Of a DNA stretch of 64,000 bases, positions 1 through 64,000 are shown one piece after another. The position numbers were made by a program, and so were the translations under genes. Within the stretch, counting starts at the first letter, position 1, and each line of letters opens with the position of its first letter. Where the stretch lies: NCBI GenBank assembly GCA_024103385.1, contig JAGFIT010000058.1, positions 1-64,000 of the forward strand, read 5' to 3'. The notes below the pieces were generated by a model. That model made no database searches and was not told where the DNA came from. It saw only the letters and a program-made list of their open reading frames with translations. The DNA comes from Vicingus serpentipes. Its GTDB lineage: Bacteria; Bacteroidota; Bacteroidia; Flavobacteriales_E; Vicingaceae.

Positions 1-1
1 A

Positions 2-664
2 GGCTTTGAATTCTTAGAGAATTTTAACTTCCCTTATGTCTCAAAATCTATCAGAGAATTTTGGAGAAGATGGCACATTTCTTTATCCATGTGGTTTAGA
101 GATTATTTATACATCTCCATGGGAGGCAGTAGAAAAAGTAACATCAGAACATACTTTAACTTAGTTACCATATTTGTTTTAGTTGGTTTATGGCATGGAG
201 CCAATTGGCATTATGTTGTTTTTGGAATGTTTCACGGGTTATTTATTGTTATTGAACGCTTAGGATTTGATAAAATATTAAAAAGAAGTAATTTATTAGG
301 ACACATATACACTTTATTTGTGGTCGTAAATGTTTTTGTAATATTCAGATTAGAAACTATAGATGAAGCTATAAATTATTTTAAAGCGATGTTTATAGGG
401 AGTGAAAACCAGGTACATTATGAATTTACGATGTTTTTATCTGTTGAAATTACAGTGATTTTCTTAATAGCTATTATAATGTCTTTTAATGGATTCAACA
501 TTATCTATAATCGTATGATTATTGGGTTTGAAGCTGCTAATTCTATATCAACATTAAAATGGATAAGTATCATTAAATCCATCACTTTGTTAATCCTATT
601 TGTTTATTCTATCATGGCTGTTGCGTCAGGGAGTTACAACCCATTTATATATTTTAGGTTTTAA
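2..664 (+). CDS. MBOAT family O-acyltransferase, C-terminal part (5' end outside window)
   Basis: The reading frame is open from base 2 with no start codon before it, so the gene begins outside the window. The visible ~220 residues match the C-terminal half of AlgI/DltB-type membrane-bound O-acyltransferases: EFWRRWHISLS, then DYLYISMGG, then LWHGANW, whose histidine is the family's catalytic residue. Several hydrophobic helices follow, ending in FNPF-like YNPFIYFRF. It is closely similar to the complete MBOAT at 13583-14986. The family moves acetyl groups across the inner membrane for polysaccharide O-acetylation. The stop overlaps the start of the AlgX-like gene by one base, so the two are probably translated together. 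Confidence 0.93.
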   Translation, partial: GFEFLENFNFPYVSKSIREFWRRWHISLSMWFRDYLYISMGGSRKSNIRTYFNLVTIFVLVGLWHGANWHYVVFGMFHGLFIVIERLGFDKILKRSNLLGHIYTLFVVVNVFVIFRLETIDEAINYFKAMFIGSENQVHYEFTMFLSVEITVIFLIAIIMSFNGFNIIYNRMIIGFEAANSISTLKWISIIKSITLLILFVYSIMAVASGSYNPFIYFRF

Positions 665-1956
665 TGGTTAATTATTTAAAACATATTACCCTTACAGTCT
701 GCTTAACTATTATTTGTTATTTATTATCTGTCCGGTTTTTAGATGAAATTTATAGTTGGATTATTTCTATTGTTGTTTCGTTTATTATTTCTTACTTGAT
801 TTTAAGAAATAATAATATAAGTTTTAATAAGCTCTTTTTGACAAGCTCATTCTTGTTAGTTCTTTTTATACCTTTTGTTGGTGAAAAGGAAACAGAAAGC
901 TTTTTGGAAAAAAGAGCTTTAGCTGAGTTTCCAAAATGGAGATGGAACAATGTGTGGACTTTCTTTTTTGGTTATCAAGAATATTTTGATGATCGATTTA
1001 CTTTCAGAAATGATATCATTGATTTTTATGGAAACTTAAAGTATGAGAAATTGAAAACGAAACCTCTTTCAAATAAAGCTGTAATAGGTAAAGAAGGATG
1101 GCTTTTTATAACAGGAAAAGATTATCTCAACAACATTTCTGTTCCTTTTACAAAGGAGGAACTACAAATACTGCATTATAATTTAGTCGTTACAACAGAA
1201 TGGTTTAATAAAAAAGGAGTAAAGTACTACCTTACTATACCTCCTGTTAAACCTAGAATATATTCCGAATATTTACCTGACTACATGAAAGTAAGAATTC
1301 ATTTTTCTAGACTAGAGCAACTGAATAATTACCTAAACGAACGAAAAAAAATCAATATCATTGATTATAGAGATGAACTCATAAAAAGAAAGACCCAACA
1401 ACAAATTTATTACAAAACAGACACACACTGGAATGAATATGGTGCGTTTGTAGGTTACACGAAAATAATTAATGAAATAATTAAAGATTTTAAACAAATA
1501 ACTCCCTTAGAATTAAAAGATTATAAAGAAACTAAAACAGATGGATTGCCCGGAGATTTAATTGGAATGTTAGGTTATAATTCAACCATGAGTTCTACAC
1601 TTTATAATTTAGTTCGTATAGATTCTCTAATTCCTATACTTACCTACTCTAGTGATCCGAAACAACATACCGGAAAAATTGAAGAATGGAAAATGCCAAA
1701 CAGCAATAATGGATTGAGCATATTTGTAGTGAGAGATAGTTATTCAGAACACCTTAGAAAGTTTCTTTCTTCACATTTTGACAAGTCGACTTACGTGTGG
1801 ACAACTGATTTACCTATTCAAAAAATTGCTAAAAGTAAACCTGATATTGTGCTTCATGAGTTAATAGAAAGATACATTCATTTTTATTTAAAATTACCCC
1901 CCGAAATAAAAAATGATACTACTTTCTTAAGTAATTATAATATAGAGGATTATTAA
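664..1956 (+). CDS. AlgX/AlgJ-like O-acetyltransferase (SGNH-hydrolase fold)
   Basis: This 430-residue protein has two to three hydrophobic segments in the first ~75 residues and a large exported domain. KTDTHWNEYGAF carries the D-x-H-W motif of AlgJ/AlgX-type SGNH acetyltransferases, and RDSYS near residue 358 is the likely nucleophile serine. In alginate-like systems these proteins take acetyl groups from an MBOAT partner and place them on the polymer in the periplasm. Coupling to the upstream MBOAT (one-base overlap) supports that role. Its end overlaps the convergent glycosyltransferase gene by four bases. The polymer acted on is inferred from context only. Confidence 0.85.
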   Translation: MVNYLKHITLTVCLTIICYLLSVRFLDEIYSWIISIVVSFIISYLILRNNNISFNKLFLTSSFLLVLFIPFVGEKETESFLEKRALAEFPKWRWNNVWTFFFGYQEYFDDRFTFRNDIIDFYGNLKYEKLKTKPLSNKAVIGKEGWLFITGKDYLNNISVPFTKEELQILHYNLVVTTEWFNKKGVKYYLTIPPVKPRIYSEYLPDYMKVRIHFSRLEQLNNYLNERKKINIIDYRDELIKRKTQQQIYYKTDTHWNEYGAFVGYTKIINEIIKDFKQITPLELKDYKETKTDGLPGDLIGMLGYNSTMSSTLYNLVRIDSLIPILTYSSDPKQHTGKIEEWKMPNSNNGLSIFVVRDSYSEHLRKFLSSHFDKSTYVWTTDLPIQKIAKSKPDIVLHELIERYIHFYLKLPPEIKNDTTFLSNYNIEDY

Positions 1957-3842
1957 GCTTTAATCCTAAAGTCGTCATAAACAAGGCTTAAATTTCTATT
2001 ATAACAAGGGTCATTGTCTATATACTCTTTCCATCTCTCCTGAAATAACTTCCCTTCTTTTATACTTCTTTCATGAGATTCTTTCGTTTTATGTGGATGT
2101 CCTCTGGAAATAGACTCATAGTGGTATAAGTTTACGTGTGGAAGATAAATATTGTTGTACCCTTTTTCTTTCAGCCTTAAACAAAAATCAACATCATTAA
2201 ACTCAATAGCTAAGCCCTCATCAAATCCGTTAACTTCATTATACACCTCTTTTCTTACCATTAAACACGCTGCCGTAACAGCTGAAAAATTACTTATACT
2301 CACTAAATAGTTAAAGTAACCTAAATCATTTTTATCCTTTCCCACAAATGGATGACCGGCAATCCCTCTTAATCCAATAATAACCCCAGCATGTTGTACA
2401 GTATCATTTTTATATAATAACTTTACCCCAACAGCACCTATTTCTTTTCGTTGAGCTTGCTCTACCATAGCTTCCATCCAATCTTTATGAATTACTTCAG
2501 TATCATTGTTTAGCAATAGTAAATATTCTCCTGTAGCCTCTTTTACAGACTTATTCATTAAGATAGAAAAGTTAAAATCTCCATCGTAACTAATACATTT
2601 AAATCGGTTAGGTTCTTTTTCTTCCCATTTTTTAACCATTTTAAAAAATGAAGCCTCAGTACTATTATTGTTCATCAGAATAATTTCGAAGTTGGTATAA
2701 CTTGTTAATTCAAATATAGAAGAGATACATACATCTGTAAGAGCAGATTTGTCTTTAGTAGGTATAATAACACTCACTTTCTTTTTCTCATTAATAGCAT
2801 ATCGAACAGAATAAAAACCAGGTAAATTCCCTATTAACTTAATTTTTCCTGACAACTTTCTTCTGATTAAAGCCTCTTGTAATGATTTAATTCCCGCTTC
2901 AATGGCATAAGGCTTTGAATTCATATCCATTGCAGTAGAGACATTATGCATTCTCCAATGATATAGCACTTTCGGAATATGGTAAATGTTGTTCGTCTTT
3001 TCTGTAACTCTTAAAAATAAATCATAATCCTGGCTTCCTTCATATCCCTCTCTAAAACCACCAACTTCTTTTACTAAAGCTGATTTTATTACCGTGAAAT
3101 GACAAATATAATTTCTAGATAGAAAATTATCAGGACACCAATCGGGTTTAAAATGAGGTCCAGAAAAATTACCATTTTCATCTACCTTATCTTCATCTGA
3201 ATAAATAATATCAAGATTATTCTGCTGATTAAGGGCTATAACATTCTCATATAAAGCATCAGGAGTCAATAAATCATCATGATCGAATAACCCAATGTAG
3301 TCTCCCGTTGAAATAGCTATTGCTGAATTTGATGCGGCTGAGATATGGCCATTTTCTTTTCTAAAAACAACCTTAATTCGATTATCTTCCTGAGCAAAAG
3401 AATTAATTATTTCTGCTATGTTTTTATTAGTGGAAAAATCATCTGCAATACATAACTCCCAATTGCTGTATGCTTGGTCAATTACAGATTGAATAGCTTC
3501 TTTGAGGAATTGTTCAGGAGGGTTATAAACAGGAAGGATAATACTTATCTTAGGACGAAACGCAAACACTTTTTCTTTAGTTCTGTATTCTTCTATTTCT
3601 AGTTGAGTTGGAAAATTTTCTTTCATCCAAATCTTATAATCCCTAGATACCGATAAGTTAATTCCTGTTATTTTCTTAATCACATAAATAATGACTTTAA
3701 AAAATAGTCCCCATAATTTTTTTTGCCCTCTTACAGAAGTTATAAATTTGAGTATTCTATAAATACTTCTGTTCTCTTTACTCCAAGAGTTCTCAGAAAT
3801 ATTCAAGGATAAATATAATTTATTCTTCAGGTTTTTAATCAT
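1953..3842 (-). CDS. Tandem-domain family 2 glycosyltransferase
   Basis: This 629-residue protein has two GT-A catalytic domains. The first starts near residue 97 (ISIILPVYNPPEQFL) with LFDHDDLL near 185-192 as the acidic metal site. The second starts near residue 355 (KVSVIIPTKDKSALTD) with LLLLNNDTEV as its acidic motif. Such double GT2 proteins often build repeat units or chains with two linkages. About 95 N-terminal residues precede the first domain and may be membrane associated. It is the last gene of the minus-strand polysaccharide operon, 17 bases after the preceding gene. Donor and acceptor sugars cannot be read from sequence. Confidence 0.9.
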   Translation of the reverse strand: MIKNLKNKLYLSLNISENSWSKENRSIYRILKFITSVRGQKKLWGLFFKVIIYVIKKITGINLSVSRDYKIWMKENFPTQLEIEEYRTKEKVFAFRPKISIILPVYNPPEQFLKEAIQSVIDQAYSNWELCIADDFSTNKNIAEIINSFAQEDNRIKVVFRKENGHISAASNSAIAISTGDYIGLFDHDDLLTPDALYENVIALNQQNNLDIIYSDEDKVDENGNFSGPHFKPDWCPDNFLSRNYICHFTVIKSALVKEVGGFREGYEGSQDYDLFLRVTEKTNNIYHIPKVLYHWRMHNVSTAMDMNSKPYAIEAGIKSLQEALIRRKLSGKIKLIGNLPGFYSVRYAINEKKKVSVIIPTKDKSALTDVCISSIFELTSYTNFEIILMNNNSTEASFFKMVKKWEEKEPNRFKCISYDGDFNFSILMNKSVKEATGEYLLLLNNDTEVIHKDWMEAMVEQAQRKEIGAVGVKLLYKNDTVQHAGVIIGLRGIAGHPFVGKDKNDLGYFNYLVSISNFSAVTAACLMVRKEVYNEVNGFDEGLAIEFNDVDFCLRLKEKGYNNIYLPHVNLYHYESISRGHPHKTKESHERSIKEGKLFQERWKEYIDNDPCYNRNLSLVYDDFRIKA

Positions 3843-3859
3843 TATAATACTCTTATCTT

Positions 3860-4705
3860 TTATTTGTTATAATGGGATTTAAAAAAAATATTTTTCAAAT
3901 CTCCTTTTTTATCCATTAACCATGAACTAGAGTTATTAGCCGTATTTAGATAATACTCTTGTTCTTCAGTCATCTGCTCTGGGTTTATATACCAGCCGCC
4001 ATGTCTGGCTACATAAGGTTTATCTGTACGTATTGCTTTCAAGAAATTTTTCTCCTCCTCTCTTTTAAAATCAGGACGATACATAGCAAATGTGGTATCT
4101 ATAGCATTGATAAAATAGTCTTTATATTTATTTTCCCAAAATCGTTTTTCCCATTTAATAATTTTATCCTTATTAGGGTTTGAATCAGGAATGTCATCTA
4201 TGTACAAACTAAACCCTACTTTACTGACACTTTTATTTTTATTTAACAGTTTCCTAAACTTAGTCATAAAATCTTCAGGAACACTTTCTAACGGATTAAT
4301 ATCAGCATCCGTAACAACATAATATCCTCTTGAATACAGCTCAAATAGCTCCTTATTTTCCCAAAACACAAGATGCCCCCAGTTTTTATGCAAACGATGT
4401 ATAGTGACTGCATCATTGTGTTGCTGTTCTAAAGTATCAAAATATGCTAATAATGGAGAGTAGGTAGAATTGTTGTCGATAATAACTATATTACTACACC
4501 CTCGATTTAATAAGAAATTTACCAATCGTTTTAAATAGAACAATTGATTATAACTAATAATGATAATAGGTATCGATAATGGAGTTTTAATTTGTTTTTT
4601 TATTAATCCACTAGTGTTATATAGCAGCCAATTTTTAATTCTCCATATGTACAAATTAATGGTATATTTAAGAATTCTAAGTCTTGATGGAATAGAAGCA
4701 ATCAT
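3860..4705 (-). CDS. GT2-like glycosyltransferase
   Basis: The 281-residue product has a GT-A start, IPIIIISYNQLFYLKRLVNF, a NNS acidic turn and a VVTDADINPLE segment in the position of the DxD metal motif. It is more divergent than its neighbours, and the C-terminal third (GGWYINPEQMTEEQEYYL) does not recall a named subfamily. The start codon overlaps the stop of the upstream GT2 gene by one base (TAATG type), so it is translationally coupled. A role in adding one sugar to the lipid-linked polymer is inferred from the operon. Confidence 0.78.
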   Translation of the reverse strand: MIASIPSRLRILKYTINLYIWRIKNWLLYNTSGLIKKQIKTPLSIPIIIISYNQLFYLKRLVNFLLNRGCSNIVIIDNNSTYSPLLAYFDTLEQQHNDAVTIHRLHKNWGHLVFWENKELFELYSRGYYVVTDADINPLESVPEDFMTKFRKLLNKNKSVSKVGFSLYIDDIPDSNPNKDKIIKWEKRFWENKYKDYFINAIDTTFAMYRPDFKREEEKNFLKAIRTDKPYVARHGGWYINPEQMTEEQEYYLNTANNSSSWLMDKKGDLKNIFFKSHYNK

Positions 4706-5487
4706 TATTGTATTTTTTTGATTGCCTTTAAAAAACCTATATAATTTAGTAGTTTAATGAGCCTTGATTTTTTTAGATTAGTCATCAAATTTTCTAACTC
4801 ATATAGCCTACGATATTCAGGAAAGTATTGCGCTATTACCTTGTTCCTTTCACTAGCTGTAACCTCTTGATTTATTGTACTCATACCATTCATATAAAAC
4901 TTAGATAAAATAGCATCTACTTTTTTAAAAGAACAATTATGTTTCAGTATTGCTAAACTAAAAAATTTCCAGTCAGATACAATCTTAAGGGTCTCATCAT
5001 AATAACCATATTTTTCAAATAAATTACGTTTAATGAATGTTGTAGGGTGGCCTATAGTCCCTTCAAGAAAAACTTTGTAATTTAAGGGATAAGGAAATTT
5101 ATATGTATCGGTTTTATCTTCAAATATTCGAAAAATATCAAAGTAAATCAATTCTTCGGTATGAAGGTCTTTATAATGCTCTTCCAATACTTTAGAATCA
5201 TACAATTCGTCTCCACTATTTAAAAACAATAAATATTCACCGGTTGCTTTTTTGATTCCTTTATTCATGGCATTATAAACACCATTATCAGCTTCACTCA
5301 AGTAGTAATCAATTTTATCTTTATTATTTTCTATTGCTTCTCTGCTTCCATCTGTACTTCCCCCATCTATAACCAAGTACTCAAACCCTTGATAAGTTTG
5401 ATTAAACACACTTTTAAAAGTGCGCTCAAGCCCTACTTTATCATTAAAGTTGATGGTTATAATAGAAATTAAAGGCTTTACTGACAT
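4705..5487 (-). CDS. Family 2 glycosyltransferase (WcaE-like)
   Basis: This compact 260-residue GT2 enzyme starts PLISIITINFNDKVGLERTF and has DGGSTDGS and FLNSGDELYD, the two acidic clusters of the GT-A fold. The stretch DNGVYNAMNKGI is typical of the WcaE/WbbD-like group from colanic acid and O-antigen clusters. It is a soluble protein expected at the cytoplasmic face of the inner membrane. Both ends overlap neighbouring genes by one base, which marks it as an integral member of the operon. Sugar specificity is not determinable. Confidence 0.88.
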   Translation of the reverse strand: MSVKPLISIITINFNDKVGLERTFKSVFNQTYQGFEYLVIDGGSTDGSREAIENNKDKIDYYLSEADNGVYNAMNKGIKKATGEYLLFLNSGDELYDSKVLEEHYKDLHTEELIYFDIFRIFEDKTDTYKFPYPLNYKVFLEGTIGHPTTFIKRNLFEKYGYYDETLKIVSDWKFFSLAILKHNCSFKKVDAILSKFYMNGMSTINQEVTASERNKVIAQYFPEYRRLYELENLMTNLKKSRLIKLLNYIGFLKAIKKIQ

Positions 5488-6740
5488 TATTGATGCGCAA
5501 GTATATTGTAATATAAATCAATATACTTTTGGTTTTGATTAGTTTGATTGAAATTAACTGAAGCATACTTCTTAATGGATTCAACATCAAAAGAGTACTT
5601 ATCATTGGTAAAATTAATTAATTCTTTCGCATAAAGATCTGAAGATATTTCTTTTACTAGAATTCCGTTTTCACCATGAATAATCCAATCTTTCATACCT
5701 CCTACCTTAAACCCTATTACAGGTACACCGCTTGCGAAAGATTCTAGCATTACATTTGGGAGATTATCTTCTCTAGAAGGAAGTATATATAAATCTGCTA
5801 TTGAATAAATTTCATTTAAAGAATAATCATCATCTATGTGATCAATATGTACGTGGGTTATATTCGGAGGTAAATGGATTTTATTATTTCCTACACTTAT
5901 AACGTTGAAAGAATATTCTGTAATTAGCTTTAAAGAATTTATAAATAAATCAACCCCTTTTCTGTAATTTTTAATATCCTGAGAGACAAACAATAAAGTT
6001 TTATTAGACTGGTCTATACCCAATTTATTTTTTATAGCTTCTTTAGATTGAACAGGATTGAATTTTGTGAGATCTAATCCATTAGGAATTAAATAATGTG
6101 GGTAATGCCCTAATATTTCACTATTTTTAGATAATTGATACATCCAGTCTGTAAGGCAAACGACATGAATATTTTGATGTTGATGAATAGCTTTTTTCTT
6201 TTTAAAGAAAATTTTTTCGTTTAGCTTAAATGCTGTTTCATTTCTAACTTCATCATTTTTATAATGAAATATCCCTTGGAAAGGATTCATATCATGTAAA
6301 GTCCAAACTATAGGTTGTTTAATCTTATTAAAAAAAGTAGGATAATTTAAAAAATCTGCTACCCAATGGAGATGAACAATGTCTGAACTTAAAACTTCTT
6401 CATTGCCTTCTATTCGATATTGAGAATAAGGTAAGGTCGCTATTTCACAATCTAAAAAACAAGCGTTTAGTTTCTTTTTGTAAGTACTTTCTTTATTTTC
6501 AAATAAGCTAAAAGGTAGTTTATTATTTACTTTTTCTATTATAAGTTCGTGCTGTTTTTTCTGCAAGGGTAATTCTTTATATAAAGAAGTGCTAACATCT
6601 GTTGCTGAATGCGCGTTAATAAAATGAGATGAAATAGTATTTGAACTATTCAAATATTCATGTAATCGATAAGCAGCAATTCCTGCTCCACCTTTATTTG
6701 AGGTTGAAATAGTAGCTATTTTAAGAACATCTTTCTTCAT
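5487..6740 (-). CDS. Family 4 glycosyltransferase
   Basis: The 417-residue protein has the GT-B architecture of GT4 retaining enzymes. The N-terminal domain has the glycine-rich ISTSNKGGAGIAAYRL loop and HLHWVADF. The C-terminal domain has LLFVSQDIKNYRKGVD and PSREDNLPNVMLESFASG, where the two glutamates form the E-x7-E nucleotide-sugar motif. It resembles WcaC-type colanic acid transferases in its opening, but this is not certain. The start overlaps the stop of the upstream fusion gene by four bases (ATGA). Confidence 0.88.
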   Translation of the reverse strand: MKKDVLKIATISTSNKGGAGIAAYRLHEYLNSSNTISSHFINAHSATDVSTSLYKELPLQKKQHELIIEKVNNKLPFSLFENKESTYKKKLNACFLDCEIATLPYSQYRIEGNEEVLSSDIVHLHWVADFLNYPTFFNKIKQPIVWTLHDMNPFQGIFHYKNDEVRNETAFKLNEKIFFKKKKAIHQHQNIHVVCLTDWMYQLSKNSEILGHYPHYLIPNGLDLTKFNPVQSKEAIKNKLGIDQSNKTLLFVSQDIKNYRKGVDLFINSLKLITEYSFNVISVGNNKIHLPPNITHVHIDHIDDDYSLNEIYSIADLYILPSREDNLPNVMLESFASGVPVIGFKVGGMKDWIIHGENGILVKEISSDLYAKELINFTNDKYSFDVESIKKYASVNFNQTNQNQKYIDLYYNILAHQ

Positions 6741-8371
6741 TTATTTATCCACCTTTTATTCAAAAAGGAAATTTCTTGTTTTGAAGCTGAAACACCAAAA
6801 ATGTAATATCCCTTTTTTTCTAATGCTTTTATTACCTTTTTAGATTTATTATTTCCTTCTGAAAAAAATCGATCATGAAACTCTGCCAGAATTTGACCTA
6901 CTTTGATATTCGAATTAATTATATCTAGTAACACATCATATTCAGACCCCTCAATATCCATTTTTAAAACATCAATATGTTGATGTTTTAAGTCTTTCAT
7001 GATACTTCTCAAAGATTTCATTTTCACTTCAATTTTTCTGTTTTCAGACACATGAGAAGGACTGAAAACACTACCCGAAACATGGTTTTCGTTACTAGGT
7101 AAATTAAATGCTCTTTCACCATCTTTTACATCTATACCAAAATCGTAAAAATGAAAATTAGCAGGAAGATCCTGATGAGTAACCCATGTAATCGATTTTG
7201 GAGTAGGATCAAAAGCAAATACTTGTGAATTATGGTTTTGAATAATAGCTAAATCAAAAGAGACATCCTCTCCTATTCCAAAAGAATAAACAAATGATTT
7301 ATCGTTTAACAAATCAGGATGAACATAAAATCCTCCATATTCATTCCCATACCACTTTTTATTACAATTAATCCGCTCTATTAAATACTCTTTAGGTGAA
7401 TTTAATCGTTGCTTCAGTCTGCTTATTTTTTTTTTTAAGATACCTTTAAATAATGATAAAAAGATCAATAACAATGGGCGTTCAGCTCCATATTTATAAA
7501 AGAGTTTTAAATGTAATCTAGAGGTGAACAACTCTTCGTATCTTAATTTACTCGATTTTAAATACTTTTTTAACGGTAAATTTTTTACAAAATACTTTTT
7601 TTTATAAAATGAAGTAATATCACAATGTTCCCCACTTCCATCCATTCCTATATTTTCTACTAAAGAATATTTTGGAGTTAAACACAATCCTTCATTAAAA
7701 AAAACTGTTGAATACCATAAAATGGCCCATGTCTTTATTTCTTTATCGATATTTGCTTTTAATTGAGCATGATGATTTAAGACATTACTATAATTATAAT
7801 TAAATAACAGTTTAGGCTGCAATATTAATTGTTGATAAAAGTATTGGTAATCCAGATTTAACTTATCCCATCTGTCTTTCCATGTTGCCCACCCCCAACA
7901 GCTCATGAAATTCAAAAAATAATAATCCTTTAATAAAAACTGTAAATTCGATTCATTGTTAAACCCATTAATATGAAAGACCCGTTGTTCTTGTTCAAAA
8001 TAATTCAAAGCTTCATTCATATACGTTAGAAAAGAGTCCGCAACTTTAATATCATCTTCTAATACTATTATTTTTTTGTGTTTATTAATGACTTCTGTAA
8101 CTCCGTTAAGAATAGAATCAGCAAGACCAATATTCGTTTCTTGCACTTTTATGATAATCTCTTTAAACCTGTTTTCTTTTTTTACGAATTCTCTTACTTC
8201 ATTTATCTTCTTTAATTCTTCTGATGTTGTATTTTTTTTTACTCCATCACAGTAGATGTATAAAATACTATCTTTAGATTGGGGATTTTTAGCTAATGCA
8301 TTAAGCGTTTTTTGAGTATGTAAAGGTCTGTTATAGGTAAACAGTATTATTGGAGCTAGTGCTGAAGACAT
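6737..8371 (-). CDS. Glycosyltransferase fused to FkbM-family methyltransferase
   Basis: Two enzymes appear in one 544-residue chain. Residues 1 to ~240 look like a GT-A transferase of the GNT-I/GT2-like type: PIILFTYNRPLHTQKTL, VLEDDIKV (104-110) as the metal site, and CWGWATW near 158-164. Residues ~340-535 match FkbM methyltransferases: VYSFGIGEDVSFD as the SAM-binding motif I and DVLKMDIEGSEYDVL at 467-481. A basic linker (~300-335) joins them. The likely job is to add a sugar and methylate it or a neighbouring residue. No frame break lies between the halves. The upstream methyltransferase gene ends 18 bases away. Confidence 0.87.
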   Translation of the reverse strand: MSSALAPIILFTYNRPLHTQKTLNALAKNPQSKDSILYIYCDGVKKNTTSEELKKINEVREFVKKENRFKEIIIKVQETNIGLADSILNGVTEVINKHKKIIVLEDDIKVADSFLTYMNEALNYFEQEQRVFHINGFNNESNLQFLLKDYYFLNFMSCWGWATWKDRWDKLNLDYQYFYQQLILQPKLLFNYNYSNVLNHHAQLKANIDKEIKTWAILWYSTVFFNEGLCLTPKYSLVENIGMDGSGEHCDITSFYKKKYFVKNLPLKKYLKSSKLRYEELFTSRLHLKLFYKYGAERPLLLIFLSLFKGILKKKISRLKQRLNSPKEYLIERINCNKKWYGNEYGGFYVHPDLLNDKSFVYSFGIGEDVSFDLAIIQNHNSQVFAFDPTPKSITWVTHQDLPANFHFYDFGIDVKDGERAFNLPSNENHVSGSVFSPSHVSENRKIEVKMKSLRSIMKDLKHQHIDVLKMDIEGSEYDVLLDIINSNIKVGQILAEFHDRFFSEGNNKSKKVIKALEKKGYYIFGVSASKQEISFLNKRWINK

Positions 8372-8389
8372 AATTTGTAAAGTCCTGTA

Positions 8390-9133
8390 TTATAAACTGG
8401 TAGAATATTTATACTTTTCTGTAGCAATGATAGTGGAGGATTTAATTCCTCCATACTTTTCAATATAATGAGGTATCTTTTTTTCTTCTAAGATAGCAGC
8501 AATAGTAGTACAAGTTTCATCCTCTCCTTTTCTATCAGTATCATCAAACAAAATAATAAACTCTTCATTCGAGCTTACGTTCTTTATCAATTGAACAATG
8601 TCATACCTTGAATACCTGTCTGATCCGTGAGGGCCATCAACAATATATAAATCATAATTATTCTCTACTTTATTTTTAAAATCTTTATAAGCCCTTACCT
8701 GATATGAATTAATTGTCTGTATTTCTATTGGACATATTGAAATGGTAGAACGATCAGATAATTTAAAATTTTCCTCAAACAAATTTGCCCAATCCTGATT
8801 TTGCTCAATTACTAAATGGGTTGATGATTTTAGCTCGTTATCTAAATAAGAGGAAATAACTTTTGTAGATTCTCCCAATCCTAATTCTAATATTTTGGAT
8901 GGTTTATAATCGTTTAGAACTCGGTTTAAAACATAAAAAAACGAATAATTACAAGCCCATCTACCTATATTTAAAGGCAATTCCTCTAGCCATTTTTTAC
9001 CCCTAATACTGTCATGGTAGATGTGTGCCCATTCAATTTCCTGTGTTTGCTTCTTTAAAGCATCTATTTCTTCAGATAGTTGCTGCTGTTCGATTTTCAA
9101 GCTCTTAAAGTATTTTTTTAATTTATTTATCAT
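8390..9133 (-). CDS. Class I SAM-dependent methyltransferase-like protein with N-terminal coiled coil
   Basis: Residues ~1-36 of this 247-residue protein are rich in K, E, Q and L with heptad spacing and look like a coiled coil. The remainder has a Rossmann methyltransferase core: ILELGLGESTK as motif I, HLVIEQNQDW as the acidic strand-2 end, and YDLYIVDGPHG as motif II. It lies two bases after the Wzt ATPase gene. In known ABC-exported O-antigens, a terminal modifying enzyme often caps the chain and the Wzt C-terminal domain recognises that cap. A capping role here is inference from position and architecture. Confidence 0.78.
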   Translation of the reverse strand: MINKLKKYFKSLKIEQQQLSEEIDALKKQTQEIEWAHIYHDSIRGKKWLEELPLNIGRWACNYSFFYVLNRVLNDYKPSKILELGLGESTKVISSYLDNELKSSTHLVIEQNQDWANLFEENFKLSDRSTISICPIEIQTINSYQVRAYKDFKNKVENNYDLYIVDGPHGSDRYSRYDIVQLIKNVSSNEEFIILFDDTDRKGEDETCTTIAAILEEKKIPHYIEKYGGIKSSTIIATEKYKYSTSL

Positions 9134-9134
9134 T

Positions 9135-10412
9135 TCAGCTTATTTTAAAATCTAACAAAATTGAGCCTTGGTTCAATGGGGTTAATTTTCCAGTGTTATA
9201 ATAATCTTTTTCGACAACTGTAAATGAAAGTACAGCTTCCAACCAATCTGATACCTCATTATTTATTTCGCTATAGATATTACAGGTATAATTACCAGGA
9301 GCTAAAGGAAATTTAGAGATAGTAAAGGATATTTCATTTTTTGTAATGTCAAAATCGTTTTCCACGGTATCTGAAGATATCCATGCTACCCTATCTCCTA
9401 AATAATTATTAATCCCTATATCTATTCTAAATTGCTTGATTTTATCCGATAAATTTAAATGGTAAGATAACGAAATTTTAAAATCTTTAAATGTTTCAGC
9501 AAAACCTTCCTGGGTTTCCATTCCTTTTACTTCTCCTTTTGTGAAAACTAAATTACCGTTCCCTTTTCTGTTAGATACATGAGCCAATTCAATATTTTTT
9601 AATGTTTGACTCGTTAAATAATGAGCAATAACTTCTTTTGTTGATCCTGTTTTTACAATCCTTCCGTTTTCTAACAAAATTAAGTTTTCGCACAAGTTTT
9701 CTATCGCTGCCATGTTATGGCTAACAAACAATACTGTTCGTCCATCGGTTCCAGATGAAATTTCCTTCATTTTTCCAATGGCTTTCTTTTGAAATTCAGC
9801 ATCTCCAACAGCTAAAACTTCATCCACTATTAATATGTCGGGTTCTAAAAATGCTGCCACAGCAAATGCCAATCGCACAGTCATTCCGCTACTATATCTT
9901 TTAACAGGAGTATCTATATATCTTTCACAACCAGAAAATGCTATGATTTCTGCTAGCTTACTTTCTATCTCAGACTTTGTCATTCCCAAGATAGCACCGT
10001 TTAAGTATATATTTTCTTTACCAGTTAATTCCATATGAAACCCTGTCCCTACTTCAAGCAATGAGGCTATTCTCCCATTCGATTTAATATTTCCTGTAGT
10101 TGGGCTAGTTACTCGAGATAAAATTTTAAGTAAAGTTGATTTTCCTGCTCCATTTTTGCCGATAATGCCTATAACTTCTCCTCTATTTACTTCAAAATTA
10201 ATATTCCGTAAAGACCACACATAGTTTGATTCGCCCTTTTTTGATCGATCATTTGCTTCTCCTATTTTTAAAAAAGGATCTTCTTTACCTCTAAATAAAT
10301 ACCACCATCTTTTAAGGTCATTAATAAGCGTACCTGTTCCAACTATACCTAATTGATATTGCTTAGAAACATTTTCAACTTTTAATATAATATCTTTTGA
10401 TCTGTTTTGCAT
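9135..10412 (-). CDS. wzt: Polysaccharide ABC exporter ATPase (Wzt-like) with C-terminal cargo-binding domain
   Basis: This 425-residue protein has an ABC ATPase domain: Walker A GKNGAGKST (~85-93), signature YSSGM (~173), Walker B ILIVDE (~193-198) and the H-loop LFVSHNM. It has the long N-terminal loop before Walker A that is typical of the O-antigen/teichoic acid exporter branch. Residues ~280-425 form a beta-rich extension in the place of the Wzt-C carbohydrate-binding domain. It energises export of the completed undecaprenyl-linked polymer. The start overlaps the permease stop by one base, pairing the two halves of the transporter. Confidence 0.92.
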   Translation of the reverse strand: MQNRSKDIILKVENVSKQYQLGIVGTGTLINDLKRWWYLFRGKEDPFLKIGEANDRSKKGESNYVWSLRNINFEVNRGEVIGIIGKNGAGKSTLLKILSRVTSPTTGNIKSNGRIASLLEVGTGFHMELTGKENIYLNGAILGMTKSEIESKLAEIIAFSGCERYIDTPVKRYSSGMTVRLAFAVAAFLEPDILIVDEVLAVGDAEFQKKAIGKMKEISSGTDGRTVLFVSHNMAAIENLCENLILLENGRIVKTGSTKEVIAHYLTSQTLKNIELAHVSNRKGNGNLVFTKGEVKGMETQEGFAETFKDFKISLSYHLNLSDKIKQFRIDIGINNYLGDRVAWISSDTVENDFDITKNEISFTISKFPLAPGNYTCNIYSEINNEVSDWLEAVLSFTVVEKDYYNTGKLTPLNQGSILLDFKIS

Positions 10413-11278
10413 TATATAGTATCAATAAACTTCTTTTCAGTTTTATTAAAAATAAGTAAGCCTAATACAGTTGTTACCAGAGTAATCACTACTGTATAAA
10501 TCATCCACCCTAATGAAAAAGAGCCTGTATTTAGCAGTAAAAATCGTGATGTTTCAATAATATGAGCCATCGGATTATATTCTACTAACCATGATAATTG
10601 AGGTAATTTTTGCTGTATTAGACTTAATGGATAAGCTACTAAAGATAAATACATCAATAATTGAATCCCAAATTGCAATAAAAAGAACAAATCCCTGTAT
10701 TTTGTTATCATTGAGGATACAATCATTCCTAAACCTAAACTAAGTAATCCCATTAATAAGATTAAAAAAGGAAATAAAAATAAAAAGGAATGTGATGAAA
10801 TACCGGCTCCTTTGTAATAGTAATAAATATAAAAAGCAATAAATATAATTAACTGAATAGCAAATTTGATGAGATTAGAGATGACTATGGATAGGGGCAA
10901 TATTATTCTAGGAAAATAAACTTTTCCAAAAATATGCTGATTACTCTTAAAAGTGTCAGAAGTAGCTAATAAGCAATCTTTGAAATAATTCCATGTGGTT
11001 ATACCCGCTAAATTGAATAAAAAAGGAGGAATGACTCCTGTATCTATTTCAGCAACGTTGTTGAAAATAATAGTAAATATTATAGCTGTAAACAAGGGTT
11101 GGATTAAATACCATACTGGACCTAAAATGGTTTGTTTATATACAGTTGTAATGTCTCTTTTTATAAATAGAATAAGCAAATCCTTATATTCCCATATTTC
11201 TCTAAAATTGAATCTCAAATGGTTATTTTTAGAAGAAATAATAAATTTCCAATTCTCTTTATTGTGGGCTAAACTCAT
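10412..11278 (-). CDS. wzm: Polysaccharide ABC exporter permease (Wzm-like, ABC-2 family)
   Basis: The 288-residue protein has six predicted membrane segments and the ABC-2 signature region: LLILFIKRDITTVYKQTILGPVWYLIQPL in its N-terminal third is typical of Wzm/TagG/KpsM permeases (shown here only to name the region). Near the C terminus, EYNPMAHIIETSRFLLL is also characteristic. It forms the channel through which the lipid-linked polysaccharide crosses the inner membrane, powered by the adjacent Wzt. The gene begins one base after the WcaJ-type transferase stop. Confidence 0.92.
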   Translation of the reverse strand: MSLAHNKENWKFIISSKNNHLRFNFREIWEYKDLLILFIKRDITTVYKQTILGPVWYLIQPLFTAIIFTIIFNNVAEIDTGVIPPFLFNLAGITTWNYFKDCLLATSDTFKSNQHIFGKVYFPRIILPLSIVISNLIKFAIQLIIFIAFYIYYYYKGAGISSHSFLFLFPFLILLMGLLSLGLGMIVSSMITKYRDLFFLLQFGIQLLMYLSLVAYPLSLIQQKLPQLSWLVEYNPMAHIIETSRFLLLNTGSFSLGWMIYTVVITLVTTVLGLLIFNKTEKKFIDTI

Positions 11279-11279
11279 A

Positions 11280-12635
11280 TTAATTCTTGGTATTCCTAAA
11301 AATATCCAAAACAGTATTAACTATAATTGCTAAATCAAATATAAACGACCAGTTTTTTATGTAAAAAACATCCATTTTTATACGATTCTTTTTTTGTTCA
11401 AAATCTTGGGTTTCTCCCCTGTATCCTTTAGTTTGTGCTAGGCCTGTAATTCCTGGTTTTATTTTGTGCCGAACCATAAATGTTTCTAGCTCTTTCGTAA
11501 AATCTTCAGTGTGTTTCAACATATGAGGACGAGGTCCTACTACTGACATATTACCTAATATTACGTTAAAAAACTGAGGCAATTCATCTAAACTCGTGTT
11601 CCTTAAAAAATGACCTAAAGGTGTTATTCTTTCATCATTTAGGGTTGATTGTTTCTCATCAGATTGACCATTTACATACATTGATCTTAACTTATAACAA
11701 AAGAAAGGTTTATTATCTCTCCCTGTTCTTTTTTGTATAAAAAAAATGGGGCCTTTAGAATCAATCTTTATTAGAATCGCTAAAATAGGAATCAGCCAAC
11801 TTAAAACAAAAACAATAACGAATAGCGAAAAAATAATATCAAACACTTGTTTTAAAAATTGGTTTCGCCAATCGTCTAATGGTGTCGATACAACATTCAA
11901 TATAGGGATCAAATCAAAATGCTCTAATCGAAATGTTCTAAACATCACGCTTTTAAAATCAGCTATTAAGCGCATTTTAATAAAATTCTCTTCTGTAAAA
12001 TTCATTAAATCTACCAAAGATGCATGATGCATAGATGATATAGAATAAAAGATTTCATGAACATGATTGTTTAGACAGAAATCTTTCACATCTTCATGTA
12101 ACAATTCACTCGTATGGTATGAAATTGGATTAAACACTCTTTTTATTCGGTATCCATCTTCTGGGTGGTTTTCTATATAAGGTTGGATTTGAATTGAATT
12201 ATTAGCATCAGTAATAATAATTATATTTCTATAATTATATCCTTTCTTCCTAAACCTCCTGAGTAGTAAAATAAAAACTATTTTCCATACAAAAATAGAC
12301 ACAAATAAAAAGCTATACATAATAACCAATAATTCCCGTGAATACTGGTTTGATTGCTCGAAAACATAATAAGCAAACACGAGTAAAACATGAAAAAATA
12401 AAACCAAGTAAGAGGCACCTATAACCTGGTGCAATTTTGATGTTCTAGATAGTTTATATGGTTTTGTTACCGTAGATATTAACCACCAAATAATATTAAT
12501 GTATAACAACATTAAAAAGTAAGAAGGCTCTATCTCGCCAAATTTGATATAAAATGCTGCAGTATATGAAGTATTAAGGAGAATGAAGTCACCTAAAACA
12601 TTTATCAATCTTATATATTGTGAATATCTAGTCAA
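11280..12635 (-). CDS. Undecaprenyl-phosphate sugar-1-phosphate transferase (WcaJ/WbaP type)
   Basis: This 451-residue polyprenyl glycosylphosphotransferase starts with four or five membrane segments. A central CoA-binding-like Rossmann region follows (RNIIIITDANNS), and the C-terminal bacterial sugar transferase domain begins near residue 260. Diagnostic motifs are FIQKRTGRDNKPFFCYKLRS, LGHFLRNTSLDELPQFFNV and MSVVGPRPHM. It starts polymer synthesis by moving hexose-1-phosphate to undecaprenyl phosphate at the cytoplasmic face. It is the first gene of the nine-gene operon, so transcription probably begins in the 181-bp gap upstream. Confidence 0.92.
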   Translation of the reverse strand: MTRYSQYIRLINVLGDFILLNTSYTAAFYIKFGEIEPSYFLMLLYINIIWWLISTVTKPYKLSRTSKLHQVIGASYLVLFFHVLLVFAYYVFEQSNQYSRELLVIMYSFLFVSIFVWKIVFILLLRRFRKKGYNYRNIIIITDANNSIQIQPYIENHPEDGYRIKRVFNPISYHTSELLHEDVKDFCLNNHVHEIFYSISSMHHASLVDLMNFTEENFIKMRLIADFKSVMFRTFRLEHFDLIPILNVVSTPLDDWRNQFLKQVFDIIFSLFVIVFVLSWLIPILAILIKIDSKGPIFFIQKRTGRDNKPFFCYKLRSMYVNGQSDEKQSTLNDERITPLGHFLRNTSLDELPQFFNVILGNMSVVGPRPHMLKHTEDFTKELETFMVRHKIKPGITGLAQTKGYRGETQDFEQKKNRIKMDVFYIKNWSFIFDLAIIVNTVLDIFRNTKN

Positions 12636-12816
12636 TTTATATAGTTAATCTTTAGAGTAAAAGTATCACTTAAAGATGGTAAACAAAAAAATCTATTCGA
12701 TATCTTTCTATAAAGGTAAAATTTAACTTAAATATTCCTTAAACTATATAAATCAAGTGATTCATGAAATCTTTTGTACATTTATCCTGTTCTAATACAA
12801 TTATAAAAACGGGAAT
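12636..12816. promoter_or_regulatory. Divergent intergenic region, promoters for the WcaJ operon and a methyltransferase
   Basis: This 181-bp AT-rich gap separates two divergent transcription units and must hold both promoters. On the minus strand TACTTTTA, near 12666-12673, is one mismatch from the Bacteroidota -7 element TAnnTTTG. No JUMPstart-like element, riboswitch or convincing hairpin was found. Confidence 0.4.
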
Positions 12817-13572
12817 ATGGGCACCTTAAATTCTGATAAAGCGTGGAAGTTATACGGAAAGAAAAACCCCTACTATGGTGTACTTGCTCATGATGAATTT
12901 TTAGATAAAAATTTATCTGAGGAAAATTTAAATCAATTTTTTGAAACAGGGTTTAGTGATGTTGAGCATTTATTTGAAATGCTTCATAAAAATTTTGGTG
13001 ATAGTTATAAACCAAAAACAGCTATTGATTTTGGTTGTGGAACTGGAAGGTTAGTTATTCCACTAGCTAAACGAATAGATAAGGTTGTTGGTTTAGATAT
13101 CTCCGAACAAATGCTAACGGAGGCAAAAAAGAACGCAGAAAAGTTTGGTCTAAAAAATATTTCGTTTTATCTTTCCGATAATAATCTTTCCGAGATTTCC
13201 GATCAAAAGTTTGATTTAATTCACTCCTACATAGTTTTACAACACATCAATATAAAACGTGGTGAAAAACTAATACAGTCCATGATTAACTTACTAAACC
13301 CAAATGGAGTTGGTGTGTTACAAATGACCTATTATAGTAACAAAACAAAAATTGAGAAAATCATCAATTTTTTTCGCTATCGGATTCCTTTATTTAATAA
13401 TGTTTTAAATTTATTTAGAGGAAAACCATTTGATTTACCTTTGATGCAAATGAATGCTTACAATATGAACAACGTTTTATTTATTTTACAAAAAGCTGGA
13501 ATAACACATACACAAGTAATATTTACTAATCATGGTGGCTATTATGGGCTAACCCTACTTTTTCAGAAATAA
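12817..13572 (+). CDS. Class I SAM-dependent methyltransferase
   Basis: The 251-residue enzyme has a clear methyltransferase_11-type core: AIDFGCGTGRLVIPLAK is motif I, VVGLDISEQML supplies the acidic SAM ribose ligand, and FDLIHSYIVLQHI is the post-II strand. The C-terminal region is specific and unassigned. It is a single plus-strand gene between two minus-strand units of the polysaccharide locus, facing away from WcaJ. Ten bases separate its stop from the convergent MBOAT stop. The substrate is probably a sugar or lipid-linked intermediate by context, not by sequence. Confidence 0.85.
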   Translation: MGTLNSDKAWKLYGKKNPYYGVLAHDEFLDKNLSEENLNQFFETGFSDVEHLFEMLHKNFGDSYKPKTAIDFGCGTGRLVIPLAKRIDKVVGLDISEQMLTEAKKNAEKFGLKNISFYLSDNNLSEISDQKFDLIHSYIVLQHINIKRGEKLIQSMINLLNPNGVGVLQMTYYSNKTKIEKIINFFRYRIPLFNNVLNLFRGKPFDLPLMQMNAYNMNNVLFILQKAGITHTQVIFTNHGGYYGLTLLFQK

Positions 13573-13582
13573 TCTCTGTTAT

Positions 13583-14986
13583 TTAGAATTTAAAATAAAT
13601 GAACGGATTAAATCCCGAAGAAAATAATTCTGCCAAGCATAATATCAATAGAATAATTATTGAGATATGAGATCCCAATAATTTTAATTGATTTTGACCC
13701 ATTTTATTATTTACACTATTAAAAAAACCTTCATTAAGTATTCCCATAAACGAAAATGAAATAGCTAGAATAAAAATAAAATAGAATTTGGTAGTAATAA
13801 TAGTTCCTGTTACTTCTCCAATATCGTTATTACTAAATAATGCAGCACCGTACTTATAAGCCTCATTTAGTGAGTTTGCTCGGAACAACAACCAACCAAA
13901 ACTGACTATAACAAAATTGTATAAAAGACTTATGAAGCTTGGTAATTTGTTTAACACTTTCAATAAGAACAGTCTTTCTATTATCAAAAATAAGCCATGA
14001 TAAACTCCCCATAATATGAAGTTCCAACTGGCTCCATGCCATAGTCCTGATAGAAAAAAGACAATAAAAAGATTGAAGTATGTTCTAATGGCTCCTTTCC
14101 TATTGCCTCCCAATGGTATGTATAAATAGTCCTTCATCCAATTACTCAAAGTAATGTGCCATCTTCTCCAAAATTCAGTAATGCTTCTAGCAATGTATGG
14201 GAAGTTAAAGTTTTCAGGGAAAGTAAAACCCATCATTTTTCCCAGACCAATAGCCATATCGGAGTATCCAGAAAAATCAAAATAAATTTGAAAAGTATAA
14301 GCCAATAAACCTAAAGCAGCTGTTGAACTGGATAATTCATTGTAGGGGATTTCAAAGATATGATCTACTGTAACTCCCAAAACATTAGCAATCAGTACTT
14401 TTTTAGATAACCCAATAATAAATCTTCTTAATCCTAAATAAATATTAGTCGTAGTAATTTGATTAATTCTGTTTAATAATTGATGATTAATTTCCTTGTA
14501 CCGAACAATAGGCCCTGCTATTAATTGAGGAAATAAAACAACATACAAAAAGTATTGACCGAAATGAGATTGCTGTTCGCCATCTTTCCTTTTTACATCT
14601 ACTAAATAGCTAATTTTTTGAAAAGTTAAGAAGGAGATGCCTATAGGAAGTGCAACTGCTGTCCATTCTATTTTATATCCTATAGCTTCATTAATTGTGT
14701 CTATAAAGAAATTACAATACTTAAAATACAACAACAACAATACATTTGATGTAATTGCTCCATAGTAATATAAGCTCCGTTTACTTTTTATATATAAAAC
14801 ACCCGCATAATAATCAAGTAAACAACTCATTATTAAAATAAAGAAGAAAGATGGTGCTCCCCACCAGTAAAAAAAGATACTAGCAACAATAATCCAACTA
14901 TTCCTTAATTTATTAGGTAATAAGTAATAAACCACAAAAAAGATGGGGGAAAAATATAATAGAAAAAATATACTACTAAATACCAT
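13583..14986 (-). CDS. MBOAT family O-acyltransferase
   Basis: This complete 467-residue MBOAT has about 10-12 membrane helices. The family signatures are present: QLIAGPIVRYKEI, FDFSGYSDMAIG, EFWRRWHITLSNWMKDYLY, and LWHGASW with the catalytic histidine. AlgI/DltB-like proteins pass acyl groups from a cytoplasmic donor to an exported acceptor protein or polymer. The gene overlaps the upstream GT-C-like membrane protein by 11 bases and belongs to a three-gene operon whose first product is AlgX-like. It is a paralogue of the truncated MBOAT at the left edge of the window. Confidence 0.94.
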   Translation of the reverse strand: MVFSSIFFLLYFSPIFFVVYYLLPNKLRNSWIIVASIFFYWWGAPSFFFILIMSCLLDYYAGVLYIKSKRSLYYYGAITSNVLLLLYFKYCNFFIDTINEAIGYKIEWTAVALPIGISFLTFQKISYLVDVKRKDGEQQSHFGQYFLYVVLFPQLIAGPIVRYKEINHQLLNRINQITTTNIYLGLRRFIIGLSKKVLIANVLGVTVDHIFEIPYNELSSSTAALGLLAYTFQIYFDFSGYSDMAIGLGKMMGFTFPENFNFPYIARSITEFWRRWHITLSNWMKDYLYIPLGGNRKGAIRTYFNLFIVFFLSGLWHGASWNFILWGVYHGLFLIIERLFLLKVLNKLPSFISLLYNFVIVSFGWLLFRANSLNEAYKYGAALFSNNDIGEVTGTIITTKFYFIFILAISFSFMGILNEGFFNSVNNKMGQNQLKLLGSHISIIILLILCLAELFSSGFNPFIYFKF

Positions 14987-16484
14987 TGTTTCCTTTAATT
15001 ATAAAAACTTTTCCAAGACCTTTAAACCCTTTCTCCTGAAATTTGATTCCAAAAGATATTAACTCTTTTTTTATTGATTCTTTCTTCTTTATGCTGTCAT
15101 CACAAAGTATAGCTTGAGAATAATTGTTTTCAATTAAATATCGATAAGTAATTTCCCTCGCTGCAGGGGTCCCATAATTATATTTAAAGCCATTATTATT
15201 ACATGCGTATTCTGCTGTTCCACTTAACATTTCTCCCCAAACAACATCATATTCACATAAAGGTTGGTAAATAGTATTGGATTCTTTAAAGCTTATATGC
15301 TCTTTTCTTGAAAACCTATTTACGCCATCCATACATACAACTAAAGAAATAAACAAAGGGAGAATAAGAAAAATATTTTTAGGTTGTTTTATTAATTGTG
15401 TTGTAGATATTTCATAAATGAACCCACCCAATAAAATAAAAAATGAAGCAAAAGGATAATAACTCATTTGAATTTTATGAAAACTAAAAAATAAATAATT
15501 CACAACAGGAAAAAGTATCCAGATTAAAAATTCTTTCAAAGTTATCTTCTTAAAAAAGAGTAGTACTGCTAATAAAGTAATTATTAAAAGGTGTACCCTA
15601 AACCAATGTTCATCAAAACTAAAGTAAAAACTAGTTAAACCTCCAAAGGCAGTATCATGAATAGGATGGGTTGGAATTAATGGATTCCCTAGTAAATTAA
15701 AACTATAAATGAGATATGGAGAAAATGCTAGCAGAAAAACCCCAATACTCTTTGCAATAAAAACTATCAAACCTCTCCATTTTTTGATTTTAATAAATTG
15801 CCAAATAATAGGAATAAAAAAAAGAATTAGAGGAAATAGCATAAGCAGATTAACAACTCTAAAATTGGCAGAAAGCACAATACAAAAAAGGGCAACTAAT
15901 GGATTTTTTTTTGCAACAGCCCCTGCCCCTATTAATAGACCAAATGTTAAAGCCAAAGAGTTAATTCTTGCTAATTCCGTATTAAAAGGGGTGCTTAAGC
16001 TCAATATCAACACAAATAAAGAAAGTAGTATTAGCAATTCAAATGGTCTTGCTTTGGTGTATTTTATTAATAACAAAAAAGGCAGTAAAAATGTGAACAA
16101 TATGACTAACCCCGGAAAACTTTTTTTTCTTAATTCAATTGGCACCCAACTTAAAACATAAGATGTTCCTGGAGGGTATTGATTAATGACTTTTGTATTA
16201 AAAGGGATATGGTAAGCATGAGGGATTAACATCCATATGTACTCATGTTTCGATATCCCCTCTTGATCTAATTTATTTATCAATCCTTTCAAAAATGGTC
16301 TAGGAGCATGATCTTCAAACACATTTCCTTTATCAAATGCTTTAGCCATATTCATGTATCCAAACTCATCACATCCTACAGGAAGTAGCTCATGGTGTGA
16401 CGCATATTTATAATAAGTACCTAAAGCAAATAAAACACTAAGTAGTAAAGCATAAATAATATATCTATTTCGACTAATTTTCAT
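14976..16484 (-). CDS. Polytopic membrane protein, GT-C glycosyltransferase-like
   Basis: The protein has about 502 residues if started at ATG 16484 (MKISRNRYIIYAL); a TTG four codons upstream is less likely. It has about 11 membrane segments. The first exported loop carries LPVGCDEFGYMNMA, an acidic D-E motif in the place where GT-C enzymes such as GT39/ArnT keep theirs. The C terminus is a small soluble domain ending in a GKVFIIKG strand. Its gene sits between AlgX-like and MBOAT genes and overlaps both by 11 bases, so it probably acts on the same polymer. The assignment to GT-C is tentative. Confidence 0.65.
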   Translation of the reverse strand: MKISRNRYIIYALLLSVLFALGTYYKYASHHELLPVGCDEFGYMNMAKAFDKGNVFEDHAPRPFLKGLINKLDQEGISKHEYIWMLIPHAYHIPFNTKVINQYPPGTSYVLSWVPIELRKKSFPGLVILFTFLLPFLLLIKYTKARPFELLILLSLFVLILSLSTPFNTELARINSLALTFGLLIGAGAVAKKNPLVALFCIVLSANFRVVNLLMLFPLILFFIPIIWQFIKIKKWRGLIVFIAKSIGVFLLAFSPYLIYSFNLLGNPLIPTHPIHDTAFGGLTSFYFSFDEHWFRVHLLIITLLAVLLFFKKITLKEFLIWILFPVVNYLFFSFHKIQMSYYPFASFFILLGGFIYEISTTQLIKQPKNIFLILPLFISLVVCMDGVNRFSRKEHISFKESNTIYQPLCEYDVVWGEMLSGTAEYACNNNGFKYNYGTPAAREITYRYLIENNYSQAILCDDSIKKKESIKKELISFGIKFQEKGFKGLGKVFIIKGNNGI

Positions 16485-17601
16485 ACAAACCAACAAGTTG
16501 TTCTAAAAACCCATATCCTAAATCTTTTAATCCTGGATCGGAAGAAACTACGATAATAATATCTCTCTCTTTTATATCATTGTACGATAAATATGGATCC
16601 CTCTCTCCTATTTTTTCTTTTAATGAATTAAATCGTGTTTTGTTGTAGTACCACATTTCAGAAGAAGGTGAAAAACAATTTTGTACTATATTAAGATCAT
16701 AGAAGGTCCAAAAAAAACTATCTGAAATGATAAGTGCATTAGGTTTATCTACGACCTCAAAACTGAGATAAGGGTAAGCCATTGATGGAGATTTCCACTT
16801 TTGAATCAAGTTTAAGGAAGCTAAATAATCATCATCCGTAAAACGTGCTTTTGAGGAAATTGCGATGGAATCCTCTACGATGGCAACATACTTTTTATTT
16901 GTTAAGAGCTCTATAGATTTAAACAATTCTATTCCTGCAATATAAGCTCCATATACACTCCAATGAGCACCATATTTAGGCATTAAACAATGCTCTGTTT
17001 GTTGTTGTTTTTCTTCAAAAAAACGATCAAAATTAATGTAGGGTAATTTTTCTCTTTGAAACTGTTGTTCATAAAAAGTTTGATTCCTGTTTGCAGATTT
17101 AACTGTTTTACTAGGTAAAAAAGAAGAGTAGTAGTTAGCTTTATTAGGGGCAATACAAAATAATATAGGGATTGACAAAGAATCTAAAATAGATTTCACT
17201 TTACTTAGAGTTTGAATTTTTTTATGACGTTTTTCCTCATCAAGATAATCTTCTCCTTTTCTCGAAATAATATAATTAGGGTCAAAAATATAATTCTCTT
17301 TACCTAAAGTGAGGATTGTATTTATCTCGTCAAAAAACCAATAATCCAACTGATTACTTATTCGAACAAAATCTGGACGAAAAGCTGTATTGTATTTTAT
17401 ATATAATAAAGCATCATCCTGATACTTGGATGTGTTCCAATTTTCAATGGAAAAAGTAGGTTTTTCAGGCTCAATAAAAGCGCCATCAAGTCCCTTTATT
17501 ATTAATGGTTTAAATATGTTCTGAATAAGAGGGAGAAAGGTAAGCACTCCAATAAATATTAGAAAAATCTTAAGACCTTTTCCCTTCTTTAGTTTCATCA
17601 T
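16474..17601 (-). CDS. AlgX/DltD-like SGNH-fold protein with altered DxHW motif
   Basis: The protein has about 375 residues from ATG 17601 (a TTG at 17613 is the alternative). One N-terminal membrane anchor (LKIFLIFIGVLTFLPLIQNI) precedes an exported domain. ISDSFFW near residue 290 fits the nucleophile block of AlgX-like SGNH acetyltransferases. The second motif reads KYGAHWSVYGAY, so the usual aspartate two residues before the histidine is replaced by glycine. The gene leads a three-gene operon with a GT-C-like protein and an MBOAT. It may be the acceptor-side acetyltransferase of a second acetylation module. Confidence 0.78.
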   Translation of the reverse strand: MMKLKKGKGLKIFLIFIGVLTFLPLIQNIFKPLIIKGLDGAFIEPEKPTFSIENWNTSKYQDDALLYIKYNTAFRPDFVRISNQLDYWFFDEINTILTLGKENYIFDPNYIISRKGEDYLDEEKRHKKIQTLSKVKSILDSLSIPILFCIAPNKANYYSSFLPSKTVKSANRNQTFYEQQFQREKLPYINFDRFFEEKQQQTEHCLMPKYGAHWSVYGAYIAGIELFKSIELLTNKKYVAIVEDSIAISSKARFTDDDYLASLNLIQKWKSPSMAYPYLSFEVVDKPNALIISDSFFWTFYDLNIVQNCFSPSSEMWYYNKTRFNSLKEKIGERDPYLSYNDIKERDIIIVVSSDPGLKDLGYGFLEQLVGLYEN

Positions 17602-17660
17602 CCAAATATCCAACTATTTTTATAATAAATATAATCTTAGATTCCTTTTTACCCTCTATC

Positions 17661-17691
17661 TTCGCTCTAGTTAAATATTTTGATAACTTTG
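17661..17691 (+). promoter_or_regulatory. Bacteroidota-type promoter for the second glycosyltransferase operon
   Basis: TAACTTTG at 17684-17691 matches the TAnnTTTG -7 consensus exactly. TTCG at 17661-17664 is three of four to the -33 TTTG, with the expected 19-bp spacer. The membrane-protein start follows about 40 bases downstream. Confidence 0.65.
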
Positions 17692-17733
17692 TTTCAGCAG
17701 ATTTTAGAACTCCAATCGTAAATTAAGCTAATA

Positions 17734-18927
17734 ATGTTATTTAAGTTATCTTTTAAATCTACCCGCTCTTTATCTGCTGTTTTCATAGGTGTTACTCTCT
17801 CTTTCACACTCCTGAGATTAATTATTGGAGGATTCAATTTTTCTTATTTTATAGTTGCTGGAAGTGATTTTGTTAATGAACAAACGGTAAATCCAACTAC
17901 TATTGTGAATGATGGACAAGGTTATGATGGTCAATTTTTTTATCGGTATGCCCATCATCCATTAAATAAAAATAAAACTGCTTATGGAGTAACTGTTGAT
18001 CATATAGAATATAGGATTCAGCGAATTGTATACCCTGCTACTGTTTGGTTGTTTTCTTTTGGAGGTAATAAAAACCTAATTCCTTTTTATTTGGTTTTTG
18101 TGAATGTGTTGCTTTTTATAGGTTTATTTTATCTGTTTTTAAGAATATGTGAAATTAAAACCATTGATAAAAATTATGCTTTACTTCCTCTATTTCTGTT
18201 TGGTGCATATATGTCCTTAGCACGAGATACTTCAGAAATTTTTGAAGTATTTTTCTTCGTATTAGCTATTTATGCTATAATTGTAGATAAAAGTTACTTA
18301 TTTGTTTTAAGCATATTCCTTTCCATCTTCTCTAGAGAAACATCAATAGTTGCCACTGCCCCGCTAACTCTATTGTATGGACTCAAAATACTAAAATCAA
18401 CTAAATTAAATACCTTTGTAGTTATAAGACTAATCACACTTACCTTCCCTTTTATCGCAGTGCTTTTATGGAAGTATTACCTTCATCAAAACATTGGATC
18501 TGAAAAATTAGTAGATGGCTCTCAAAATATTTCTTTCCCATTTCATGGAATTTTTCATGGAATTTTAAGCAGTATTAACTTCTCAACACCTAAGAACATC
18601 TTAGAAACTTTTTTTTGGTTTCTATTTCTTATTTGGAACTGTTGGTTTAATGTCATTGTTATCAAGCGTATTAGCTGGAGCAATTTATTTACCTTAAATA
18701 TAATATCTATACTATCTATCATTTATCTCATTTGGACTATTTTCTCTATTTTCTTAGGTCATGCTATTTACATAGACGATTGGGGGTTCGTGAGGATTTT
18801 TACATTATGGAATATGCTAGGTTTTATCATAATAGCACTAACTAATCAAACACTAAAAAAATATTTCTTAAGCTTTTCTATAATTTTACTTGCTTTAACT
18901 TTGTTTCGATTAATTATTAGAGTATAA
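17734..18927 (+). CDS. Polytopic membrane protein of the polysaccharide locus, function unknown
   Basis: The 397-residue product has about nine to ten membrane helices. The first exported loop has DGQGYDGQFFYRYAHHPLN, and a second conserved-looking segment is ARDTSEIFEVFFFVLA. The acidic residues in the first loop recall GT-C folds and other membrane proteins of glycopolymer synthesis, but no catalytic motif is certain. It is the first gene of a plus-strand operon with two GT4 enzymes and an O-antigen ligase-like protein. A role in adding or transporting sugars for the surface polymer is inferred from context. Confidence 0.6.
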   Translation: MLFKLSFKSTRSLSAVFIGVTLSFTLLRLIIGGFNFSYFIVAGSDFVNEQTVNPTTIVNDGQGYDGQFFYRYAHHPLNKNKTAYGVTVDHIEYRIQRIVYPATVWLFSFGGNKNLIPFYLVFVNVLLFIGLFYLFLRICEIKTIDKNYALLPLFLFGAYMSLARDTSEIFEVFFFVLAIYAIIVDKSYLFVLSIFLSIFSRETSIVATAPLTLLYGLKILKSTKLNTFVVIRLITLTFPFIAVLLWKYYLHQNIGSEKLVDGSQNISFPFHGIFHGILSSINFSTPKNILETFFWFLFLIWNCWFNVIVIKRISWSNLFTLNIISILSIIYLIWTIFSIFLGHAIYIDDWGFVRIFTLWNMLGFIIIALTNQTLKKYFLSFSIILLALTLFRLIIRV

Positions 18928-18947
18928 TTGATTTAAATATTACAAAA

Positions 18948-20003
18948 ATGCAAGAAGTATGGATAAATGCAAGATTTCTTACACAACAAATTAGTGGTGT
19001 TCAAAAATTTGCTATTGAAGTGTGTAAAGAGTTAAAATTGATAAATTCCAATATTCGATTTGTATCGCCAACCAATATACTGCATGTAAATATTGCTAAA
19101 GAGTTAGATGTTGTTACTATTGGTAAAAGAAAAGGGGTGCTATGGGAACAGTTAGATTTACCTTCGTTTTTAAAAGCTAAAAACAGCCCTGTCTTATTAA
19201 ATTTATGCAACTCTGCTCCAATTCTGTACAACAAGAATATTATTACTATTCATGATCTTGCTTTTATGGAAAATCCGAAGTGGTTTTCTTTTTCTTTTCG
19301 TACTTGGTACAACTACCTCATTCCTCAAATAATCAAAAAAGCGAAACACATAATAACTGTCAGCGAATTTTCAAAGAAAGAACTTGAAACTAAATTCAAT
19401 ATATCCGAAAATAAAATATCATTTGTTTATAATGGATTATCAAAAGAATCAGTAGCGTACAACACTCTTAATCCGGAAGTAACACCAAGAGAAAGAATTA
19501 TTTTATCTGTCGGTTCAATTAATCCTCGAAAAAATATAAAAGTACTTATCGAAGCCTTCTCCCAACTCAATCTTAATGATTATCAACTATTAATAGTTGG
19601 TGCTGAAAATAATAATTTTAATACAGAAGAACTTATAAGTGGAAATAATCAAATAAAATTTTTAGGATATATTAGTGATGAAGAATTATGGAAACTATAT
19701 AAAAAAGCACAGTTATTTGTTTACCCATCACTGTATGAAGGTTTTGGAATACCAGTGCTTGAAGCATTATTTTTTAAATGTCCTACCTTAGTTGCTAATT
19801 TACCTGTATACAAAGAAGTTTATAGTAATTTTGATTTGAATTATACAGAAGGAAACAGTAGTCAAAGTTATAGTGCTGCAATAAAAAGAATTTTAAAAGA
19901 AGCTCCTCAAGAAAAAAAACTTTCTGATAGTATTCTCAACAAATGTTCTTACAATGAGGCCGCAAAAAGGATTAACCAACTAATTTTAAAAGAGATTCAA
20001 TGA
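18948..20003 (+). CDS. Family 4 glycosyltransferase (mannosyltransferase-like)
   Basis: The 351-residue GT-B enzyme begins with NARFLTQQISGVQKFAIEV, the glycine-containing loop of the MtfB/WbdB-like branch. Its C-terminal domain has ILSVGSINPRKNIKVLIEAF and YPSLYEGFGIPVLEAL, with both glutamates of E-x7-E. It is cytoplasmic and probably extends the polysaccharide or lipid A-core sugar chain. It lies 20 bases after the membrane protein gene and overlaps the next GT4 gene by four bases. Confidence 0.88.
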   Translation: MQEVWINARFLTQQISGVQKFAIEVCKELKLINSNIRFVSPTNILHVNIAKELDVVTIGKRKGVLWEQLDLPSFLKAKNSPVLLNLCNSAPILYNKNIITIHDLAFMENPKWFSFSFRTWYNYLIPQIIKKAKHIITVSEFSKKELETKFNISENKISFVYNGLSKESVAYNTLNPEVTPRERIILSVGSINPRKNIKVLIEAFSQLNLNDYQLLIVGAENNNFNTEELISGNNQIKFLGYISDEELWKLYKKAQLFVYPSLYEGFGIPVLEALFFKCPTLVANLPVYKEVYSNFDLNYTEGNSSQSYSAAIKRILKEAPQEKKLSDSILNKCSYNEAAKRINQLILKEIQ

Positions 20004-21124
20004 AAATTGCATTTGTACACGATTGGTTTACGGTTAATGGCGGGGCTGAAAAAGTAGCTAAATCTATTTTAGAAGCTCTAAGGGAGGCTGATATTTACTG
20101 TTTGTTTGACTTTTTTAAAGAAGAAGACCGATTGGTGATACTTAAAAGAAAAAGTACGTATACATCATTTCTTCAATATTTTCCTTTCGTTAAAAAACTC
20201 TACAGAAACTATCTTCCGTTTTATCCAAAAGCAATTGAGAGTTTTGATTTATCTCAGTATGATTTAATTATCTCTTCCTCTTTTGCTGTAGCTAAAAGTG
20301 TTAAAGTAAAAGAAAATCAAATTCACATATCTTATTGTCATTCCCCTATGCGTTATATCTGGGATATGAAAGAACAATATATAAAAGATATTAAATCTCC
20401 TATTAAGAAAAAGTTTGCAGAAAAAATTTTTAATACAATGAGTGTGTGGGATAAAGAAACATCCACTAGAGTTACCCATTTTATTGCTAATTCAAATTTT
20501 ATTGCTGAACGAATACAAAATTGCTATAACAGAAGCTCTACTGTCCTTCACCCTCCTGTGGATACTGATTTTTTTACATTAGGAGACAATATCAAAAAAG
20601 AGGATTATTTTATAGTAGTGAGTCGTTTGGTTCCCTACAAAAAAGTAAAATTAATAGCAGAAGCATTTAGACATTTACCCCATGAAAAGTTAATTGTTAT
20701 TGGAGATGGTCCTGAATTAAAGGAACTACCTCAATTACCAAATACAAAATATCTAGGTTTTGTAGAAAAAGTAGAAATGAAGAAGTATCTTCAAAATTCA
20801 AAAGCAGTGATATTAGCTGCCATCGAAGATTTTGGGATATCATCATTAGAAGCACAAGCTTGCGGAATTCCAGTCTTAGCGCTTCGAAAAGGAGGGTATT
20901 TAGAAACTGTAATTGAAGAAAAAACAGGTTTATTTTTTGATAACCAACAAATAAGTGATATTGTTGCTATTATTAAGAAGTTTAATCAATTAGAAGAGAA
21001 ATTTGATCCTAATGAAATAAGAGAACATGCGCTTTTTTTCGGAGAAAAGAAATTTATACAAAACTTTAAGGTAGAAGTAAATAATATTATCAAAGAGAAA
21101 AATGGTCAACACTTTATTGAATAA
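20000..21124 (+). CDS. Family 4 glycosyltransferase (WbaZ-like)
   Basis: The 374-residue GT4 protein begins MKIAFVHDWFTVNGGAEKVA, an opening typical of WbaZ-type O-antigen mannosyltransferases. ISYCHSPMRYIWDM is a second hallmark of that group. The C-terminal domain has FIVVSRLVPYKKVKLIAEAF and AIEDFGISSLEAQACGIPV with the E-x7-E pair. The start overlaps the preceding gene by four bases and its end overlaps the O-antigen ligase-like gene by 23 bases, so the four genes are one transcription unit. Confidence 0.88.
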   Translation: MKIAFVHDWFTVNGGAEKVAKSILEALREADIYCLFDFFKEEDRLVILKRKSTYTSFLQYFPFVKKLYRNYLPFYPKAIESFDLSQYDLIISSSFAVAKSVKVKENQIHISYCHSPMRYIWDMKEQYIKDIKSPIKKKFAEKIFNTMSVWDKETSTRVTHFIANSNFIAERIQNCYNRSSTVLHPPVDTDFFTLGDNIKKEDYFIVVSRLVPYKKVKLIAEAFRHLPHEKLIVIGDGPELKELPQLPNTKYLGFVEKVEMKKYLQNSKAVILAAIEDFGISSLEAQACGIPVLALRKGGYLETVIEEKTGLFFDNQQISDIVAIIKKFNQLEEKFDPNEIREHALFFGEKKFIQNFKVEVNNIIKEKNGQHFIE

Positions 21125-22331
21125 AGGCTGGTACTATGTACTTTTTTTAATTGCTATATTTCCTTTATTAGGGATGAAAGTAGTTTCTATTTCCATTATT
21201 CTATTTGCCGTTCTAAGTTTTTTCTTGATAGTTCAAGAAATTAAAAGGTCTTTAACAGCAAAAAATCTACTATGGACATTATTATTCATTTCTTTTTACT
21301 TAAGTTATTTAATCGCTGCTTTATTAGAGCCTATGAGTCGAGCTAGTGGATTTATTTTAGAAAAAAAATTAAGCTTATTAATTCTTCCTATATTTTTCTT
21401 TTTAACTCCAAAAAAAATAACTAAAGAACATCTTCGAGGGATATTATTGGTGTTTGCGTTAATTGTCTTAGGAATTACTTTTTCTACAAATCTATTTATT
21501 CTTATAAAAGGAATTCCTCCAAAATACTTTTCGTTCGCAGATTTTAGTTTTGCTTATCGCTCTTTTTTTGAGGAAATTACAGGGTTACATCCTACTTACA
21601 TTTCTATTTATTTAGCATTTTCAGCTTTAATATTTATAAATTATGGATTAAAAGAAAAGGAACACCTCTTATGGTATGGCCTGGCTTTTGTTGCTTGTGT
21701 AACATGTTTGATTCCACTATTAGCAAAGCTACCTATACTTGCTTTTCTTATTTCTTTATCTATTTATTTTTCTGCCCAACCTAATGTCTGGAAAAAAATT
21801 AAATACCTCTTCTTGATACTTATTACTGGTTTTATCATATCAATATTTACTGTTCCTGTATTAAAATCGAGAATCAATGAGATGGTAAGCTCATCATTTT
21901 CTCCTCCACAAGGGTTTTCTTATAACTCTGTTAATGTGAGATCTGGTGTTTGGGAGTGTGCTATTGATTTAATTAAAGAGAAATGGTTGACAGGCATTGG
22001 TCCAGGACAACTTCAAGAAACACTTAATAACTGTTATAAAAGATTTAATACTAGTGCCTATTCTTCTGTGGATTATAACACACATAATGAATATTTTAAT
22101 GTCCTTTTAAGTACTGGAGTAATAGGCTTACTTATTTTTTTGCTAATTCTGCTTATTTCTTTATATCAATCATACAAAAAAAGAGCGCCTCTATTTTTCG
22201 CTTTTATTGTTTTAATTTCTTTATGCTTTTTAACAGAAAATATTCTAGATAGGCAAAGAGGTATTGTATTTTTCACTTTCTTTATTTCATTATTTATAAA
22301 AACAAATATCCTGCAGAAAACGGAAAATTAG
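21102..22331 (+). CDS. O-antigen ligase / polymerase family membrane protein (Wzy_C)
   Basis: The 409-residue protein has about 11-12 membrane segments and a large periplasmic loop before the last helices. The Wzy_C-type region has NVRSGVWECAIDLIKE, WLTGIGPGQL and NTHNEYFNVLLSTGVIGL; the HNEY motif is common to WaaL ligases and Wzy polymerases. As the nearby exporter is an ABC system, which needs no Wzy, ligation of polymer to lipid A-core is the simpler reading. It is the last gene of the plus-strand operon, and it converges on ftcD 35 bases away. Confidence 0.82.
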   Translation: MVNTLLNKGWYYVLFLIAIFPLLGMKVVSISIILFAVLSFFLIVQEIKRSLTAKNLLWTLLFISFYLSYLIAALLEPMSRASGFILEKKLSLLILPIFFFLTPKKITKEHLRGILLVFALIVLGITFSTNLFILIKGIPPKYFSFADFSFAYRSFFEEITGLHPTYISIYLAFSALIFINYGLKEKEHLLWYGLAFVACVTCLIPLLAKLPILAFLISLSIYFSAQPNVWKKIKYLFLILITGFIISIFTVPVLKSRINEMVSSSFSPPQGFSYNSVNVRSGVWECAIDLIKEKWLTGIGPGQLQETLNNCYKRFNTSAYSSVDYNTHNEYFNVLLSTGVIGLLIFLLILLISLYQSYKKRAPLFFAFIVLISLCFLTENILDRQRGIVFFTFFISLFIKTNILQKTEN

Positions 22332-22366
22332 TTTAAGTTTTCCCCCTCCTCTCTCTGTTAATCTCA

Positions 22367-24061
22367 TTACATCTTAGAATTGATAAAATCAATCGTCTCT
22401 TTTTCAATAGCAATTGTTTTTTGATAAATTTCTTCTCCTCGTTTTATTAAATCTTCTGCAAACTTCCTGTCTTTTATGTCCTTAGCGTTAATCTTTACAT
22501 TAAAGTAAGCACCGGTTACAGCGGTTTTTGCACAAAGAATCCCTACAGCTGAATCTGAAAGAGAAGATTGCAATCCACCTTTTAACATCGCTTGTGCTAT
22601 TTCCATAGAATGATAAGCTGTTTCCATTACTTTAAAAGGGATCTCTGTAGCATATTTTGTAGCTTCTTCTATTGCTTGCGCTCTAATCGCTTTTTCTTTA
22701 TCATTGCTTTTAGGCATCCTAAACCCATCTATTATTTTATTGAACGCATTCGTGTCTTCATCTACTAATTGCAATAAGGTGTTTTTATACTTTTGTCCTT
22801 TTTCTGCCCATTTAGAAAACTCTTCCCATCTTTCATCCCAACCTGCTTTATGAGCTGATAAATTAGCAACCATAGTCCCCAACGAAACACCAAGAGTTCC
22901 TACATAAGCAGCAATAGAACCTCCTCCCGGAGCCATAGATTCTCCAGCCGTTTCATCAGCAAACCTTTTAAGATCCAAATCAATCAACTTTTTCACCTTA
23001 GTATCCTCCAACATGTATTCTATTATTTTCTCATGAGGATGGAAAGGTTTTAGCTCATCTAAACCCAAGGACTTAATAGCAATCTTAATTTTTTCACTTT
23101 CAGAACACCCTAAAGAACGCTGTTGTTTGATTAAGTAGTAATCAGCACAGTCTAACATTGCTTGAAGTGGAATCAAACCAATTAGCTCAGAACCAGTAAC
23201 CCTTAGACCTCTTGCTGTTGCGGCCTTGTCTGTTTCATCAAAAGCAACGTGCATAGGGGTAATATTAATGTTCGTTAAGTTGTAAGATATTTGGGCAATA
23301 CCATACTCTTCAATAAACCAACCTATACCTTTTACTGCTTTTAGTTTTCCAGGAATTTTTACTGGATTTCCATTTTCATCCAATACTTTTTTTCCATTAG
23401 GTTTTCCGTTTTCTGTTTTTATTCTACCTGCTTCTCTTATGTCAAAGGCTACAGCATTTGCTCTTCGAGTAGAAGTTGTATTTAAATTGATATTGTAAGC
23501 AATCAAAAAATCTCTAGCACTAACGGCTGTTGCACCAGATCTTTTCACACTACTATTAAATTCGGCAGGACCAAAATCTGGCTTCCATTCAGGGTTGGAT
23601 AACTTTTCTTTCAACCCTTCATACTCACCAGAGCGACAATTAGCTAAGTTTTTTCTTTTTTCTTCTTGAGCAGCATTCTCATAACAGTAAACAGGAATTG
23701 CTAATTCCTCTCCTATTCTTTTTGCTAATTGACGAGCATATACTACGGTTTCTTCCATCGTAATTCCTGAGACAGGAACTAGAGGGCAAACATCGGTAGC
23801 ACCAAAACGAGGATGCTCACCAGTGTGCTTGCTCATATCAATTAATTCAGCCACTCTTTTAACTAATAAAAATGCAGCTTCAATTACATTTTGGGGTTCC
23901 CCTACAAATGTAATTACTGTTCTATTGGTTGTTTTACCAGGGTCTACATCTAACAACTTCACCCCCTCAACTGTCTCAATAACCGATGTAATGGCTTTAA
24001 TTTTGTCTTCGTCTCTCCCTTCACTAATGTTAGGAACACATTCTATAATTTGTTTATTCAT
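22367..24061 (-). CDS. ftcD: Bifunctional glutamate formimidoyltransferase / formimidoyl-THF cyclodeaminase
   Basis: This 564-residue fusion joins the transferase (residues 1 to ~330: IIECVPNISEGRD, HTGEHPRFGATDVCPLVPV) to the cyclodeaminase (~365-564: FADETAGESMAPGGGSIAAYVGTLG). It takes the formimino group of N-formimino-glutamate from histidine breakdown to tetrahydrofolate and releases ammonia, giving 5,10-methenyl-THF and glutamate. The fused form is shared with animals and many Bacteroidota; other bacteria use HutG or HutF routes. It is the last gene of the hut operon, 23 bases after hutI. Confidence 0.96.
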   Translation of the reverse strand: MNKQIIECVPNISEGRDEDKIKAITSVIETVEGVKLLDVDPGKTTNRTVITFVGEPQNVIEAAFLLVKRVAELIDMSKHTGEHPRFGATDVCPLVPVSGITMEETVVYARQLAKRIGEELAIPVYCYENAAQEEKRKNLANCRSGEYEGLKEKLSNPEWKPDFGPAEFNSSVKRSGATAVSARDFLIAYNINLNTTSTRRANAVAFDIREAGRIKTENGKPNGKKVLDENGNPVKIPGKLKAVKGIGWFIEEYGIAQISYNLTNINITPMHVAFDETDKAATARGLRVTGSELIGLIPLQAMLDCADYYLIKQQRSLGCSESEKIKIAIKSLGLDELKPFHPHEKIIEYMLEDTKVKKLIDLDLKRFADETAGESMAPGGGSIAAYVGTLGVSLGTMVANLSAHKAGWDERWEEFSKWAEKGQKYKNTLLQLVDEDTNAFNKIIDGFRMPKSNDKEKAIRAQAIEEATKYATEIPFKVMETAYHSMEIAQAMLKGGLQSSLSDSAVGILCAKTAVTGAYFNVKINAKDIKDRKFAEDLIKRGEEIYQKTIAIEKETIDFINSKM

Positions 24062-24084
24062 TTTAATAAATTTTAATATCGTTA

Positions 24085-25320
24085 TTAGATGCTTTCTCCA
24101 TTAATAAAAACCCGTTCTATATGATTGCTTCCAAAGGCATAAGGAAGGAAGTTTATTGAATTTAATTCTTTAGTTAATAATAAGTTAGCTTTTTTACCTA
24201 AAGTAATACTTCCGTATTCTTTTTCAATTCCCATTGCATAAGCCCCATTAATTGTAGCTGCATTTATTGCTTCTGCTGGAGTCATTTTCATTTTAATGCA
24301 GGCAGTAGCCACTACAAAGTTCATATTTCCTGACGGAGCAGAACCAGGATTATAGTCTGTTGCCAATGCCAAAGGCAATCCTGCAGCTATCATTTTTCGA
24401 GCAGGTGTATAAGGAATGCTTAAAAAATAAGAGCAACCCGGTAATGCTACGGGCATGGTTTTCGTACCTTTTAAAACAGTAATATCTTCTTCCCGCATTT
24501 CTTCCAAATGATCTACAGAAAGTGCATTGTACTCTACCCCTAATTGTACCCCACCTATAGTTGTAAATTGATTTACATGAATTTTAGGAATTAACCCATA
24601 CTTTTTAGCTGCCTCCAATAACAGGCGAGTATCTTCCACCGTAAAATAACCCGTTTCACAAAAAGCATCAACATATTCGGCTAACCCTTCCTCAGCTACT
24701 TTAGGCATCATCTCGTCAATGACCAGTTGTAAATACTTGTATTTATTCTCCTTGTATTCCGAAGGCAAAGCATGTGCACCTAAAAAGGTTGCTTTAATGT
24801 CTATGGGATAATTTTCTTTGAGCCGTTTAATTACCCGTAACATTTTCAACTCTGCCTCTACCGTTAATCCGTACCCCGATTTAATCTCAATAGCTCCTGT
24901 CCCCATTCTTATAACAGCCTCCAAGCGTTGTTTGCTCTGTTCGTATAACGCTTCCTCACTCGTAGCTTGCAATTGTTTGGCAGAATTTAATATTCCTCCT
25001 CCTCTCTGAGCTATTTCTTCATAACTTAATCCGTTAATTCTATCTACAAACTCTCCTTCCCTGTTTCCCGCATAAACAATATGGGTATGAGAATCACACC
25101 AAGCAGGCAATATCATTTTTCCTGTCGCATCCACTACTTCATCTACTGAGTCTGTTGGACAATTGTCCATTTCTCCAAAATCGGCTATTCTGCCGTCTTT
25201 AACCAAAAGGTATGCATTGGTTATGGTTGGTAATGTTTTCATGTCTTCTCCCGCAACAAAATCAATTGCTACAGAACGAACCTGAACTAACTCTTTTATG
25301 TTTTTAAATAACAATTTCAC
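24085..25320 (-). CDS. hutI: Imidazolonepropionase
   Basis: The 411-residue amidohydrolase opens the imidazolone ring of the urocanase product to give N-formimino-L-glutamate. DSHTHIVYAGNRE holds the two metal-binding histidines of the HxH motif, and IHVNQFTTIGG, SVDHLEEM and ATDYNPGSAPSG supply further metal and substrate residues. The start is GTG (MKLLFKNIKEL): no in-frame ATG lies upstream, and the first internal methionine would remove a conserved N-terminal strand. It lies nine bases downstream of hutU. Confidence 0.97.
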   Translation of the reverse strand: MKLLFKNIKELVQVRSVAIDFVAGEDMKTLPTITNAYLLVKDGRIADFGEMDNCPTDSVDEVVDATGKMILPAWCDSHTHIVYAGNREGEFVDRINGLSYEEIAQRGGGILNSAKQLQATSEEALYEQSKQRLEAVIRMGTGAIEIKSGYGLTVEAELKMLRVIKRLKENYPIDIKATFLGAHALPSEYKENKYKYLQLVIDEMMPKVAEEGLAEYVDAFCETGYFTVEDTRLLLEAAKKYGLIPKIHVNQFTTIGGVQLGVEYNALSVDHLEEMREEDITVLKGTKTMPVALPGCSYFLSIPYTPARKMIAAGLPLALATDYNPGSAPSGNMNFVVATACIKMKMTPAEAINAATINGAYAMGIEKEYGSITLGKKANLLLTKELNSINFLPYAFGSNHIERVFINGESI

Positions 25321-25329
25321 GTTATTAAA

Positions 25330-27327
25330 TTAAAATAAATTTGACAATATATCCTCTTCTACCTGATTAGAAAGCGTTACTTTTAAATTAGGTGTTCTTC
25401 CCATCTCTCGTTTTATAGCAAATGTAGCTCCTTCGTTTCTAGCCCAACTTCTACGTGCAATGCCGTTGTTTACATCATAAAACAACATGTTCTTTAAACG
25501 TTTATCAGCGACCTCACTACCATCTAACAACATCCCAAAGCCACCATTCATCACTTCACCCCAGCCAACTCCTCCTCCATTATGGATAGACACCCATGTA
25601 GCTCCTCTAAAACTATCTCCAATAACATTATGGATAGCCATGTCAGCCGTAAACTTACTTCCATCATATATGTTAGAAGTCTCCCTGTAGGGAGAATCCG
25701 TACCACTCACATCATGATGATCCCTGCCCAATACTATAGGGCCTATTACTCCTTTTCTTACTGCTGCATTAAATGCTGCTGCAATTTTTGCCCTTCCCTC
25801 AGCATCAGCATACAGGATACGTGCTTGAGTACCCACGACCAATTGATTGTTTTTGGCTTCCTTTATCCAGGTAATGTTGTCCTGCATTTGCAATTGAATC
25901 TCACCCGGAGCACTTGCCATAATTTCCTGCATCACTTTCATGGCTATCGCATCTGTCTGATCCAGATCTTCCAATTTTCCTGAAGTACATACCCAACGAA
26001 ATGGACCAAAACCATAATCAAAACACATAGGTCCCAAAATATCTTGTACATAAGAAGGGTATTTAAAATCAATGCCATTAGGAGCCATAATATCCGCTCC
26101 TGCTCTGGAGCTTTCTAGTAAGAAAGCATTACCGTAATCAAAGAAGTAAGTTCCCTTTTTAGCATGATTGTTAATAGCATTAGCCTGCCTAATAAGTGAT
26201 TCTTTCACTTTCTGTTGAAACAACTCTGGATCTTCCTTAATCAAGCGATTACTCTCCTCAAAAGATACACCCACTGGATAATACCCTCCCGACCATGGAT
26301 TGTGCAAGGAGGTTTGATCTGATCCCACATGCACAAAGATACCTTCCTTATCAAATCGTTCCCATACGTCCACTATGTTACCTACAAAACCAATAGATAT
26401 GATCTCTTTATTAGTTTGTGCTTGTTGAACACGAACAACCAATTCATCTATATCGGTAAGAAGCAAATCTACCCACCCTTGTTGATGTCGTTTCATTGCT
26501 GCATTAGCATTTACTTCTGCACAAATGGTTACACAGCCTGCTATGTTACCAGCTTTCGGTTGTGCCCCACTCATCCCTCCTAGTCCAGAGGTTAAAAACA
26601 GTTTCCCTTCCGAACTTTCTCCTTTACTTAATATTTTACGAAAAGCATTCATTACCGTTATTGTTGTTCCATGCACTATTCCTTGGGGACCAATATACAT
26701 GTACGAACCAGCTGTCATTTGTCCATACTGAGTAACACCTAATGCATTGTATTTTTCCCAATCATCTGGTTTAGAATAATTCGGAATCATCATACCATTG
26801 GTAACAACAACTCTTGGTGCATCTTTAGATGATGGAAACAAACCCATTGGATGACCAGAATACATGTGCAGCGTCTGCTCATTGGTCATTTGTGCCAAAT
26901 ATTGCATAGTCAATAAGTATTGCGCCCAGTTTTGAAACACTGCCCCGTTCCCACCATAAGTAATTAACTCTTCAGGGTGTTGTGCCACAGCAGGATCTAA
27001 ATTATTTTGTATCATCAACATAATTGCTGCCGCCTGAATAGATTGAGCTGGATATTCATCAATACTTCTACCGTACATTTCATAACTAGGCTTAAAGCGA
27101 TACATGTATATTCTGCCATAGCTCAGTAATTCTTCAGCAAATTCATTAGCCAACTCTTTATGCCAGTTCTTCGGGAAATACCTTAAAGCATTACGTATCG
27201 CTAACTTTTTTTCCTCTACAGAAAGAATATCTTTCCTCTTAGGTGCTCTATTTACATCTTTAGGATACTCCCTTTTAGGAGGTAATGCATTTGGAATTCC
27301 TTGTAATATTTCTTCTTGAAACGTCAT
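25330..27327 (-). CDS. hutU: Urocanate hydratase (urocanase), long form
   Basis: This enzyme of about 665 residues adds water to urocanate using tightly bound NAD+. FGPFRWVCTSGK holds the active-site cysteine region, SGLGGMSGAQPKAG is the NAD-binding loop, and HNGGGVGWGEVMNGG is conserved. The length matches the eukaryote-like long urocanases rather than the ~555-residue proteobacterial type. The start is placed at ATG 27327 (MTFQEEILQ); an ATG two codons earlier at 27333 is equally possible. It follows hutH by about ten bases. Confidence 0.97.
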   Translation of the reverse strand: MTFQEEILQGIPNALPPKREYPKDVNRAPKRKDILSVEEKKLAIRNALRYFPKNWHKELANEFAEELLSYGRIYMYRFKPSYEMYGRSIDEYPAQSIQAAAIMLMIQNNLDPAVAQHPEELITYGGNGAVFQNWAQYLLTMQYLAQMTNEQTLHMYSGHPMGLFPSSKDAPRVVVTNGMMIPNYSKPDDWEKYNALGVTQYGQMTAGSYMYIGPQGIVHGTTITVMNAFRKILSKGESSEGKLFLTSGLGGMSGAQPKAGNIAGCVTICAEVNANAAMKRHQQGWVDLLLTDIDELVVRVQQAQTNKEIISIGFVGNIVDVWERFDKEGIFVHVGSDQTSLHNPWSGGYYPVGVSFEESNRLIKEDPELFQQKVKESLIRQANAINNHAKKGTYFFDYGNAFLLESSRAGADIMAPNGIDFKYPSYVQDILGPMCFDYGFGPFRWVCTSGKLEDLDQTDAIAMKVMQEIMASAPGEIQLQMQDNITWIKEAKNNQLVVGTQARILYADAEGRAKIAAAFNAAVRKGVIGPIVLGRDHHDVSGTDSPYRETSNIYDGSKFTADMAIHNVIGDSFRGATWVSIHNGGGVGWGEVMNGGFGMLLDGSEVADKRLKNMLFYDVNNGIARRSWARNEGATFAIKREMGRTPNLKVTLSNQVEEDILSNLF

Positions 27328-27337
27328 AAGCATTTTT

Positions 27338-28828
27338 TTATCGAACTAAAAAAGCTCTATTTTTTACCAAATCAATAACATTATTAATATCATCTTTTAA
27401 CAACCTGTCCTCCTCTAGCTTTTCTATCCTACTTCTGATAATATTATAGTTCTGCTCAATTAATTTTGAAAATTTGTTAGGCCTCCTAAATTCTAATGCT
27501 TGTGCTCCGTACATGAGTTCAATCGCTAGAATCTTATCAATGTTTCCTAATATTTGACAAAATTTACGACCAGAAATACTTCCCATGGACACATGATCTT
27601 CTTGACCTAATGATGTAGGAATACTGTCAGCAGAAGCAGGGAAACAAAGCGATTTGTTTTCTGTTACCAAAGCAGCTGTTGTGTACTGAGGTATCATAAA
27701 GCCTGAATTTAATCCTCCGCTTTCAGTCAGCAAACGAGGTAGTCCATATTTACCTTCTAATAATAAATAACATCTTCTATCTGCTATATTTCCTAATTCG
27801 GAAGCTGCCACAGCACAATAATCAAGAGCCATTGCCAAAGGTTGTCCGTGAAAATTACCTCCAGAAATAGCCTCTGTATCACTTAAAACAATAGGATTGT
27901 CTGTAACAGCATTCATTTCTATTTCAGTTAATTCTTTTAAATGTTCCCAAGCATTTCTAGAAGCTCCATGCACTTGTGGTATACAACGAACAGAATAAGG
28001 GTCTTGTACTCTATCACAATCTTTGTGCATATCCGTATTTTCAGAATTTTCAAGTAACATACGCATTCTAGAAGCAACCAAAACAGAACCTTTATAAGGT
28101 CTTATTGTATGTAATTTCTCATTAAATGGAGATGGACTTCCTTGAAAACCTTCTAAACTCATCGCTCCAGCAACATCTGCTAAATCTAATAAATAGCCCA
28201 TTTTATCTAAACCAACAATGGCATGTGCTAAAATAAATTGAGTGCCGTTGATAAGAGCTAACCCTTCTTTTGCTTGTAAATCAAGTGGAGCTAATTGATG
28301 ATCGGAGAGTACTTTTTTAGCTGGAACAATATTTTCTCCTATCCAAAAATCACCTTCCCCTATTAACGGTAAAAACAAATGAGATAATGGAGCTAAATCT
28401 CCTGAAGCACCAACAGAACCTTGTTCTGGTACTACGGGCAATAAATCATTTTGTATAAAATATAAAATTCGTTCAATTACGGTTAATCTTATTCCTGAAA
28501 AACCTTGACACAATGCTTGTACTTTACAAATCATCATGATTTTTGAAAGTCTTCTATCAATAGGATTTCCAACTCCAACAGCATGAGAAATCAATAAGTT
28601 TTTTTGAAGAAGATTAGTCTCTTCTCTAGAAATTTGTTTATCACATAAAGGACCAAAACCAGTATTGATGCCGTAAACCACCTTCCCTGAACTAACAATT
28701 GCCTCTACCCGCTTTCGAGACAATTCTACTTTTTCCTTTGTTTCTTCAACTAATTCTCCTTTAACAACTCCATCAGCAATCTGCAATACTGTGCTAAGTG
28801 TTAACTGTTCTATTCCATATTTAAACAT
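27338..28828 (-). CDS. hutH: Histidine ammonia-lyase
   Basis: This protein of about 496 residues removes ammonia from L-histidine to give trans-urocanate, the first step of the pathway. GSVGASGDLAPLSHL contains the Ala-Ser-Gly triad that cyclises to the MIO electrophile, and YGINTGFGPL carries the active-site tyrosine. ATG 28828 (MFKYGIEQL) is chosen over GTG 28855, because a TAnnTTTG element at 28864-28871 would leave the GTG almost leaderless. It is the first gene of hutH-hutU-hutI-ftcD. Confidence 0.96.
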   Translation of the reverse strand: MFKYGIEQLTLSTVLQIADGVVKGELVEETKEKVELSRKRVEAIVSSGKVVYGINTGFGPLCDKQISREETNLLQKNLLISHAVGVGNPIDRRLSKIMMICKVQALCQGFSGIRLTVIERILYFIQNDLLPVVPEQGSVGASGDLAPLSHLFLPLIGEGDFWIGENIVPAKKVLSDHQLAPLDLQAKEGLALINGTQFILAHAIVGLDKMGYLLDLADVAGAMSLEGFQGSPSPFNEKLHTIRPYKGSVLVASRMRMLLENSENTDMHKDCDRVQDPYSVRCIPQVHGASRNAWEHLKELTEIEMNAVTDNPIVLSDTEAISGGNFHGQPLAMALDYCAVAASELGNIADRRCYLLLEGKYGLPRLLTESGGLNSGFMIPQYTTAALVTENKSLCFPASADSIPTSLGQEDHVSMGSISGRKFCQILGNIDKILAIELMYGAQALEFRRPNKFSKLIEQNYNIIRSRIEKLEEDRLLKDDINNVIDLVKNRAFLVR

Positions 28829-28863
28829 AGGTTCGTGTTTTATTAATGACACCACAACGAAAC

Positions 28864-28871
28864 AAAGTTAT
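28864..28871 (-). promoter_or_regulatory. hut operon promoter, -7 element
   Basis: On the minus strand the bases read TAACTTTG, an exact match to TAnnTTTG. The hutH ATG at 28828 follows after roughly 30 bases of leader. No good -33 TTTG was found, consistent with an activated promoter. Confidence 0.55.
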
Positions 28872-28895
28872 TATTATATTTGATAACTAATAATA
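28871..28895. promoter_or_regulatory. Inverted repeat with 11-bp spacer, candidate LysR-type operator
   Basis: ATTATTA at 28871-28877 and TAATAAT at 28889-28895 are perfect inverted arms with 11 bases between them, the spacing of T-N11-A sites bound by LysR regulators. The repeat covers the LysR gene's own -7 element and abuts the hut -7. AT-rich composition makes chance palindromes more likely, so this needs binding evidence. Confidence 0.45.
28876..28883 (+). promoter_or_regulatory. LysR gene promoter, -7 element
   Basis: TATATTTG matches TAnnTTTG exactly and lies 28 bases before the LysR start codon. It faces away from the hut -7 element, only four bases apart. Confidence 0.5.
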
Positions 28896-28911
28896 CCATT
28901 AATTACAATAT

Positions 28912-29817
28912 ATGATACCAAGTAATTATCAATTAGAATTCAGGCATCTAAGGTACTTTTTAGCTGTTGCTGAAAAACTACACTACAGAAAAGCTGCTGA
29001 TTCTTTGTATATATCACAACCTGGTCTTAGCCGACAAATTAAACAGTTAGAAGATAATTTAAACATTCAATTGTTTAAGCGTCACAACAGAAAAGTAGAA
29101 TTAACTACAGCAGGACAATACCTTCAAAAAGAAATTACGCTATTATTTAAAGAGTTAGGCAATAAGATTCATCAAGCCAAACTACTAGAAAAAGGGATAG
29201 TAGGTAATTTAAGGTTTGGCTATGTTGGTTCTGCGATGCAAGAAGTTATTCCTCAACTCCTTTTAAAAATAGAAAGTAAATACCCTAACTTAATTTTTGA
29301 TTTAAAAGAAATGAATAACCCTAAACAAATAGAAAGTTTATTAAACGAGGATATTGATGTTGGTTTTGTTAGAATGGATAAAGTTCCTAAAGGATTATCA
29401 ATAAAGCCTATATTAGAAGAAACTTTTTCTTTGGTTTTACCCAAAAACCACAAAATAAATGAGGGTAATTTTACCAATTTAAAGCAATTGAAAAACGAAC
29501 GATTTATTCTCTTTGATGCTACATATAGTCAGTCCTATTACGAGAAAATGATGCAATTATTTGATGATAGCGGATTCACTCCTATTACTTCTCATAACAC
29601 AGTCCATGCTAGTTCAATCTATAGTTTGGTTGAAAATAATTTAGGCGTTTCCATTGTACCTACTTCTCTAAAAAAAGGGTATGATAAAAATGTGAAATTT
29701 ATTGAGCTTAAAAATATCAAGCAAAAAACTACTTTAAGCATCGTTTGGAACTCAAAAAATAAAACACCAGTTTTAGAAAATGTGTTGAAGTTGATTAGTG
29801 CTTTAAGTTCAGAGTGA
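28912..29817 (+). CDS. LysR-family transcriptional regulator, probable hut regulator
   Basis: The 301-residue protein has the N-terminal winged helix of LysR proteins (RHLRYFLAVAEKLHYRKAA, then SQPGLSRQIKQLE) and a periplasmic-binding-like effector domain from about residue 95 (GNLRFGYVGSAMQEVI). It is divergent from hutH with 83 bases between the chosen start codons. LysR proteins usually autoregulate and activate the divergent unit in response to a pathway intermediate, so control of hut by urocanate or histidine is inferred. No HutC or HutP homologue lies in the window. Confidence 0.88.
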   Translation: MIPSNYQLEFRHLRYFLAVAEKLHYRKAADSLYISQPGLSRQIKQLEDNLNIQLFKRHNRKVELTTAGQYLQKEITLLFKELGNKIHQAKLLEKGIVGNLRFGYVGSAMQEVIPQLLLKIESKYPNLIFDLKEMNNPKQIESLLNEDIDVGFVRMDKVPKGLSIKPILEETFSLVLPKNHKINEGNFTNLKQLKNERFILFDATYSQSYYEKMMQLFDDSGFTPITSHNTVHASSIYSLVENNLGVSIVPTSLKKGYDKNVKFIELKNIKQKTTLSIVWNSKNKTPVLENVLKLISALSSE

Positions 29818-29831
29818 ACAATCTAATTTAC

Positions 29832-31100
29832 TTATTCATCTTCCTGCTCTTCTAATTCTTTAGTGAAATTTAATTTTCGGAGAGTTGGAGATACTATTCC
29901 TGTAAAAACAACTATTCCCAAGGTCATTGCTCCACCAAAAACAACCGCTCTTACTGTTCCAAACAATTTAGCAGTAATCCCGCTTTCAAAAGCTCCTAAT
30001 TCGTTAGAAGAACCAACAAACATACTATTAACAGATGAAACCCTGCCTCTCATTTCGTCTGGAGTTCTTAATTGCAATATTGTTTGACGAATAACCACAG
30101 AGACTCCATCAAAAACACCACTAATAAATAAAGCAATTAATGATATCCAAAAAATTTCAGAAACCCCAAAAATAATGATACACACTCCAAAACCGAAAAT
30201 GGCTGCTAACAACTTTAATCCTGCATTTTTATTTAATGGAAAGTAGGCCACAACTAACATTGTTAAAAAAGAACCAACTGCTGGAGCTGCTCTTAACACC
30301 CCAAAACCTTTAGAACCTACCTGTAAAATATCTTGTGCATAAATAGGAAGCAATGCTACTGCTCCACCAAAAAGTACTGCTACCATATCTAAAGTAATAG
30401 CACCTAATATTTCTTTAGTTCCAAATACAAACTTAATTCCTTCCTTTAAGCTTTTTATGACAGGTTCTCCAATCTTGGTATTCAAGATTGGTTTAACCTC
30501 TATTTGCAACAACAACAATATAGAAGCAATCGCAAATACAACAATTACAAACATTGACCAAGAAACCCCTATCCATAATATAGAAAAACCACCTATTGCA
30601 GGACCTGTAACCATTGCCATTTGCCATACTGAGCTGCTCCATGTAGCAGCATTTGGGTACACTTTTTTAGGGATAATCATTGACATTAAAGAAAAAATAG
30701 ATGGTCCTAAAAAAGAACGAATAATCCCTCCTATAAAAACTAAGCCATAAATAAAATAGACAATGGTATTATTGGCTAATCCTTGATTAAAAAGTGGTGA
30801 AGTAATAGCAAACAGTCCAAAACTAATTAATAAAAATCCAGCTGTACATATCAGTAATAAATTTCGTTTTTCTTTCTGATCAACTATATGTCCCGCATAC
30901 AATGCTAATCCTATAGCTGGAACAACTTCCATCAAGCCTATCAATCCTAATGAAAGTGGATCTTTTGTTAAAGAATACACCTCCCATTCAATCACAATAA
31001 ACTGCATGGACCAAGCAAAAATCATTGCAAAACGAAAGAATAAAAAAATATTAAATTCCTTATAACGTAATGCTGCGTATGGATCGTTCTTTTTAATCAT
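29832..31100 (-). CDS. Major facilitator superfamily transporter (MFS_3-like)
   Basis: The 422-residue protein has about 12 membrane helices and the soft MFS signature regions: LYAGHIVDQKEKRN between helices 2 and 3, and RTPDEMRGRVSSVNSM between helices 10 and 11. It resembles the enterobactin exporter/MFS_3 group of efflux proteins. It starts six bases after the stop of the DEAD-box helicase, with which it is probably cotranscribed. The C terminus is short and acidic. Substrate is unknown; nothing ties it to histidine despite its position. Confidence 0.85.
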   Translation of the reverse strand: MIKKNDPYAALRYKEFNIFLFFRFAMIFAWSMQFIVIEWEVYSLTKDPLSLGLIGLMEVVPAIGLALYAGHIVDQKEKRNLLLICTAGFLLISFGLFAITSPLFNQGLANNTIVYFIYGLVFIGGIIRSFLGPSIFSLMSMIIPKKVYPNAATWSSSVWQMAMVTGPAIGGFSILWIGVSWSMFVIVVFAIASILLLLQIEVKPILNTKIGEPVIKSLKEGIKFVFGTKEILGAITLDMVAVLFGGAVALLPIYAQDILQVGSKGFGVLRAAPAVGSFLTMLVVAYFPLNKNAGLKLLAAIFGFGVCIIIFGVSEIFWISLIALFISGVFDGVSVVIRQTILQLRTPDEMRGRVSSVNSMFVGSSNELGAFESGITAKLFGTVRAVVFGGAMTLGIVVFTGIVSPTLRKLNFTKELEEQEDE

Positions 31101-31106
31101 AAAAGG

Positions 31107-32459
31107 CTATTTCTTTTTATTTCTTCTATTAAAATTTTTATCTCCTTTAGTTTTAGGTTTTCTGTATTTTATTTTTATGTCTCTTTTATATGATCCTCCT
31201 AAATTGACTTTCTTGTTTTTATCTTTTTTCTCATGAAATCCGGGGGACAATTCTTTTAATTTTAAATTTCGATTATAGTTGGCTTCTTCTATTTTTGGTC
31301 GTTCATCAGGAATCAATTCTTCAGAGATAGCCACTTCTTTAGGGAATTTTACCATCGGAATCTTATAATCCATTAATTCTTCTATTGCTTTTTTAGCCCC
31401 TTTCTCTTTTGGTGTAAAAAACAATATAGCTTCTCCTTCTTCTTCTGCCCTCCCTGTCCGTCCGATTCTATGCATGTAATTTTCTGGATAATCAGGTGTG
31501 TTGAAATTAAAAACATGCGATATTTTTTCCAAATCCAATCCCCTAGCCATTACATCAGTAGTGATCAGTATTCGTTTTACCCCATCTTCAAATTGTTTAA
31601 TTGATCGTAACCTATAATTTTGAGATTTATTAGCGTGTATCACACATATTTCTGATTCAAAATCTGTAGAAAGCACCTCAAATATTCTATCAGCATCTTT
31701 TTTGTTGGCCATAAAAACCAATACTTTACTATATTTTTCTTTCTCCTGAATTAAATGAGCCAATAAATTAACCTTAGTATAAAAATTAGGTACAGCATAA
31801 CAAGATTGTCTAATGTTATCTAGTGGAGTTCCACTAACTGCGACTGTTATTTTTTCTGGAGAAATAAAAAAGTCATCAATCAAAGCATCAACTTCTTCAG
31901 TCATCGTAGCTGAGAACATTATATTTTGTCTTCGTTCAGGAAGTAACTCAAAGATATTGGTCAGCTGAAATATAAATCCTAAATCAAGCATAACATCTAC
32001 TTCATCTATTACCAGTTTTTTAATCGACTTTAATTGAACAGCTCTAGATAAAGCTAAGTCATACAATCTTCCTGGTGTTGCAACCAATACATCTACTCCT
32101 TGTAGAACGGCTTGTTTTTGCATATTGATATTAGCTCCCCCGTAAACCCCAAGCACTCTTGTATTGGTGTATTTAGTAAATTCCTCTATTCTTTCAACTA
32201 CCTGCACTACCAATTCTCTGGTTGGCACTAAAATTAAAATTCTTGGGTTAACTTGATTAGAAAATGGTAAACTTTGAAGTAAAGGTAAAGAATAAGCCAA
32301 TGTTTTACCTGTTCCTGTTTGTGCTATACCTACAACATCCTTCCCTGACATAATCACCGAATAGGTTTTTTCTTGAATTAATGTAGGAGTTATCAGCCCT
32401 AAATCATCAAGACCATTGAGTAACTGTTTTGATATAGTAAAATCTTTGAATGTAACCAT
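31107..32459 (-). CDS. DEAD-box RNA helicase with DEVD motif II and basic tail
   Basis: The 450-residue protein has the Q-motif (LIQEKTYSVIM), Walker A AQTGTGKT, PTRELVVQ, SAT, ARGLD and HRIGRTGRA, so it is a complete superfamily 2 helicase core. Motif II reads DEVD instead of DEAD. The last ~70 residues form a Lys/Arg-rich tail (KKDKNKKVNLGGSYKRD onward), which probably binds RNA. Such proteins help ribosome assembly or RNA turnover in the cold. The gene leads a two-gene unit with the MFS transporter and is divergent from the DUF2237 gene. Confidence 0.92.
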   Translation of the reverse strand: MVTFKDFTISKQLLNGLDDLGLITPTLIQEKTYSVIMSGKDVVGIAQTGTGKTLAYSLPLLQSLPFSNQVNPRILILVPTRELVVQVVERIEEFTKYTNTRVLGVYGGANINMQKQAVLQGVDVLVATPGRLYDLALSRAVQLKSIKKLVIDEVDVMLDLGFIFQLTNIFELLPERRQNIMFSATMTEEVDALIDDFFISPEKITVAVSGTPLDNIRQSCYAVPNFYTKVNLLAHLIQEKEKYSKVLVFMANKKDADRIFEVLSTDFESEICVIHANKSQNYRLRSIKQFEDGVKRILITTDVMARGLDLEKISHVFNFNTPDYPENYMHRIGRTGRAEEEGEAILFFTPKEKGAKKAIEELMDYKIPMVKFPKEVAISEELIPDERPKIEEANYNRNLKLKELSPGFHEKKDKNKKVNLGGSYKRDIKIKYRKPKTKGDKNFNRRNKKK

Positions 32460-32504
32460 TCTTAATAAATTTGTACGAAGGTAATAAAACCTTTATTGAT
32501 AAAT

Positions 32505-32533
32505 ATTAACAACCTTTTTTTTCAATTGTTAAT
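32505..32533. promoter_or_regulatory. Inverted repeat in the helicase/DUF2237 divergent gap
   Basis: ATTAACAA at 32505-32512 and TTGTTAAT at 32526-32533 are perfect 8-base inverted arms 13 bases apart, between two divergent genes. It could be an operator or chance in AT-rich DNA. Confidence 0.25.
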
Positions 32534-32569
32534 TTCTATAAATAGTTACTCTTTTAATTAAAATACAAA

Positions 32570-32959
32570 ATGAGTAATATTGACATCATGGAGAATACCA
32601 ACATATTTGGCGAAGCATTAATCACATGTAGCACCTCTCCTTTAACAGGTTATTTTAGAGATGGTTGTTGCAATACTGATGATTCAGATCAAGGAATGCA
32701 TACTGTTTGCATAATTGCTACTGAAGAATTCCTCACTTTTTCTAAAACTGTAGGTAATGATTTATCCACCCCTATTCCTCAATGGGGGTTTGATGGCGTT
32801 CAGCCAGGAGATAAATGGTGTTTATGTGCTGCTCGTTTTAAAGAAGCTTATGATAATGGTGTCGCTCCTAAAGTAGTTTTAGAGGCTACCAATGAAAAAA
32901 CACTAGAGGTAGTGTCAATGGATCAATTAATAGAGCATGCGCATTACAGTTTGGAATGA
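32570..32959 (+). CDS. DUF2237 family protein
   Basis: The 129-residue protein is recognised by GEALITCSTSPLTGYFRDGCC, PIPQWGFDGVQPGD and KWCLCAARFKEA, which are characteristic of the small conserved DUF2237 family. It is cysteine rich (six to seven Cys) and lacks a signal peptide, so it is cytosolic. No activity is established for the family. The gene overlaps by a few bases a possible upstream start of the next gene, but the better start of that gene is 20 bases downstream. Confidence 0.9.
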   Translation: MSNIDIMENTNIFGEALITCSTSPLTGYFRDGCCNTDDSDQGMHTVCIIATEEFLTFSKTVGNDLSTPIPQWGFDGVQPGDKWCLCAARFKEAYDNGVAPKVVLEATNEKTLEVVSMDQLIEHAHYSLE

Positions 32960-32979
32960 TATTTGAAAGAAAAGGCACT

Positions 32980-33522
32980 ATGAAAAAAATACTTTTAATC
33001 TTATTAATAACCTTATCTCCATTTATTACAAAAGCGCAAAACTTTGGTGTTGGAGGCTCTGTTATGTACAACTTTCAATCTGAAGGGTTGGGTTTAGGGG
33101 CTCGAGTAAGTATATTCCCAAATAACCGATTAAGCTTTGTTCCTCAATTCTCTTATTACAACATATTTCTAGGGACAGTTAAAGAAATGACATTCGGTTT
33201 AGGTATTGAATATAAACTATTTTATGCTAGAACACTTACTTACTATATAATGGCTCATGGAGGTTATAACCATTGGATGAACCCTGAATCTTCTGCTCTA
33301 GAAAACGCACAAACAGCCAACTGGAATGCTGAAGGTGGTGTAGGTATTACAACCAATCGATGCCTACGTCCGTTTTTAGAGTATCGATACAATGTTAAAT
33401 TTATGGAAACCCACCTTCGTTTGGGATTATTGTATATTTTTGGATGTTCGGGAGGTGGTCGTGGAAACGGTTATCGGGATGCTAGAAGTATAAGAAATGC
33501 ATCCAATTGTACTGGGTTTTAA
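32980..33522 (+). CDS. Small exported protein, outer-membrane beta-barrel-like
   Basis: The product has 180 residues from ATG 32980, chosen because MKKILLILLITLSPFITKAQN is a clean signal peptide; an ATG eight codons upstream would bury it. The mature part alternates hydrophobic and polar residues with many aromatic ends (SVMYNFQSEGLGLGARVSIF, EYKLFYARTLTYYIMAHGGY), as in eight-stranded OMP_b-brl barrels. The tail is Gly/Arg rich (SGGGRGNGYRD). It probably sits in the outer membrane. No function is known. A lipoprotein gene starts 11 bases downstream. Confidence 0.72.
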   Translation: MKKILLILLITLSPFITKAQNFGVGGSVMYNFQSEGLGLGARVSIFPNNRLSFVPQFSYYNIFLGTVKEMTFGLGIEYKLFYARTLTYYIMAHGGYNHWMNPESSALENAQTANWNAEGGVGITTNRCLRPFLEYRYNVKFMETHLRLGLLYIFGCSGGGRGNGYRDARSIRNASNCTGF

Positions 33523-33533
33523 AATTAATTACT

Positions 33534-34415
33534 ATGAAAAATATTAAACACCTTTCGTTGGCTTTATTAGCCTTAACTATTTTTACTGTATATAGTTGTA
33601 AAAAAGATCGTATTGAAAAAAAGCAAGTTAATGAATATCAATCACCAAACGATTATTTAGATAGTAAAAAACAACAAGAACAAGAATTTATTATAAATGG
33701 ACCGAGCAATGACACTTTGCAAGGAAATCAAGGAACCAGAGTTTATGGAGCAAAAAACTGCTTACAAAACAGTACTGGAGATACAATTGATTACCCTTTT
33801 ACCATTAAGTTAGTGGAATTGTACACTCCTAAAGACATGATCTATTATCAAATCCCAACTGTTGCTGCTGGAAATATATTAGAGACGGACGGTGAAATTA
33901 GACTAAGAGCTTTTAAAGGAACTGAAGAATTAACCTTAAAGCCTTCATGCCCTTATGCAATAGAAATGCCAAATGCAGCTCCGAAAAATTACATGAATAT
34001 ATTTTATGGTTCAACTGGAACAATTGTAGACTGGACAGATAGTCAAGTAGCTTTTGGTACCAACGCTTATGGCTACATCGGTTCTCCAACTACCTTAGGC
34101 TGGATTAATTGTGATAAAACTATTGGTACGGGAACAGGACATACACTTACTTTTACTTCTAGTACTGACAACTTACAGAATGTTGCTATTTTTATTTACT
34201 TCACTGGTATTAAAGGTGTAATGCAAGTTTATAACATGACGAGTGGATTAATACCTGATGGATCCAACGTAAAAATAGTAATGATAGCAGTCAATTCTAG
34301 TGGTGACTTATATACTTATAAAGAAACGCGAACTGTAACTTCAAGTAGCACTATCGATGTAGAGTTAACCGCTATATCTGATGCTGATTTAACTAATCAT
34401 TTAGATAATTTATAA
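33534..34415 (+). CDS. Predicted lipoprotein, function unknown
   Basis: The product has 293 residues from ATG 33534. The signal MKNIKHLSLALLALTIFTVYSC ends in a lipobox-like cysteine at residue 22 (written here as the start of the protein), followed by basic KKDRIEKK. The mature domain is Ser/Thr/Gly rich and appears beta-stranded, with no family that I recognise. It follows the beta-barrel gene closely, so the two may form an envelope pair. Confidence 0.75.
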   Translation: MKNIKHLSLALLALTIFTVYSCKKDRIEKKQVNEYQSPNDYLDSKKQQEQEFIINGPSNDTLQGNQGTRVYGAKNCLQNSTGDTIDYPFTIKLVELYTPKDMIYYQIPTVAAGNILETDGEIRLRAFKGTEELTLKPSCPYAIEMPNAAPKNYMNIFYGSTGTIVDWTDSQVAFGTNAYGYIGSPTTLGWINCDKTIGTGTGHTLTFTSSTDNLQNVAIFIYFTGIKGVMQVYNMTSGLIPDGSNVKIVMIAVNSSGDLYTYKETRTVTSSSTIDVELTAISDADLTNHLDNL

Positions 34416-34433
34416 TTCTCTACCAATTTACTT

Positions 34434-34991
34434 ATGGAGATAAATAAATTAATTAGTGAGCGGTATAGTCCTCGTGCTTTTTCAGACCAACCCATTACTG
34501 AAGACCAGATTAAACTAATATTAAAAGCTGCCTCTTTAGCGGCTTCGTCATATAATGAACAGCCCTGGCGATTTGTTTATGCTTTAAAAGAAAATCAAGA
34601 AGCTTTTTCTAGAGTATTTAGCTGTATTATGGACTTCAATCATGATTGGGCAAAACACGCTCCTGCATTAATAGTTTGTGTCGTAAAAGATAATTTATCA
34701 CTTAACGATAAACCTAACATACACGCTTGGCATGATATGGGGTTAGCTGTTGGTAATCTTTCTCTCCAAGCCTTATCAATGGGGATATACGTGCGCCAAA
34801 TGGGAGGATTTGATAGTGAAATTGCTAGAACTCAACTATCTATACCAAAAGGCTACACACCAATCTCTGTAATTGCCTTAGGTTATATAGGAGATATCAA
34901 TAATCTTCCTGTTTACTTACAAGAAAGAGAAAATTCGCCCAAACAAGTAAAACCTTTAGAAGAAGTTATTTTTGAGGGGACATGGAAATGA
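34434..34991 (+). CDS. Nitroreductase family protein
   Basis: The 185-residue protein is an FMN-dependent nitroreductase of the small single-domain type: ERYSPRAFSDQPIT binds the FMN phosphate, SSYNEQPWRFVYAL is the flavin-contacting segment, and DMGLAVGNLSLQALSMGI is the helix at the dimer core. It reduces nitro or quinone compounds with NAD(P)H. It is clearly paralogous to the enzyme at 46960-47481. The 3' end overlaps the convergent ispH gene by 26 bases. Confidence 0.9.
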   Translation: MEINKLISERYSPRAFSDQPITEDQIKLILKAASLAASSYNEQPWRFVYALKENQEAFSRVFSCIMDFNHDWAKHAPALIVCVVKDNLSLNDKPNIHAWHDMGLAVGNLSLQALSMGIYVRQMGGFDSEIARTQLSIPKGYTPISVIALGYIGDINNLPVYLQERENSPKQVKPLEEVIFEGTWK

Positions 34992-36207
34992 GCAATTTCT
35001 GTATAATATCCTCTTTTGGAGAAGCATTTGGAAAATAGCTCAATAATTTATCTAGCACTTCATCTACAATTTTATCAGGGCATGATGCTCCACTTGTTAA
35101 AATAATACGAAGCGGAGAGTTTCCTTTTAGAAAATTATTAGTCTTTAACCTCTCTTTGTTATGGAAATTATAATGATTAATAGTGTTTTCGTTTTCAATC
35201 TCTTCTGCTGAATTAATAAAATAAGCTGGTAATTTTTCTTCTAATAACTCCACAATATGAGAAGTATTAGAGCTGTTATATCCCCCGACAACAATTGCTA
35301 AATCAGCTTTTTCATTCAATAATCCTATTGTGGCTTGCTGATTATCGTTTGTTGCATAACACAATGTATCCCTTGTGTCAGCAAAATGACGCTTAATGTC
35401 TTTCTCGCCAAACTTTTGTACCATGGCCTTCTTTAAAAAATCAGCTATTTCTTGTGTTTCGGATGCCAACATGGTTGTTTGATTCACTACCCCTATCTTG
35501 TCTAAATGCTTTTTTACATCAAAATCAGCAGAGAAACGTTCTTTAAACACTTCTTTAAAATCATTTTGATTTCTGTTCCCCAGGATGAATTCAGCTAAAA
35601 TTTGAGCTTCCTTAATGTCTTTAATAATTAAAGACGGTGCTTTTTTATTACTGTGAGAAAATGTAGCACGTGTTTCTTCATGATTGTGCTTACCATGAAT
35701 AATTATAGTATGATGACTATCTCCTAATTTGTTAGATTGTTTCCAAACACGTTCCACAAAAGGACAAGTGGTATTGTATTGTTGAGTCTTAACACCTATT
35801 TTATTTAAACGATCTTCTATTTCAACAGTTGTTCCAAAAGCAGGGATAATAACAATGTCTTCCTCCGTTAACTCTTCCCAGCCCACAAATTGATTCCCTT
35901 CTGTATCCATAACAAAGCGAATCCCTTTTTCTTCAAGATCTTGATTAACTAATGGATTATGTATCATCTGACTCAATAAGTAGATGTTTTTACCGGGGTT
36001 TTCCTCAACTGCTCGGTACGCAATTTCAATAGCATTTTCTACTCCATAACAAAAACCAAAATGACGAGCAATTAAAAATTGAACAGCTCCGAAATCAAGT
36101 TTTGTAGGGGAAAAATCCTTTTTTCTAGGATCATTATCCTTCCTTAAATTCTTTATGGTAGAGATGTAAGAACTTTTGTAATATGAAGGGATTTCAAAGC
36201 TTCTCAT
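34966..36207 (-). CDS. ispH: 4-hydroxy-3-methylbut-2-enyl diphosphate reductase, long form
   Basis: This enzyme of about 413 residues performs the last step of the MEP isoprenoid pathway, giving IPP and DMAPP. The three [4Fe-4S] cysteines are in HFGFCYGVENA (~53), NTTCPFVERVW (~148) and TSGASCPDKIVDEVL near the C terminus; HNPLVN holds a conserved histidine. The length matches the cyanobacterial/plant-like branch rather than the ~310-residue E. coli type. ATG 36207 (MRSFEIPSYY) is used because a TAnnTTTG element at 36217-36224 overlaps the alternative TTG at 36219. Confidence 0.95.
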   Translation of the reverse strand: MRSFEIPSYYKSSYISTIKNLRKDNDPRKKDFSPTKLDFGAVQFLIARHFGFCYGVENAIEIAYRAVEENPGKNIYLLSQMIHNPLVNQDLEEKGIRFVMDTEGNQFVGWEELTEEDIVIIPAFGTTVEIEDRLNKIGVKTQQYNTTCPFVERVWKQSNKLGDSHHTIIIHGKHNHEETRATFSHSNKKAPSLIIKDIKEAQILAEFILGNRNQNDFKEVFKERFSADFDVKKHLDKIGVVNQTTMLASETQEIADFLKKAMVQKFGEKDIKRHFADTRDTLCYATNDNQQATIGLLNEKADLAIVVGGYNSSNTSHIVELLEEKLPAYFINSAEEIENENTINHYNFHNKERLKTNNFLKGNSPLRIILTSGASCPDKIVDEVLDKLLSYFPNASPKEDIIQKLLISMSPQK

Positions 36208-36216
36208 AGGTAACCA

Positions 36217-36224
36217 CAAATTTA
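36217..36224 (-). promoter_or_regulatory. ispH promoter, -7 element
   Basis: The minus strand reads TAAATTTG, an exact TAnnTTTG match nine bases before ATG 36207. The transcript would have almost no leader. Confidence 0.4.
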
Positions 36225-36341
36225 TTAATTAATATAACTCTATCCTTTTTATTACACATATTTTTGAAGAACTATCTATTTATCAAGAGCATCAATGATG
36301 AAAATATCTTTAGAATAAGCTTTTATTTAATATAAAAACCC

Positions 36342-36349
36342 TACTTTTG
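36342..36349 (+). promoter_or_regulatory. rpsA promoter, -7 element
   Basis: TACTTTTG fits TAnnTTTG and lies 93 bases before the rpsA start. The resulting leader of about 85 bases has a weak CTCGTT/AACGAG hairpin just before the start codon, a place where S1 could regulate its own translation. Confidence 0.5.
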
Positions 36350-36442
36350 TCGCTCTTTAAAAATTAACAGACTGTAGCAGTGGCAGTTCTAAATTAACCC
36401 CTCTCGTTATCACTGATTTTAAACGAGATACAAATAAATGAC

Positions 36443-38491
36443 ATGGCAGAAAAAAAAGAAGATGCTGTAAAAAAGAAAACAACAGCAAAAGCCACTAAAA
36501 AAGTAGCCCCTAAAGCTGAAGCTAAAAAAACCACTACTAAAAAACCTGCGGCAAAAAAGGCAGCCCCTAAAGCTGAAGCCAAAAAAACAACTCCTAAAGC
36601 AACGACTAAAAAAGTAGAGAAAGAAGTTGTAGCAGCAACACCTGTTACTGAGGCTAAAGCAGAAGTAAAAGAGACAAAAAAAACTACTACTCCTACCCCT
36701 AAGAAAAAAACTGAAATTAAGCCTTTAGCTGATTTCGATTGGGAAAAAATTGGTAAGTACGAAGATTCCTACTCCATTGCAGAGCAAAAAGAGATGGAAA
36801 AAGTGTATGATGAAACGTTAAAATCTATTGCTGAACAAGAAGTTTTAGACGGTACTGTTGTAGCCAAAACCAATAGAGATGTAGTTATCAATATAGGATA
36901 CAAATCCGAAGCGGTTATTTCAATTTCAGAATTTAGATATAATCCAGATTTAAAAGAAGGTGATACTGTAGAAGTATTTGTTGTAAGTCAAGAAGATAAA
37001 AACGGACAATTAATTCTATCTCACAGTAAAGCAAGAGCTTTAAGAGCTTGGGATAAAGTAAATGAAGTTTTACAAACTCAAGAAATTATTAAAGGTTACG
37101 TTAAGTGTAGGACAAAAGGAGGTTTAATTGTGGATGTTTTCGGAATTGAAGCATTTTTACCTGGTTCTCAAATTGATGTTAAGCCGATTAGAGATTACGA
37201 TGTTTACGTTGATAAAACCATGGAGTTTAAAGTGGTTAAGATTAACAAGGAATTTAAAAACATTGTTGTTTCTCATAAAGCATTAATTGAAGCTGAAATT
37301 GAACAGCAAAAAGTTCAAATCATCTCTAAATTAGAAAAAGGACAAGTATTAGAGGGAACTGTTAAAAACATCACTTCTTATGGTGTATTTGTTGATTTAG
37401 GTGGTGTAGATGGACTAATCCATATTACCGATTTATCTTGGGGAAGAATTAATCACCCAGAAGAAATATTAGAATTAGATCAAAAATTAAATGTTGTAAT
37501 TCTTGATTTTGATGATGACAAAAAAAGAATTGCATTAGGTGTAAAACAACTACAAGAACACCCATGGGATAAATTAGACCCTAAATTAGCTGTTGGAGAT
37601 ACTGTAAAAGGAAAAGTTGTTGTTGTAGCTGATTACGGTGCATTCATTGAAATTATTCCTGGCGTTGAAGGTTTAGTTCACGTATCTGAAATTACTTGGA
37701 GTAATCACTTAAAACCTGCTCAAGAATTCTTTAAAGTAGGTGAAGAAATCGAAACCCAAATTTTAACATTAGATAGAGAAGAAAGAAAAATGTCTTTAGG
37801 AGTTAAGCAATTAACTACTGATCCATGGGAAGATATAGACAAGAAATACCCTATTGATTCTAGGCATAAAGGAAAGGTAACAAACATTTCCGATTTTGGA
37901 GTATTTGTAGCGTTAGAGTTAGGTGTTGATGGATTGATTCACATTTCTGATTTATCATGGTCTAAGAAAATCAACCACCCTTCAGAAATCACTAAAGCTG
38001 GTGATGAGATAGAAGTGGTAATCTTGGAAATAGATAGAGAAAACAAACGACTAAGCTTAGGTCACAAACAATTAGAAGAAAATCCATGGGATGTGTTCGA
38101 AACTGTTTTCACTGAGGGTTCAACTCATACTGGAACGGTAACAGAAATTACTCCTAAAGGATTAACAATTGTTACTTTACAACATGGTGTTGAGGGTATT
38201 GTTACTAAACGAAATGCCGAAAAAGAAGACGGCTCATTCTTAGCTGTAGATGATAAAGTTGATTTTAAAGTATTAGAGTTCAATAAAAATTCTAAAAAAA
38301 TAGTTTTATCACACACACAATTATTTAAAGAAACAGAGCAAGAAGAAAAGCCTAAAGCTAAATCTAAAGGCAAATCGTCTGATTCTTCAAACGCAGTAAA
38401 AAAGGTAAACGCTAATGTAGAAAAAACTACTTTAGGTGATTTAGATGCTTTATCTGCACTAAAAGAAGACCTAGAAAAAGGAGAGAAATAA
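36443..38491 (+). CDS. rpsA: 30S ribosomal protein S1 with Lys/Ala-rich N-terminal tail
   Basis: The 682-residue protein has six S1 RNA-binding domains, beginning at about residues 130 (EVLDGTVVAKTN), 215 (EIIKGYVKCRTK), 300 (QVLEGTVKNITSYG), 388 (DTVKGKVVVVADYG), 475 (HKGKVTNISDFG) and 560 (THTGTVTEITPKG). It brings mRNA to the 30S subunit. Residues 1-95 are a low-complexity tail of K, A, T and P with an APKAEAKK unit repeated at residues 22-29 and 41-48, like histone H1 tails. A strong terminator follows the stop. Confidence 0.96.
   Translation: MAEKKEDAVKKKTTAKATKKVAPKAEAKKTTTKKPAAKKAAPKAEAKKTTPKATTKKVEKEVVAATPVTEAKAEVKETKKTTTPTPKKKTEIKPLADFDWEKIGKYEDSYSIAEQKEMEKVYDETLKSIAEQEVLDGTVVAKTNRDVVINIGYKSEAVISISEFRYNPDLKEGDTVEVFVVSQEDKNGQLILSHSKARALRAWDKVNEVLQTQEIIKGYVKCRTKGGLIVDVFGIEAFLPGSQIDVKPIRDYDVYVDKTMEFKVVKINKEFKNIVVSHKALIEAEIEQQKVQIISKLEKGQVLEGTVKNITSYGVFVDLGGVDGLIHITDLSWGRINHPEEILELDQKLNVVILDFDDDKKRIALGVKQLQEHPWDKLDPKLAVGDTVKGKVVVVADYGAFIEIIPGVEGLVHVSEITWSNHLKPAQEFFKVGEEIETQILTLDREERKMSLGVKQLTTDPWEDIDKKYPIDSRHKGKVTNISDFGVFVALELGVDGLIHISDLSWSKKINHPSEITKAGDEIEVVILEIDRENKRLSLGHKQLEENPWDVFETVFTEGSTHTGTVTEITPKGLTIVTLQHGVEGIVTKRNAEKEDGSFLAVDDKVDFKVLEFNKNSKKIVLSHTQLFKETEQEEKPKAKSKGKSSDSSNAVKKVNANVEKTTLGDLDALSALKEDLEKGEK
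36506..36588 (+). repeat. Direct repeat inside rpsA coding the APKAEAKK unit
   Basis: Two copies of a 26-base unit, 36506-36531 and 36563-36588, differ at one third-codon position and lie 57 bases (19 codons) apart. This is a recent in-frame duplication within the basic tail of S1. Confidence 0.8.
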
Positions 38492-38512
38492 TCCTTACTT
38501 TGGATAACTTAT

Positions 38513-38548
38513 AAAACTCCTCTGAATAATTTCAGAGGAGTTTTTTTT
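38513..38548 (+). terminator. Rho-independent terminator after rpsA
   Basis: A perfect 14-bp stem pairs 38513-38526 with 38531-38544, with a TAAT loop, and runs into eight T residues. It begins 22 bases after the rpsA stop and separates rpsA from pyrR. Confidence 0.9.
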
Positions 38549-38579
38549 GTTTACTTGCTTAAATCAACAAGAAATAATA

Positions 38580-38587
38580 TATCTTTG
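38580..38587 (+). promoter_or_regulatory. pyrR-pyrB promoter, -7 element
   Basis: TATCTTTG matches TAnnTTTG. The pyrR ATG at 38595 is only seven bases beyond, so the transcript is leaderless or nearly so. No PyrR-type attenuator lies between promoter and gene. Confidence 0.55.
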
Positions 38588-38594
38588 TGCTTTA

Positions 38595-39149
38595 ATGGAT
38601 AAAATTGGAAGAATAATATTAGATGATGTTCAATTTAACCTTACCATTAAACGATTAGCTCATCAATTAATCGAAAACTACAACGATTTTTCTAACACTG
38701 TTATTATTGGCTTACAGCCTAGAGGTGTATTTTTAGCAGAAAGGATCAAATCTGAACTCCTTAAAATTAACCCTTCTTTTAATATCCAATCAGGATCTTT
38801 AGATACTACCTTCTATCGTGATGATTACAGAAGACAAGGAAATCCTTTAATCCCGAATAAAACAAACCTCGATTTTTCTTTAGAAGATAAAAAAATTGTA
38901 CTGGTAGATGATGTGTTATATACAGGAAGAACAATAAGATCTGGACTAGACGCCTTATTAGCATTTGGTCGACCAAAAACCGTAGCACTTTTAGTACTTA
39001 TTAATAGAAGGTATAAAAGACATTTACCTATACAAGCAGATTATATTGGAAAAAATGTACACTCCATAGATACTGAAAGAGTTATTGTTAGCTGGAAAGA
39101 AACCGATAAAAAAGATGAAGTAATATTATACACCCCTAAAAATGAGTAA
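38595..39149 (+). CDS. pyrR: PyrR-type uracil phosphoribosyltransferase / regulator
   Basis: This 184-residue PRTase-fold protein starts at ATG 38595 (MDKIGRIILDD); an ATG 16 codons earlier would lie before the -7 element. VLVDDVLYTGRTIRSGLDAL (38902-38961) is the PRPP-binding loop, and TTFYRDDYRRQGNP is characteristic of PyrR. The family converts uracil and PRPP to UMP and in Bacillus binds pyr mRNA. It overlaps pyrB by eight bases. Regulatory activity in Bacteroidota is unproven. Confidence 0.92.
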   Translation: MDKIGRIILDDVQFNLTIKRLAHQLIENYNDFSNTVIIGLQPRGVFLAERIKSELLKINPSFNIQSGSLDTTFYRDDYRRQGNPLIPNKTNLDFSLEDKKIVLVDDVLYTGRTIRSGLDALLAFGRPKTVALLVLINRRYKRHLPIQADYIGKNVHSIDTERVIVSWKETDKKDEVILYTPKNE

Positions 39150-40068
39150 ATTAAGCGTTAATCACTTATTAGGCATAAAAAATCTTCAAAAAGAAGATAT
39201 CGAATTGATTTTTAAAACTGCCGACCATTTTAAAGAAGTTATTAATCGCCCCATAAAAAAAGTTCCCTCGCTTCGAGACATCACCATTGCCAATCTCTTT
39301 TTTGAAAACTCCACCAGAACTAAACTTTCTTTTGAAATTGCTGAAAAGCGATTATCAGCAGATGTTCTCAACTTTTCCTCTTCCAACTCCTCGGTAAAAA
39401 AAGGAGAAACACTCATAGATACAGTAAACAACATTCTTTCCATGAAAGTGGACATGGTAGTAATGAGGCACCCTAACCCAGGAGCTGCCAACTTTTTATC
39501 TAAGCACGTAAAGGCAAAGATTGTGAATGCTGGTGATGGTGCACACGAACATCCTACTCAAGCACTATTGGATGCCTTCTCAATAAGAGAAAAATATGGA
39601 GACATCAAAGGAAAAAACATTGTTATTGTGGGAGATATCTTACATTCTAGAGTAGCACTATCTAACATCTTTTGCCTACAAAAACTAGGTGCAAACGTGA
39701 AGGTTTGTGGCCCTTTAACCTTAATGCCTAAGCATATTACTTCTTTAGGTGTTGAAGTGATAACCAATTTAAAAGAAGCATTGAACTGGTGTGATGTTGC
39801 CATTATGTTAAGAATCCAACTAGAACGACAAGACATTAAGCTTTTTCCTTCTTTAAGAGAGTATACCATGTTGTACGGAATAGATAAAGAACTGCTCGAC
39901 TCTCTTGATAAAAAAATAACAATTATGCACCCTGGACCTATTAACAGAGGTGTTGAAATTACGAGTGATGTGGCAGATAGCAATCAATCCATCATTTTAA
40001 ATCAAGTAGAAAATGGAGTCGCCATAAGAATGGCTGTACTTTACTTACTAGCAGGACAAATTGAATAA
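39142..40068 (+). CDS. pyrB: Aspartate carbamoyltransferase catalytic subunit
   Basis: The 308-residue enzyme condenses carbamoyl phosphate with aspartate, the committed step of pyrimidine synthesis. FFENSTRTKLSFEIAEKRL holds the STRT carbamoyl-phosphate loop, GDGAHEHPTQALLDAF contains the catalytic HPTQ, and MHPGPINRGVEI closes the aspartate site. No pyrI regulatory subunit follows, so it is of the PyrB-only type like that of Bacillus. It overlaps pyrR and is probably cotranslated. Confidence 0.96.
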   Translation: MSKLSVNHLLGIKNLQKEDIELIFKTADHFKEVINRPIKKVPSLRDITIANLFFENSTRTKLSFEIAEKRLSADVLNFSSSNSSVKKGETLIDTVNNILSMKVDMVVMRHPNPGAANFLSKHVKAKIVNAGDGAHEHPTQALLDAFSIREKYGDIKGKNIVIVGDILHSRVALSNIFCLQKLGANVKVCGPLTLMPKHITSLGVEVITNLKEALNWCDVAIMLRIQLERQDIKLFPSLREYTMLYGIDKELLDSLDKKITIMHPGPINRGVEITSDVADSNQSIILNQVENGVAIRMAVLYLLAGQIE

Positions 40069-40075
40069 ATAACAT

Positions 40076-40154
40076 CGTCATTGCGAGCGAAATGCAATGT
40101 AGCAAAGCAATCTTGTTAAATTGATATGAGATTGCTTCGTTTCTCGCAATGACG
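40076..40154. repeat. Intergenic palindromic repeat, family A, complete copy
   Basis: CGTCATTGCGAG at 40076-40087 pairs with CTCGCAATGACG at 40143-40154, and AAGCAATCT/AGATTGCTT form an inner stem. It fills the pyrB-cyclophilin gap. A second, shortened copy lies at 54254-54297. Elements of this look are common dispersed repeats in bacterial genomes. Confidence 0.85.
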
Positions 40155-40171
40155 GATAATTTAAATATAGA

Positions 40172-40606
40172 ATGAAAGCAATTATTAAAACCGAAAAAGG
40201 AGACATGAAAGTAGAGTTTTTTGAAAAAGATGCTCCAAAAACAGTAGAAAACTTTATCACACTAGCCAAAAAAGGCTTTTACGATGGATTAACGTTCCAT
40301 AGAGTAATACCTGATTTTGTAATTCAGGGTGGATGTCCTGATGGAACGGGTGCTGGTGGACCAGGATACTCTATTGACTGTGAATTGGATGGCGACAATC
40401 AATTTCATGATAGAGGCGTATTATCAATGGCTCATGCAGGAAGAAATACCGGTGGTTCTCAGTTTTTCATTTGTCATAGTCGTAACAACACTGCTCATTT
40501 AGATAGGAACCATACTTGTTTTGGAAAAGTAGTTGAAGGATTAGATGTAATTGACCAAATTGCTGCTGATGATAAAATCAATAGTATAGAAGTGATAGAA
40601 GAATAA
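40172..40606 (+). CDS. Peptidylprolyl isomerase, cyclophilin type
   Basis: The 144-residue protein is a minimal cyclophilin with no signal peptide, so it is cytosolic. [19 protein letters not shown] contains the catalytic arginine of the FHR motif, and GSQFFICHS and [15 protein letters not shown] are conserved. It catalyses cis-trans isomerisation at proline during folding. It stands alone, with palindromic repeats on both sides. Confidence 0.95.
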
Positions 40607-40623
40607 TTTCTTTGTTATATACT

Positions 40624-40641
40624 CCCCGGACTTGTTCCGGG
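40624..40641. repeat. Short palindrome of intergenic repeat type
   Basis: CCCCGGACTTGTTCCGGG is a GC-rich hairpin just after the cyclophilin gene. It may act as terminator or be the edge of the adjacent composite repeat. It lacks a T tract. Confidence 0.5.
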
Positions 40642-40655
40642 ATCTTATTTCCTCA

Positions 40656-40773
40656 CATTCCTTGAGAAGCGACAGCGAATACAGGGAATCCAAACCAATT
40701 AACTAAGTTCAATAACTTATAGTCCTAAATATTTTGGATTCCTGATCTCCATTACATTTCGTTAGGAATGATG
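40656..40773. repeat. Composite inverted-repeat element, family C, copy 1
   Basis: Two imperfect palindromes, 40656-40691 and 40736-40773, are separated by about 44 bases. Each resembles the reverse complement of a segment at 51943-51980 and 51840-51869 respectively, so this whole unit recurs inverted at 51840-51980. It fills most of the gap between convergent genes. Confidence 0.65.
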
Positions 40774-40803
40774 TTAAAGAAAACACACAACAACTATTAC
40801 TTA

Positions 40804-41964
40804 CTAAAAATCAGCTTTAAAAAACGCCAATGATTCCAAGTTAATCATATGTACGTCTTCGTAATAGAAATGAAGAATATCAATATACGAATAGCCTGTT
40901 CTTGCCATTTTCATAGCTCCTTCCTGGCACAACCCTACTCCATGCCCAAAACCTCTTCCTTTTAACACCACATAATTTCCATCAGGTATCACATCAAATA
41001 CAGCAGATTTTAAATTCCAATCCTTACGAATAGTAACAAAGGGAATCTGAACATTCTGGTTTTCATAATATTGCTCTCTGCAATTTTGGAAGTATTCCGT
41101 ACCACACTCTGCTTCAAGACTACCTTTTGGTAATCCATAATCAATTAAATACTCACTCCACTCTTCCTTAGAAATTTTTTTAGTCCATACTGCATTATTT
41201 TCGTTCAGGCAAAAAGTATCCTTCACTGCCTTTAAATAATATAAAGGCCGCTTCCACACTTCTTCTGAGTTGGCTGTCTGTCCGCCACAATTAGAATAAA
41301 AAGTAGCTGTTATTAAATTGATATCACTATCCACGATAACCACCCCACTTGTAGCTATAGCAGCTTCTTTAATCAAATCTGATTTGGGTTTTCCATGGTA
41401 AGCCTGGCAATGTACTTTATCACATAAACTAAAACCATCATCTTTATGCTTATCGATATTTTTAAGTGCGTAAGTACGACAAATAATGGCTTGTAATTTA
41501 AAATATTCTACTGGTGGTCTTCTTCCTACTTCCGATTCAACTACCCCAGCAACATAATTATCTATATCGATGTTGTTGACCAACTGCAAATAGCGGTAAT
41601 AAGTATGAATAGTAACAATCAAATTGTCTTCATAATTTTTAATAGATCCAGCAGGATGATTGGTTTTAATTTTAAAGGTATTACCTACGGAACTTCCTAT
41701 AAAATGTACTTTCTTAAAAGCTCCGTAATCTTTATCTAACGATTTAATATAAATCAAATTATTCCTGTAGGAAAGTTCTAGTATTTCTGTATTATCAATT
41801 TCTGTAAGTTTTCCTTTATTGGTATAAACGGTATAATTACCAGCTTGTGGTGAAAAAATAAAGGAAGTAATTTTCTTTTTGTGTAAAACACCAATGTTTA
41901 CAATTTCAGCAGAAATCGTGTTTATAAAACAAACACACAACAATATGAGGAAATTCCTGACCAT
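40804..41964 (-). CDS. SpoIID/LytB domain protein
   Basis: The 386-residue protein has an N-terminal signal (MVRNFLILLCVCFINTISAE) and an SpoIID-type core: NNIDIDNYVAGVVESEVGRRPPVEYFKLQAII contains the conserved region around residues 130-160, and FGHGVGLCQEGAMKMA is the C-terminal motif. SpoIID proteins are lytic transglycosylases that act on denuded peptidoglycan in spore formers; in non-sporulating Bacteroidota the role is not established. It is 67 bases after lpxB in an envelope-related gene string. Confidence 0.88.
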   Translation of the reverse strand: MVRNFLILLCVCFINTISAEIVNIGVLHKKKITSFIFSPQAGNYTVYTNKGKLTEIDNTEILELSYRNNLIYIKSLDKDYGAFKKVHFIGSSVGNTFKIKTNHPAGSIKNYEDNLIVTIHTYYRYLQLVNNIDIDNYVAGVVESEVGRRPPVEYFKLQAIICRTYALKNIDKHKDDGFSLCDKVHCQAYHGKPKSDLIKEAAIATSGVVIVDSDINLITATFYSNCGGQTANSEEVWKRPLYYLKAVKDTFCLNENNAVWTKKISKEEWSEYLIDYGLPKGSLEAECGTEYFQNCREQYYENQNVQIPFVTIRKDWNLKSAVFDVIPDGNYVVLKGRGFGHGVGLCQEGAMKMARTGYSYIDILHFYYEDVHMINLESLAFFKADF

Positions 41965-42031
41965 TCCGTAAAAGTATTCTTAATACTTGTTTTTAAATAC
42001 TACTTTAAGAACAGTTATGCACAACGTTTTT

Positions 42032-43141
42032 TTAATTGCTTAAAGAAGAAACTATTAATTGAGCGGCTCTTTTTGAAGCACCCTTCCCTCCTAACTTATG
42101 GTATATTTCTTCATAGTCTTCCAATTGCTTAGTTCGGAAATCAGAATGAAGTATTTTAGTTAATTCTTCTATTAGATTAGAAGTATTCAATTGATCTTGA
42201 ATTAGTTCTGTTGCTACTTCTTTATCCGCTATAAGATTAACCAATGAAATGTATTTAATCTTTACCACCATTTTAGCTAAACGATAAAACAACCAACCTG
42301 TTTTGTAACAAACCACTTGAGGAATTCGATGTAAAGCTGTTTCTAATGTTGCTGTTCCAGACACCACTAACGCAGCAGTAGAATGTGAAAGTAAATCGTA
42401 GGTCTTATTCTCTACAATCGCAATATTGGTATCAATAAACTGTTTGTAAAACGACAATGGTTGTGAAGGTGCTCCTGCTATTACAAATTGATACTCAGGA
42501 AAACGCTCAACAACAGAGAGCATAATAGAAAGCATTGTAGCTATTTCTTGTTTTCTACTCCCTGGCAATAAGGCTATTATTGGCTTATTGCTTAATTGAT
42601 GTTCATTACAGAATGATTCAAAGCTGGATTTAGGTGTTGGATCAATAATGTCCAGTAAAGGATGACCAACATATTCAACAGGGTAATTAAAACGTGCATA
42701 AAAATCCTTCTCAAAAGGAAGGATCACAAACATTTTGTCAATTATCTTTTTAATTTGATGAACCCTCTTTTGGTTCCAAGCCCATATTTTTGGAGAAATA
42801 TAATAATAGACTCTAATCTTATTTACTTTTGCCCATTTAGCTATCTTAAGGTTAAACCCGGGGTAATCTACCAATATTAAGACATCAGGATTATACTTTT
42901 TAATATCTTCTTTACAAAAGGCAATGTTTCTAAATATGGTTCTAATATTTTTTAACACCTCTTCTACCCCCATAAATGCCAACTCTTTGAAATGTTTAAC
43001 GATGGTTACCCCTTGTTCTTGCATTAAATCACCACCAAAACACCTAAAATCAGCTTGCTGATCAAGTTGCTTTATCTCTTTAATGAGATAAGAGGCTTGA
43101 AGATCTCCAGAGGCTTCTCCTGCAATAATGTAATACTTCAT
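42032..43141 (-). CDS. lpxB: Lipid-A-disaccharide synthase
   Basis: The 369-residue GT19 enzyme joins UDP-2,3-diacylglucosamine and lipid X into the lipid A disaccharide at the inner membrane. IIAGEASGDLQASYLIKEI is the N-terminal nucleotide-binding loop, YYISPKIWAWNQKRV is conserved, and LLPGSRKQEI and SGTATLETAL mark the C-terminal domain. It is preceded by surE and a 99-residue membrane protein. It shows that the organism makes lipid A, consistent with the O-antigen-like locus. Confidence 0.96.
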   Translation of the reverse strand: MKYYIIAGEASGDLQASYLIKEIKQLDQQADFRCFGGDLMQEQGVTIVKHFKELAFMGVEEVLKNIRTIFRNIAFCKEDIKKYNPDVLILVDYPGFNLKIAKWAKVNKIRVYYYISPKIWAWNQKRVHQIKKIIDKMFVILPFEKDFYARFNYPVEYVGHPLLDIIDPTPKSSFESFCNEHQLSNKPIIALLPGSRKQEIATMLSIMLSVVERFPEYQFVIAGAPSQPLSFYKQFIDTNIAIVENKTYDLLSHSTAALVVSGTATLETALHRIPQVVCYKTGWLFYRLAKMVVKIKYISLVNLIADKEVATELIQDQLNTSNLIEELTKILHSDFRTKQLEDYEEIYHKLGGKGASKRAAQLIVSSLSN

Positions 43142-43147
43142 AAGCTG

Positions 43148-43447
43148 TTAGATAAAGATAATATACCACAGATAAAAAGCACCATAGAGTAATGTAGCTA
43201 AAATAACCCCTCTAGCTGATTGATCTTTCTTTAGCCAATAAAAAATAAAAAACAAACCTAAGTTAGCAAATACACTTCCTTTCAAAATATCTACTATTTC
43301 ACTAAAAAATGGATTTTTGATGATGTACACCAATGAAAGGTTGGAGAAATACTGCAACCGAAGTTGCATAATTGCTAAAGGAATAACAACCCCTAATATT
43401 ACACCAATAGCAATGTGGTCTAATTTAAAAAAACTGGATTTAGGCAT
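43148..43447 (-). CDS. Small membrane protein between surE and lpxB
   Basis: This 99-residue protein has three predicted membrane segments (IAIGVILGVVIPLAIMQL, VFANLGLFFIFYWL, VILATLLYGAFYLWYIIFI) and a short basic N terminus. I do not recognise a family. It overlaps surE by eight bases and ends six bases before lpxB, so it is cotranslated with both. The conserved spacing suggests a real gene; a role near lipid A synthesis is a guess. Confidence 0.72.
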   Translation of the reverse strand: MPKSSFFKLDHIAIGVILGVVIPLAIMQLRLQYFSNLSLVYIIKNPFFSEIVDILKGSVFANLGLFFIFYWLKKDQSARGVILATLLYGAFYLWYIIFI

Positions 43448-44210
43448 TTTCTAAGTGTTTTATATCATTTATAATTTTGTGATTAGTAATATCAGATTGA
43501 ACTGGAACAATAGAGATGTAATTATTTTTTAGTGCCCATTCATCCGTATCCTCTCCTTCATCATCTATTACAAATTTACCTGTTAACCAATAGTATGTCC
43601 TACCCATCGGATCTGTACGTTCATCATACTCTTCTTCCCAGTTCGCTATGGCTTGTCTGCATACTTTCATTCCACTAATTAATTCTTGAGGAACATTCGG
43701 AATGTTTACATTTAAGCAAATTCCTTCAGGAGATGGTTTTGTTATAAGTTGTTTAATAATTAATCGTGCATAATGTTGGGCTGCTGAAAAATTCGCATCT
43801 ATAGAATGGCTTAATAAAGAAAAGCCTACGGATGGAATTTTTTCTAAAGAGCCTTCTAGTGCTGCAGACATCGTCCCAGAATAAATAACATTAATAGAAG
43901 AGTTAGAACCATGGTTAATTCCAGATAAAATCAAATCAGGCTTTCTCTTTAAAATCTTATTAACGGCAATTTTAACACAATCCACAGGGGTTCCACTACA
44001 AGCGTAAGCTTTAACTCCTTCGATTTCCATTTCATTAATACTCAAAATAGCATCTAATGTAATTGCGTGCCCCATACCGCTTTGCGGTTTATCTGGAGCC
44101 ACAACTATAACTTCTCCAAACTCTTTCGCAACCTTAATTAATGACTTAATACCTGGAGAAGTAATACCATCATCGTTAACCACAAGAATTAAAGGAGAGC
44201 CTTCTATCAT
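43440..44210 (-). CDS. surE: 5'/3'-nucleotidase SurE
   Basis: The 256-residue metal-dependent phosphatase dephosphorylates nucleoside monophosphates. ILVVNDDGITSPGI is the DD metal site, GTPVDCVKIAV and SGINHGSNSSINVIYSGTM complete the active site. It is a cytosolic survival-type protein. It leads the minus-strand string surE, small membrane protein, lpxB, spoIID-like. Confidence 0.96.
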   Translation of the reverse strand: MIEGSPLILVVNDDGITSPGIKSLIKVAKEFGEVIVVAPDKPQSGMGHAITLDAILSINEMEIEGVKAYACSGTPVDCVKIAVNKILKRKPDLILSGINHGSNSSINVIYSGTMSAALEGSLEKIPSVGFSLLSHSIDANFSAAQHYARLIIKQLITKPSPEGICLNVNIPNVPQELISGMKVCRQAIANWEEEYDERTDPMGRTYYWLTGKFVIDDEGEDTDEWALKNNYISIVPVQSDITNHKIINDIKHLENA

Positions 44211-44226
44211 TCTAATTATTTTTTAA

Positions 44227-44234
44227 CAAATTTA
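44227..44234 (-). promoter_or_regulatory. surE promoter, -7 element
   Basis: The minus strand reads TAAATTTG, an exact TAnnTTTG match 17 bases before the surE ATG. Confidence 0.45.
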
Positions 44235-44311
44235 CTTTTAAATGGTGAGGATTGATTTATTAAGAATAAAAATGTTTTTTACTTATCTCCTTTATTTTCT
44301 AAAAAACAGTT

Positions 44312-44319
44312 TAAATTTG
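44312..44319 (+). promoter_or_regulatory. Universal stress protein promoter, -7 element
   Basis: TAAATTTG fits TAnnTTTG and lies 16 bases before ATG 44335. It supports that start over an ATG 31 codons upstream. Confidence 0.45.
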
Positions 44320-44334
44320 ACAAGCTTTTATTAT

Positions 44335-45132
44335 ATGAAAAGAATATTAATACCTACCGATTTTTCTGAATTTGCAACCTATGCTTTAGAGTTTGCTGCG
44401 TTTTTTGCCCAAAGAAGTGGTGGGTCATTATGTATGGTTACTGTTTTAAGGAATAAAAAGGAATCGACCTACCAAGAAGCTGAAAAAAAATTAGAGGAAT
44501 TGAGTAAGCTGAATATGCTCAAACACGTTAAAGTAGAAAGTGTCATAAAAGTGGGTGATAGTATTCGGGATGAAATATTAGATGCTGCAACAGAATTCAA
44601 AGCAGACTTAATAATCATGGGATCTAATGGAGCTTCTTTAATAGGTGAAATTCTTTTAGGGAGTAATACTGAGAAGGTAATTCGTAAATCGAATTTTAGT
44701 GTTCTCACCATTAAACACCAAATAATTACTCATCGATTGGATTCTATTGTTTTTGCATCTGACTTTAACGATAAAAACAACAAAGCGTTTAAGACTGTAA
44801 GAAAATTAGCCCAATTATTTAATGCCAAAATCTATTTGTTAAAAATAAATACTCCCACTCGTTTTGAACCTACTCGTCTTTCATTAGAAAAAATAAATGC
44901 CTTTATAAAAGCTCAGCAGCTGGATACTTTCTTAAAAGATAAATATGAGATTGCATTGTATGCTGATAGTACTGAAGAATTAGGAATACTAAACTATTGC
45001 ATTGAGAATGAGATTGACTTAATTTCATTAGCAACACATGGAAAAACAGCGATATGGAAACTCTTTAATGAAAGTACTTCTCAAAACTTAGTTAATCATT
45101 CTTTTAGACCAGTATTAACGGTGAAGAACTAA
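44335..45132 (+). CDS. Universal stress protein, two-domain
   Basis: The 265-residue protein starts at ATG 44335 (MKRILIPTDFSEFATYALEF), because the 31 residues before it are AT-rich, unlike any Usp, and contain the promoter. The N-terminal Usp domain has the ATP-binding GSNGASLIGEILLGSNTEKV. The second domain (from DSIVFASDFNDKNNK) keeps the fold, with a weaker nucleotide motif (THGKTAIWKLFNEST). Tandem UspA proteins respond to stress or redox state; the exact signal is unknown. Confidence 0.88.
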   Translation: MKRILIPTDFSEFATYALEFAAFFAQRSGGSLCMVTVLRNKKESTYQEAEKKLEELSKLNMLKHVKVESVIKVGDSIRDEILDAATEFKADLIIMGSNGASLIGEILLGSNTEKVIRKSNFSVLTIKHQIITHRLDSIVFASDFNDKNNKAFKTVRKLAQLFNAKIYLLKINTPTRFEPTRLSLEKINAFIKAQQLDTFLKDKYEIALYADSTEELGILNYCIENEIDLISLATHGKTAIWKLFNESTSQNLVNHSFRPVLTVKN

Positions 45133-45165
45133 AAAAGGCTTTACCAATTTGGTAAAGCCTTTTTA
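45131..45165. terminator. Bidirectional rho-independent terminator
   Basis: GGCTTTACC (45137-45145) pairs with GGTAAAGCC (45151-45159), with A-rich and T-rich flanks that extend the stem and give a U tract in both directions. It lies between the convergent stress-protein and fhs genes. Confidence 0.88.
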
Positions 45166-45185
45166 CTATTTCTGCATATCAAAAT

Positions 45186-46865
45186 TTATGATAATCCTGA
45201 GATTTTACCATTATTATCAATAGTCATTCCTTCTGATGCTGGTACAGCTGGCAAGCCTGGCATACGCATCATATTTCCTAATATAGGGATAATAAATTTA
45301 GCTCCCGAAGCAAATTCAAATTCTCTTACTGTAACTCTAAAACCAGTTGGTCTTCCTACTAAAGCTTCATTGTCAGAAAAAGACTTCTGTGTTTTAGCCA
45401 TACAAATAGGAGAATCACTCATTCCTAAAGATTCTATTTTCTTTAAATCTGTCAATGCTTTCTTAGAATAATCAACACCATCAGCTCCATAAATTTCTTT
45501 AGCTATTTTTTCTATTTTTTCTTTTACTGGTAATTTCCAATCGTATAATGGCTTAAAGTTGTTTTTTCCAGCCTCTACTTCCTTAACAACTGCTGTTGCT
45601 AAATCAGTCATTCCATCACCACCTTTAGCAAAACCTTCTGCAACAATTGCTTGAACTCCCATTGCGGCACATTTGTCTTGTATCAGCTTTACTTCTTCAG
45701 CACTATCTGAAGGAAATGCATTGATTGCAACCACTGGATTTAAACCAAATTTCTTACAATTTTCAATATGTTTCTCCACGTTAGCAAAACCTTTTTCTAC
45801 TCTCTCTACACTCGCATCGTTGTATTCTTCTTTTTTAGCTCCACCATGGTGTCTTAATGCTCTAATTGTCGCTACTAAGACCATAGCCTTAGGTTTCAAT
45901 CCTCCAGAGACACATTTGATATCTAAGAATTTTTCAGCACCTAAATCAGCACCAAAACCAGCTTCTGTGATTACATATTCTGATAAAGACAAACCAGTTT
46001 TAGTTGCTATGATAGTGTTTGTTCCTTGTGCAATATTAGCAAAAGGTCCTCCATGAATAATGGCAGGGTTACCTTCTAAGGTTTGAACTAAATTAGGCTT
46101 AATAGCATCCTTCAAAAGGATAGCCATTGCATTTTCAGCCTTTAAATCTCTAGCATAAATAGTTTTTCTTTCTTTAAAAGTAGATCCTATGTATATATTT
46201 CCCAATCGTTCTTTTAAGTCCTCAAAATTTTCTGCCATACATAAAATAGCCATTACTTCCGAAGCTGGAGTTATATTAAACCCTCCTTGACGAGGAACAC
46301 CATTAGAAACACCTCCTAAACCTAAAGTAATATCTCTCAACGCTCTATCATTCATATCAATAACTCGTTTCCATACAATAGTTCTTGGATCAATATCTAA
46401 ACTTCTTGTTCTACTTTGAATATTATTATCTATTAATGCCGAAAGCAAATTATTTGCTTTTTCAATGGCAGAAAAATCTCCTGTAAAGTGTAAGTTAATA
46501 TCTTCCATTGGAACCACCTGAGCGTAACCACCACCAGCAGCACCACCTTTAATTCCAAAAACAGGACCTAAAGAAGGTTCTCTCAATACAACTGTAGCTT
46601 GTTTTCCTATTTTGTTTAATCCTTCCGTTAACCCAATAGAAGTAGTTGTTTTCCCTTCTCCTGCAGGAGTTGGAGTTAAAGCAGTAACTAAAACTAAATT
46701 ATTGCTGTCAATTTTTTGCTTATTGATAAGAGATAAAGGTAATTTAGCTTTGTACTTACCATACAATTCCAAATCATCTAAATCAATCTTTAATTTCTCA
46801 GCCACATTATTAATGTGCACCATCTCATTTTTTTGAGCTATCTCAATATCCGAAGGAAATCCCAT
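45186..46865 (-). CDS. fhs: Formate-tetrahydrofolate ligase
   Basis: The 559-residue enzyme makes 10-formyl-THF from formate, ATP and THF, feeding purine synthesis and one-carbon metabolism. TPTPAGEGKTTTSIGL is the P-loop, EPSLGPVFGIKGGAAGGGYAQ the adjacent active-site region, and PILGNMMRMPGLPA closes the C terminus (fragments shown only as markers). It is a single gene between a terminator and a good promoter. Together with ftcD it gives two inputs into the folate pool. Confidence 0.97.
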   Translation of the reverse strand: MGFPSDIEIAQKNEMVHINNVAEKLKIDLDDLELYGKYKAKLPLSLINKQKIDSNNLVLVTALTPTPAGEGKTTTSIGLTEGLNKIGKQATVVLREPSLGPVFGIKGGAAGGGYAQVVPMEDINLHFTGDFSAIEKANNLLSALIDNNIQSRTRSLDIDPRTIVWKRVIDMNDRALRDITLGLGGVSNGVPRQGGFNITPASEVMAILCMAENFEDLKERLGNIYIGSTFKERKTIYARDLKAENAMAILLKDAIKPNLVQTLEGNPAIIHGGPFANIAQGTNTIIATKTGLSLSEYVITEAGFGADLGAEKFLDIKCVSGGLKPKAMVLVATIRALRHHGGAKKEEYNDASVERVEKGFANVEKHIENCKKFGLNPVVAINAFPSDSAEEVKLIQDKCAAMGVQAIVAEGFAKGGDGMTDLATAVVKEVEAGKNNFKPLYDWKLPVKEKIEKIAKEIYGADGVDYSKKALTDLKKIESLGMSDSPICMAKTQKSFSDNEALVGRPTGFRVTVREFEFASGAKFIIPILGNMMRMPGLPAVPASEGMTIDNNGKISGLS

Positions 46866-46890
46866 ATTAGTGTTTTTTTAAGTTAGAATC

Positions 46891-46921
46891 CAAAGATAGA
46901 AAAAAATAGGAGTTTAACAAG
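46891..46921 (-). promoter_or_regulatory. fhs promoter
   Basis: On the minus strand CTTG (46918-46921), a 19-bp spacer and TATCTTTG (46891-46898) give a near-ideal Bacteroidota promoter. The start codon is 25 bases downstream. Confidence 0.7.
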
Positions 46922-46959
46922 ATGTCTTGAAATAAGCAGAAAAATTAACTGATTCAGAA

Positions 46960-47481
46960 CTACATTTTTCCCTTAAAAGCGATTTCATTTACTGGTTTTC
47001 TTTCCTTAATACCTGTTTTCCCCTCATAATACCCTATAGCAATAGCAGTAACAGGTTCATACCCTTTTGGTATGTTTAATTTATCGATTGCATTTTGTGG
47101 AATAATTCCAGCCATTTGATGCAAATGAATTCCCATTGAAGATGCCTGGACACTTAAATTTCCAACAGCTAAACCTAAATCATGTTTAGCTACCCTATTC
47201 TCATTTTCATTTTTAGTGAAGTTTTTTCTCACAACAGTGATAACCAATGCAGCTGCTTTTGCTGTCCATCCTTTATTTCCTTCCACTAAACAATCATAAA
47301 TATTTTTAAATTCCTCTTGATCTTGTCTAAGTGCATACACAAATCTCCATGGCTGTTCGTTAAATGCTGAAGCAGCTTTTCCTGCAGCCTCAAACAATAA
47401 CTCTATTTGTTCCTGTGTTAATTCTTTATCTGTAAATTCATAAGGGCTAAAACGCTCTTTAATTAAGTTTAATATTTCCAT
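46960..47481 (-). CDS. Nitroreductase family protein
   Basis: This 173-residue FMN nitroreductase has KERFSPYEFTDKELT, SAFNEQPWRFVYAL and DLGLAVGNLSVQASSMGI in the same places as its paralogue at 34434-34991. It is the last of the four genes downstream of the MarR regulator, after a terminator hairpin that may lower its expression. Members reduce nitroaromatics or quinones, which suits a redox- or electrophile-responsive regulon. Confidence 0.9.
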   Translation of the reverse strand: MEILNLIKERFSPYEFTDKELTQEQIELLFEAAGKAASAFNEQPWRFVYALRQDQEEFKNIYDCLVEGNKGWTAKAAALVITVVRKNFTKNENENRVAKHDLGLAVGNLSVQASSMGIHLHQMAGIIPQNAIDKLNIPKGYEPVTAIAIGYYEGKTGIKERKPVNEIAFKGKM

Positions 47482-47498
47482 TTTTTGTTATTAATATT

Positions 47499-47532
47499 AA
47501 AAAGAAGAGAACACTTTTTTAAGTGTTCTCTT
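47499..47532 (-). terminator. Terminator after the YceI-like gene
   Basis: AAGAGAACACTT and AAGTGTTCTCTT (47505-47516 and 47521-47532) form a 12-bp perfect stem with a four-base loop. On the minus strand it is followed by a CTTTTT tract. Read-through would supply the nitroreductase gene. Confidence 0.8.
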
Positions 47533-47549
47533 AGCTAAATAGACTATAG

Positions 47550-48209
47550 TTATTTAGTTACTGTTAGGTTAATTGTAAATCCGATGTCATTAGCAATTAA
47601 ATAATCAACTGGAACTCCTTCCGTTCCTTCAACATTATACGTTAAACCCCATAATGTTCTATCTACAGAAAAATCTTCTGATTGAATGGTTAACTCATTC
47701 TCTGAGACCATTACATTTGCTTTAAAAGTAATGCTTTTTGTTGCTTCCTTAATAGTTAAATTACCCGTCACTTCACTGTTGTATTCACCTTCAACATCAT
47801 CAAGTTTTGTTAATTCAAACTTTGCTGTTGGATAAATATCTACACTAAAAAAGTCTGCACTCATTAAATGCCCTCTCAGTTTATTTGTAGTTTCTTTATC
47901 ATCTCCAAAGTTGTCAACTGTTAAAGAAGTTATATCAGCCACTACAGTTGCATTACTTAGTTGACTATTATTAACTAATAGTTCTGCACTTTTCACAGAT
48001 ACTTTACCATACCTTTTTTGAACTCCACCTAAATGAGAGGCTCTCCAATCTATATAGCTACCCTCTTTTACAGTTTTAAACGCTGTTGTGATAGCTGTTT
48101 TTTCAATTGTTACCGCTTCTGCATCTTTAACTGTTGCTTCATTTCCATTGTTTGAACAAGAAGCTATTATTACTCCTAATGTCAATACTACTAATGTCGT
48201 TTTCTTCAT
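47550..48209 (-). CDS. YceI-family lipoprotein
   Basis: The 219-residue protein has a lipoprotein signal (LVVLTLGVIIASC, lipobox cysteine near residue 18) and a YceI lipocalin-like barrel. IDWRASHLGGVQKRYGKV, FSVDIYPTAKFELTKL and VTGNLTIKEATKSITF are typical. YceI proteins bind isoprenoid quinone-like lipids in the envelope. It lies 12 bases after the pirin gene within the MarR-linked operon. Confidence 0.92.
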   Translation of the reverse strand: MKKTTLVVLTLGVIIASCSNNGNEATVKDAEAVTIEKTAITTAFKTVKEGSYIDWRASHLGGVQKRYGKVSVKSAELLVNNSQLSNATVVADITSLTVDNFGDDKETTNKLRGHLMSADFFSVDIYPTAKFELTKLDDVEGEYNSEVTGNLTIKEATKSITFKANVMVSENELTIQSEDFSVDRTLWGLTYNVEGTEGVPVDYLIANDIGFTINLTVTK

Positions 48210-48221
48210 TTTATATTTATT

Positions 48222-48977
48222 TTAATTATTTACTAATTCTAGATATGTTTTATAACTTAGTTGACGAGGCACTGAAACCATAAATAAACGCGCAGAGGAA
48301 CTCGTCTTAATTTCTATATGATTTTCCCCTTCAATAATAATAAAATCATCCTTTTTTACTTTATTTCCACCGAAAGAAGGTTCTCCTTCTATTATATAAT
48401 AAGAATATATCTTATCTTGATTTAAATTAATTTCATAGTTACCATCCTCCAATTTAAACTCACTAACAACAACCCCTTCAGATTCCATTTTGACTGGTCC
48501 TCCAGCTCCAACGTACCTTTTTCTTTTTAACCCCTCTTTTATAGGTTCGTATGGCATTTCAGCAGATTTATAATCATTGTAAGATGCTTCATGATTAATT
48601 GTTTGTTGAATATTAGGATCAAACCATATTTGAAACATTCTTCCTCCTGGTAATAATTTTTCTGCATGCGTAATTCCACTACCCGAGCGAATAATCTGAG
48701 CATCTCCCTTATACAAGGAAAGCCACCTATCAAACTTGCTGTCATAATGCTGTATTTCTCCATCAATAACAAACGACATAATTTCAAACATTTTATGAGG
48801 GTGTTCCCCTATTAATCCACCATTATCCGACCATGCATTAGCCCAGTAAAATAAATTAGAGTAAGGTTTTTGCATCCCTCCATCCTGAGGAAACCCAATG
48901 GGTTTGTTTTCTAAAATAGCGCCTCCAGCAAAAGCCCCTTTAGCCTGCTCTTCTTTTTTTATAATTTTAATCGACAT
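48222..48977 (-). CDS. Pirin family protein
   Basis: The 251-residue bicupin has GEHPHKMFEIMSFVIDGEIQHYDS, whose histidines and glutamate form the pirin iron site in the N-terminal cupin, then GSGITHAEKLLPGGRMFQIWF. The C-terminal cupin is plainer. Pirins act as quercetinases or redox-linked regulators in some bacteria. The gene heads a three-gene string with yceI-like and nitroreductase genes and carries a MarR-type palindrome about 24 bases before its start. Confidence 0.9.
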   Translation of the reverse strand: MSIKIIKKEEQAKGAFAGGAILENKPIGFPQDGGMQKPYSNLFYWANAWSDNGGLIGEHPHKMFEIMSFVIDGEIQHYDSKFDRWLSLYKGDAQIIRSGSGITHAEKLLPGGRMFQIWFDPNIQQTINHEASYNDYKSAEMPYEPIKEGLKRKRYVGAGGPVKMESEGVVVSEFKLEDGNYEINLNQDKIYSYYIIEGEPSFGGNKVKKDDFIIIEGENHIEIKTSSSARLFMVSVPRQLSYKTYLELVNN

Positions 48978-49000
48978 AAATTTATTTGTTTTTACATTTA

Positions 49001-49012
49001 ATGTATATACAT
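49001..49012. promoter_or_regulatory. Candidate MarR operator before the pirin gene
   Basis: ATGTATATACAT is a perfect 12-bp palindrome between the MarR stop and the pirin start. The same core occurs at 49519-49530 in front of the MarR gene itself. Confidence 0.65.
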
Positions 49013-49029
49013 ATATTTGAGCAAATTTT

Positions 49030-49479
49030 TTACGCTCTAATTTTTTCTAATATTTCATTCAATAATTTCGCTTCCTTTTCTGATATTTTTGATTTTAATA
49101 ATGTAAAGCTTGTCATTTCTTTATTTGCTTTTTCCAACAAACCCATCCCTTTTTTAGTAATTCTAACATCTACTTGCCTTCTATCATGTTCGCAAATTAC
49201 ACGCTCTATTAACTCTTTTTGTCTTAACTTTTCCACCAATCTACTCGCATTAGACATTTTATCTATCATCCTACTCATAATGTCGTTCACAGAAATAGCA
49301 TTATCGCCTTGTCCTTTTAAAATACGTAATACATTGTATTGTTGAGGACTTAAACCAAATGGTTTTAGTATTCTCGATGAATCCGACTCTAGCCAATTTC
49401 CTGTAAAAAGAATATTTAATATCGCTTTTTGATACTCTGATTTAAATTTGTCTTGTTTTAATTCTTCTTCTAACTTCAT
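49030..49479 (-). CDS. MarR-family transcriptional regulator
   Basis: The 149-residue protein has the winged helix of MarR proteins: LSPQQYNVLRILKGQ, then NDIMSRMIDKMSNASRLVEKL as the recognition helix and CEHDRRQVDVRITKKG as the wing. MarR repressors usually bind palindromes over their own promoter and a linked operon and release on ligand or oxidation. It lies upstream of pirin, YceI-like and nitroreductase genes on the same strand. No cysteine pair for redox sensing stands out; one cysteine precedes HDRRQ. Confidence 0.92.
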   Translation of the reverse strand: MKLEEELKQDKFKSEYQKAILNILFTGNWLESDSSRILKPFGLSPQQYNVLRILKGQGDNAISVNDIMSRMIDKMSNASRLVEKLRQKELIERVICEHDRRQVDVRITKKGMGLLEKANKEMTSFTLLKSKISEKEAKLLNEILEKIRA

Positions 49480-49496
49480 TTGTTGTAATTAAAACA

Positions 49497-49504
49497 CAAA
49501 TATA
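49497..49504 (-). promoter_or_regulatory. marR promoter, -7 element
   Basis: The minus strand reads TATATTTG, an exact TAnnTTTG match 18 bases before the marR start. The operator at 49514-49535 covers its -33 region. Confidence 0.55.
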
Positions 49505-49513
49505 TACAAAAAC

Positions 49514-49535
49514 ATTAAATGTATATACATTTAAT
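49514..49535. promoter_or_regulatory. Candidate MarR operator at the marR promoter
   Basis: A perfect 22-bp palindrome, ATTAAATGTAT followed by ATACATTTAAT, lies just upstream of the marR -7 element. Its core ATGTATATACAT is identical to the site before the pirin gene. Confidence 0.72.
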
Positions 49536-49537
49536 TT

Positions 49538-49573
49538 AAAAAATTAAAAGGAAAATTTTCATTCTCCTTTTAA
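49538..49573 (-). terminator. Terminator after purC
   Basis: On the minus strand a nine-bp stem (AAAAGGA with TCCTTTT, 49546-49552 and 49565-49571 plus two more pairs) is followed by TTTTTT. It insulates purC from marR. Confidence 0.7.
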
Positions 49574-49577
49574 AATA

Positions 49578-50531
49578 TTAAACTAATTCTGTTAAAGCAG
49601 CATTGATATTCTCTTCAACGCGTTTTAAAACATCTGACACGTCTGATTTCTCAAATTTATCCCCAGTAATGTATTCGTATAATTCAATGTATCTTTCTGA
49701 TACTTGATTAATAAAATCATCCGACATTTCAGGAATTACTTGACCTTCTTTACCTTGAAAGCCATTTTCGATTAACCATTGACGAACAAATTCCTTAGAC
49801 AATTGCTTTTGACTCTCTCCTGCATCTTGTCTTGCTTGATAACCTTCACTATAAAAATATCTAGAAGAATCAGGCGTATGAATTTCATCAATCAAATAAA
49901 TCTCATCCCCTACTTTTCCAAACTCATATTTAGTATCCACCAAAATCAATCCCTTCTCTGCAGCAATCTCTGTACCTCTTTGAAAAATCCTACGGGTATA
50001 ATCTTCTAATTTTAAATAGTCTGCTTCAGATACAATTCCTTTAGACAAAATTTCTTCTCCTGTAATATCTTCATCGTGTCCTACAGCTTCTTTAGTTGTT
50101 GGGGTAATGATTGGTTCAGGAAATTTATCATTTTCTTTCATTCCTTCTGGCATAGTTACTCCACACAACACTCTTTTTCCTGACTTATATTCTCTCCACG
50201 CATGACCAGATAAATAACCTCTAATAACCATTTCTACTTTAAATGGCTCACACATTTTCCCTATTGTAACGCTTGGGTCTGGCACATCAATTACCCAATT
50301 AGGAACAATATCTTCTGTTGCTTTTAAAAACTTTGCTGCAATCTGATTTAACACCTGTCCTTTATAAGGAATTGCTTTAGGTAATACCACATCAAAAGCG
50401 GAAATTCGATCTGAAACAATCATTACCAATAAATCATTATTAACAGTATATACTTCTCTCACTTTCCCTTTGTAGTAACTAGTTTGACCAGGAAAGTTGA
50501 AATTAGTTTCTTTAATTGCGTTTGTTTGCAT
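49578..50531 (-). CDS. purC: Phosphoribosylaminoimidazole-succinocarboxamide synthase
   Basis: The 317-residue SAICAR synthetase joins CAIR and aspartate with ATP in purine synthesis. [20 protein letters not shown] is the ATP-site region, [16 protein letters not shown] and [16 protein letters not shown] are conserved, and LVDTKYEFG and [13 protein letters not shown] complete the active site. It is of the longer form common in Bacteroidota and eukaryotes. It stands alone with its own promoter and terminator. Confidence 0.97.
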
Positions 50532-50549
50532 AGTTTAAGTTTTAGATGA

Positions 50550-50557
50550 CAAAACTA
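50550..50557 (-). promoter_or_regulatory. purC promoter, -7 element
   Basis: The minus strand reads TAGTTTTG, an exact TAnnTTTG match 19 bases before the purC ATG. Confidence 0.5.
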
Positions 50558-50648
50558 AAAAAGGTATAGTTTCTATCCCATTATAGCTCTAAAAAGTAAT
50601 TAACTTGTTTTGAACAAAATATTTTAAGGGTTATAGTCAAATTCCTGC

Positions 50649-50656
50649 TACCTTTG
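50649..50656 (+). promoter_or_regulatory. Helicase promoter, -7 element
   Basis: TACCTTTG matches TAnnTTTG and lies about 46 bases before the TTG start of the helicase gene. Confidence 0.5.
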
Positions 50657-50702
50657 TTTTTTCTGATATTTCAGATAGACTTAAATAAAAAAACTAACTA
50701 TT

Positions 50703-51815
50703 TTGGATAACTTTAAAGAATTAGGAATTAATACCCAATTTATAGAAGGCTTAACAGCACTCAATATTATTTCTCCTACTGAAATACAAAAAGAAGTTAT
50801 CCCTTTATTGTTGGAAAAGCAAACCGATTTAGTAGCTCAAGCGCAAACAGGAACAGGAAAAACAGCAGCTTACGGATTACCTATCCTTCAACAAATCAAT
50901 CCTAAAGAAAAATTTATTCAAAGCCTTATTCTTTGTCCTACAAGAGAACTCAGTCAACAAGTAGCTAAACAATTGTTTCGATTTACTAAATACAGTGATA
51001 AGATATTTACTGAGGCTGTTTATGGTGGAGCTCCAATAGATCAACAAATTTACAATCTAAAAAGACCAACACATATTGTTGTGGCCACTCCTGGTAGGTT
51101 AATCGATTTAGTGAATAGGAAGGCTGTTTATTTACGAAATATAAAAACCATTGTTTTAGATGAAGCTGACGAAATGTTAAGTATGGGATTTAAAAAGGAG
51201 CTCAATAAAATACTAGGTTTCGTAAAAAGTGTAGAACAAACCTGGTTATTTTCAGCAACCATTCCTCATGGAATTAAAGAAATTATTAATGAACACATGT
51301 CTGAAAATGCTCACTGGATAGAGGTTAGCAACAAAAATGTGGTCAACAAAAACATCGAACACCAATATGTGATATGTGATGAGCTTGAAAAACTTCAAGT
51401 TTTAATTCAATTTTTAAAATCACAAGGTAACAACAGAGGCATTATATTTTGTAAAACCAAAGCTGCGACACAAAAGTTGACAAAACAATTAATAGCTAAA
51501 AACATTGCAGTTGATTGTATTCATGGCGATTTATTACAAAAAGAAAGAGATAAAGCAATGAGGGCTTTCAAAAACGAAAGTTTACAATTATTAATAGCCA
51601 CAGATATTGCTGCCAGAGGAATTGATATAGAGGCGCTGTCTTTTGTAGCTCATTACCAATTGCCCGACAAAGAAGAGTATTATACACATCGAAGTGGTAG
51701 AACTGCTCGAGCAGGAAAAGAAGGGATTTCTTTAAGTATTGTCACCTCTTTTGAAATGAAACAATTACGTTACTTAGAAAAAAATCTAGGAATTAATTTT
51801 AATCAGGTATCGTAA
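50703..51815 (+). CDS. DEAD-box RNA helicase, core only, TTG start
   Basis: The 370-residue protein contains only the helicase core: Q-motif (SPTEIQKEVIP), AQAQTGTGKTAA, PTRELSQQ, VLDEADEML, SAT, ARGID and HRSGRTARAG. No C-terminal extension follows, unlike the helicase at 31107-32459. A stop at 50682 limits the frame upstream, and the only usual start before the Q-motif is TTG 50703. It is a monocistronic gene divergent from purC and may unwind rRNA or mRNA. Loss of the TTG start would remove the conserved FKELGI segment. Confidence 0.93.
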   Translation: MDNFKELGINTQFIEGLTALNIISPTEIQKEVIPLLLEKQTDLVAQAQTGTGKTAAYGLPILQQINPKEKFIQSLILCPTRELSQQVAKQLFRFTKYSDKIFTEAVYGGAPIDQQIYNLKRPTHIVVATPGRLIDLVNRKAVYLRNIKTIVLDEADEMLSMGFKKELNKILGFVKSVEQTWLFSATIPHGIKEIINEHMSENAHWIEVSNKNVVNKNIEHQYVICDELEKLQVLIQFLKSQGNNRGIIFCKTKAATQKLTKQLIAKNIAVDCIHGDLLQKERDKAMRAFKNESLQLLIATDIAARGIDIEALSFVAHYQLPDKEEYYTHRSGRTARAGKEGISLSIVTSFEMKQLRYLEKNLGINFNQVS

Positions 51816-51839
51816 CATTTTCTTTCCAATCCAGTTATT

Positions 51840-51980
51840 CATCATTCCTGACGAAATGGAGATTAGGAAGCTATTTTTTTTAGTTATTGCAAGTTTAACT
51901 GAGCATCTTTTCTTCAGGTACTGTTATATTACAGCAAAAATAGATTCCTGATATTCGCTATCGCTACTTCAGGAATGACA
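51840..51980. repeat. Composite inverted-repeat element, family C, copy 2
   Basis: Segments 51840-51869 and 51943-51980 resemble, in reverse complement, the two palindromes at 40736-40773 and 40656-40691. The element thus sits in the opposite orientation. Inner palindromes such as GATTCCTGATATTC/GAAGTAGC-like arms are imperfect. Confidence 0.6.
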
Positions 51981-52006
51981 GATAGAGAAAAAGGTTCTTT
52001 GTTTTA

Positions 52007-52030
52007 CACTTCGACAGACTCAGTGTGACA
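52007..52030. repeat. Degenerate half of family B repeat
   Basis: CACTTCGACAGACTCAGTGTGACA differs at a few positions from the right arm of the family B inverted repeat at 53709-53732. Only one arm is present. Confidence 0.55.
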
Positions 52031-52079
52031 TCACTCTTAATATTCCCTCAAGGAGAGAAATTCCTACCCTTTAATAAAA

Positions 52080-52835
52080 CTACCAACTCCCTCCTGCTCC
52101 TCCACCTCCAAAAGAACCTCCTCCAAAGCCTCTTGGTTTGACACTCCCTCCAAATGCACTTACAACAGAAGCAAACATCAAAATTAATAATGGTCTATGG
52201 AAATAACTAGTATGATATAAATATTCAAGAGTATCAACATTTCTACGTAAACAACCTACTGGTAATTTAAAAGCAGAAAACAACAATTCTAAAAAACCAT
52301 ATTTCAAACCCATTATTAACTGGGTAAGACTAAACCATAAAGAATAAACTATTATTATCCAGAATAGGAATACTATTATTTTAAAAAAAATGTAATCAAA
52401 ATCAATAAAAAAGAATACACACACTAATAATGTAGGAAAGAACAACATAGTATAAAAAACTTCAAACTTAAAAAGCGGAGAAAGGCTATCATAAAGAAAC
52501 TTAATAGGTTCTTTACCTCCTTTTTTAGCAAAAAGTAACACCATACTAAACTCTATTCTCTCACTATAGTATGAAAATTTTTTCTTTATCCTTTTTCCTA
52601 TATAATCATAATGAGCTAGCTTTTTAAATGCATAATTAATATCCTTATCAAGATATTTTTCCATCAAAATTAAGCGATTATGAACATCTTCATAAGTGTA
52701 ACTGAACATATTATATTGAAATAGTTCATCCTCTTTTGAAGGCTTTTTACACGCGAAATAAATAAAATTAATTAAAAACAAAACTGCCAAACCTATCGGA
52801 TAGGTAAGCAGAATATATATTAAGAAATCTTCCAA
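52080..52835 (-). CDS. Membrane protein with TPM-type Gly-rich C terminus, no TPM domain
   Basis: The 251-residue product starts at TTG 52835 (LIYILLTYPIGLAVLFLINF is the first membrane helix); the frame closes 12 bases upstream and the next ATG would lose that helix. A charged cytoplasmic stretch (~30-110), two or three central helices (~125-170) and a last helix near 213 follow. The C terminus FGGGSFGGGGAGGSW is almost that of the adjacent TPM protein, yet no TPM domain is present. I do not recognise a family. It is 17 bases after the TPM gene. Confidence 0.65.
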   Translation of the reverse strand: MEDFLIYILLTYPIGLAVLFLINFIYFACKKPSKEDELFQYNMFSYTYEDVHNRLILMEKYLDKDINYAFKKLAHYDYIGKRIKKKFSYYSERIEFSMVLLFAKKGGKEPIKFLYDSLSPLFKFEVFYTMLFFPTLLVCVFFFIDFDYIFFKIIVFLFWIIIVYSLWFSLTQLIMGLKYGFLELLFSAFKLPVGCLRRNVDTLEYLYHTSYFHRPLLILMFASVVSAFGGSVKPRGFGGGSFGGGGAGGSW

Positions 52836-52852
52836 AATAAGTGTAACCTAAT

Positions 52853-53626
52853 TTACCAACTCCCTCCTGATCCTCCGCCTCCAAAAGAACCTCCTCCGAA
52901 TCCGCCAAAGCTACCGCCTCCAGATCCGAAATTACCAAAAGAGCCTCCATGGCTTCTGCTAGAAGCATTCATTAGCGCCCATGCAGCCCAAAACCCCATT
53001 CCATTTGTGTGCGCATACTTTCTAGTTCTAGAAGCTTTAACGATCATAATTAATATAAAAATAAATAAGATGAACAGAAAAGGAATGTATTTTTCATAGG
53101 TTACTTTTTTTACATAATCATCAGCAGTGTACTCACCTGATGTAATTGAAATAATAGCTGCGACACCATTCGCAATTCCTCCATAAAAATCGTTTTCCTT
53201 AAAACGAGGAATCATTTCATTTTCTACAATACGCTTAGCAATAGCATCAGGTAAAACACCCTCCAACCCGTAACCAGGTGCGATAAAAACATGTCTTTGT
53301 CCTTTACCCCCATGTGGTTTAACCATCACCACTATACCATTATTTTTCCCTTTTTGACCTACACCCCACTTTTCACCTAAAGTGTAAGTAAATTCTGCCT
53401 TATCATAACCACATAGATCATTTACTGTAACTACTAATATTTGGGTAGAAGTAGTATCGTTAAATCTATTTAAAGCATTCCTTAACCCCTGCTCTTCTAC
53501 ATCTGATAAAACGTCAGCATAATCTTGCACTAGATTCTGTACGGGCTTTTTATCTAACAAACAGTCTTGGGCGTTTGTAATTCCAAATACGGTAAGAAAT
53601 AATAGTATTGTAAATAGTTGCTTCAT
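52853..53626 (-). CDS. TPM-domain membrane protein (YgcG type) with Gly-rich tail
   Basis: The 257-residue protein has a signal peptide (MKQLFTILLFLTVFGITNAQ), a TPM domain (~residues 30-165: VQNLVQDYADVLSDVEEQGL, STQILVVTVNDL, FIAPGYGLEGVLPD), one transmembrane helix (IPFLFILFIFILIMIVKA) and a Gly/Ser tail ending FGGGSFGGGGSGGSW. TPM_phosphatase proteins (thylakoid TLP18.3 and bacterial YgcG types) act at membranes, and in photosystem II repair for TLP18.3; the role in heterotrophs is unclear. It belongs to a LemA/TPM cluster. Confidence 0.9.
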   Translation of the reverse strand: MKQLFTILLFLTVFGITNAQDCLLDKKPVQNLVQDYADVLSDVEEQGLRNALNRFNDTTSTQILVVTVNDLCGYDKAEFTYTLGEKWGVGQKGKNNGIVVMVKPHGGKGQRHVFIAPGYGLEGVLPDAIAKRIVENEMIPRFKENDFYGGIANGVAAIISITSGEYTADDYVKKVTYEKYIPFLFILFIFILIMIVKASRTRKYAHTNGMGFWAAWALMNASSRSHGGSFGNFGSGGGSFGGFGGGSFGGGGSGGSW

Positions 53627-53651
53627 ATTATTTTAATATTATTAATCTTAA

Positions 53652-53732
53652 TGTCATCCTGAGCTTGTCGAAGGACAGATATTAAGATTCCTCTATTTAT
53701 TTTCTTTATCCTTCGACAAGCTCAGGATGACA
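53652..53732. repeat. Family B perfect intergenic inverted repeat
   Basis: A 24-bp arm at 53652-53675 (TGTCATCCTGAGCTTGTCGA plus four bases) is exactly inverted at 53709-53732, with 33 bases between. It fills the gap between two TPM genes. Repeats with this arm are widespread in Bacteroidota intergenic regions, by my recollection. Confidence 0.9.
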
Positions 53733-53760
53733 GAAAACTATATTCGGAATGACATTGAAA

Positions 53761-54195
53761 TTATTTTCCAAATGAAATATCGTTCGACAATTCATTAGTG
53801 TCATTTTTTTGATAAGGAAAATGTTGTTTTAATTGCTCCCCAGCCATTTTAATCCCCCCTGATAAACCTTCAGTAAACTTACCTTCCTTGAAATTCGAAA
53901 TCATAAAATCTCTGGTTTTATCCCAAAAGTCTTTAGTTACTTTTGCATTGATTCCCGCATCACCTAAAATAGCTAACTTTCTATCTTCAACAGCCAAATA
54001 AATTAATACCCCATTTCTCAATTCTGTTTTTTGCATTTCCAGCTCATCAAACATGAAAGCAGCATGATCTAACACATCCTCCTTACATTTTCGCTCTATG
54101 TGTACTTTTATCTCTCCTGAAGTATTTTTCTCAGCTGCTGCAATTGCCTCAACTATTTGTTTTTGTTGCTCTGCTGTAAATAAATCCTTTGCCAT
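53761..54195 (-). CDS. TPM-domain protein, soluble
   Basis: The 144-residue protein has only a TPM domain: TAEQQKQIVEAIAAAEKNTS, GEIKVHIERKC, NGVLIYLAVEDRKLAILGDAGI and a C-terminal LKQHFPYQKND. It has no signal peptide or membrane helix. It is the short partner found beside LemA and the longer TPM proteins in many Bacteroidota; the three may form an envelope complex. Palindromic repeats flank it on both sides. Confidence 0.88.
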   Translation of the reverse strand: MAKDLFTAEQQKQIVEAIAAAEKNTSGEIKVHIERKCKEDVLDHAAFMFDELEMQKTELRNGVLIYLAVEDRKLAILGDAGINAKVTKDFWDKTRDFMISNFKEGKFTEGLSGGIKMAGEQLKQHFPYQKNDTNELSNDISFGK

Positions 54196-54253
54196 TTTTT
54201 AGTTGTCAGTATAATTAGTAAATAGTTGTTTGTGTTTAGTCTAAAAAAGGTAA

Positions 54254-54297
54254 GAAGCAATCTTTATGATAAGATTGCTTCGTTCCTCGCAATGACG
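54254..54297. repeat. Family A repeat, shortened copy
   Basis: The right arm (54272-54297) matches 40129-40154 with one mismatch over 26 bases. The inner left arm GAAGCAATCT is present, but the outer left arm is missing. Confidence 0.8.
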
Positions 54298-54304
54298 TTA
54301 TATA

Positions 54305-54895
54305 TTAAAATTTCACCTCAGGTGCTTTATCACTACCTTCTTGAGACTCGAAATAATCTCTTTTTTCGAATCCAAACATTCCTGCAAACAAGTTCTTTGG
54401 AAATTTTCTAATAAATGTATTGTAATCTTTAGCTGTATCATTAAACTTTTTACGTTCAACGGCTATTCTATTTTCTGTTCCTTCCAGTTGAGCTTGTAAC
54501 TCTAAAAAGTTTTGATTGGCTTTTAAATCAGGGTAACGCTCCACTACCACCATCAGCTTACTTAGCGCTGAACTTAAACCATCTTGAGCTGCTGCAAACT
54601 GCTTAATCGACTCTGCATTTAACTTACTCGGATCAATTGTTGTTTGTGTTGCTTTAGCTCTCGCTGCAATTACTCCTTCTAAGGTTTCTTTTTCGTGAGC
54701 AGCATATCCCTTTACTGTATTTACCAAATTAGGAATTAAATCTGCTCTACGCTGATATACATTTTCCACCTGAGCCCACTGACCTGTAACTCCTTCATCT
54801 CTAGTTACCATTCCATTATACGATCCAACGGAAGAAGATATAAGCCATACTATAAGTAAACCCACTACTCCTATTATTATCCACGATTTTTTCAT
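54305..54895 (-). CDS. lemA: LemA family protein
   Basis: The 196-residue protein has an N-terminal membrane anchor (WIIIGVVGLLIVWLISSSVG) and the LemA helical bundle: QWAQVENVYQRRADLIPNLV, NTVKGYAAHEKETL and EGTENRIAVERKKFND. LemA proteins are membrane anchored with a coiled outward domain of unknown function, often next to TPM or HtpX genes. Here it leads the run LemA, TPM, TPM with Gly tail, Gly-tail membrane protein. Confidence 0.95.
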   Translation of the reverse strand: MKKSWIIIGVVGLLIVWLISSSVGSYNGMVTRDEGVTGQWAQVENVYQRRADLIPNLVNTVKGYAAHEKETLEGVIAARAKATQTTIDPSKLNAESIKQFAAAQDGLSSALSKLMVVVERYPDLKANQNFLELQAQLEGTENRIAVERKKFNDTAKDYNTFIRKFPKNLFAGMFGFEKRDYFESQEGSDKAPEVKF

Positions 54896-54913
54896 TATTT
54901 TTTTATTTTAAAT

Positions 54914-56809
54914 TTAAATTAATTCTATACTTTGATTGATAAATTTAGTTAATTCTTCTCCTTTTAGCATGTTTTGAGACAATAAAGCTAAATCAGCAGT
55001 TCGTTTTGTAATGGCAGCTTGTTTCTTTTTATCTTTTTCCTTCAAAATTTTACCAATTAAAGGGTGGTTAGTATTCACTACTAAATTATACATTTCTGGC
55101 ATTGCTCCACCAAACATTGCCATACCACCTCCTCCAACAGCTTGCATATCTTTCATCCTACGCATAAACTCTGGTTGCACAATAGTCATTGGTTGATCCG
55201 TTTCACTCATGCTTTCAAATTGAACAGTAAATTTTTCTTTTGGCATTACCTCTTCTATTACCGGCTTTAGCTTTTCTTTCTCTTTATCATCTAATTTAGA
55301 AGGAATATCTTCATTCTTATTGATTAATTTATCAATAGTATCTGCATCAACTCTTGCGAAAGTAGTATTCTCCATCGTCTGTTCTAACTTGCCAACTAAA
55401 TGAGCTGTTAAATGGGTATTCATCACTAATACTTCATACCCTTTGTTTTTAGCTGCCTCCACAAATGAGTGTTGCCCTTCTATATCGTTAGTATATAAAT
55501 AAACTAACTTATTGTCTTTATCTGTTTGAGTTGGTTTTATTTTTTCCGTCAACTCATCCATCGTGTAATACTTGCCTTCGGCAGTTTTATACAAAGTAAA
55601 CTTTTTCGCTCTTTCCGCAAATTTTTCATCAGACAGTATTCCGTATTCAATGAAAATCTTAATGTCATCCCATTTACTTTCAAAATCAGCCCTATCCTTT
55701 TTAAATAATTCTTCTAGTTTGTCTGAAACTTTTTTAGATATATGACTAGCTATTTTTTTAACCGCCCCATCAGACTGTAAATAAGAACGTGACACGTTTA
55801 AAGGAATATCTGGAGAATCAATAACACCATGCAATAATGTTAAGAAATCAGGTACAATTCCTTCTACAGAATCCGTAATAAATACCTGACGAGAGTACAA
55901 TTGAATTTTATCTTTTTGCACCTCCATATTAGGACTAATCTTTGGGAAGTATAAAATACCAGTCAAATTAAAAGGGTAATCCACATTTAAATGAATATTA
56001 AATAAAGGATCCTCAAAATTCATTGGATATAATTCTCTGTAAAAAGAACTGTAATCTTCCTCACCTAATGATGATGGTGATTTTGTCCATGCCGGAGAAG
56101 GATTATTAACAATATTAGCTACCTTCACTTCTTCTTTTTCTATCTTTCCATCTTTATCTTTCTTCCCTTTTTTGTTGTCAACCCATTCTGACTTTTCACC
56201 AAATTGAATAGGTATTGGCATAAATTTACAGTACTTCTTTAATAAAGCACTAATTCTTGCTTCTTCTAAAAATTCTGTTGAATCTTCAGCTATGTGCAAT
56301 ACTATTTCAGTACCCCTTTCCTTCTTGTCGTGGTTTTTTAAACTAAATTCAGGGCTACCGTCACACTCCCATATCACAGCTGGTTCGTCTTTATATGATT
56401 TGGTAATAATTTGCACCTTAGATGCAACCATGTATGAAGAGTAAAAACCTAATCCAAACTTCCCTATAATTCCTGCTGCATCCTCTTGGTCTTTAAATTT
56501 TCCAACAAATTCTTCTGCTCCAGAAAAAGCAATTTGGTTGATGTATTTTTTTACTTCTTCCTCTGTCATTCCAATCCCTTTATCCTTAACAGTAAGCGTT
56601 TTCGCTTTTTTATCTAAAATAATTTCAATCTTATCATCACCGATATCTCCTTTAAAATCACCTACAGAAGACAATGCTTTCAGCTTTTTTGTAGCATCTG
56701 TTGCATTGGCTATCAATTCTCTCAAAAATATTTCGTGATCAGAGTATAAAAACTTCTTGATAATTGGAAATATGTTTTCCGTTGTAACTTTAATTTTTCC
56801 TTTTGCCAT
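54914..56809 (-). CDS. htpG: Molecular chaperone HtpG (Hsp90)
   Basis: The 631-residue protein is a full bacterial Hsp90. The GHKL ATPase has FLRELIANATDATKKL, VKDKGIGMT and IGKFGLGFYSSYMVA in the N-terminal 150 residues; the middle domain has DFLTLLHGVIDSPDIPLNVS with the catalytic arginine loop nearby; the C-terminal dimerisation domain ends in SQNMLKGEELTKFINQS. It is cytosolic and ATP driven. An acidic-basic linker (DNKKGKKDKDGKIEKEEV) joins the N and middle domains. It lies 18 bases before lemA in the same direction. Confidence 0.97.
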   Translation of the reverse strand: MAKGKIKVTTENIFPIIKKFLYSDHEIFLRELIANATDATKKLKALSSVGDFKGDIGDDKIEIILDKKAKTLTVKDKGIGMTEEEVKKYINQIAFSGAEEFVGKFKDQEDAAGIIGKFGLGFYSSYMVASKVQIITKSYKDEPAVIWECDGSPEFSLKNHDKKERGTEIVLHIAEDSTEFLEEARISALLKKYCKFMPIPIQFGEKSEWVDNKKGKKDKDGKIEKEEVKVANIVNNPSPAWTKSPSSLGEEDYSSFYRELYPMNFEDPLFNIHLNVDYPFNLTGILYFPKISPNMEVQKDKIQLYSRQVFITDSVEGIVPDFLTLLHGVIDSPDIPLNVSRSYLQSDGAVKKIASHISKKVSDKLEELFKKDRADFESKWDDIKIFIEYGILSDEKFAERAKKFTLYKTAEGKYYTMDELTEKIKPTQTDKDNKLVYLYTNDIEGQHSFVEAAKNKGYEVLVMNTHLTAHLVGKLEQTMENTTFARVDADTIDKLINKNEDIPSKLDDKEKEKLKPVIEEVMPKEKFTVQFESMSETDQPMTIVQPEFMRRMKDMQAVGGGGMAMFGGAMPEMYNLVVNTNHPLIGKILKEKDKKKQAAITKRTADLALLSQNMLKGEELTKFINQSIELI

Positions 56810-56947
56810 TTTTTTAGTTGTTAGTTTCTAATAAAAAAATTAATATTAAAATTCACGAAAACACATTAGTCAAAGGACATGCCATTTGATTTTTAATGAC
56901 ATTATGACTGAAAACGAATAAAATAGAAGGATTTGAACTGACAAAAA

Positions 56948-57673
56948 TTATTTTCTAAAAAATTCAGCACACAAAATAGCTGTAGCTGTGGCAGCATTTA
57001 AAGACTCTGCTTTGCCAATTTTAGGAATTGTTAATCTTTCATTAATAAAAGGGAGTAAATTATCCGATATTCCCTTTGATTCATTACCAACAACCAACAT
57101 ACTATTATTAGTGTTTAGTTTCTTTGTATAGACATTTTCGCCATCCAACAATGCTCCGTAAATAGAGTTTACTTTTTTTTCAGTAAGAAAAATACACAAA
57201 TCAGTGTAGACCGTATTAACTCTAAAAAAAGACCCCATAGTAGCTTGTAATACTTTTGGATTATAAACCTCCACACAATCTTCTGAACAAACAATATTCT
57301 TCACTCCAAACCAATCAGCTGTTCTAATGATTGTTCCTAAATTCCCTGGATCTTGAATATTATCTAACACTAGTGTGAGTGTTTTTGAATCAGAACTTAT
57401 TATAGGTTTCTTTTTCTTAACTACTGCTAAAACTTGGTTGGGAGTTTTTAGAGAAGAAATAGCGTTCAATTCTTTCTCTGAAATTTCAATAGCGTCAACA
57501 GCTGGATGATTCTCTATCCAAAATTGAGTTGCAAATATGGATGCTACTTCATAATCAGACTGAAGTAGTTCGTCAACCATTTTAACCCCTTCTACAACAA
57601 AAGAGTTATGTTGAATTCTAAACTTTTTTTGCTTTAAAGAAACAATAAATTTCTTTTGATGATTTGTCATCAT
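56948..57673 (-). CDS. RNA 2'-O-methyltransferase, SpoU/TrmH family
   Basis: The 241-residue protein has an N-terminal RNA-binding segment (HNSFVVEGVKMVDELLQSDY) and a SPOUT knot: VLDNIQDPGNLGTIIRTADW, GNESKGIS and IPKIGKAESLNAATATAIL, which are motifs 1 to 3. It methylates a ribose in rRNA or tRNA using SAM. Start ATGATG directly overlaps the OmpA-gene stop by one base, so it is cotranslated with it. The exact RNA target is not clear. Confidence 0.92.
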   Translation of the reverse strand: MMTNHQKKFIVSLKQKKFRIQHNSFVVEGVKMVDELLQSDYEVASIFATQFWIENHPAVDAIEISEKELNAISSLKTPNQVLAVVKKKKPIISSDSKTLTLVLDNIQDPGNLGTIIRTADWFGVKNIVCSEDCVEVYNPKVLQATMGSFFRVNTVYTDLCIFLTEKKVNSIYGALLDGENVYTKKLNTNNSMLVVGNESKGISDNLLPFINERLTIPKIGKAESLNAATATAILCAEFFRK

Positions 57674-59826
57674 TATTTGTTACCCAGCACCTTAAATTCA
57701 GTTCTTCTATTTAATTGTCTTCCTTCCTCTGTATCATTTGTTGCTATGGGTTTTTCCTCACCATAACCTTTTGCCACTAAACGATCTTTTGATATTCCAT
57801 TTTTGATTAAATAATCTACAACTGACTGAGCTCTTCTTTGAGATAATTGCTGGTTATAAGCTTTACTTTTTGCATCATGAGCTTCTTTTGTATAAACCAA
57901 TCCTTTTCGTTTAAAAGATCGCTTAGCTGCTTCCACATCTCTGGAAGCATCAGTATGACTACTGATCTCTATTTTGATTTTATCTTGCTCTTTTAAAATA
58001 ACAATCAATCTATCTAACTCTACACTTGATTCTGGCCTTAATGTCGATTTGTTAAAACCATACAGGATGTTATTTAAGGAAATTGTTCTTCCTTCATCCA
58101 TCGAGGCGAGTTTAATCTCGGAGTTAATATTATCCGTAAATAAAGTATCTATAGTCTTCCCTTCTTTTTTAAGTTCTGCTTCCAATATATCTTGCAATGA
58201 AGAAGCTTTGTGTGTAATAAGATTGGAGTCACTATATATTCTAAAATCTTTATGCAGTTCAATGTATTCAACAATGTCGTCTAATCGAACAGAATCAGAC
58301 ACAATTTCTCCAGATTCTAGCTCTACTTCAATTTTATAATTTCCTTTTGTTAAAGCCATCACATACTTACCTGTTTTACTATTTGATTTGAATGTTCCTT
58401 CTAATTCTCCCTCTATTTGTTTGTATAAATTCATTGATGAACCAATAGGTACGTCATTGTAATATACTTTTCCTACCAATAACGCCAACACTGGTTTTTC
58501 AATTTTACCTGTAGTTATTTTAAAAATGTCTTCTTCTCCTATACTATTTTCTCCTCCACCTGAATAGTATCCCGTTTTACCATTAGCTGCCATTACAAAA
58601 TAACGATTATCATCAACTGTATTAATTGGGTATCCCATATTTACAGGAGAGCTGAAACCACCATACTCATCCATAACAGATGAAAAAATATCATACCCTC
58701 CAATACTAGAATGACCTTGAGAACTAAAATACAAGGTTTTGTTATCTGGATGAATAAATGGTGCATCATCATTGTAGATAGTATTCACATTTGGTCCTAA
58801 ATTTTGTATATTAGACCAACTTCCATCAGCCTGTAATTCTGCTTTATAAATATCTCTACCTCCCAAACCTCCTTCTCTGTCGCTTGCAAAATATAATACT
58901 TTACCGTTAGCAGATAAACTGGCACTTCCTTCCCAACTTTTATTAGAGTTAATATCTCCTTTTAACTTGGTAGGTCTTGACCAACTTCCTCCTGATAAGT
59001 GACTTACATATATATCACCCATATTATTGTTCTCACTTTTGTAAATAAATAAAGTTTGCCCATCCACGGAAAGTGCTATTGCCGCATCATGATTTTTAGT
59101 ATTAATATTATCCCCTATACTTACTGGCGTTGTCCATGCTCCATTTTCCTTGTAAGAAACAAAAACATCTTCCATATATGCTTCTGACCCCATTGATTGA
59201 TCAACATCTTCTGCCCCTTTACTATGAATACCTCTATAAGTAAATATCATTACTGATTCATCGGCTGAAATCACAGGAACATATTCTGAGTACTGAGAAT
59301 TAATAGGAAATTGGATGTTTTCTACAATATTTTCTTTAATAGTATCCGATAAAATATCTTTAGCGTTACTACAATTTTTAATCATTTGTTCAGCTATCCC
59401 TTTCATTTCAATATCCTCTCCGGATATATTTGCTAAAAACATATTAAAATGACTTACCGCTTTATCAAAACTGTAGTTAACCGCATAAGCTTTTCCTAAA
59501 TAAAAGTTAAGGATATTGTATTCTGGATTAGTAATTTTGACTTGTTCTATCACTTCAATTGCTTTATTTTTTTGAGCAGGGTCGTAGGTCAAACAAATAC
59601 CCATCATTAACTTATAGTATAAATCACTAGGCTTAAACTCATGTAACTGAGTAAATTCATCTAAAGCGTCTAAATAATTTTTATTCTCAAAATTTTCTTC
59701 CGCTTTTGCTAATAAATTATTTGCTTCCTTTTTGGTTAGTTTAGTTTCTTCCTCTTGAGCATTAATAACAAAAGGAAAAGAAGTTAATAACAAGGTAATC
59801 GTTAATAATCTTAGAATTGTTTTCAT
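57673..59826 (-). CDS. OmpA-family protein with TPR and PD40 repeats
   Basis: The protein has about 717 residues from ATG 59826 (MKTILRLLTITLLLTSFPFV, a signal peptide); the upstream in-frame start adds 22 unlike residues. Order: TPR-like helices (~30-130), PD40/WD40-like propeller blades with repeated DG(K/Q)TLF and SANGKVLYFASD segments (~190-420), a carboxypeptidase-regulatory-like strand domain, and OmpA C terminus (ISSHTDAS, LSQRRAQSVVDYLIKNG, LNRRTEFKV). A ~25-residue Lys-rich insert separates HTD from YNQQLSQRRA. It is likely anchored to peptidoglycan. Confidence 0.92.
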   Translation of the reverse strand: MKTILRLLTITLLLTSFPFVINAQEEETKLTKKEANNLLAKAEENFENKNYLDALDEFTQLHEFKPSDLYYKLMMGICLTYDPAQKNKAIEVIEQVKITNPEYNILNFYLGKAYAVNYSFDKAVSHFNMFLANISGEDIEMKGIAEQMIKNCSNAKDILSDTIKENIVENIQFPINSQYSEYVPVISADESVMIFTYRGIHSKGAEDVDQSMGSEAYMEDVFVSYKENGAWTTPVSIGDNINTKNHDAAIALSVDGQTLFIYKSENNNMGDIYVSHLSGGSWSRPTKLKGDINSNKSWEGSASLSANGKVLYFASDREGGLGGRDIYKAELQADGSWSNIQNLGPNVNTIYNDDAPFIHPDNKTLYFSSQGHSSIGGYDIFSSVMDEYGGFSSPVNMGYPINTVDDNRYFVMAANGKTGYYSGGGENSIGEEDIFKITTGKIEKPVLALLVGKVYYNDVPIGSSMNLYKQIEGELEGTFKSNSKTGKYVMALTKGNYKIEVELESGEIVSDSVRLDDIVEYIELHKDFRIYSDSNLITHKASSLQDILEAELKKEGKTIDTLFTDNINSEIKLASMDEGRTISLNNILYGFNKSTLRPESSVELDRLIVILKEQDKIKIEISSHTDASRDVEAAKRSFKRKGLVYTKEAHDAKSKAYNQQLSQRRAQSVVDYLIKNGISKDRLVAKGYGEEKPIATNDTEEGRQLNRRTEFKVLGNK

Positions 59827-59858
59827 CTTGATTGAGTTAATAATAGTTATTTTGTAAT

Positions 59859-59872
59859 CAAAAGTATTTTTG
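59859..59872. promoter_or_regulatory. Overlapping divergent -7 elements for the OmpA-family gene and tamL
   Basis: The minus strand reads TACTTTTG at 59859-59866, and the plus strand reads TATTTTTG at 59865-59872. Both match TAnnTTTG and share two base pairs. They face the start codons at 59826 and 59914. Confidence 0.55.
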
Positions 59873-59913
59873 CGTAAAAATACACAATTCAATAAGATAG
59901 TAAAATAGAAAAT

Positions 59914-62208
59914 TTGTTTCGCGAAATAACAATAGCAAGCCTTGTTTATAAATCTATTTTATTTATAGCTCCATTATTTTTATTTTATAGTTGTAATCCA
60001 ACCAAACACCTTAAGCCTGATGAACTATTTTTGCAAAAGGTAAGTATCAAAAAAGACAATCGAAAAATTGATAAAGAAGAGTTAATCAATATTGTTAAAC
60101 AGAAACCTAATCGTAAGATATTAAATGTTTTTCGGTTTCATCTAGGGGTTTACAATTTTGCAAATAAAAAAAACACCACAAAATTTAAAGATGTTGGAGA
60201 AGCTCCTGTAGTGTATGACTCTCTTTTATTACAAAAAAGCATAAAACAACTCCATATTCATCTTAAAAATAAAGGCTTCTATGATAACGAAGTTACTTAC
60301 AAAACCAAAATACATCGAAATAAAATTAAAGTAAAATACATCATCGAATCTAAAGAACCCTACCGAATAAAAGATATTGAATACCATATTGAAGATGAGA
60401 ATGTAAAAACTTATGTGCTATTAAATCACTTTAAAACCTTAATTAAAAAAGGAGTTATTTTCGATATCGATTTATTGGATGCTGAACGTGAACGAATCAA
60501 AAAAACGCTCAAAAACCAAGGATACTATTATTTTACTAAAGATTTTATCAAGTTTAAAGTAGATAGCACTATTGGTAATAAAGAAATTAACATTGCCGTA
60601 CATATTGCAAACAATAAAATACCTTTTGAAAATAATAAAGACAGTCTTATAAGCGTAAACCACGTTAAGTATAACATTAATGATATTCATGTTTTTATAG
60701 CTAAAAGTTTTCGAGATTCCTTGCCAAATGACACCATTAAATACAATGATATTACTGTTTTTTATGATAAAAAATTGAAATATAAGCCTAAAATGCTAAA
60801 TCACTCATTAGGTCTAAAGAAAGGTGCTTTATATCAATTAGATAACCATCAAAACACCTATAAACATTTCTCTGAATTACGCCTATTTAAGTCTATTAAT
60901 ATTGGTTTTGAAGAGATTGAAAGCGACCTTCTTAATGTTAATTTATTTTTAGCTCCCAATTTAACAAAATCATTTTCTGTAGAAACAACAGGGACTAATA
61001 GTGGCGGAAATCTTGGATTAGCGGGAAGTATTATTTATCAAAATAAAAACCTTTTTAGAGGAGGTGAGCATTTAACAGTTAAATTAAATGGAGGATTAGA
61101 AATTCAACAATTGATTAATGACGAGCAAAACAATATTAATTTTCTCGGACTTCCCTTTAATACCTTAGAATTTGGTCCTGAAGTTAATTTGGAATTCCCT
61201 CGTTTTTTACTTCCCATTAATATGGAAAATTTTTCGCGTAAAGCAAATCCAAAAACCACTATAAAATACTTGCTTAATTTTCAAAAAAGACCTGAATATT
61301 CAAGGAATTTAACCCAACTATCTTTCGGTTATTTCTGGAATGAAACCAAATACAAAAAACATTTTATCAACCCTGTTAATATTAGTCTGATTAAACTAAA
61401 CACTACCGACCAATTTCAAGAAAAATTAACTGAAGAAAACAACCCTTTTATTTTAAGCAGTTTTACCGATCATTTTATCAATTCCTCAACATACAGTTTC
61501 GTATACAATAACCAACAAATTAACAAAGTCAAAAATTTTACTTTTTTTAGATTTAATACTGAACTTGCAGGAAATCTCTTAACTGCCTACAATAATCTTG
61601 TTAACTCACCAAAAACAGCAACAAATAGCTACGAAATTTTTGAAATACGATACGCTCAATACATTAAAGGAGAAATTGATTTAAGGTATTATAATCAATC
61701 TAAACTTACTTCGTTTGTTAGCCGAATTAATATGGGCATAACAAAACCATATGGAAATTTAGATGTACTTCCTTTTGAAAAAAGTTATTATGGTGGTGGA
61801 GCAAATAGCATTAGAGCTTGGCAAGCAAGGTCTCTTGGACCAGGATCTATTTCTGACAGCCTTATAGGAAACTCCATAAATCAAATTGGAGAAATTAAAA
61901 TCGAAGGGAATCTAGAATACCGTTTCGACATTACTAAAGTATTTGAAGGTGCTGCATTTGTTGATGCAGGAAACATCTGGATTATATCTCCAGACGAGAA
62001 GCGGCCTCAAGCAGAAATAAATGCAAATCGCTTATGGCAAGATATCGCAATAGGTGTTGGTTTAGGATTAAGATTAGATTTTAATTTCTTCTTATTTCGG
62101 TTTGATTTAGCTGCCAAACTAAAAGACCCCTCAAATATAAATCCTGAAAGAATTGATTTGCAATGGAGACAACCTACTCTTAATCTAGGTATTGGTTATC
62201 CTTTCTAA
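59914..62208 (+). CDS. tamL: BamA/TamA-family outer-membrane lipoprotein (TamL-like)
   Basis: The 764-residue Omp85 protein starts at TTG 59914; the frame closes 21 bases upstream and no ATG precedes the signal. ILFIAPLFLFYSCNPTKHLK carries a lipobox cysteine near residue 27, the mark of Bacteroidota TamL. KQKPNRKILN, two or three POTRA domains, GGNLGLAGSIIYQNKNLFRGGE, and the barrel motifs YGGGANSIRAW and IEGNLEYRFDI follow. It ends WRQPTLNLGIGYPF. It inserts outer-membrane proteins; a TamB gene is not in the window. Confidence 0.92.
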   Translation: MFREITIASLVYKSILFIAPLFLFYSCNPTKHLKPDELFLQKVSIKKDNRKIDKEELINIVKQKPNRKILNVFRFHLGVYNFANKKNTTKFKDVGEAPVVYDSLLLQKSIKQLHIHLKNKGFYDNEVTYKTKIHRNKIKVKYIIESKEPYRIKDIEYHIEDENVKTYVLLNHFKTLIKKGVIFDIDLLDAERERIKKTLKNQGYYYFTKDFIKFKVDSTIGNKEINIAVHIANNKIPFENNKDSLISVNHVKYNINDIHVFIAKSFRDSLPNDTIKYNDITVFYDKKLKYKPKMLNHSLGLKKGALYQLDNHQNTYKHFSELRLFKSINIGFEEIESDLLNVNLFLAPNLTKSFSVETTGTNSGGNLGLAGSIIYQNKNLFRGGEHLTVKLNGGLEIQQLINDEQNNINFLGLPFNTLEFGPEVNLEFPRFLLPINMENFSRKANPKTTIKYLLNFQKRPEYSRNLTQLSFGYFWNETKYKKHFINPVNISLIKLNTTDQFQEKLTEENNPFILSSFTDHFINSSTYSFVYNNQQINKVKNFTFFRFNTELAGNLLTAYNNLVNSPKTATNSYEIFEIRYAQYIKGEIDLRYYNQSKLTSFVSRINMGITKPYGNLDVLPFEKSYYGGGANSIRAWQARSLGPGSISDSLIGNSINQIGEIKIEGNLEYRFDITKVFEGAAFVDAGNIWIISPDEKRPQAEINANRLWQDIAIGVGLGLRLDFNFFLFRFDLAAKLKDPSNINPERIDLQWRQPTLNLGIGYPF

Positions 62209-62244
62209 AATAAAAAAAAGCTATTTTTCTTGTTCATTTTATAC

Positions 62245-62252
62245 TAACTTTG
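62245..62252 (+). promoter_or_regulatory. fbaA promoter, -7 element
   Basis: TAACTTTG matches TAnnTTTG and lies 22 bases before the fbaA ATG. Confidence 0.5.
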
Positions 62253-62273
62253 TGCCTTTAAATTTTATTATTA

Positions 62274-63344
62274 ATGATTAGTACAGAAATTAAAAGAGGT
62301 GTAGTAACAGGTAAAGCTGTTCAGGATATCTTTCAATTAGCCAAAGAAAAAAACTTTGCACTCCCTGCTGTTAATGTAACAGGATCTTCAACCATCAATG
62401 GAGTATTAGAAACTGCAAAAGAAATGAATGCTCCTGTTATTATTCAATTATCAAATGGAGGATGCGTATTTAATGCAGGCAAAGGACTAAACAATGAAAA
62501 CCAACAAGCTGCTATTGCAGGTGGAATTGCTGGAGCTTTACATGTACATACATTAGCAAAAGCGTACGGTGTTCCTGTTATTTTACATACTGACCACTGC
62601 GCAAAAAAACTATTGCCATGGATTGATGGATTATTAGAGGCAGGTGAAAAACATTTCAAAGAACATGGGGTTCCGCTCTATAGCTCCCATATGATTGATT
62701 TATCAGAAGAACCTATTGAAGAAAACATTGAGATTTGTAAGGCTTACTTAGAAAGAATGAGCAAAATAGGAATGACATTAGAAATTGAACTGGGTATTAC
62801 TGGTGGAGAAGAAGATGGGGTTGACAATTCTGATGTTGATAATGCACTACTCTATACCCAGCCTGAAGAAGTTGCTTTTGCTTATGAGGAGCTATTAAAA
62901 GTAAGTAATCAGTTTACGATTGCCGCATCATTTGGAAATGTACATGGAGTATACAAGCCTGGTAATGTTAAATTAACGCCTGTTATTCTTAAGAATTCTC
63001 AAGAATACATTCAAAACAAATTCAATACATCTAAAAATCCGGTAGATTTTGTTTTTCATGGTGGCTCAGGTTCTTCTATAGAAGAAATCAGAGAAGCTAT
63101 TTCTTATGGAGTAATTAAAATGAATATTGACACAGATATGCAATACGCATTTACTGCTGGAGTAAGAGATTATATAACTTCTAAGTTACCTTATTTACAA
63201 AGTCAAATTGGTAATCCTGATGGAGATGATAAACCAAATAAAAAATACTACGATCCTAGAGTGTGGTTGCGTGAAGGAGAATTAACTTTTAAAGCTCGAC
63301 TAAAACAAGCTTTTGAAGATCTAAACAATGTAAATACTTTATAA
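62274..63344 (+). CDS. fbaA: Class II fructose-bisphosphate aldolase
   Basis: The 356-residue zinc aldolase interconverts fructose-1,6-bisphosphate with DHAP and glyceraldehyde-3-phosphate. [19 protein letters not shown] contains the catalytic aspartate and a zinc histidine, [14 protein letters not shown] is the class IIA loop, and FHGGSGSS and [13 protein letters not shown] bind phosphate. Length and insertion fit the E. coli FbaA-type (IIA). The next gene, accD, starts 11 bases after its stop, an arrangement seen in other flavobacteria. Confidence 0.97.
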
Positions 63345-63355
63345 AAAGTTTCATT

Positions 63356-64000
63356 ATGGTATGGTTTAAGAGAAGAAAAAAAGGAGTTGTAACGCCTACA
63401 AAAGAGAAAAAAGAAACACCAGAAGGATTATGGTTTAAATGTCCGGAATGTAATGAAGTTATCTCTAATGAAGAGTATATAGAAAATTTATGTGTTTGTA
63501 GTGGATGCGGTTATCATGGAAAAATAGATTCTGCAACCTATTTTAAAATTTTATTCGATAACAATAAATTTAAGGAGTTAAATAGTAATTTAACCTCAGG
63601 TGATCCTCTCCATTTTGAAGACACTAAAAAGTATACAGATCGAATTAGTAGTACTCAAAAGAAAACCAATTTAAAAGATGCTGTAAGAACTGCAGTAGGA
63701 AAAATAGAGAAACAAGATATTGTTATTGCCTGTATGGATTTCAACTTTATTGGTGGGTCTATGGGGTCTGTAGTAGGAGAAAAAATTGCAAGAGCAATTG
63801 ATTACTCCATTGAAAAGAAAATACCTTTCTTGATGATATCAAAATCTGGTGGAGCAAGAATGATGGAAGCTGCCTTTTCATTAATGCAAATGGCAAAAAC
63901 ATCTGCAAAATTGGCTTTATTAGCCAAAGCAAAAGTACCTTATATATCTTTACTAACTGATCCTACAACGGGAGGTGTAACCGCTTCCTATGCTATGTTG
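63356..64000 (+). CDS. accD: Acetyl-CoA carboxylase carboxyltransferase beta subunit, partial (3' end outside window)
   Basis: The frame is open from ATG 63356 to the end of the window, giving 215 residues. The zinc ribbon is complete: C29, C32, C48 and C51, from KCPECNEV and CSGCGY. The carboxyltransferase domain follows, with [38 protein letters not shown] and [15 protein letters not shown] at the edge. It transfers CO2 from carboxybiotin to acetyl-CoA, the first step of fatty acid synthesis, with AccA elsewhere. It is probably cotranscribed with fbaA. Confidence 0.96.

Follow-up and report, generated by a model that had tools for sequence, protein, structure and literature searches.

A conserved candidate tandem operator upstream of marR, pirin, and yceI genes in Vicingus serpentipes and its relatives

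The window analyzed here is a 64,000-nucleotide stretch of the Vicingus serpentipes genome (Bacteroidota; Vicingaceae; GenBank assembly GCA_024103385.1, contig JAGFIT010000058.1, positions 1 to 64,000, forward strand). On its reverse strand it carries, in order of reading, marR, a pirin-family gene, yceI, and a small nitroreductase-family gene, with short palindromes before marR and before pirin (Table 1). The gap between marR and pirin is 52 bp, and the two genes, on the same strand, may also be cotranscribed. Pirin-nitroreductase adjacency is conserved in the close clade; yceI between these two genes was seen in the window's genome alone and in none of the relatives inspected. The functions of the pirin and YceI families are poorly known. 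The genome has another pirin gene (contig 66, L163), which lies downstream of genes resembling an oxidoreductase of the DsbA type and a DoxX-like protein; it had no copy of the site described below in the stretch read.

Table 1. Genes and sequence elements of the putative MarR regulon (window positions unless a contig is named)
Feature	Position	Strand	Evidence or remark
Small nitroreductase-family gene, last of the likely operon	46960..47481	-	PF00881
yceI, lipoprotein-type signal (IIASC)	47550..48209	-	PF04264 and translation
Pirin-family cupin	48222..48977	-	PF02678 (partial profile); HPH and HxE pirin metal-site motifs kept
Second dyad before pirin, ATGTAAAAACAA	48986..48997	-	15 bp from the perfect one; tandem pattern with 1/16 mismatch
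Perfect dyad ATGTATATACAT before pirin	49001..49012	.	Exact match
marR, 149-aa MarR-family putative repressor, lone Cys96 at wing start	49030..49479	-	PF12802, 2e-10
TATATTTG, predicted -7 box (TAnnTTTG) of marR	49497..49504	-	Its first base is the last one of the proximal dyad; register fixed across relatives
Second, degenerate dyad ATGTTTTTGTAT, marR promoter, proximal, about -23 to -12	49504..49515	-	Center 15 bp from the perfect dyad
22-bp palindrome, noted earlier	49514..49535	.	Outer arms vary among relatives
Perfect dyad ATGTATATACAT, marR promoter, distal, about -38 to -27	49519..49530	.	Kept in relatives
Second yceI, 199 aa	contig 47, L001:1548-2147		PF04264; third ATGTATATACAT copy 36 bp upstream

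The 12-bp palindrome ATGTATATACAT occurs twice in the window, and its copy before marR is the center of a perfect 22-bp palindrome, ATTAAATGTATATACATTTAAT. A sequence-only reading of the window had reported the two cores (49001 to 49012 and 49519 to 49530) and the longer palindrome (49514 to 49535), all at positions that proved exact, and had judged two identical cores unlikely by chance. The counts agree: no match appeared in 100 dinucleotide-shuffled versions of the window, versus the 2 observed, and the 3.1-Mb genome holds exactly 3 copies versus 0 of a control pattern (the same letters read backwards, likewise a palindrome; all genome-wide statistics are pattern searches with this built-in control). 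The same reading had suggested scanning the genome for further sites, and that scan yielded the third copy, before a second yceI gene. All three copies lie 24 to 40 bp upstream of their genes (marR, pirin-yceI-nitroreductase, and the second yceI). In relatives, the 12-bp core is kept and the arms of the 22-bp palindrome are not. With one mismatch allowed, the genome gave 16 sites (13 beyond the exact ones) versus 10 for the control, so that the excess was mostly gone, and 11 of the 12 one-mismatch sites whose surroundings were read fell inside open reading frames (ORFs). The exact sites therefore stand out, and the signal is carried by the exact 12-mer rather than by AT-richness. On the same counts, one-mismatch sites, including ATGTACATACAT (62542 to 62553, within an ORF), were rejected as targets, as was a relaxed 18-bp palindrome with 3 mismatches (11 matches; control, 10).

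The exact site was then searched for across the genus (14 genomes) and the family (31); the 41 distinct genomes contained 70 copies versus 8 of the reversed control. Sixty-four lay upstream of the few kinds of gene listed next, and the remaining 6 were elsewhere, mostly within ORFs. By downstream gene, 18 sites preceded marR, 13 the window-type pirin, 3 another pirin (PF02678 with a quercetinase C-terminal domain), and 27 yceI, with one site each before an Old Yellow Enzyme gene in a single relative (L117:1501; PF00724), a LigB-type ring-opening dioxygenase gene in a single relative (L074:331; PF02900), and an MFS-like gene (first 60 residues only, below the Pfam cutoff). The window's genome encodes no Old Yellow Enzyme gene. 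Two or three promoter-type sites were present in 15 of 15 genomes with a MarR ortholog of at least 55% identity, versus 4 of the 22 genomes with a weaker ortholog or none (Fisher p = 5e-7, which is indicative because the genomes are related). The same site stood at the marR and pirin promoters even of orthologs whose MarR sequences differ by as much as about 40%.

Farther afield, 48 distinct MarR orthologs from other genera and families and one Calditrichota MAG were sampled. Upstream of 36 of these, within 130 bp, was [A/T]TGT-N4-ACA[A/T] (or TGTA-NN-TACA); the strict TGTANNTACA form occurred in 0.5% of shuffled upstream regions, a figure that applies to the strict form and not to the looser one. 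Two dyads 15 bp apart, the arrangement described next, recurred in four distant orthologs (L027, L030, L061, and L067). In Chitinophaga, TTGTATATACAA was found before marR and again downstream, between marR and DoxX-YceI. Neighbors of distant orthologs included YceI (adjacent in several lineages), pirins, NADPH-dependent FMN reductase, NmrA, and DoxX.

The perfect dyad seldom stands alone. At 50 of the 64 promoter sites, a second dyad (scored as ATGT-N4-ACAT, 6 or more of the 8 positions matching, sites being aligned by gene direction) lay exactly 15 bp from the perfect one (+15 or -15), versus at most 6 of 64 sites at any other distance from 12 to 40 bp. Counted from where the perfect dyad begins, the flavobacterial sigma-A -7 element TAnnTTTG (PMC9723704) starts at position 11 in 23 sites and at position 26 in 19 sites. 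These two starts differ by exactly 15, so either dyad of a pair can be the perfect one, which is distal in some promoters (marR) and proximal in others (second yceI, where the operator reads ATGTACAAACAT-TAA-ATGTATATACAT-ATATTTG). The proximal dyad of the candidate operator thus ends on the first base of the predicted -7 box, and the distal dyad, 15 bp upstream, falls over the predicted -33 region. In a search of the whole genome for the tandem pattern with up to 2 mismatches, only the three sites were found in promoters (0, 1, and 2 mismatches), the best match being the second yceI site with 0; the remaining 2-mismatch matches were inside ORFs. At 3 mismatches, the pattern came near background (32 versus 19 for the control in the genome); a weak match at this level (3/16 mismatches) was located 40 bp upstream of the gene for a DoxX-like membrane protein (contig 3, L171:1501-1527).

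MarR passed two helix-turn-helix profiles of its family (PF12802, 41 bits versus a cutoff of 27; PF01047, 36.7 versus 24.6), and its AlphaFold model (pLDDT, 89) has a winged-helix MarR fold with helices at both ends. Compared with MarR structures, the model gave Z scores of about 15 to 16 over 130 to 148 residues, with HpaR, ST1710, PecS/HucR, and indole-acetate- or phenolate-binding MarRs as structural neighbors; the predicted fold matches those of phenolic-, urate-, and quinone-responsive MarR proteins. A palindrome at the regulator's own promoter is a MarR-family trait, and the perfect dyad 40 bp upstream of marR is a candidate operator of this kind. Residues N22, T26, Q47, N49, and R52 are invariant or nearly so among orthologs. 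The helices that hold them usually line the MarR pocket, and these residues may line a ligand pocket.

Taken together, these observations make it probable that MarR is an autorepressor that controls marR, pirin-yceI-nitroreductase, and the second yceI through a tandem operator until a quinone-like, phenolic, or electrophilic compound releases it. That one repressor serves marR and the pirin genes was the proposal of the sequence-only reading, and comparison now strongly supports it (shared sites; 15/15 versus 4/22 genomes). Its placement of the palindrome over the -33 region of marR also holds, with the core at about -38 to -27 if 49497 to 49504 is the -7 element; as a description of the regulatory unit, it had the perfect dyads right and missed both the second dyad at 15-bp spacing and the third target outside the window. 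The positions of the candidate sites, their 15-bp spacing, their register with the predicted -7 box, their conservation, and their exclusivity in the genome can be read from the DNA itself; we infer from them that MarR is the binding protein and that it represses rather than activates. It would bind the two ATGT-N4-ACAT dyads 15 bp apart, one dimer covering the -7 region from the proximal dyad and another covering the -33 region from the distal one. Given dyads over both regions, the natural reading is repression by occlusion, in which the bound dimers would block RNA polymerase at the sigma-A promoter, and the site at the marR promoter would imply autoregulation. A quinone-like, phenolic, or other electrophilic compound would then free MarR from DNA by occupying its ligand pocket, by modifying Cys96, or both, and the induced pirin, nitroreductase, and YceI would help to remove or tolerate the compound.

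The predicted circuit is well supported by comparative genomics, and we infer the inducer from gene content only. What supports a quinone or electrophile response is an association: among targets or neighbors of the regulator in relatives are Old Yellow Enzyme, a LigB-type dioxygenase, a quercetinase-type pirin, an FMN-dependent reductase, and NmrA. A broader proposal, to which we give slightly less than an even chance, is that this is a widely conserved Bacteroidota redox regulon in which a wing-cysteine MarR, acting at a 15-bp tandem operator, coinduces YceI with pirin and flavin reductases. If true, it would give the obscure YceI proteins, which are lipid/quinone carriers, a place in the defense against electrophiles or quinones.

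How MarR would be released has more than one answer. Cys96, the only cysteine of the protein, lies in the model just after strand 91-95, at the start of the wing, and it is possible, if somewhat doubtful, that release is a thiol switch in which this residue is modified by electrophiles or oxidants and the repressor leaves DNA. Its conservation fits such a switch: Cys is present in 15 of 15 orthologs with 55% identity or more and in 35 of the 48 overall, versus only 1 in a sample of 16 non-orthologous MarR proteins, 4 of them with a gap at this position. However, the other 13 of the 48 orthologs carry Asn, Ser, or Asp at position 96, and six of these keep the operator, Asn and Ser being among the residues that occur with it. 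Since the close clade always has Cys96 and orthologs elsewhere can have Asn or Ser, thiol sensing is possible and not required. The lone Cys95 of Staphylococcus aureus MhqR is, moreover, dispensable for quinone sensing (PMC6798810), the quinone binding in the pocket instead (PMC6798810, PMC12893000). A pocket ligand, perhaps with a contribution from Cys96, is no less likely than a thiol switch. A separate MarR clade (L033, L035, L036, and L037) has Asp at position 96, a different conserved palindrome upstream (AATCATTAATGATT), and a convergent neighbor gene of about 215 aa downstream; this palindrome may represent another operator specificity.

The same circuit could also answer to a phenolic acid, a catechol catabolite (a pocket ligand like those of HpaR, HosA, or UrtR), or another metabolite, and so serve aromatic metabolism or the maintenance of envelope lipids or quinone carriers. 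The structural neighbors listed above, the near-invariant residues in the usual pocket helices, and the persistence of the operator in Asn96 or Ser96 orthologs speak for this reading, as does the best NCBIfam model, HpaR, though far below its cutoff. However, no aromatic catabolic operon adjoins the orthologs inspected, and detoxification is a better fit to the reductases, pirin, and LigB, so that we hold this reading to be unlikely. The quinone-like or electrophile-responsive autorepressor remains our preferred account.

A further question is what the site in the marR-pirin gap would do. It could act as a roadblock or second control point inside a single marR-pirin-yceI-nitroreductase transcript, as would be allowed by the short same-strand gap and by the window's pirin promoter, where no clear TAnnTTTG box stands in the expected register. 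In one relative (G001), however, the pirin site is followed by TACTTTTG in promoter register, and the tandem geometry at pirin is the same as at other promoters; a roadblock is unlikely, and a repressed promoter before pirin, as in the autorepressor circuit, is preferred.

Finally, it is highly improbable that MarR is just a neighbor of palindromes that serve another regulator or form an AT-rich structural element: the pairing of MarR with the site is drawn from sequence, and AT-rich genomes can yield 12-bp AT-rich palindromes, but the sites are exclusively associated with marR and the same few families and co-occur with the ortholog, the control pattern is nearly absent, and the 15-bp pairing and -7 register are fixed.

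Bacteroidota are abundant, yet operators have been defined for few of their stress regulators. The site described here is sharply defined, with about three copies per genome and a testable geometry locked to the -7 box, and the gene set would link YceI and pirin, widespread families of obscure role, to one inducible response. An open-access search, which lacked most subscription journals and preprints, found no literature joining MarR, YceI, and pirin; within the open literature searched, neither the regulon nor its tandem operator appears to have been described.

In gene content, the putative regulon resembles, by analogy, the quinone regulons that MhqR and YodB/QsrR govern in Firmicutes (PMC6798810). 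MhqR of Bacillus subtilis and S. aureus shares the MarR fold and, with the circuit predicted here, a small autoregulated regulon and an inverted-repeat operator at the promoter; the S. aureus protein also has a lone, nonessential cysteine. Its regulon comprises oxidoreductases and ring-cleavage dioxygenases, whose possible counterparts here are the nitroreductase in the window and, in single relatives only, LigB and Old Yellow Enzyme. The MhqR operator is a single 9-9-bp repeat, TATCTCGAA-ATCGAAATA (PMC6798810), whereas here ATGTATATACAT is arrayed in a 15-bp tandem; with no TATCTCGAA-type inverted repeat, about 20% identity over the fold, and pirin and YceI genes in place of MhqD/MhqE, identity as MhqR was rejected on the operator. 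YodB, QsrR, and CatR respond to quinones and regulate genes for nitroreductases, quinone reductases, and dioxygenases, but they are DUF24/HxlR proteins that sense through an N-terminal cysteine (Cys5-7), whereas this protein is a MarR_2 member without an N-terminal cysteine; the Pfam scan gave no HxlR match and the only cysteine is residue 96, which set aside identity as YodB/QsrR (MarR/DUF24). In Burkholderia, a regulator with a yceI gene beside it answers to methylglyoxal (PMC4349456), a distant parallel. Proteins of the HpaR/HosA/UrtR type (HucR, PecS, and MftR), pocket binders of phenolics or urate that act at palindromes, are the best sequence and structural neighbors but have other target genes, and identity as HpaR was rejected at 44.3 bits versus an NCBIfam equivalog cutoff of 121.2. 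As a MarR autorepressor regulon, the system is of a well-known kind: real, conserved, and ordinary in kind.
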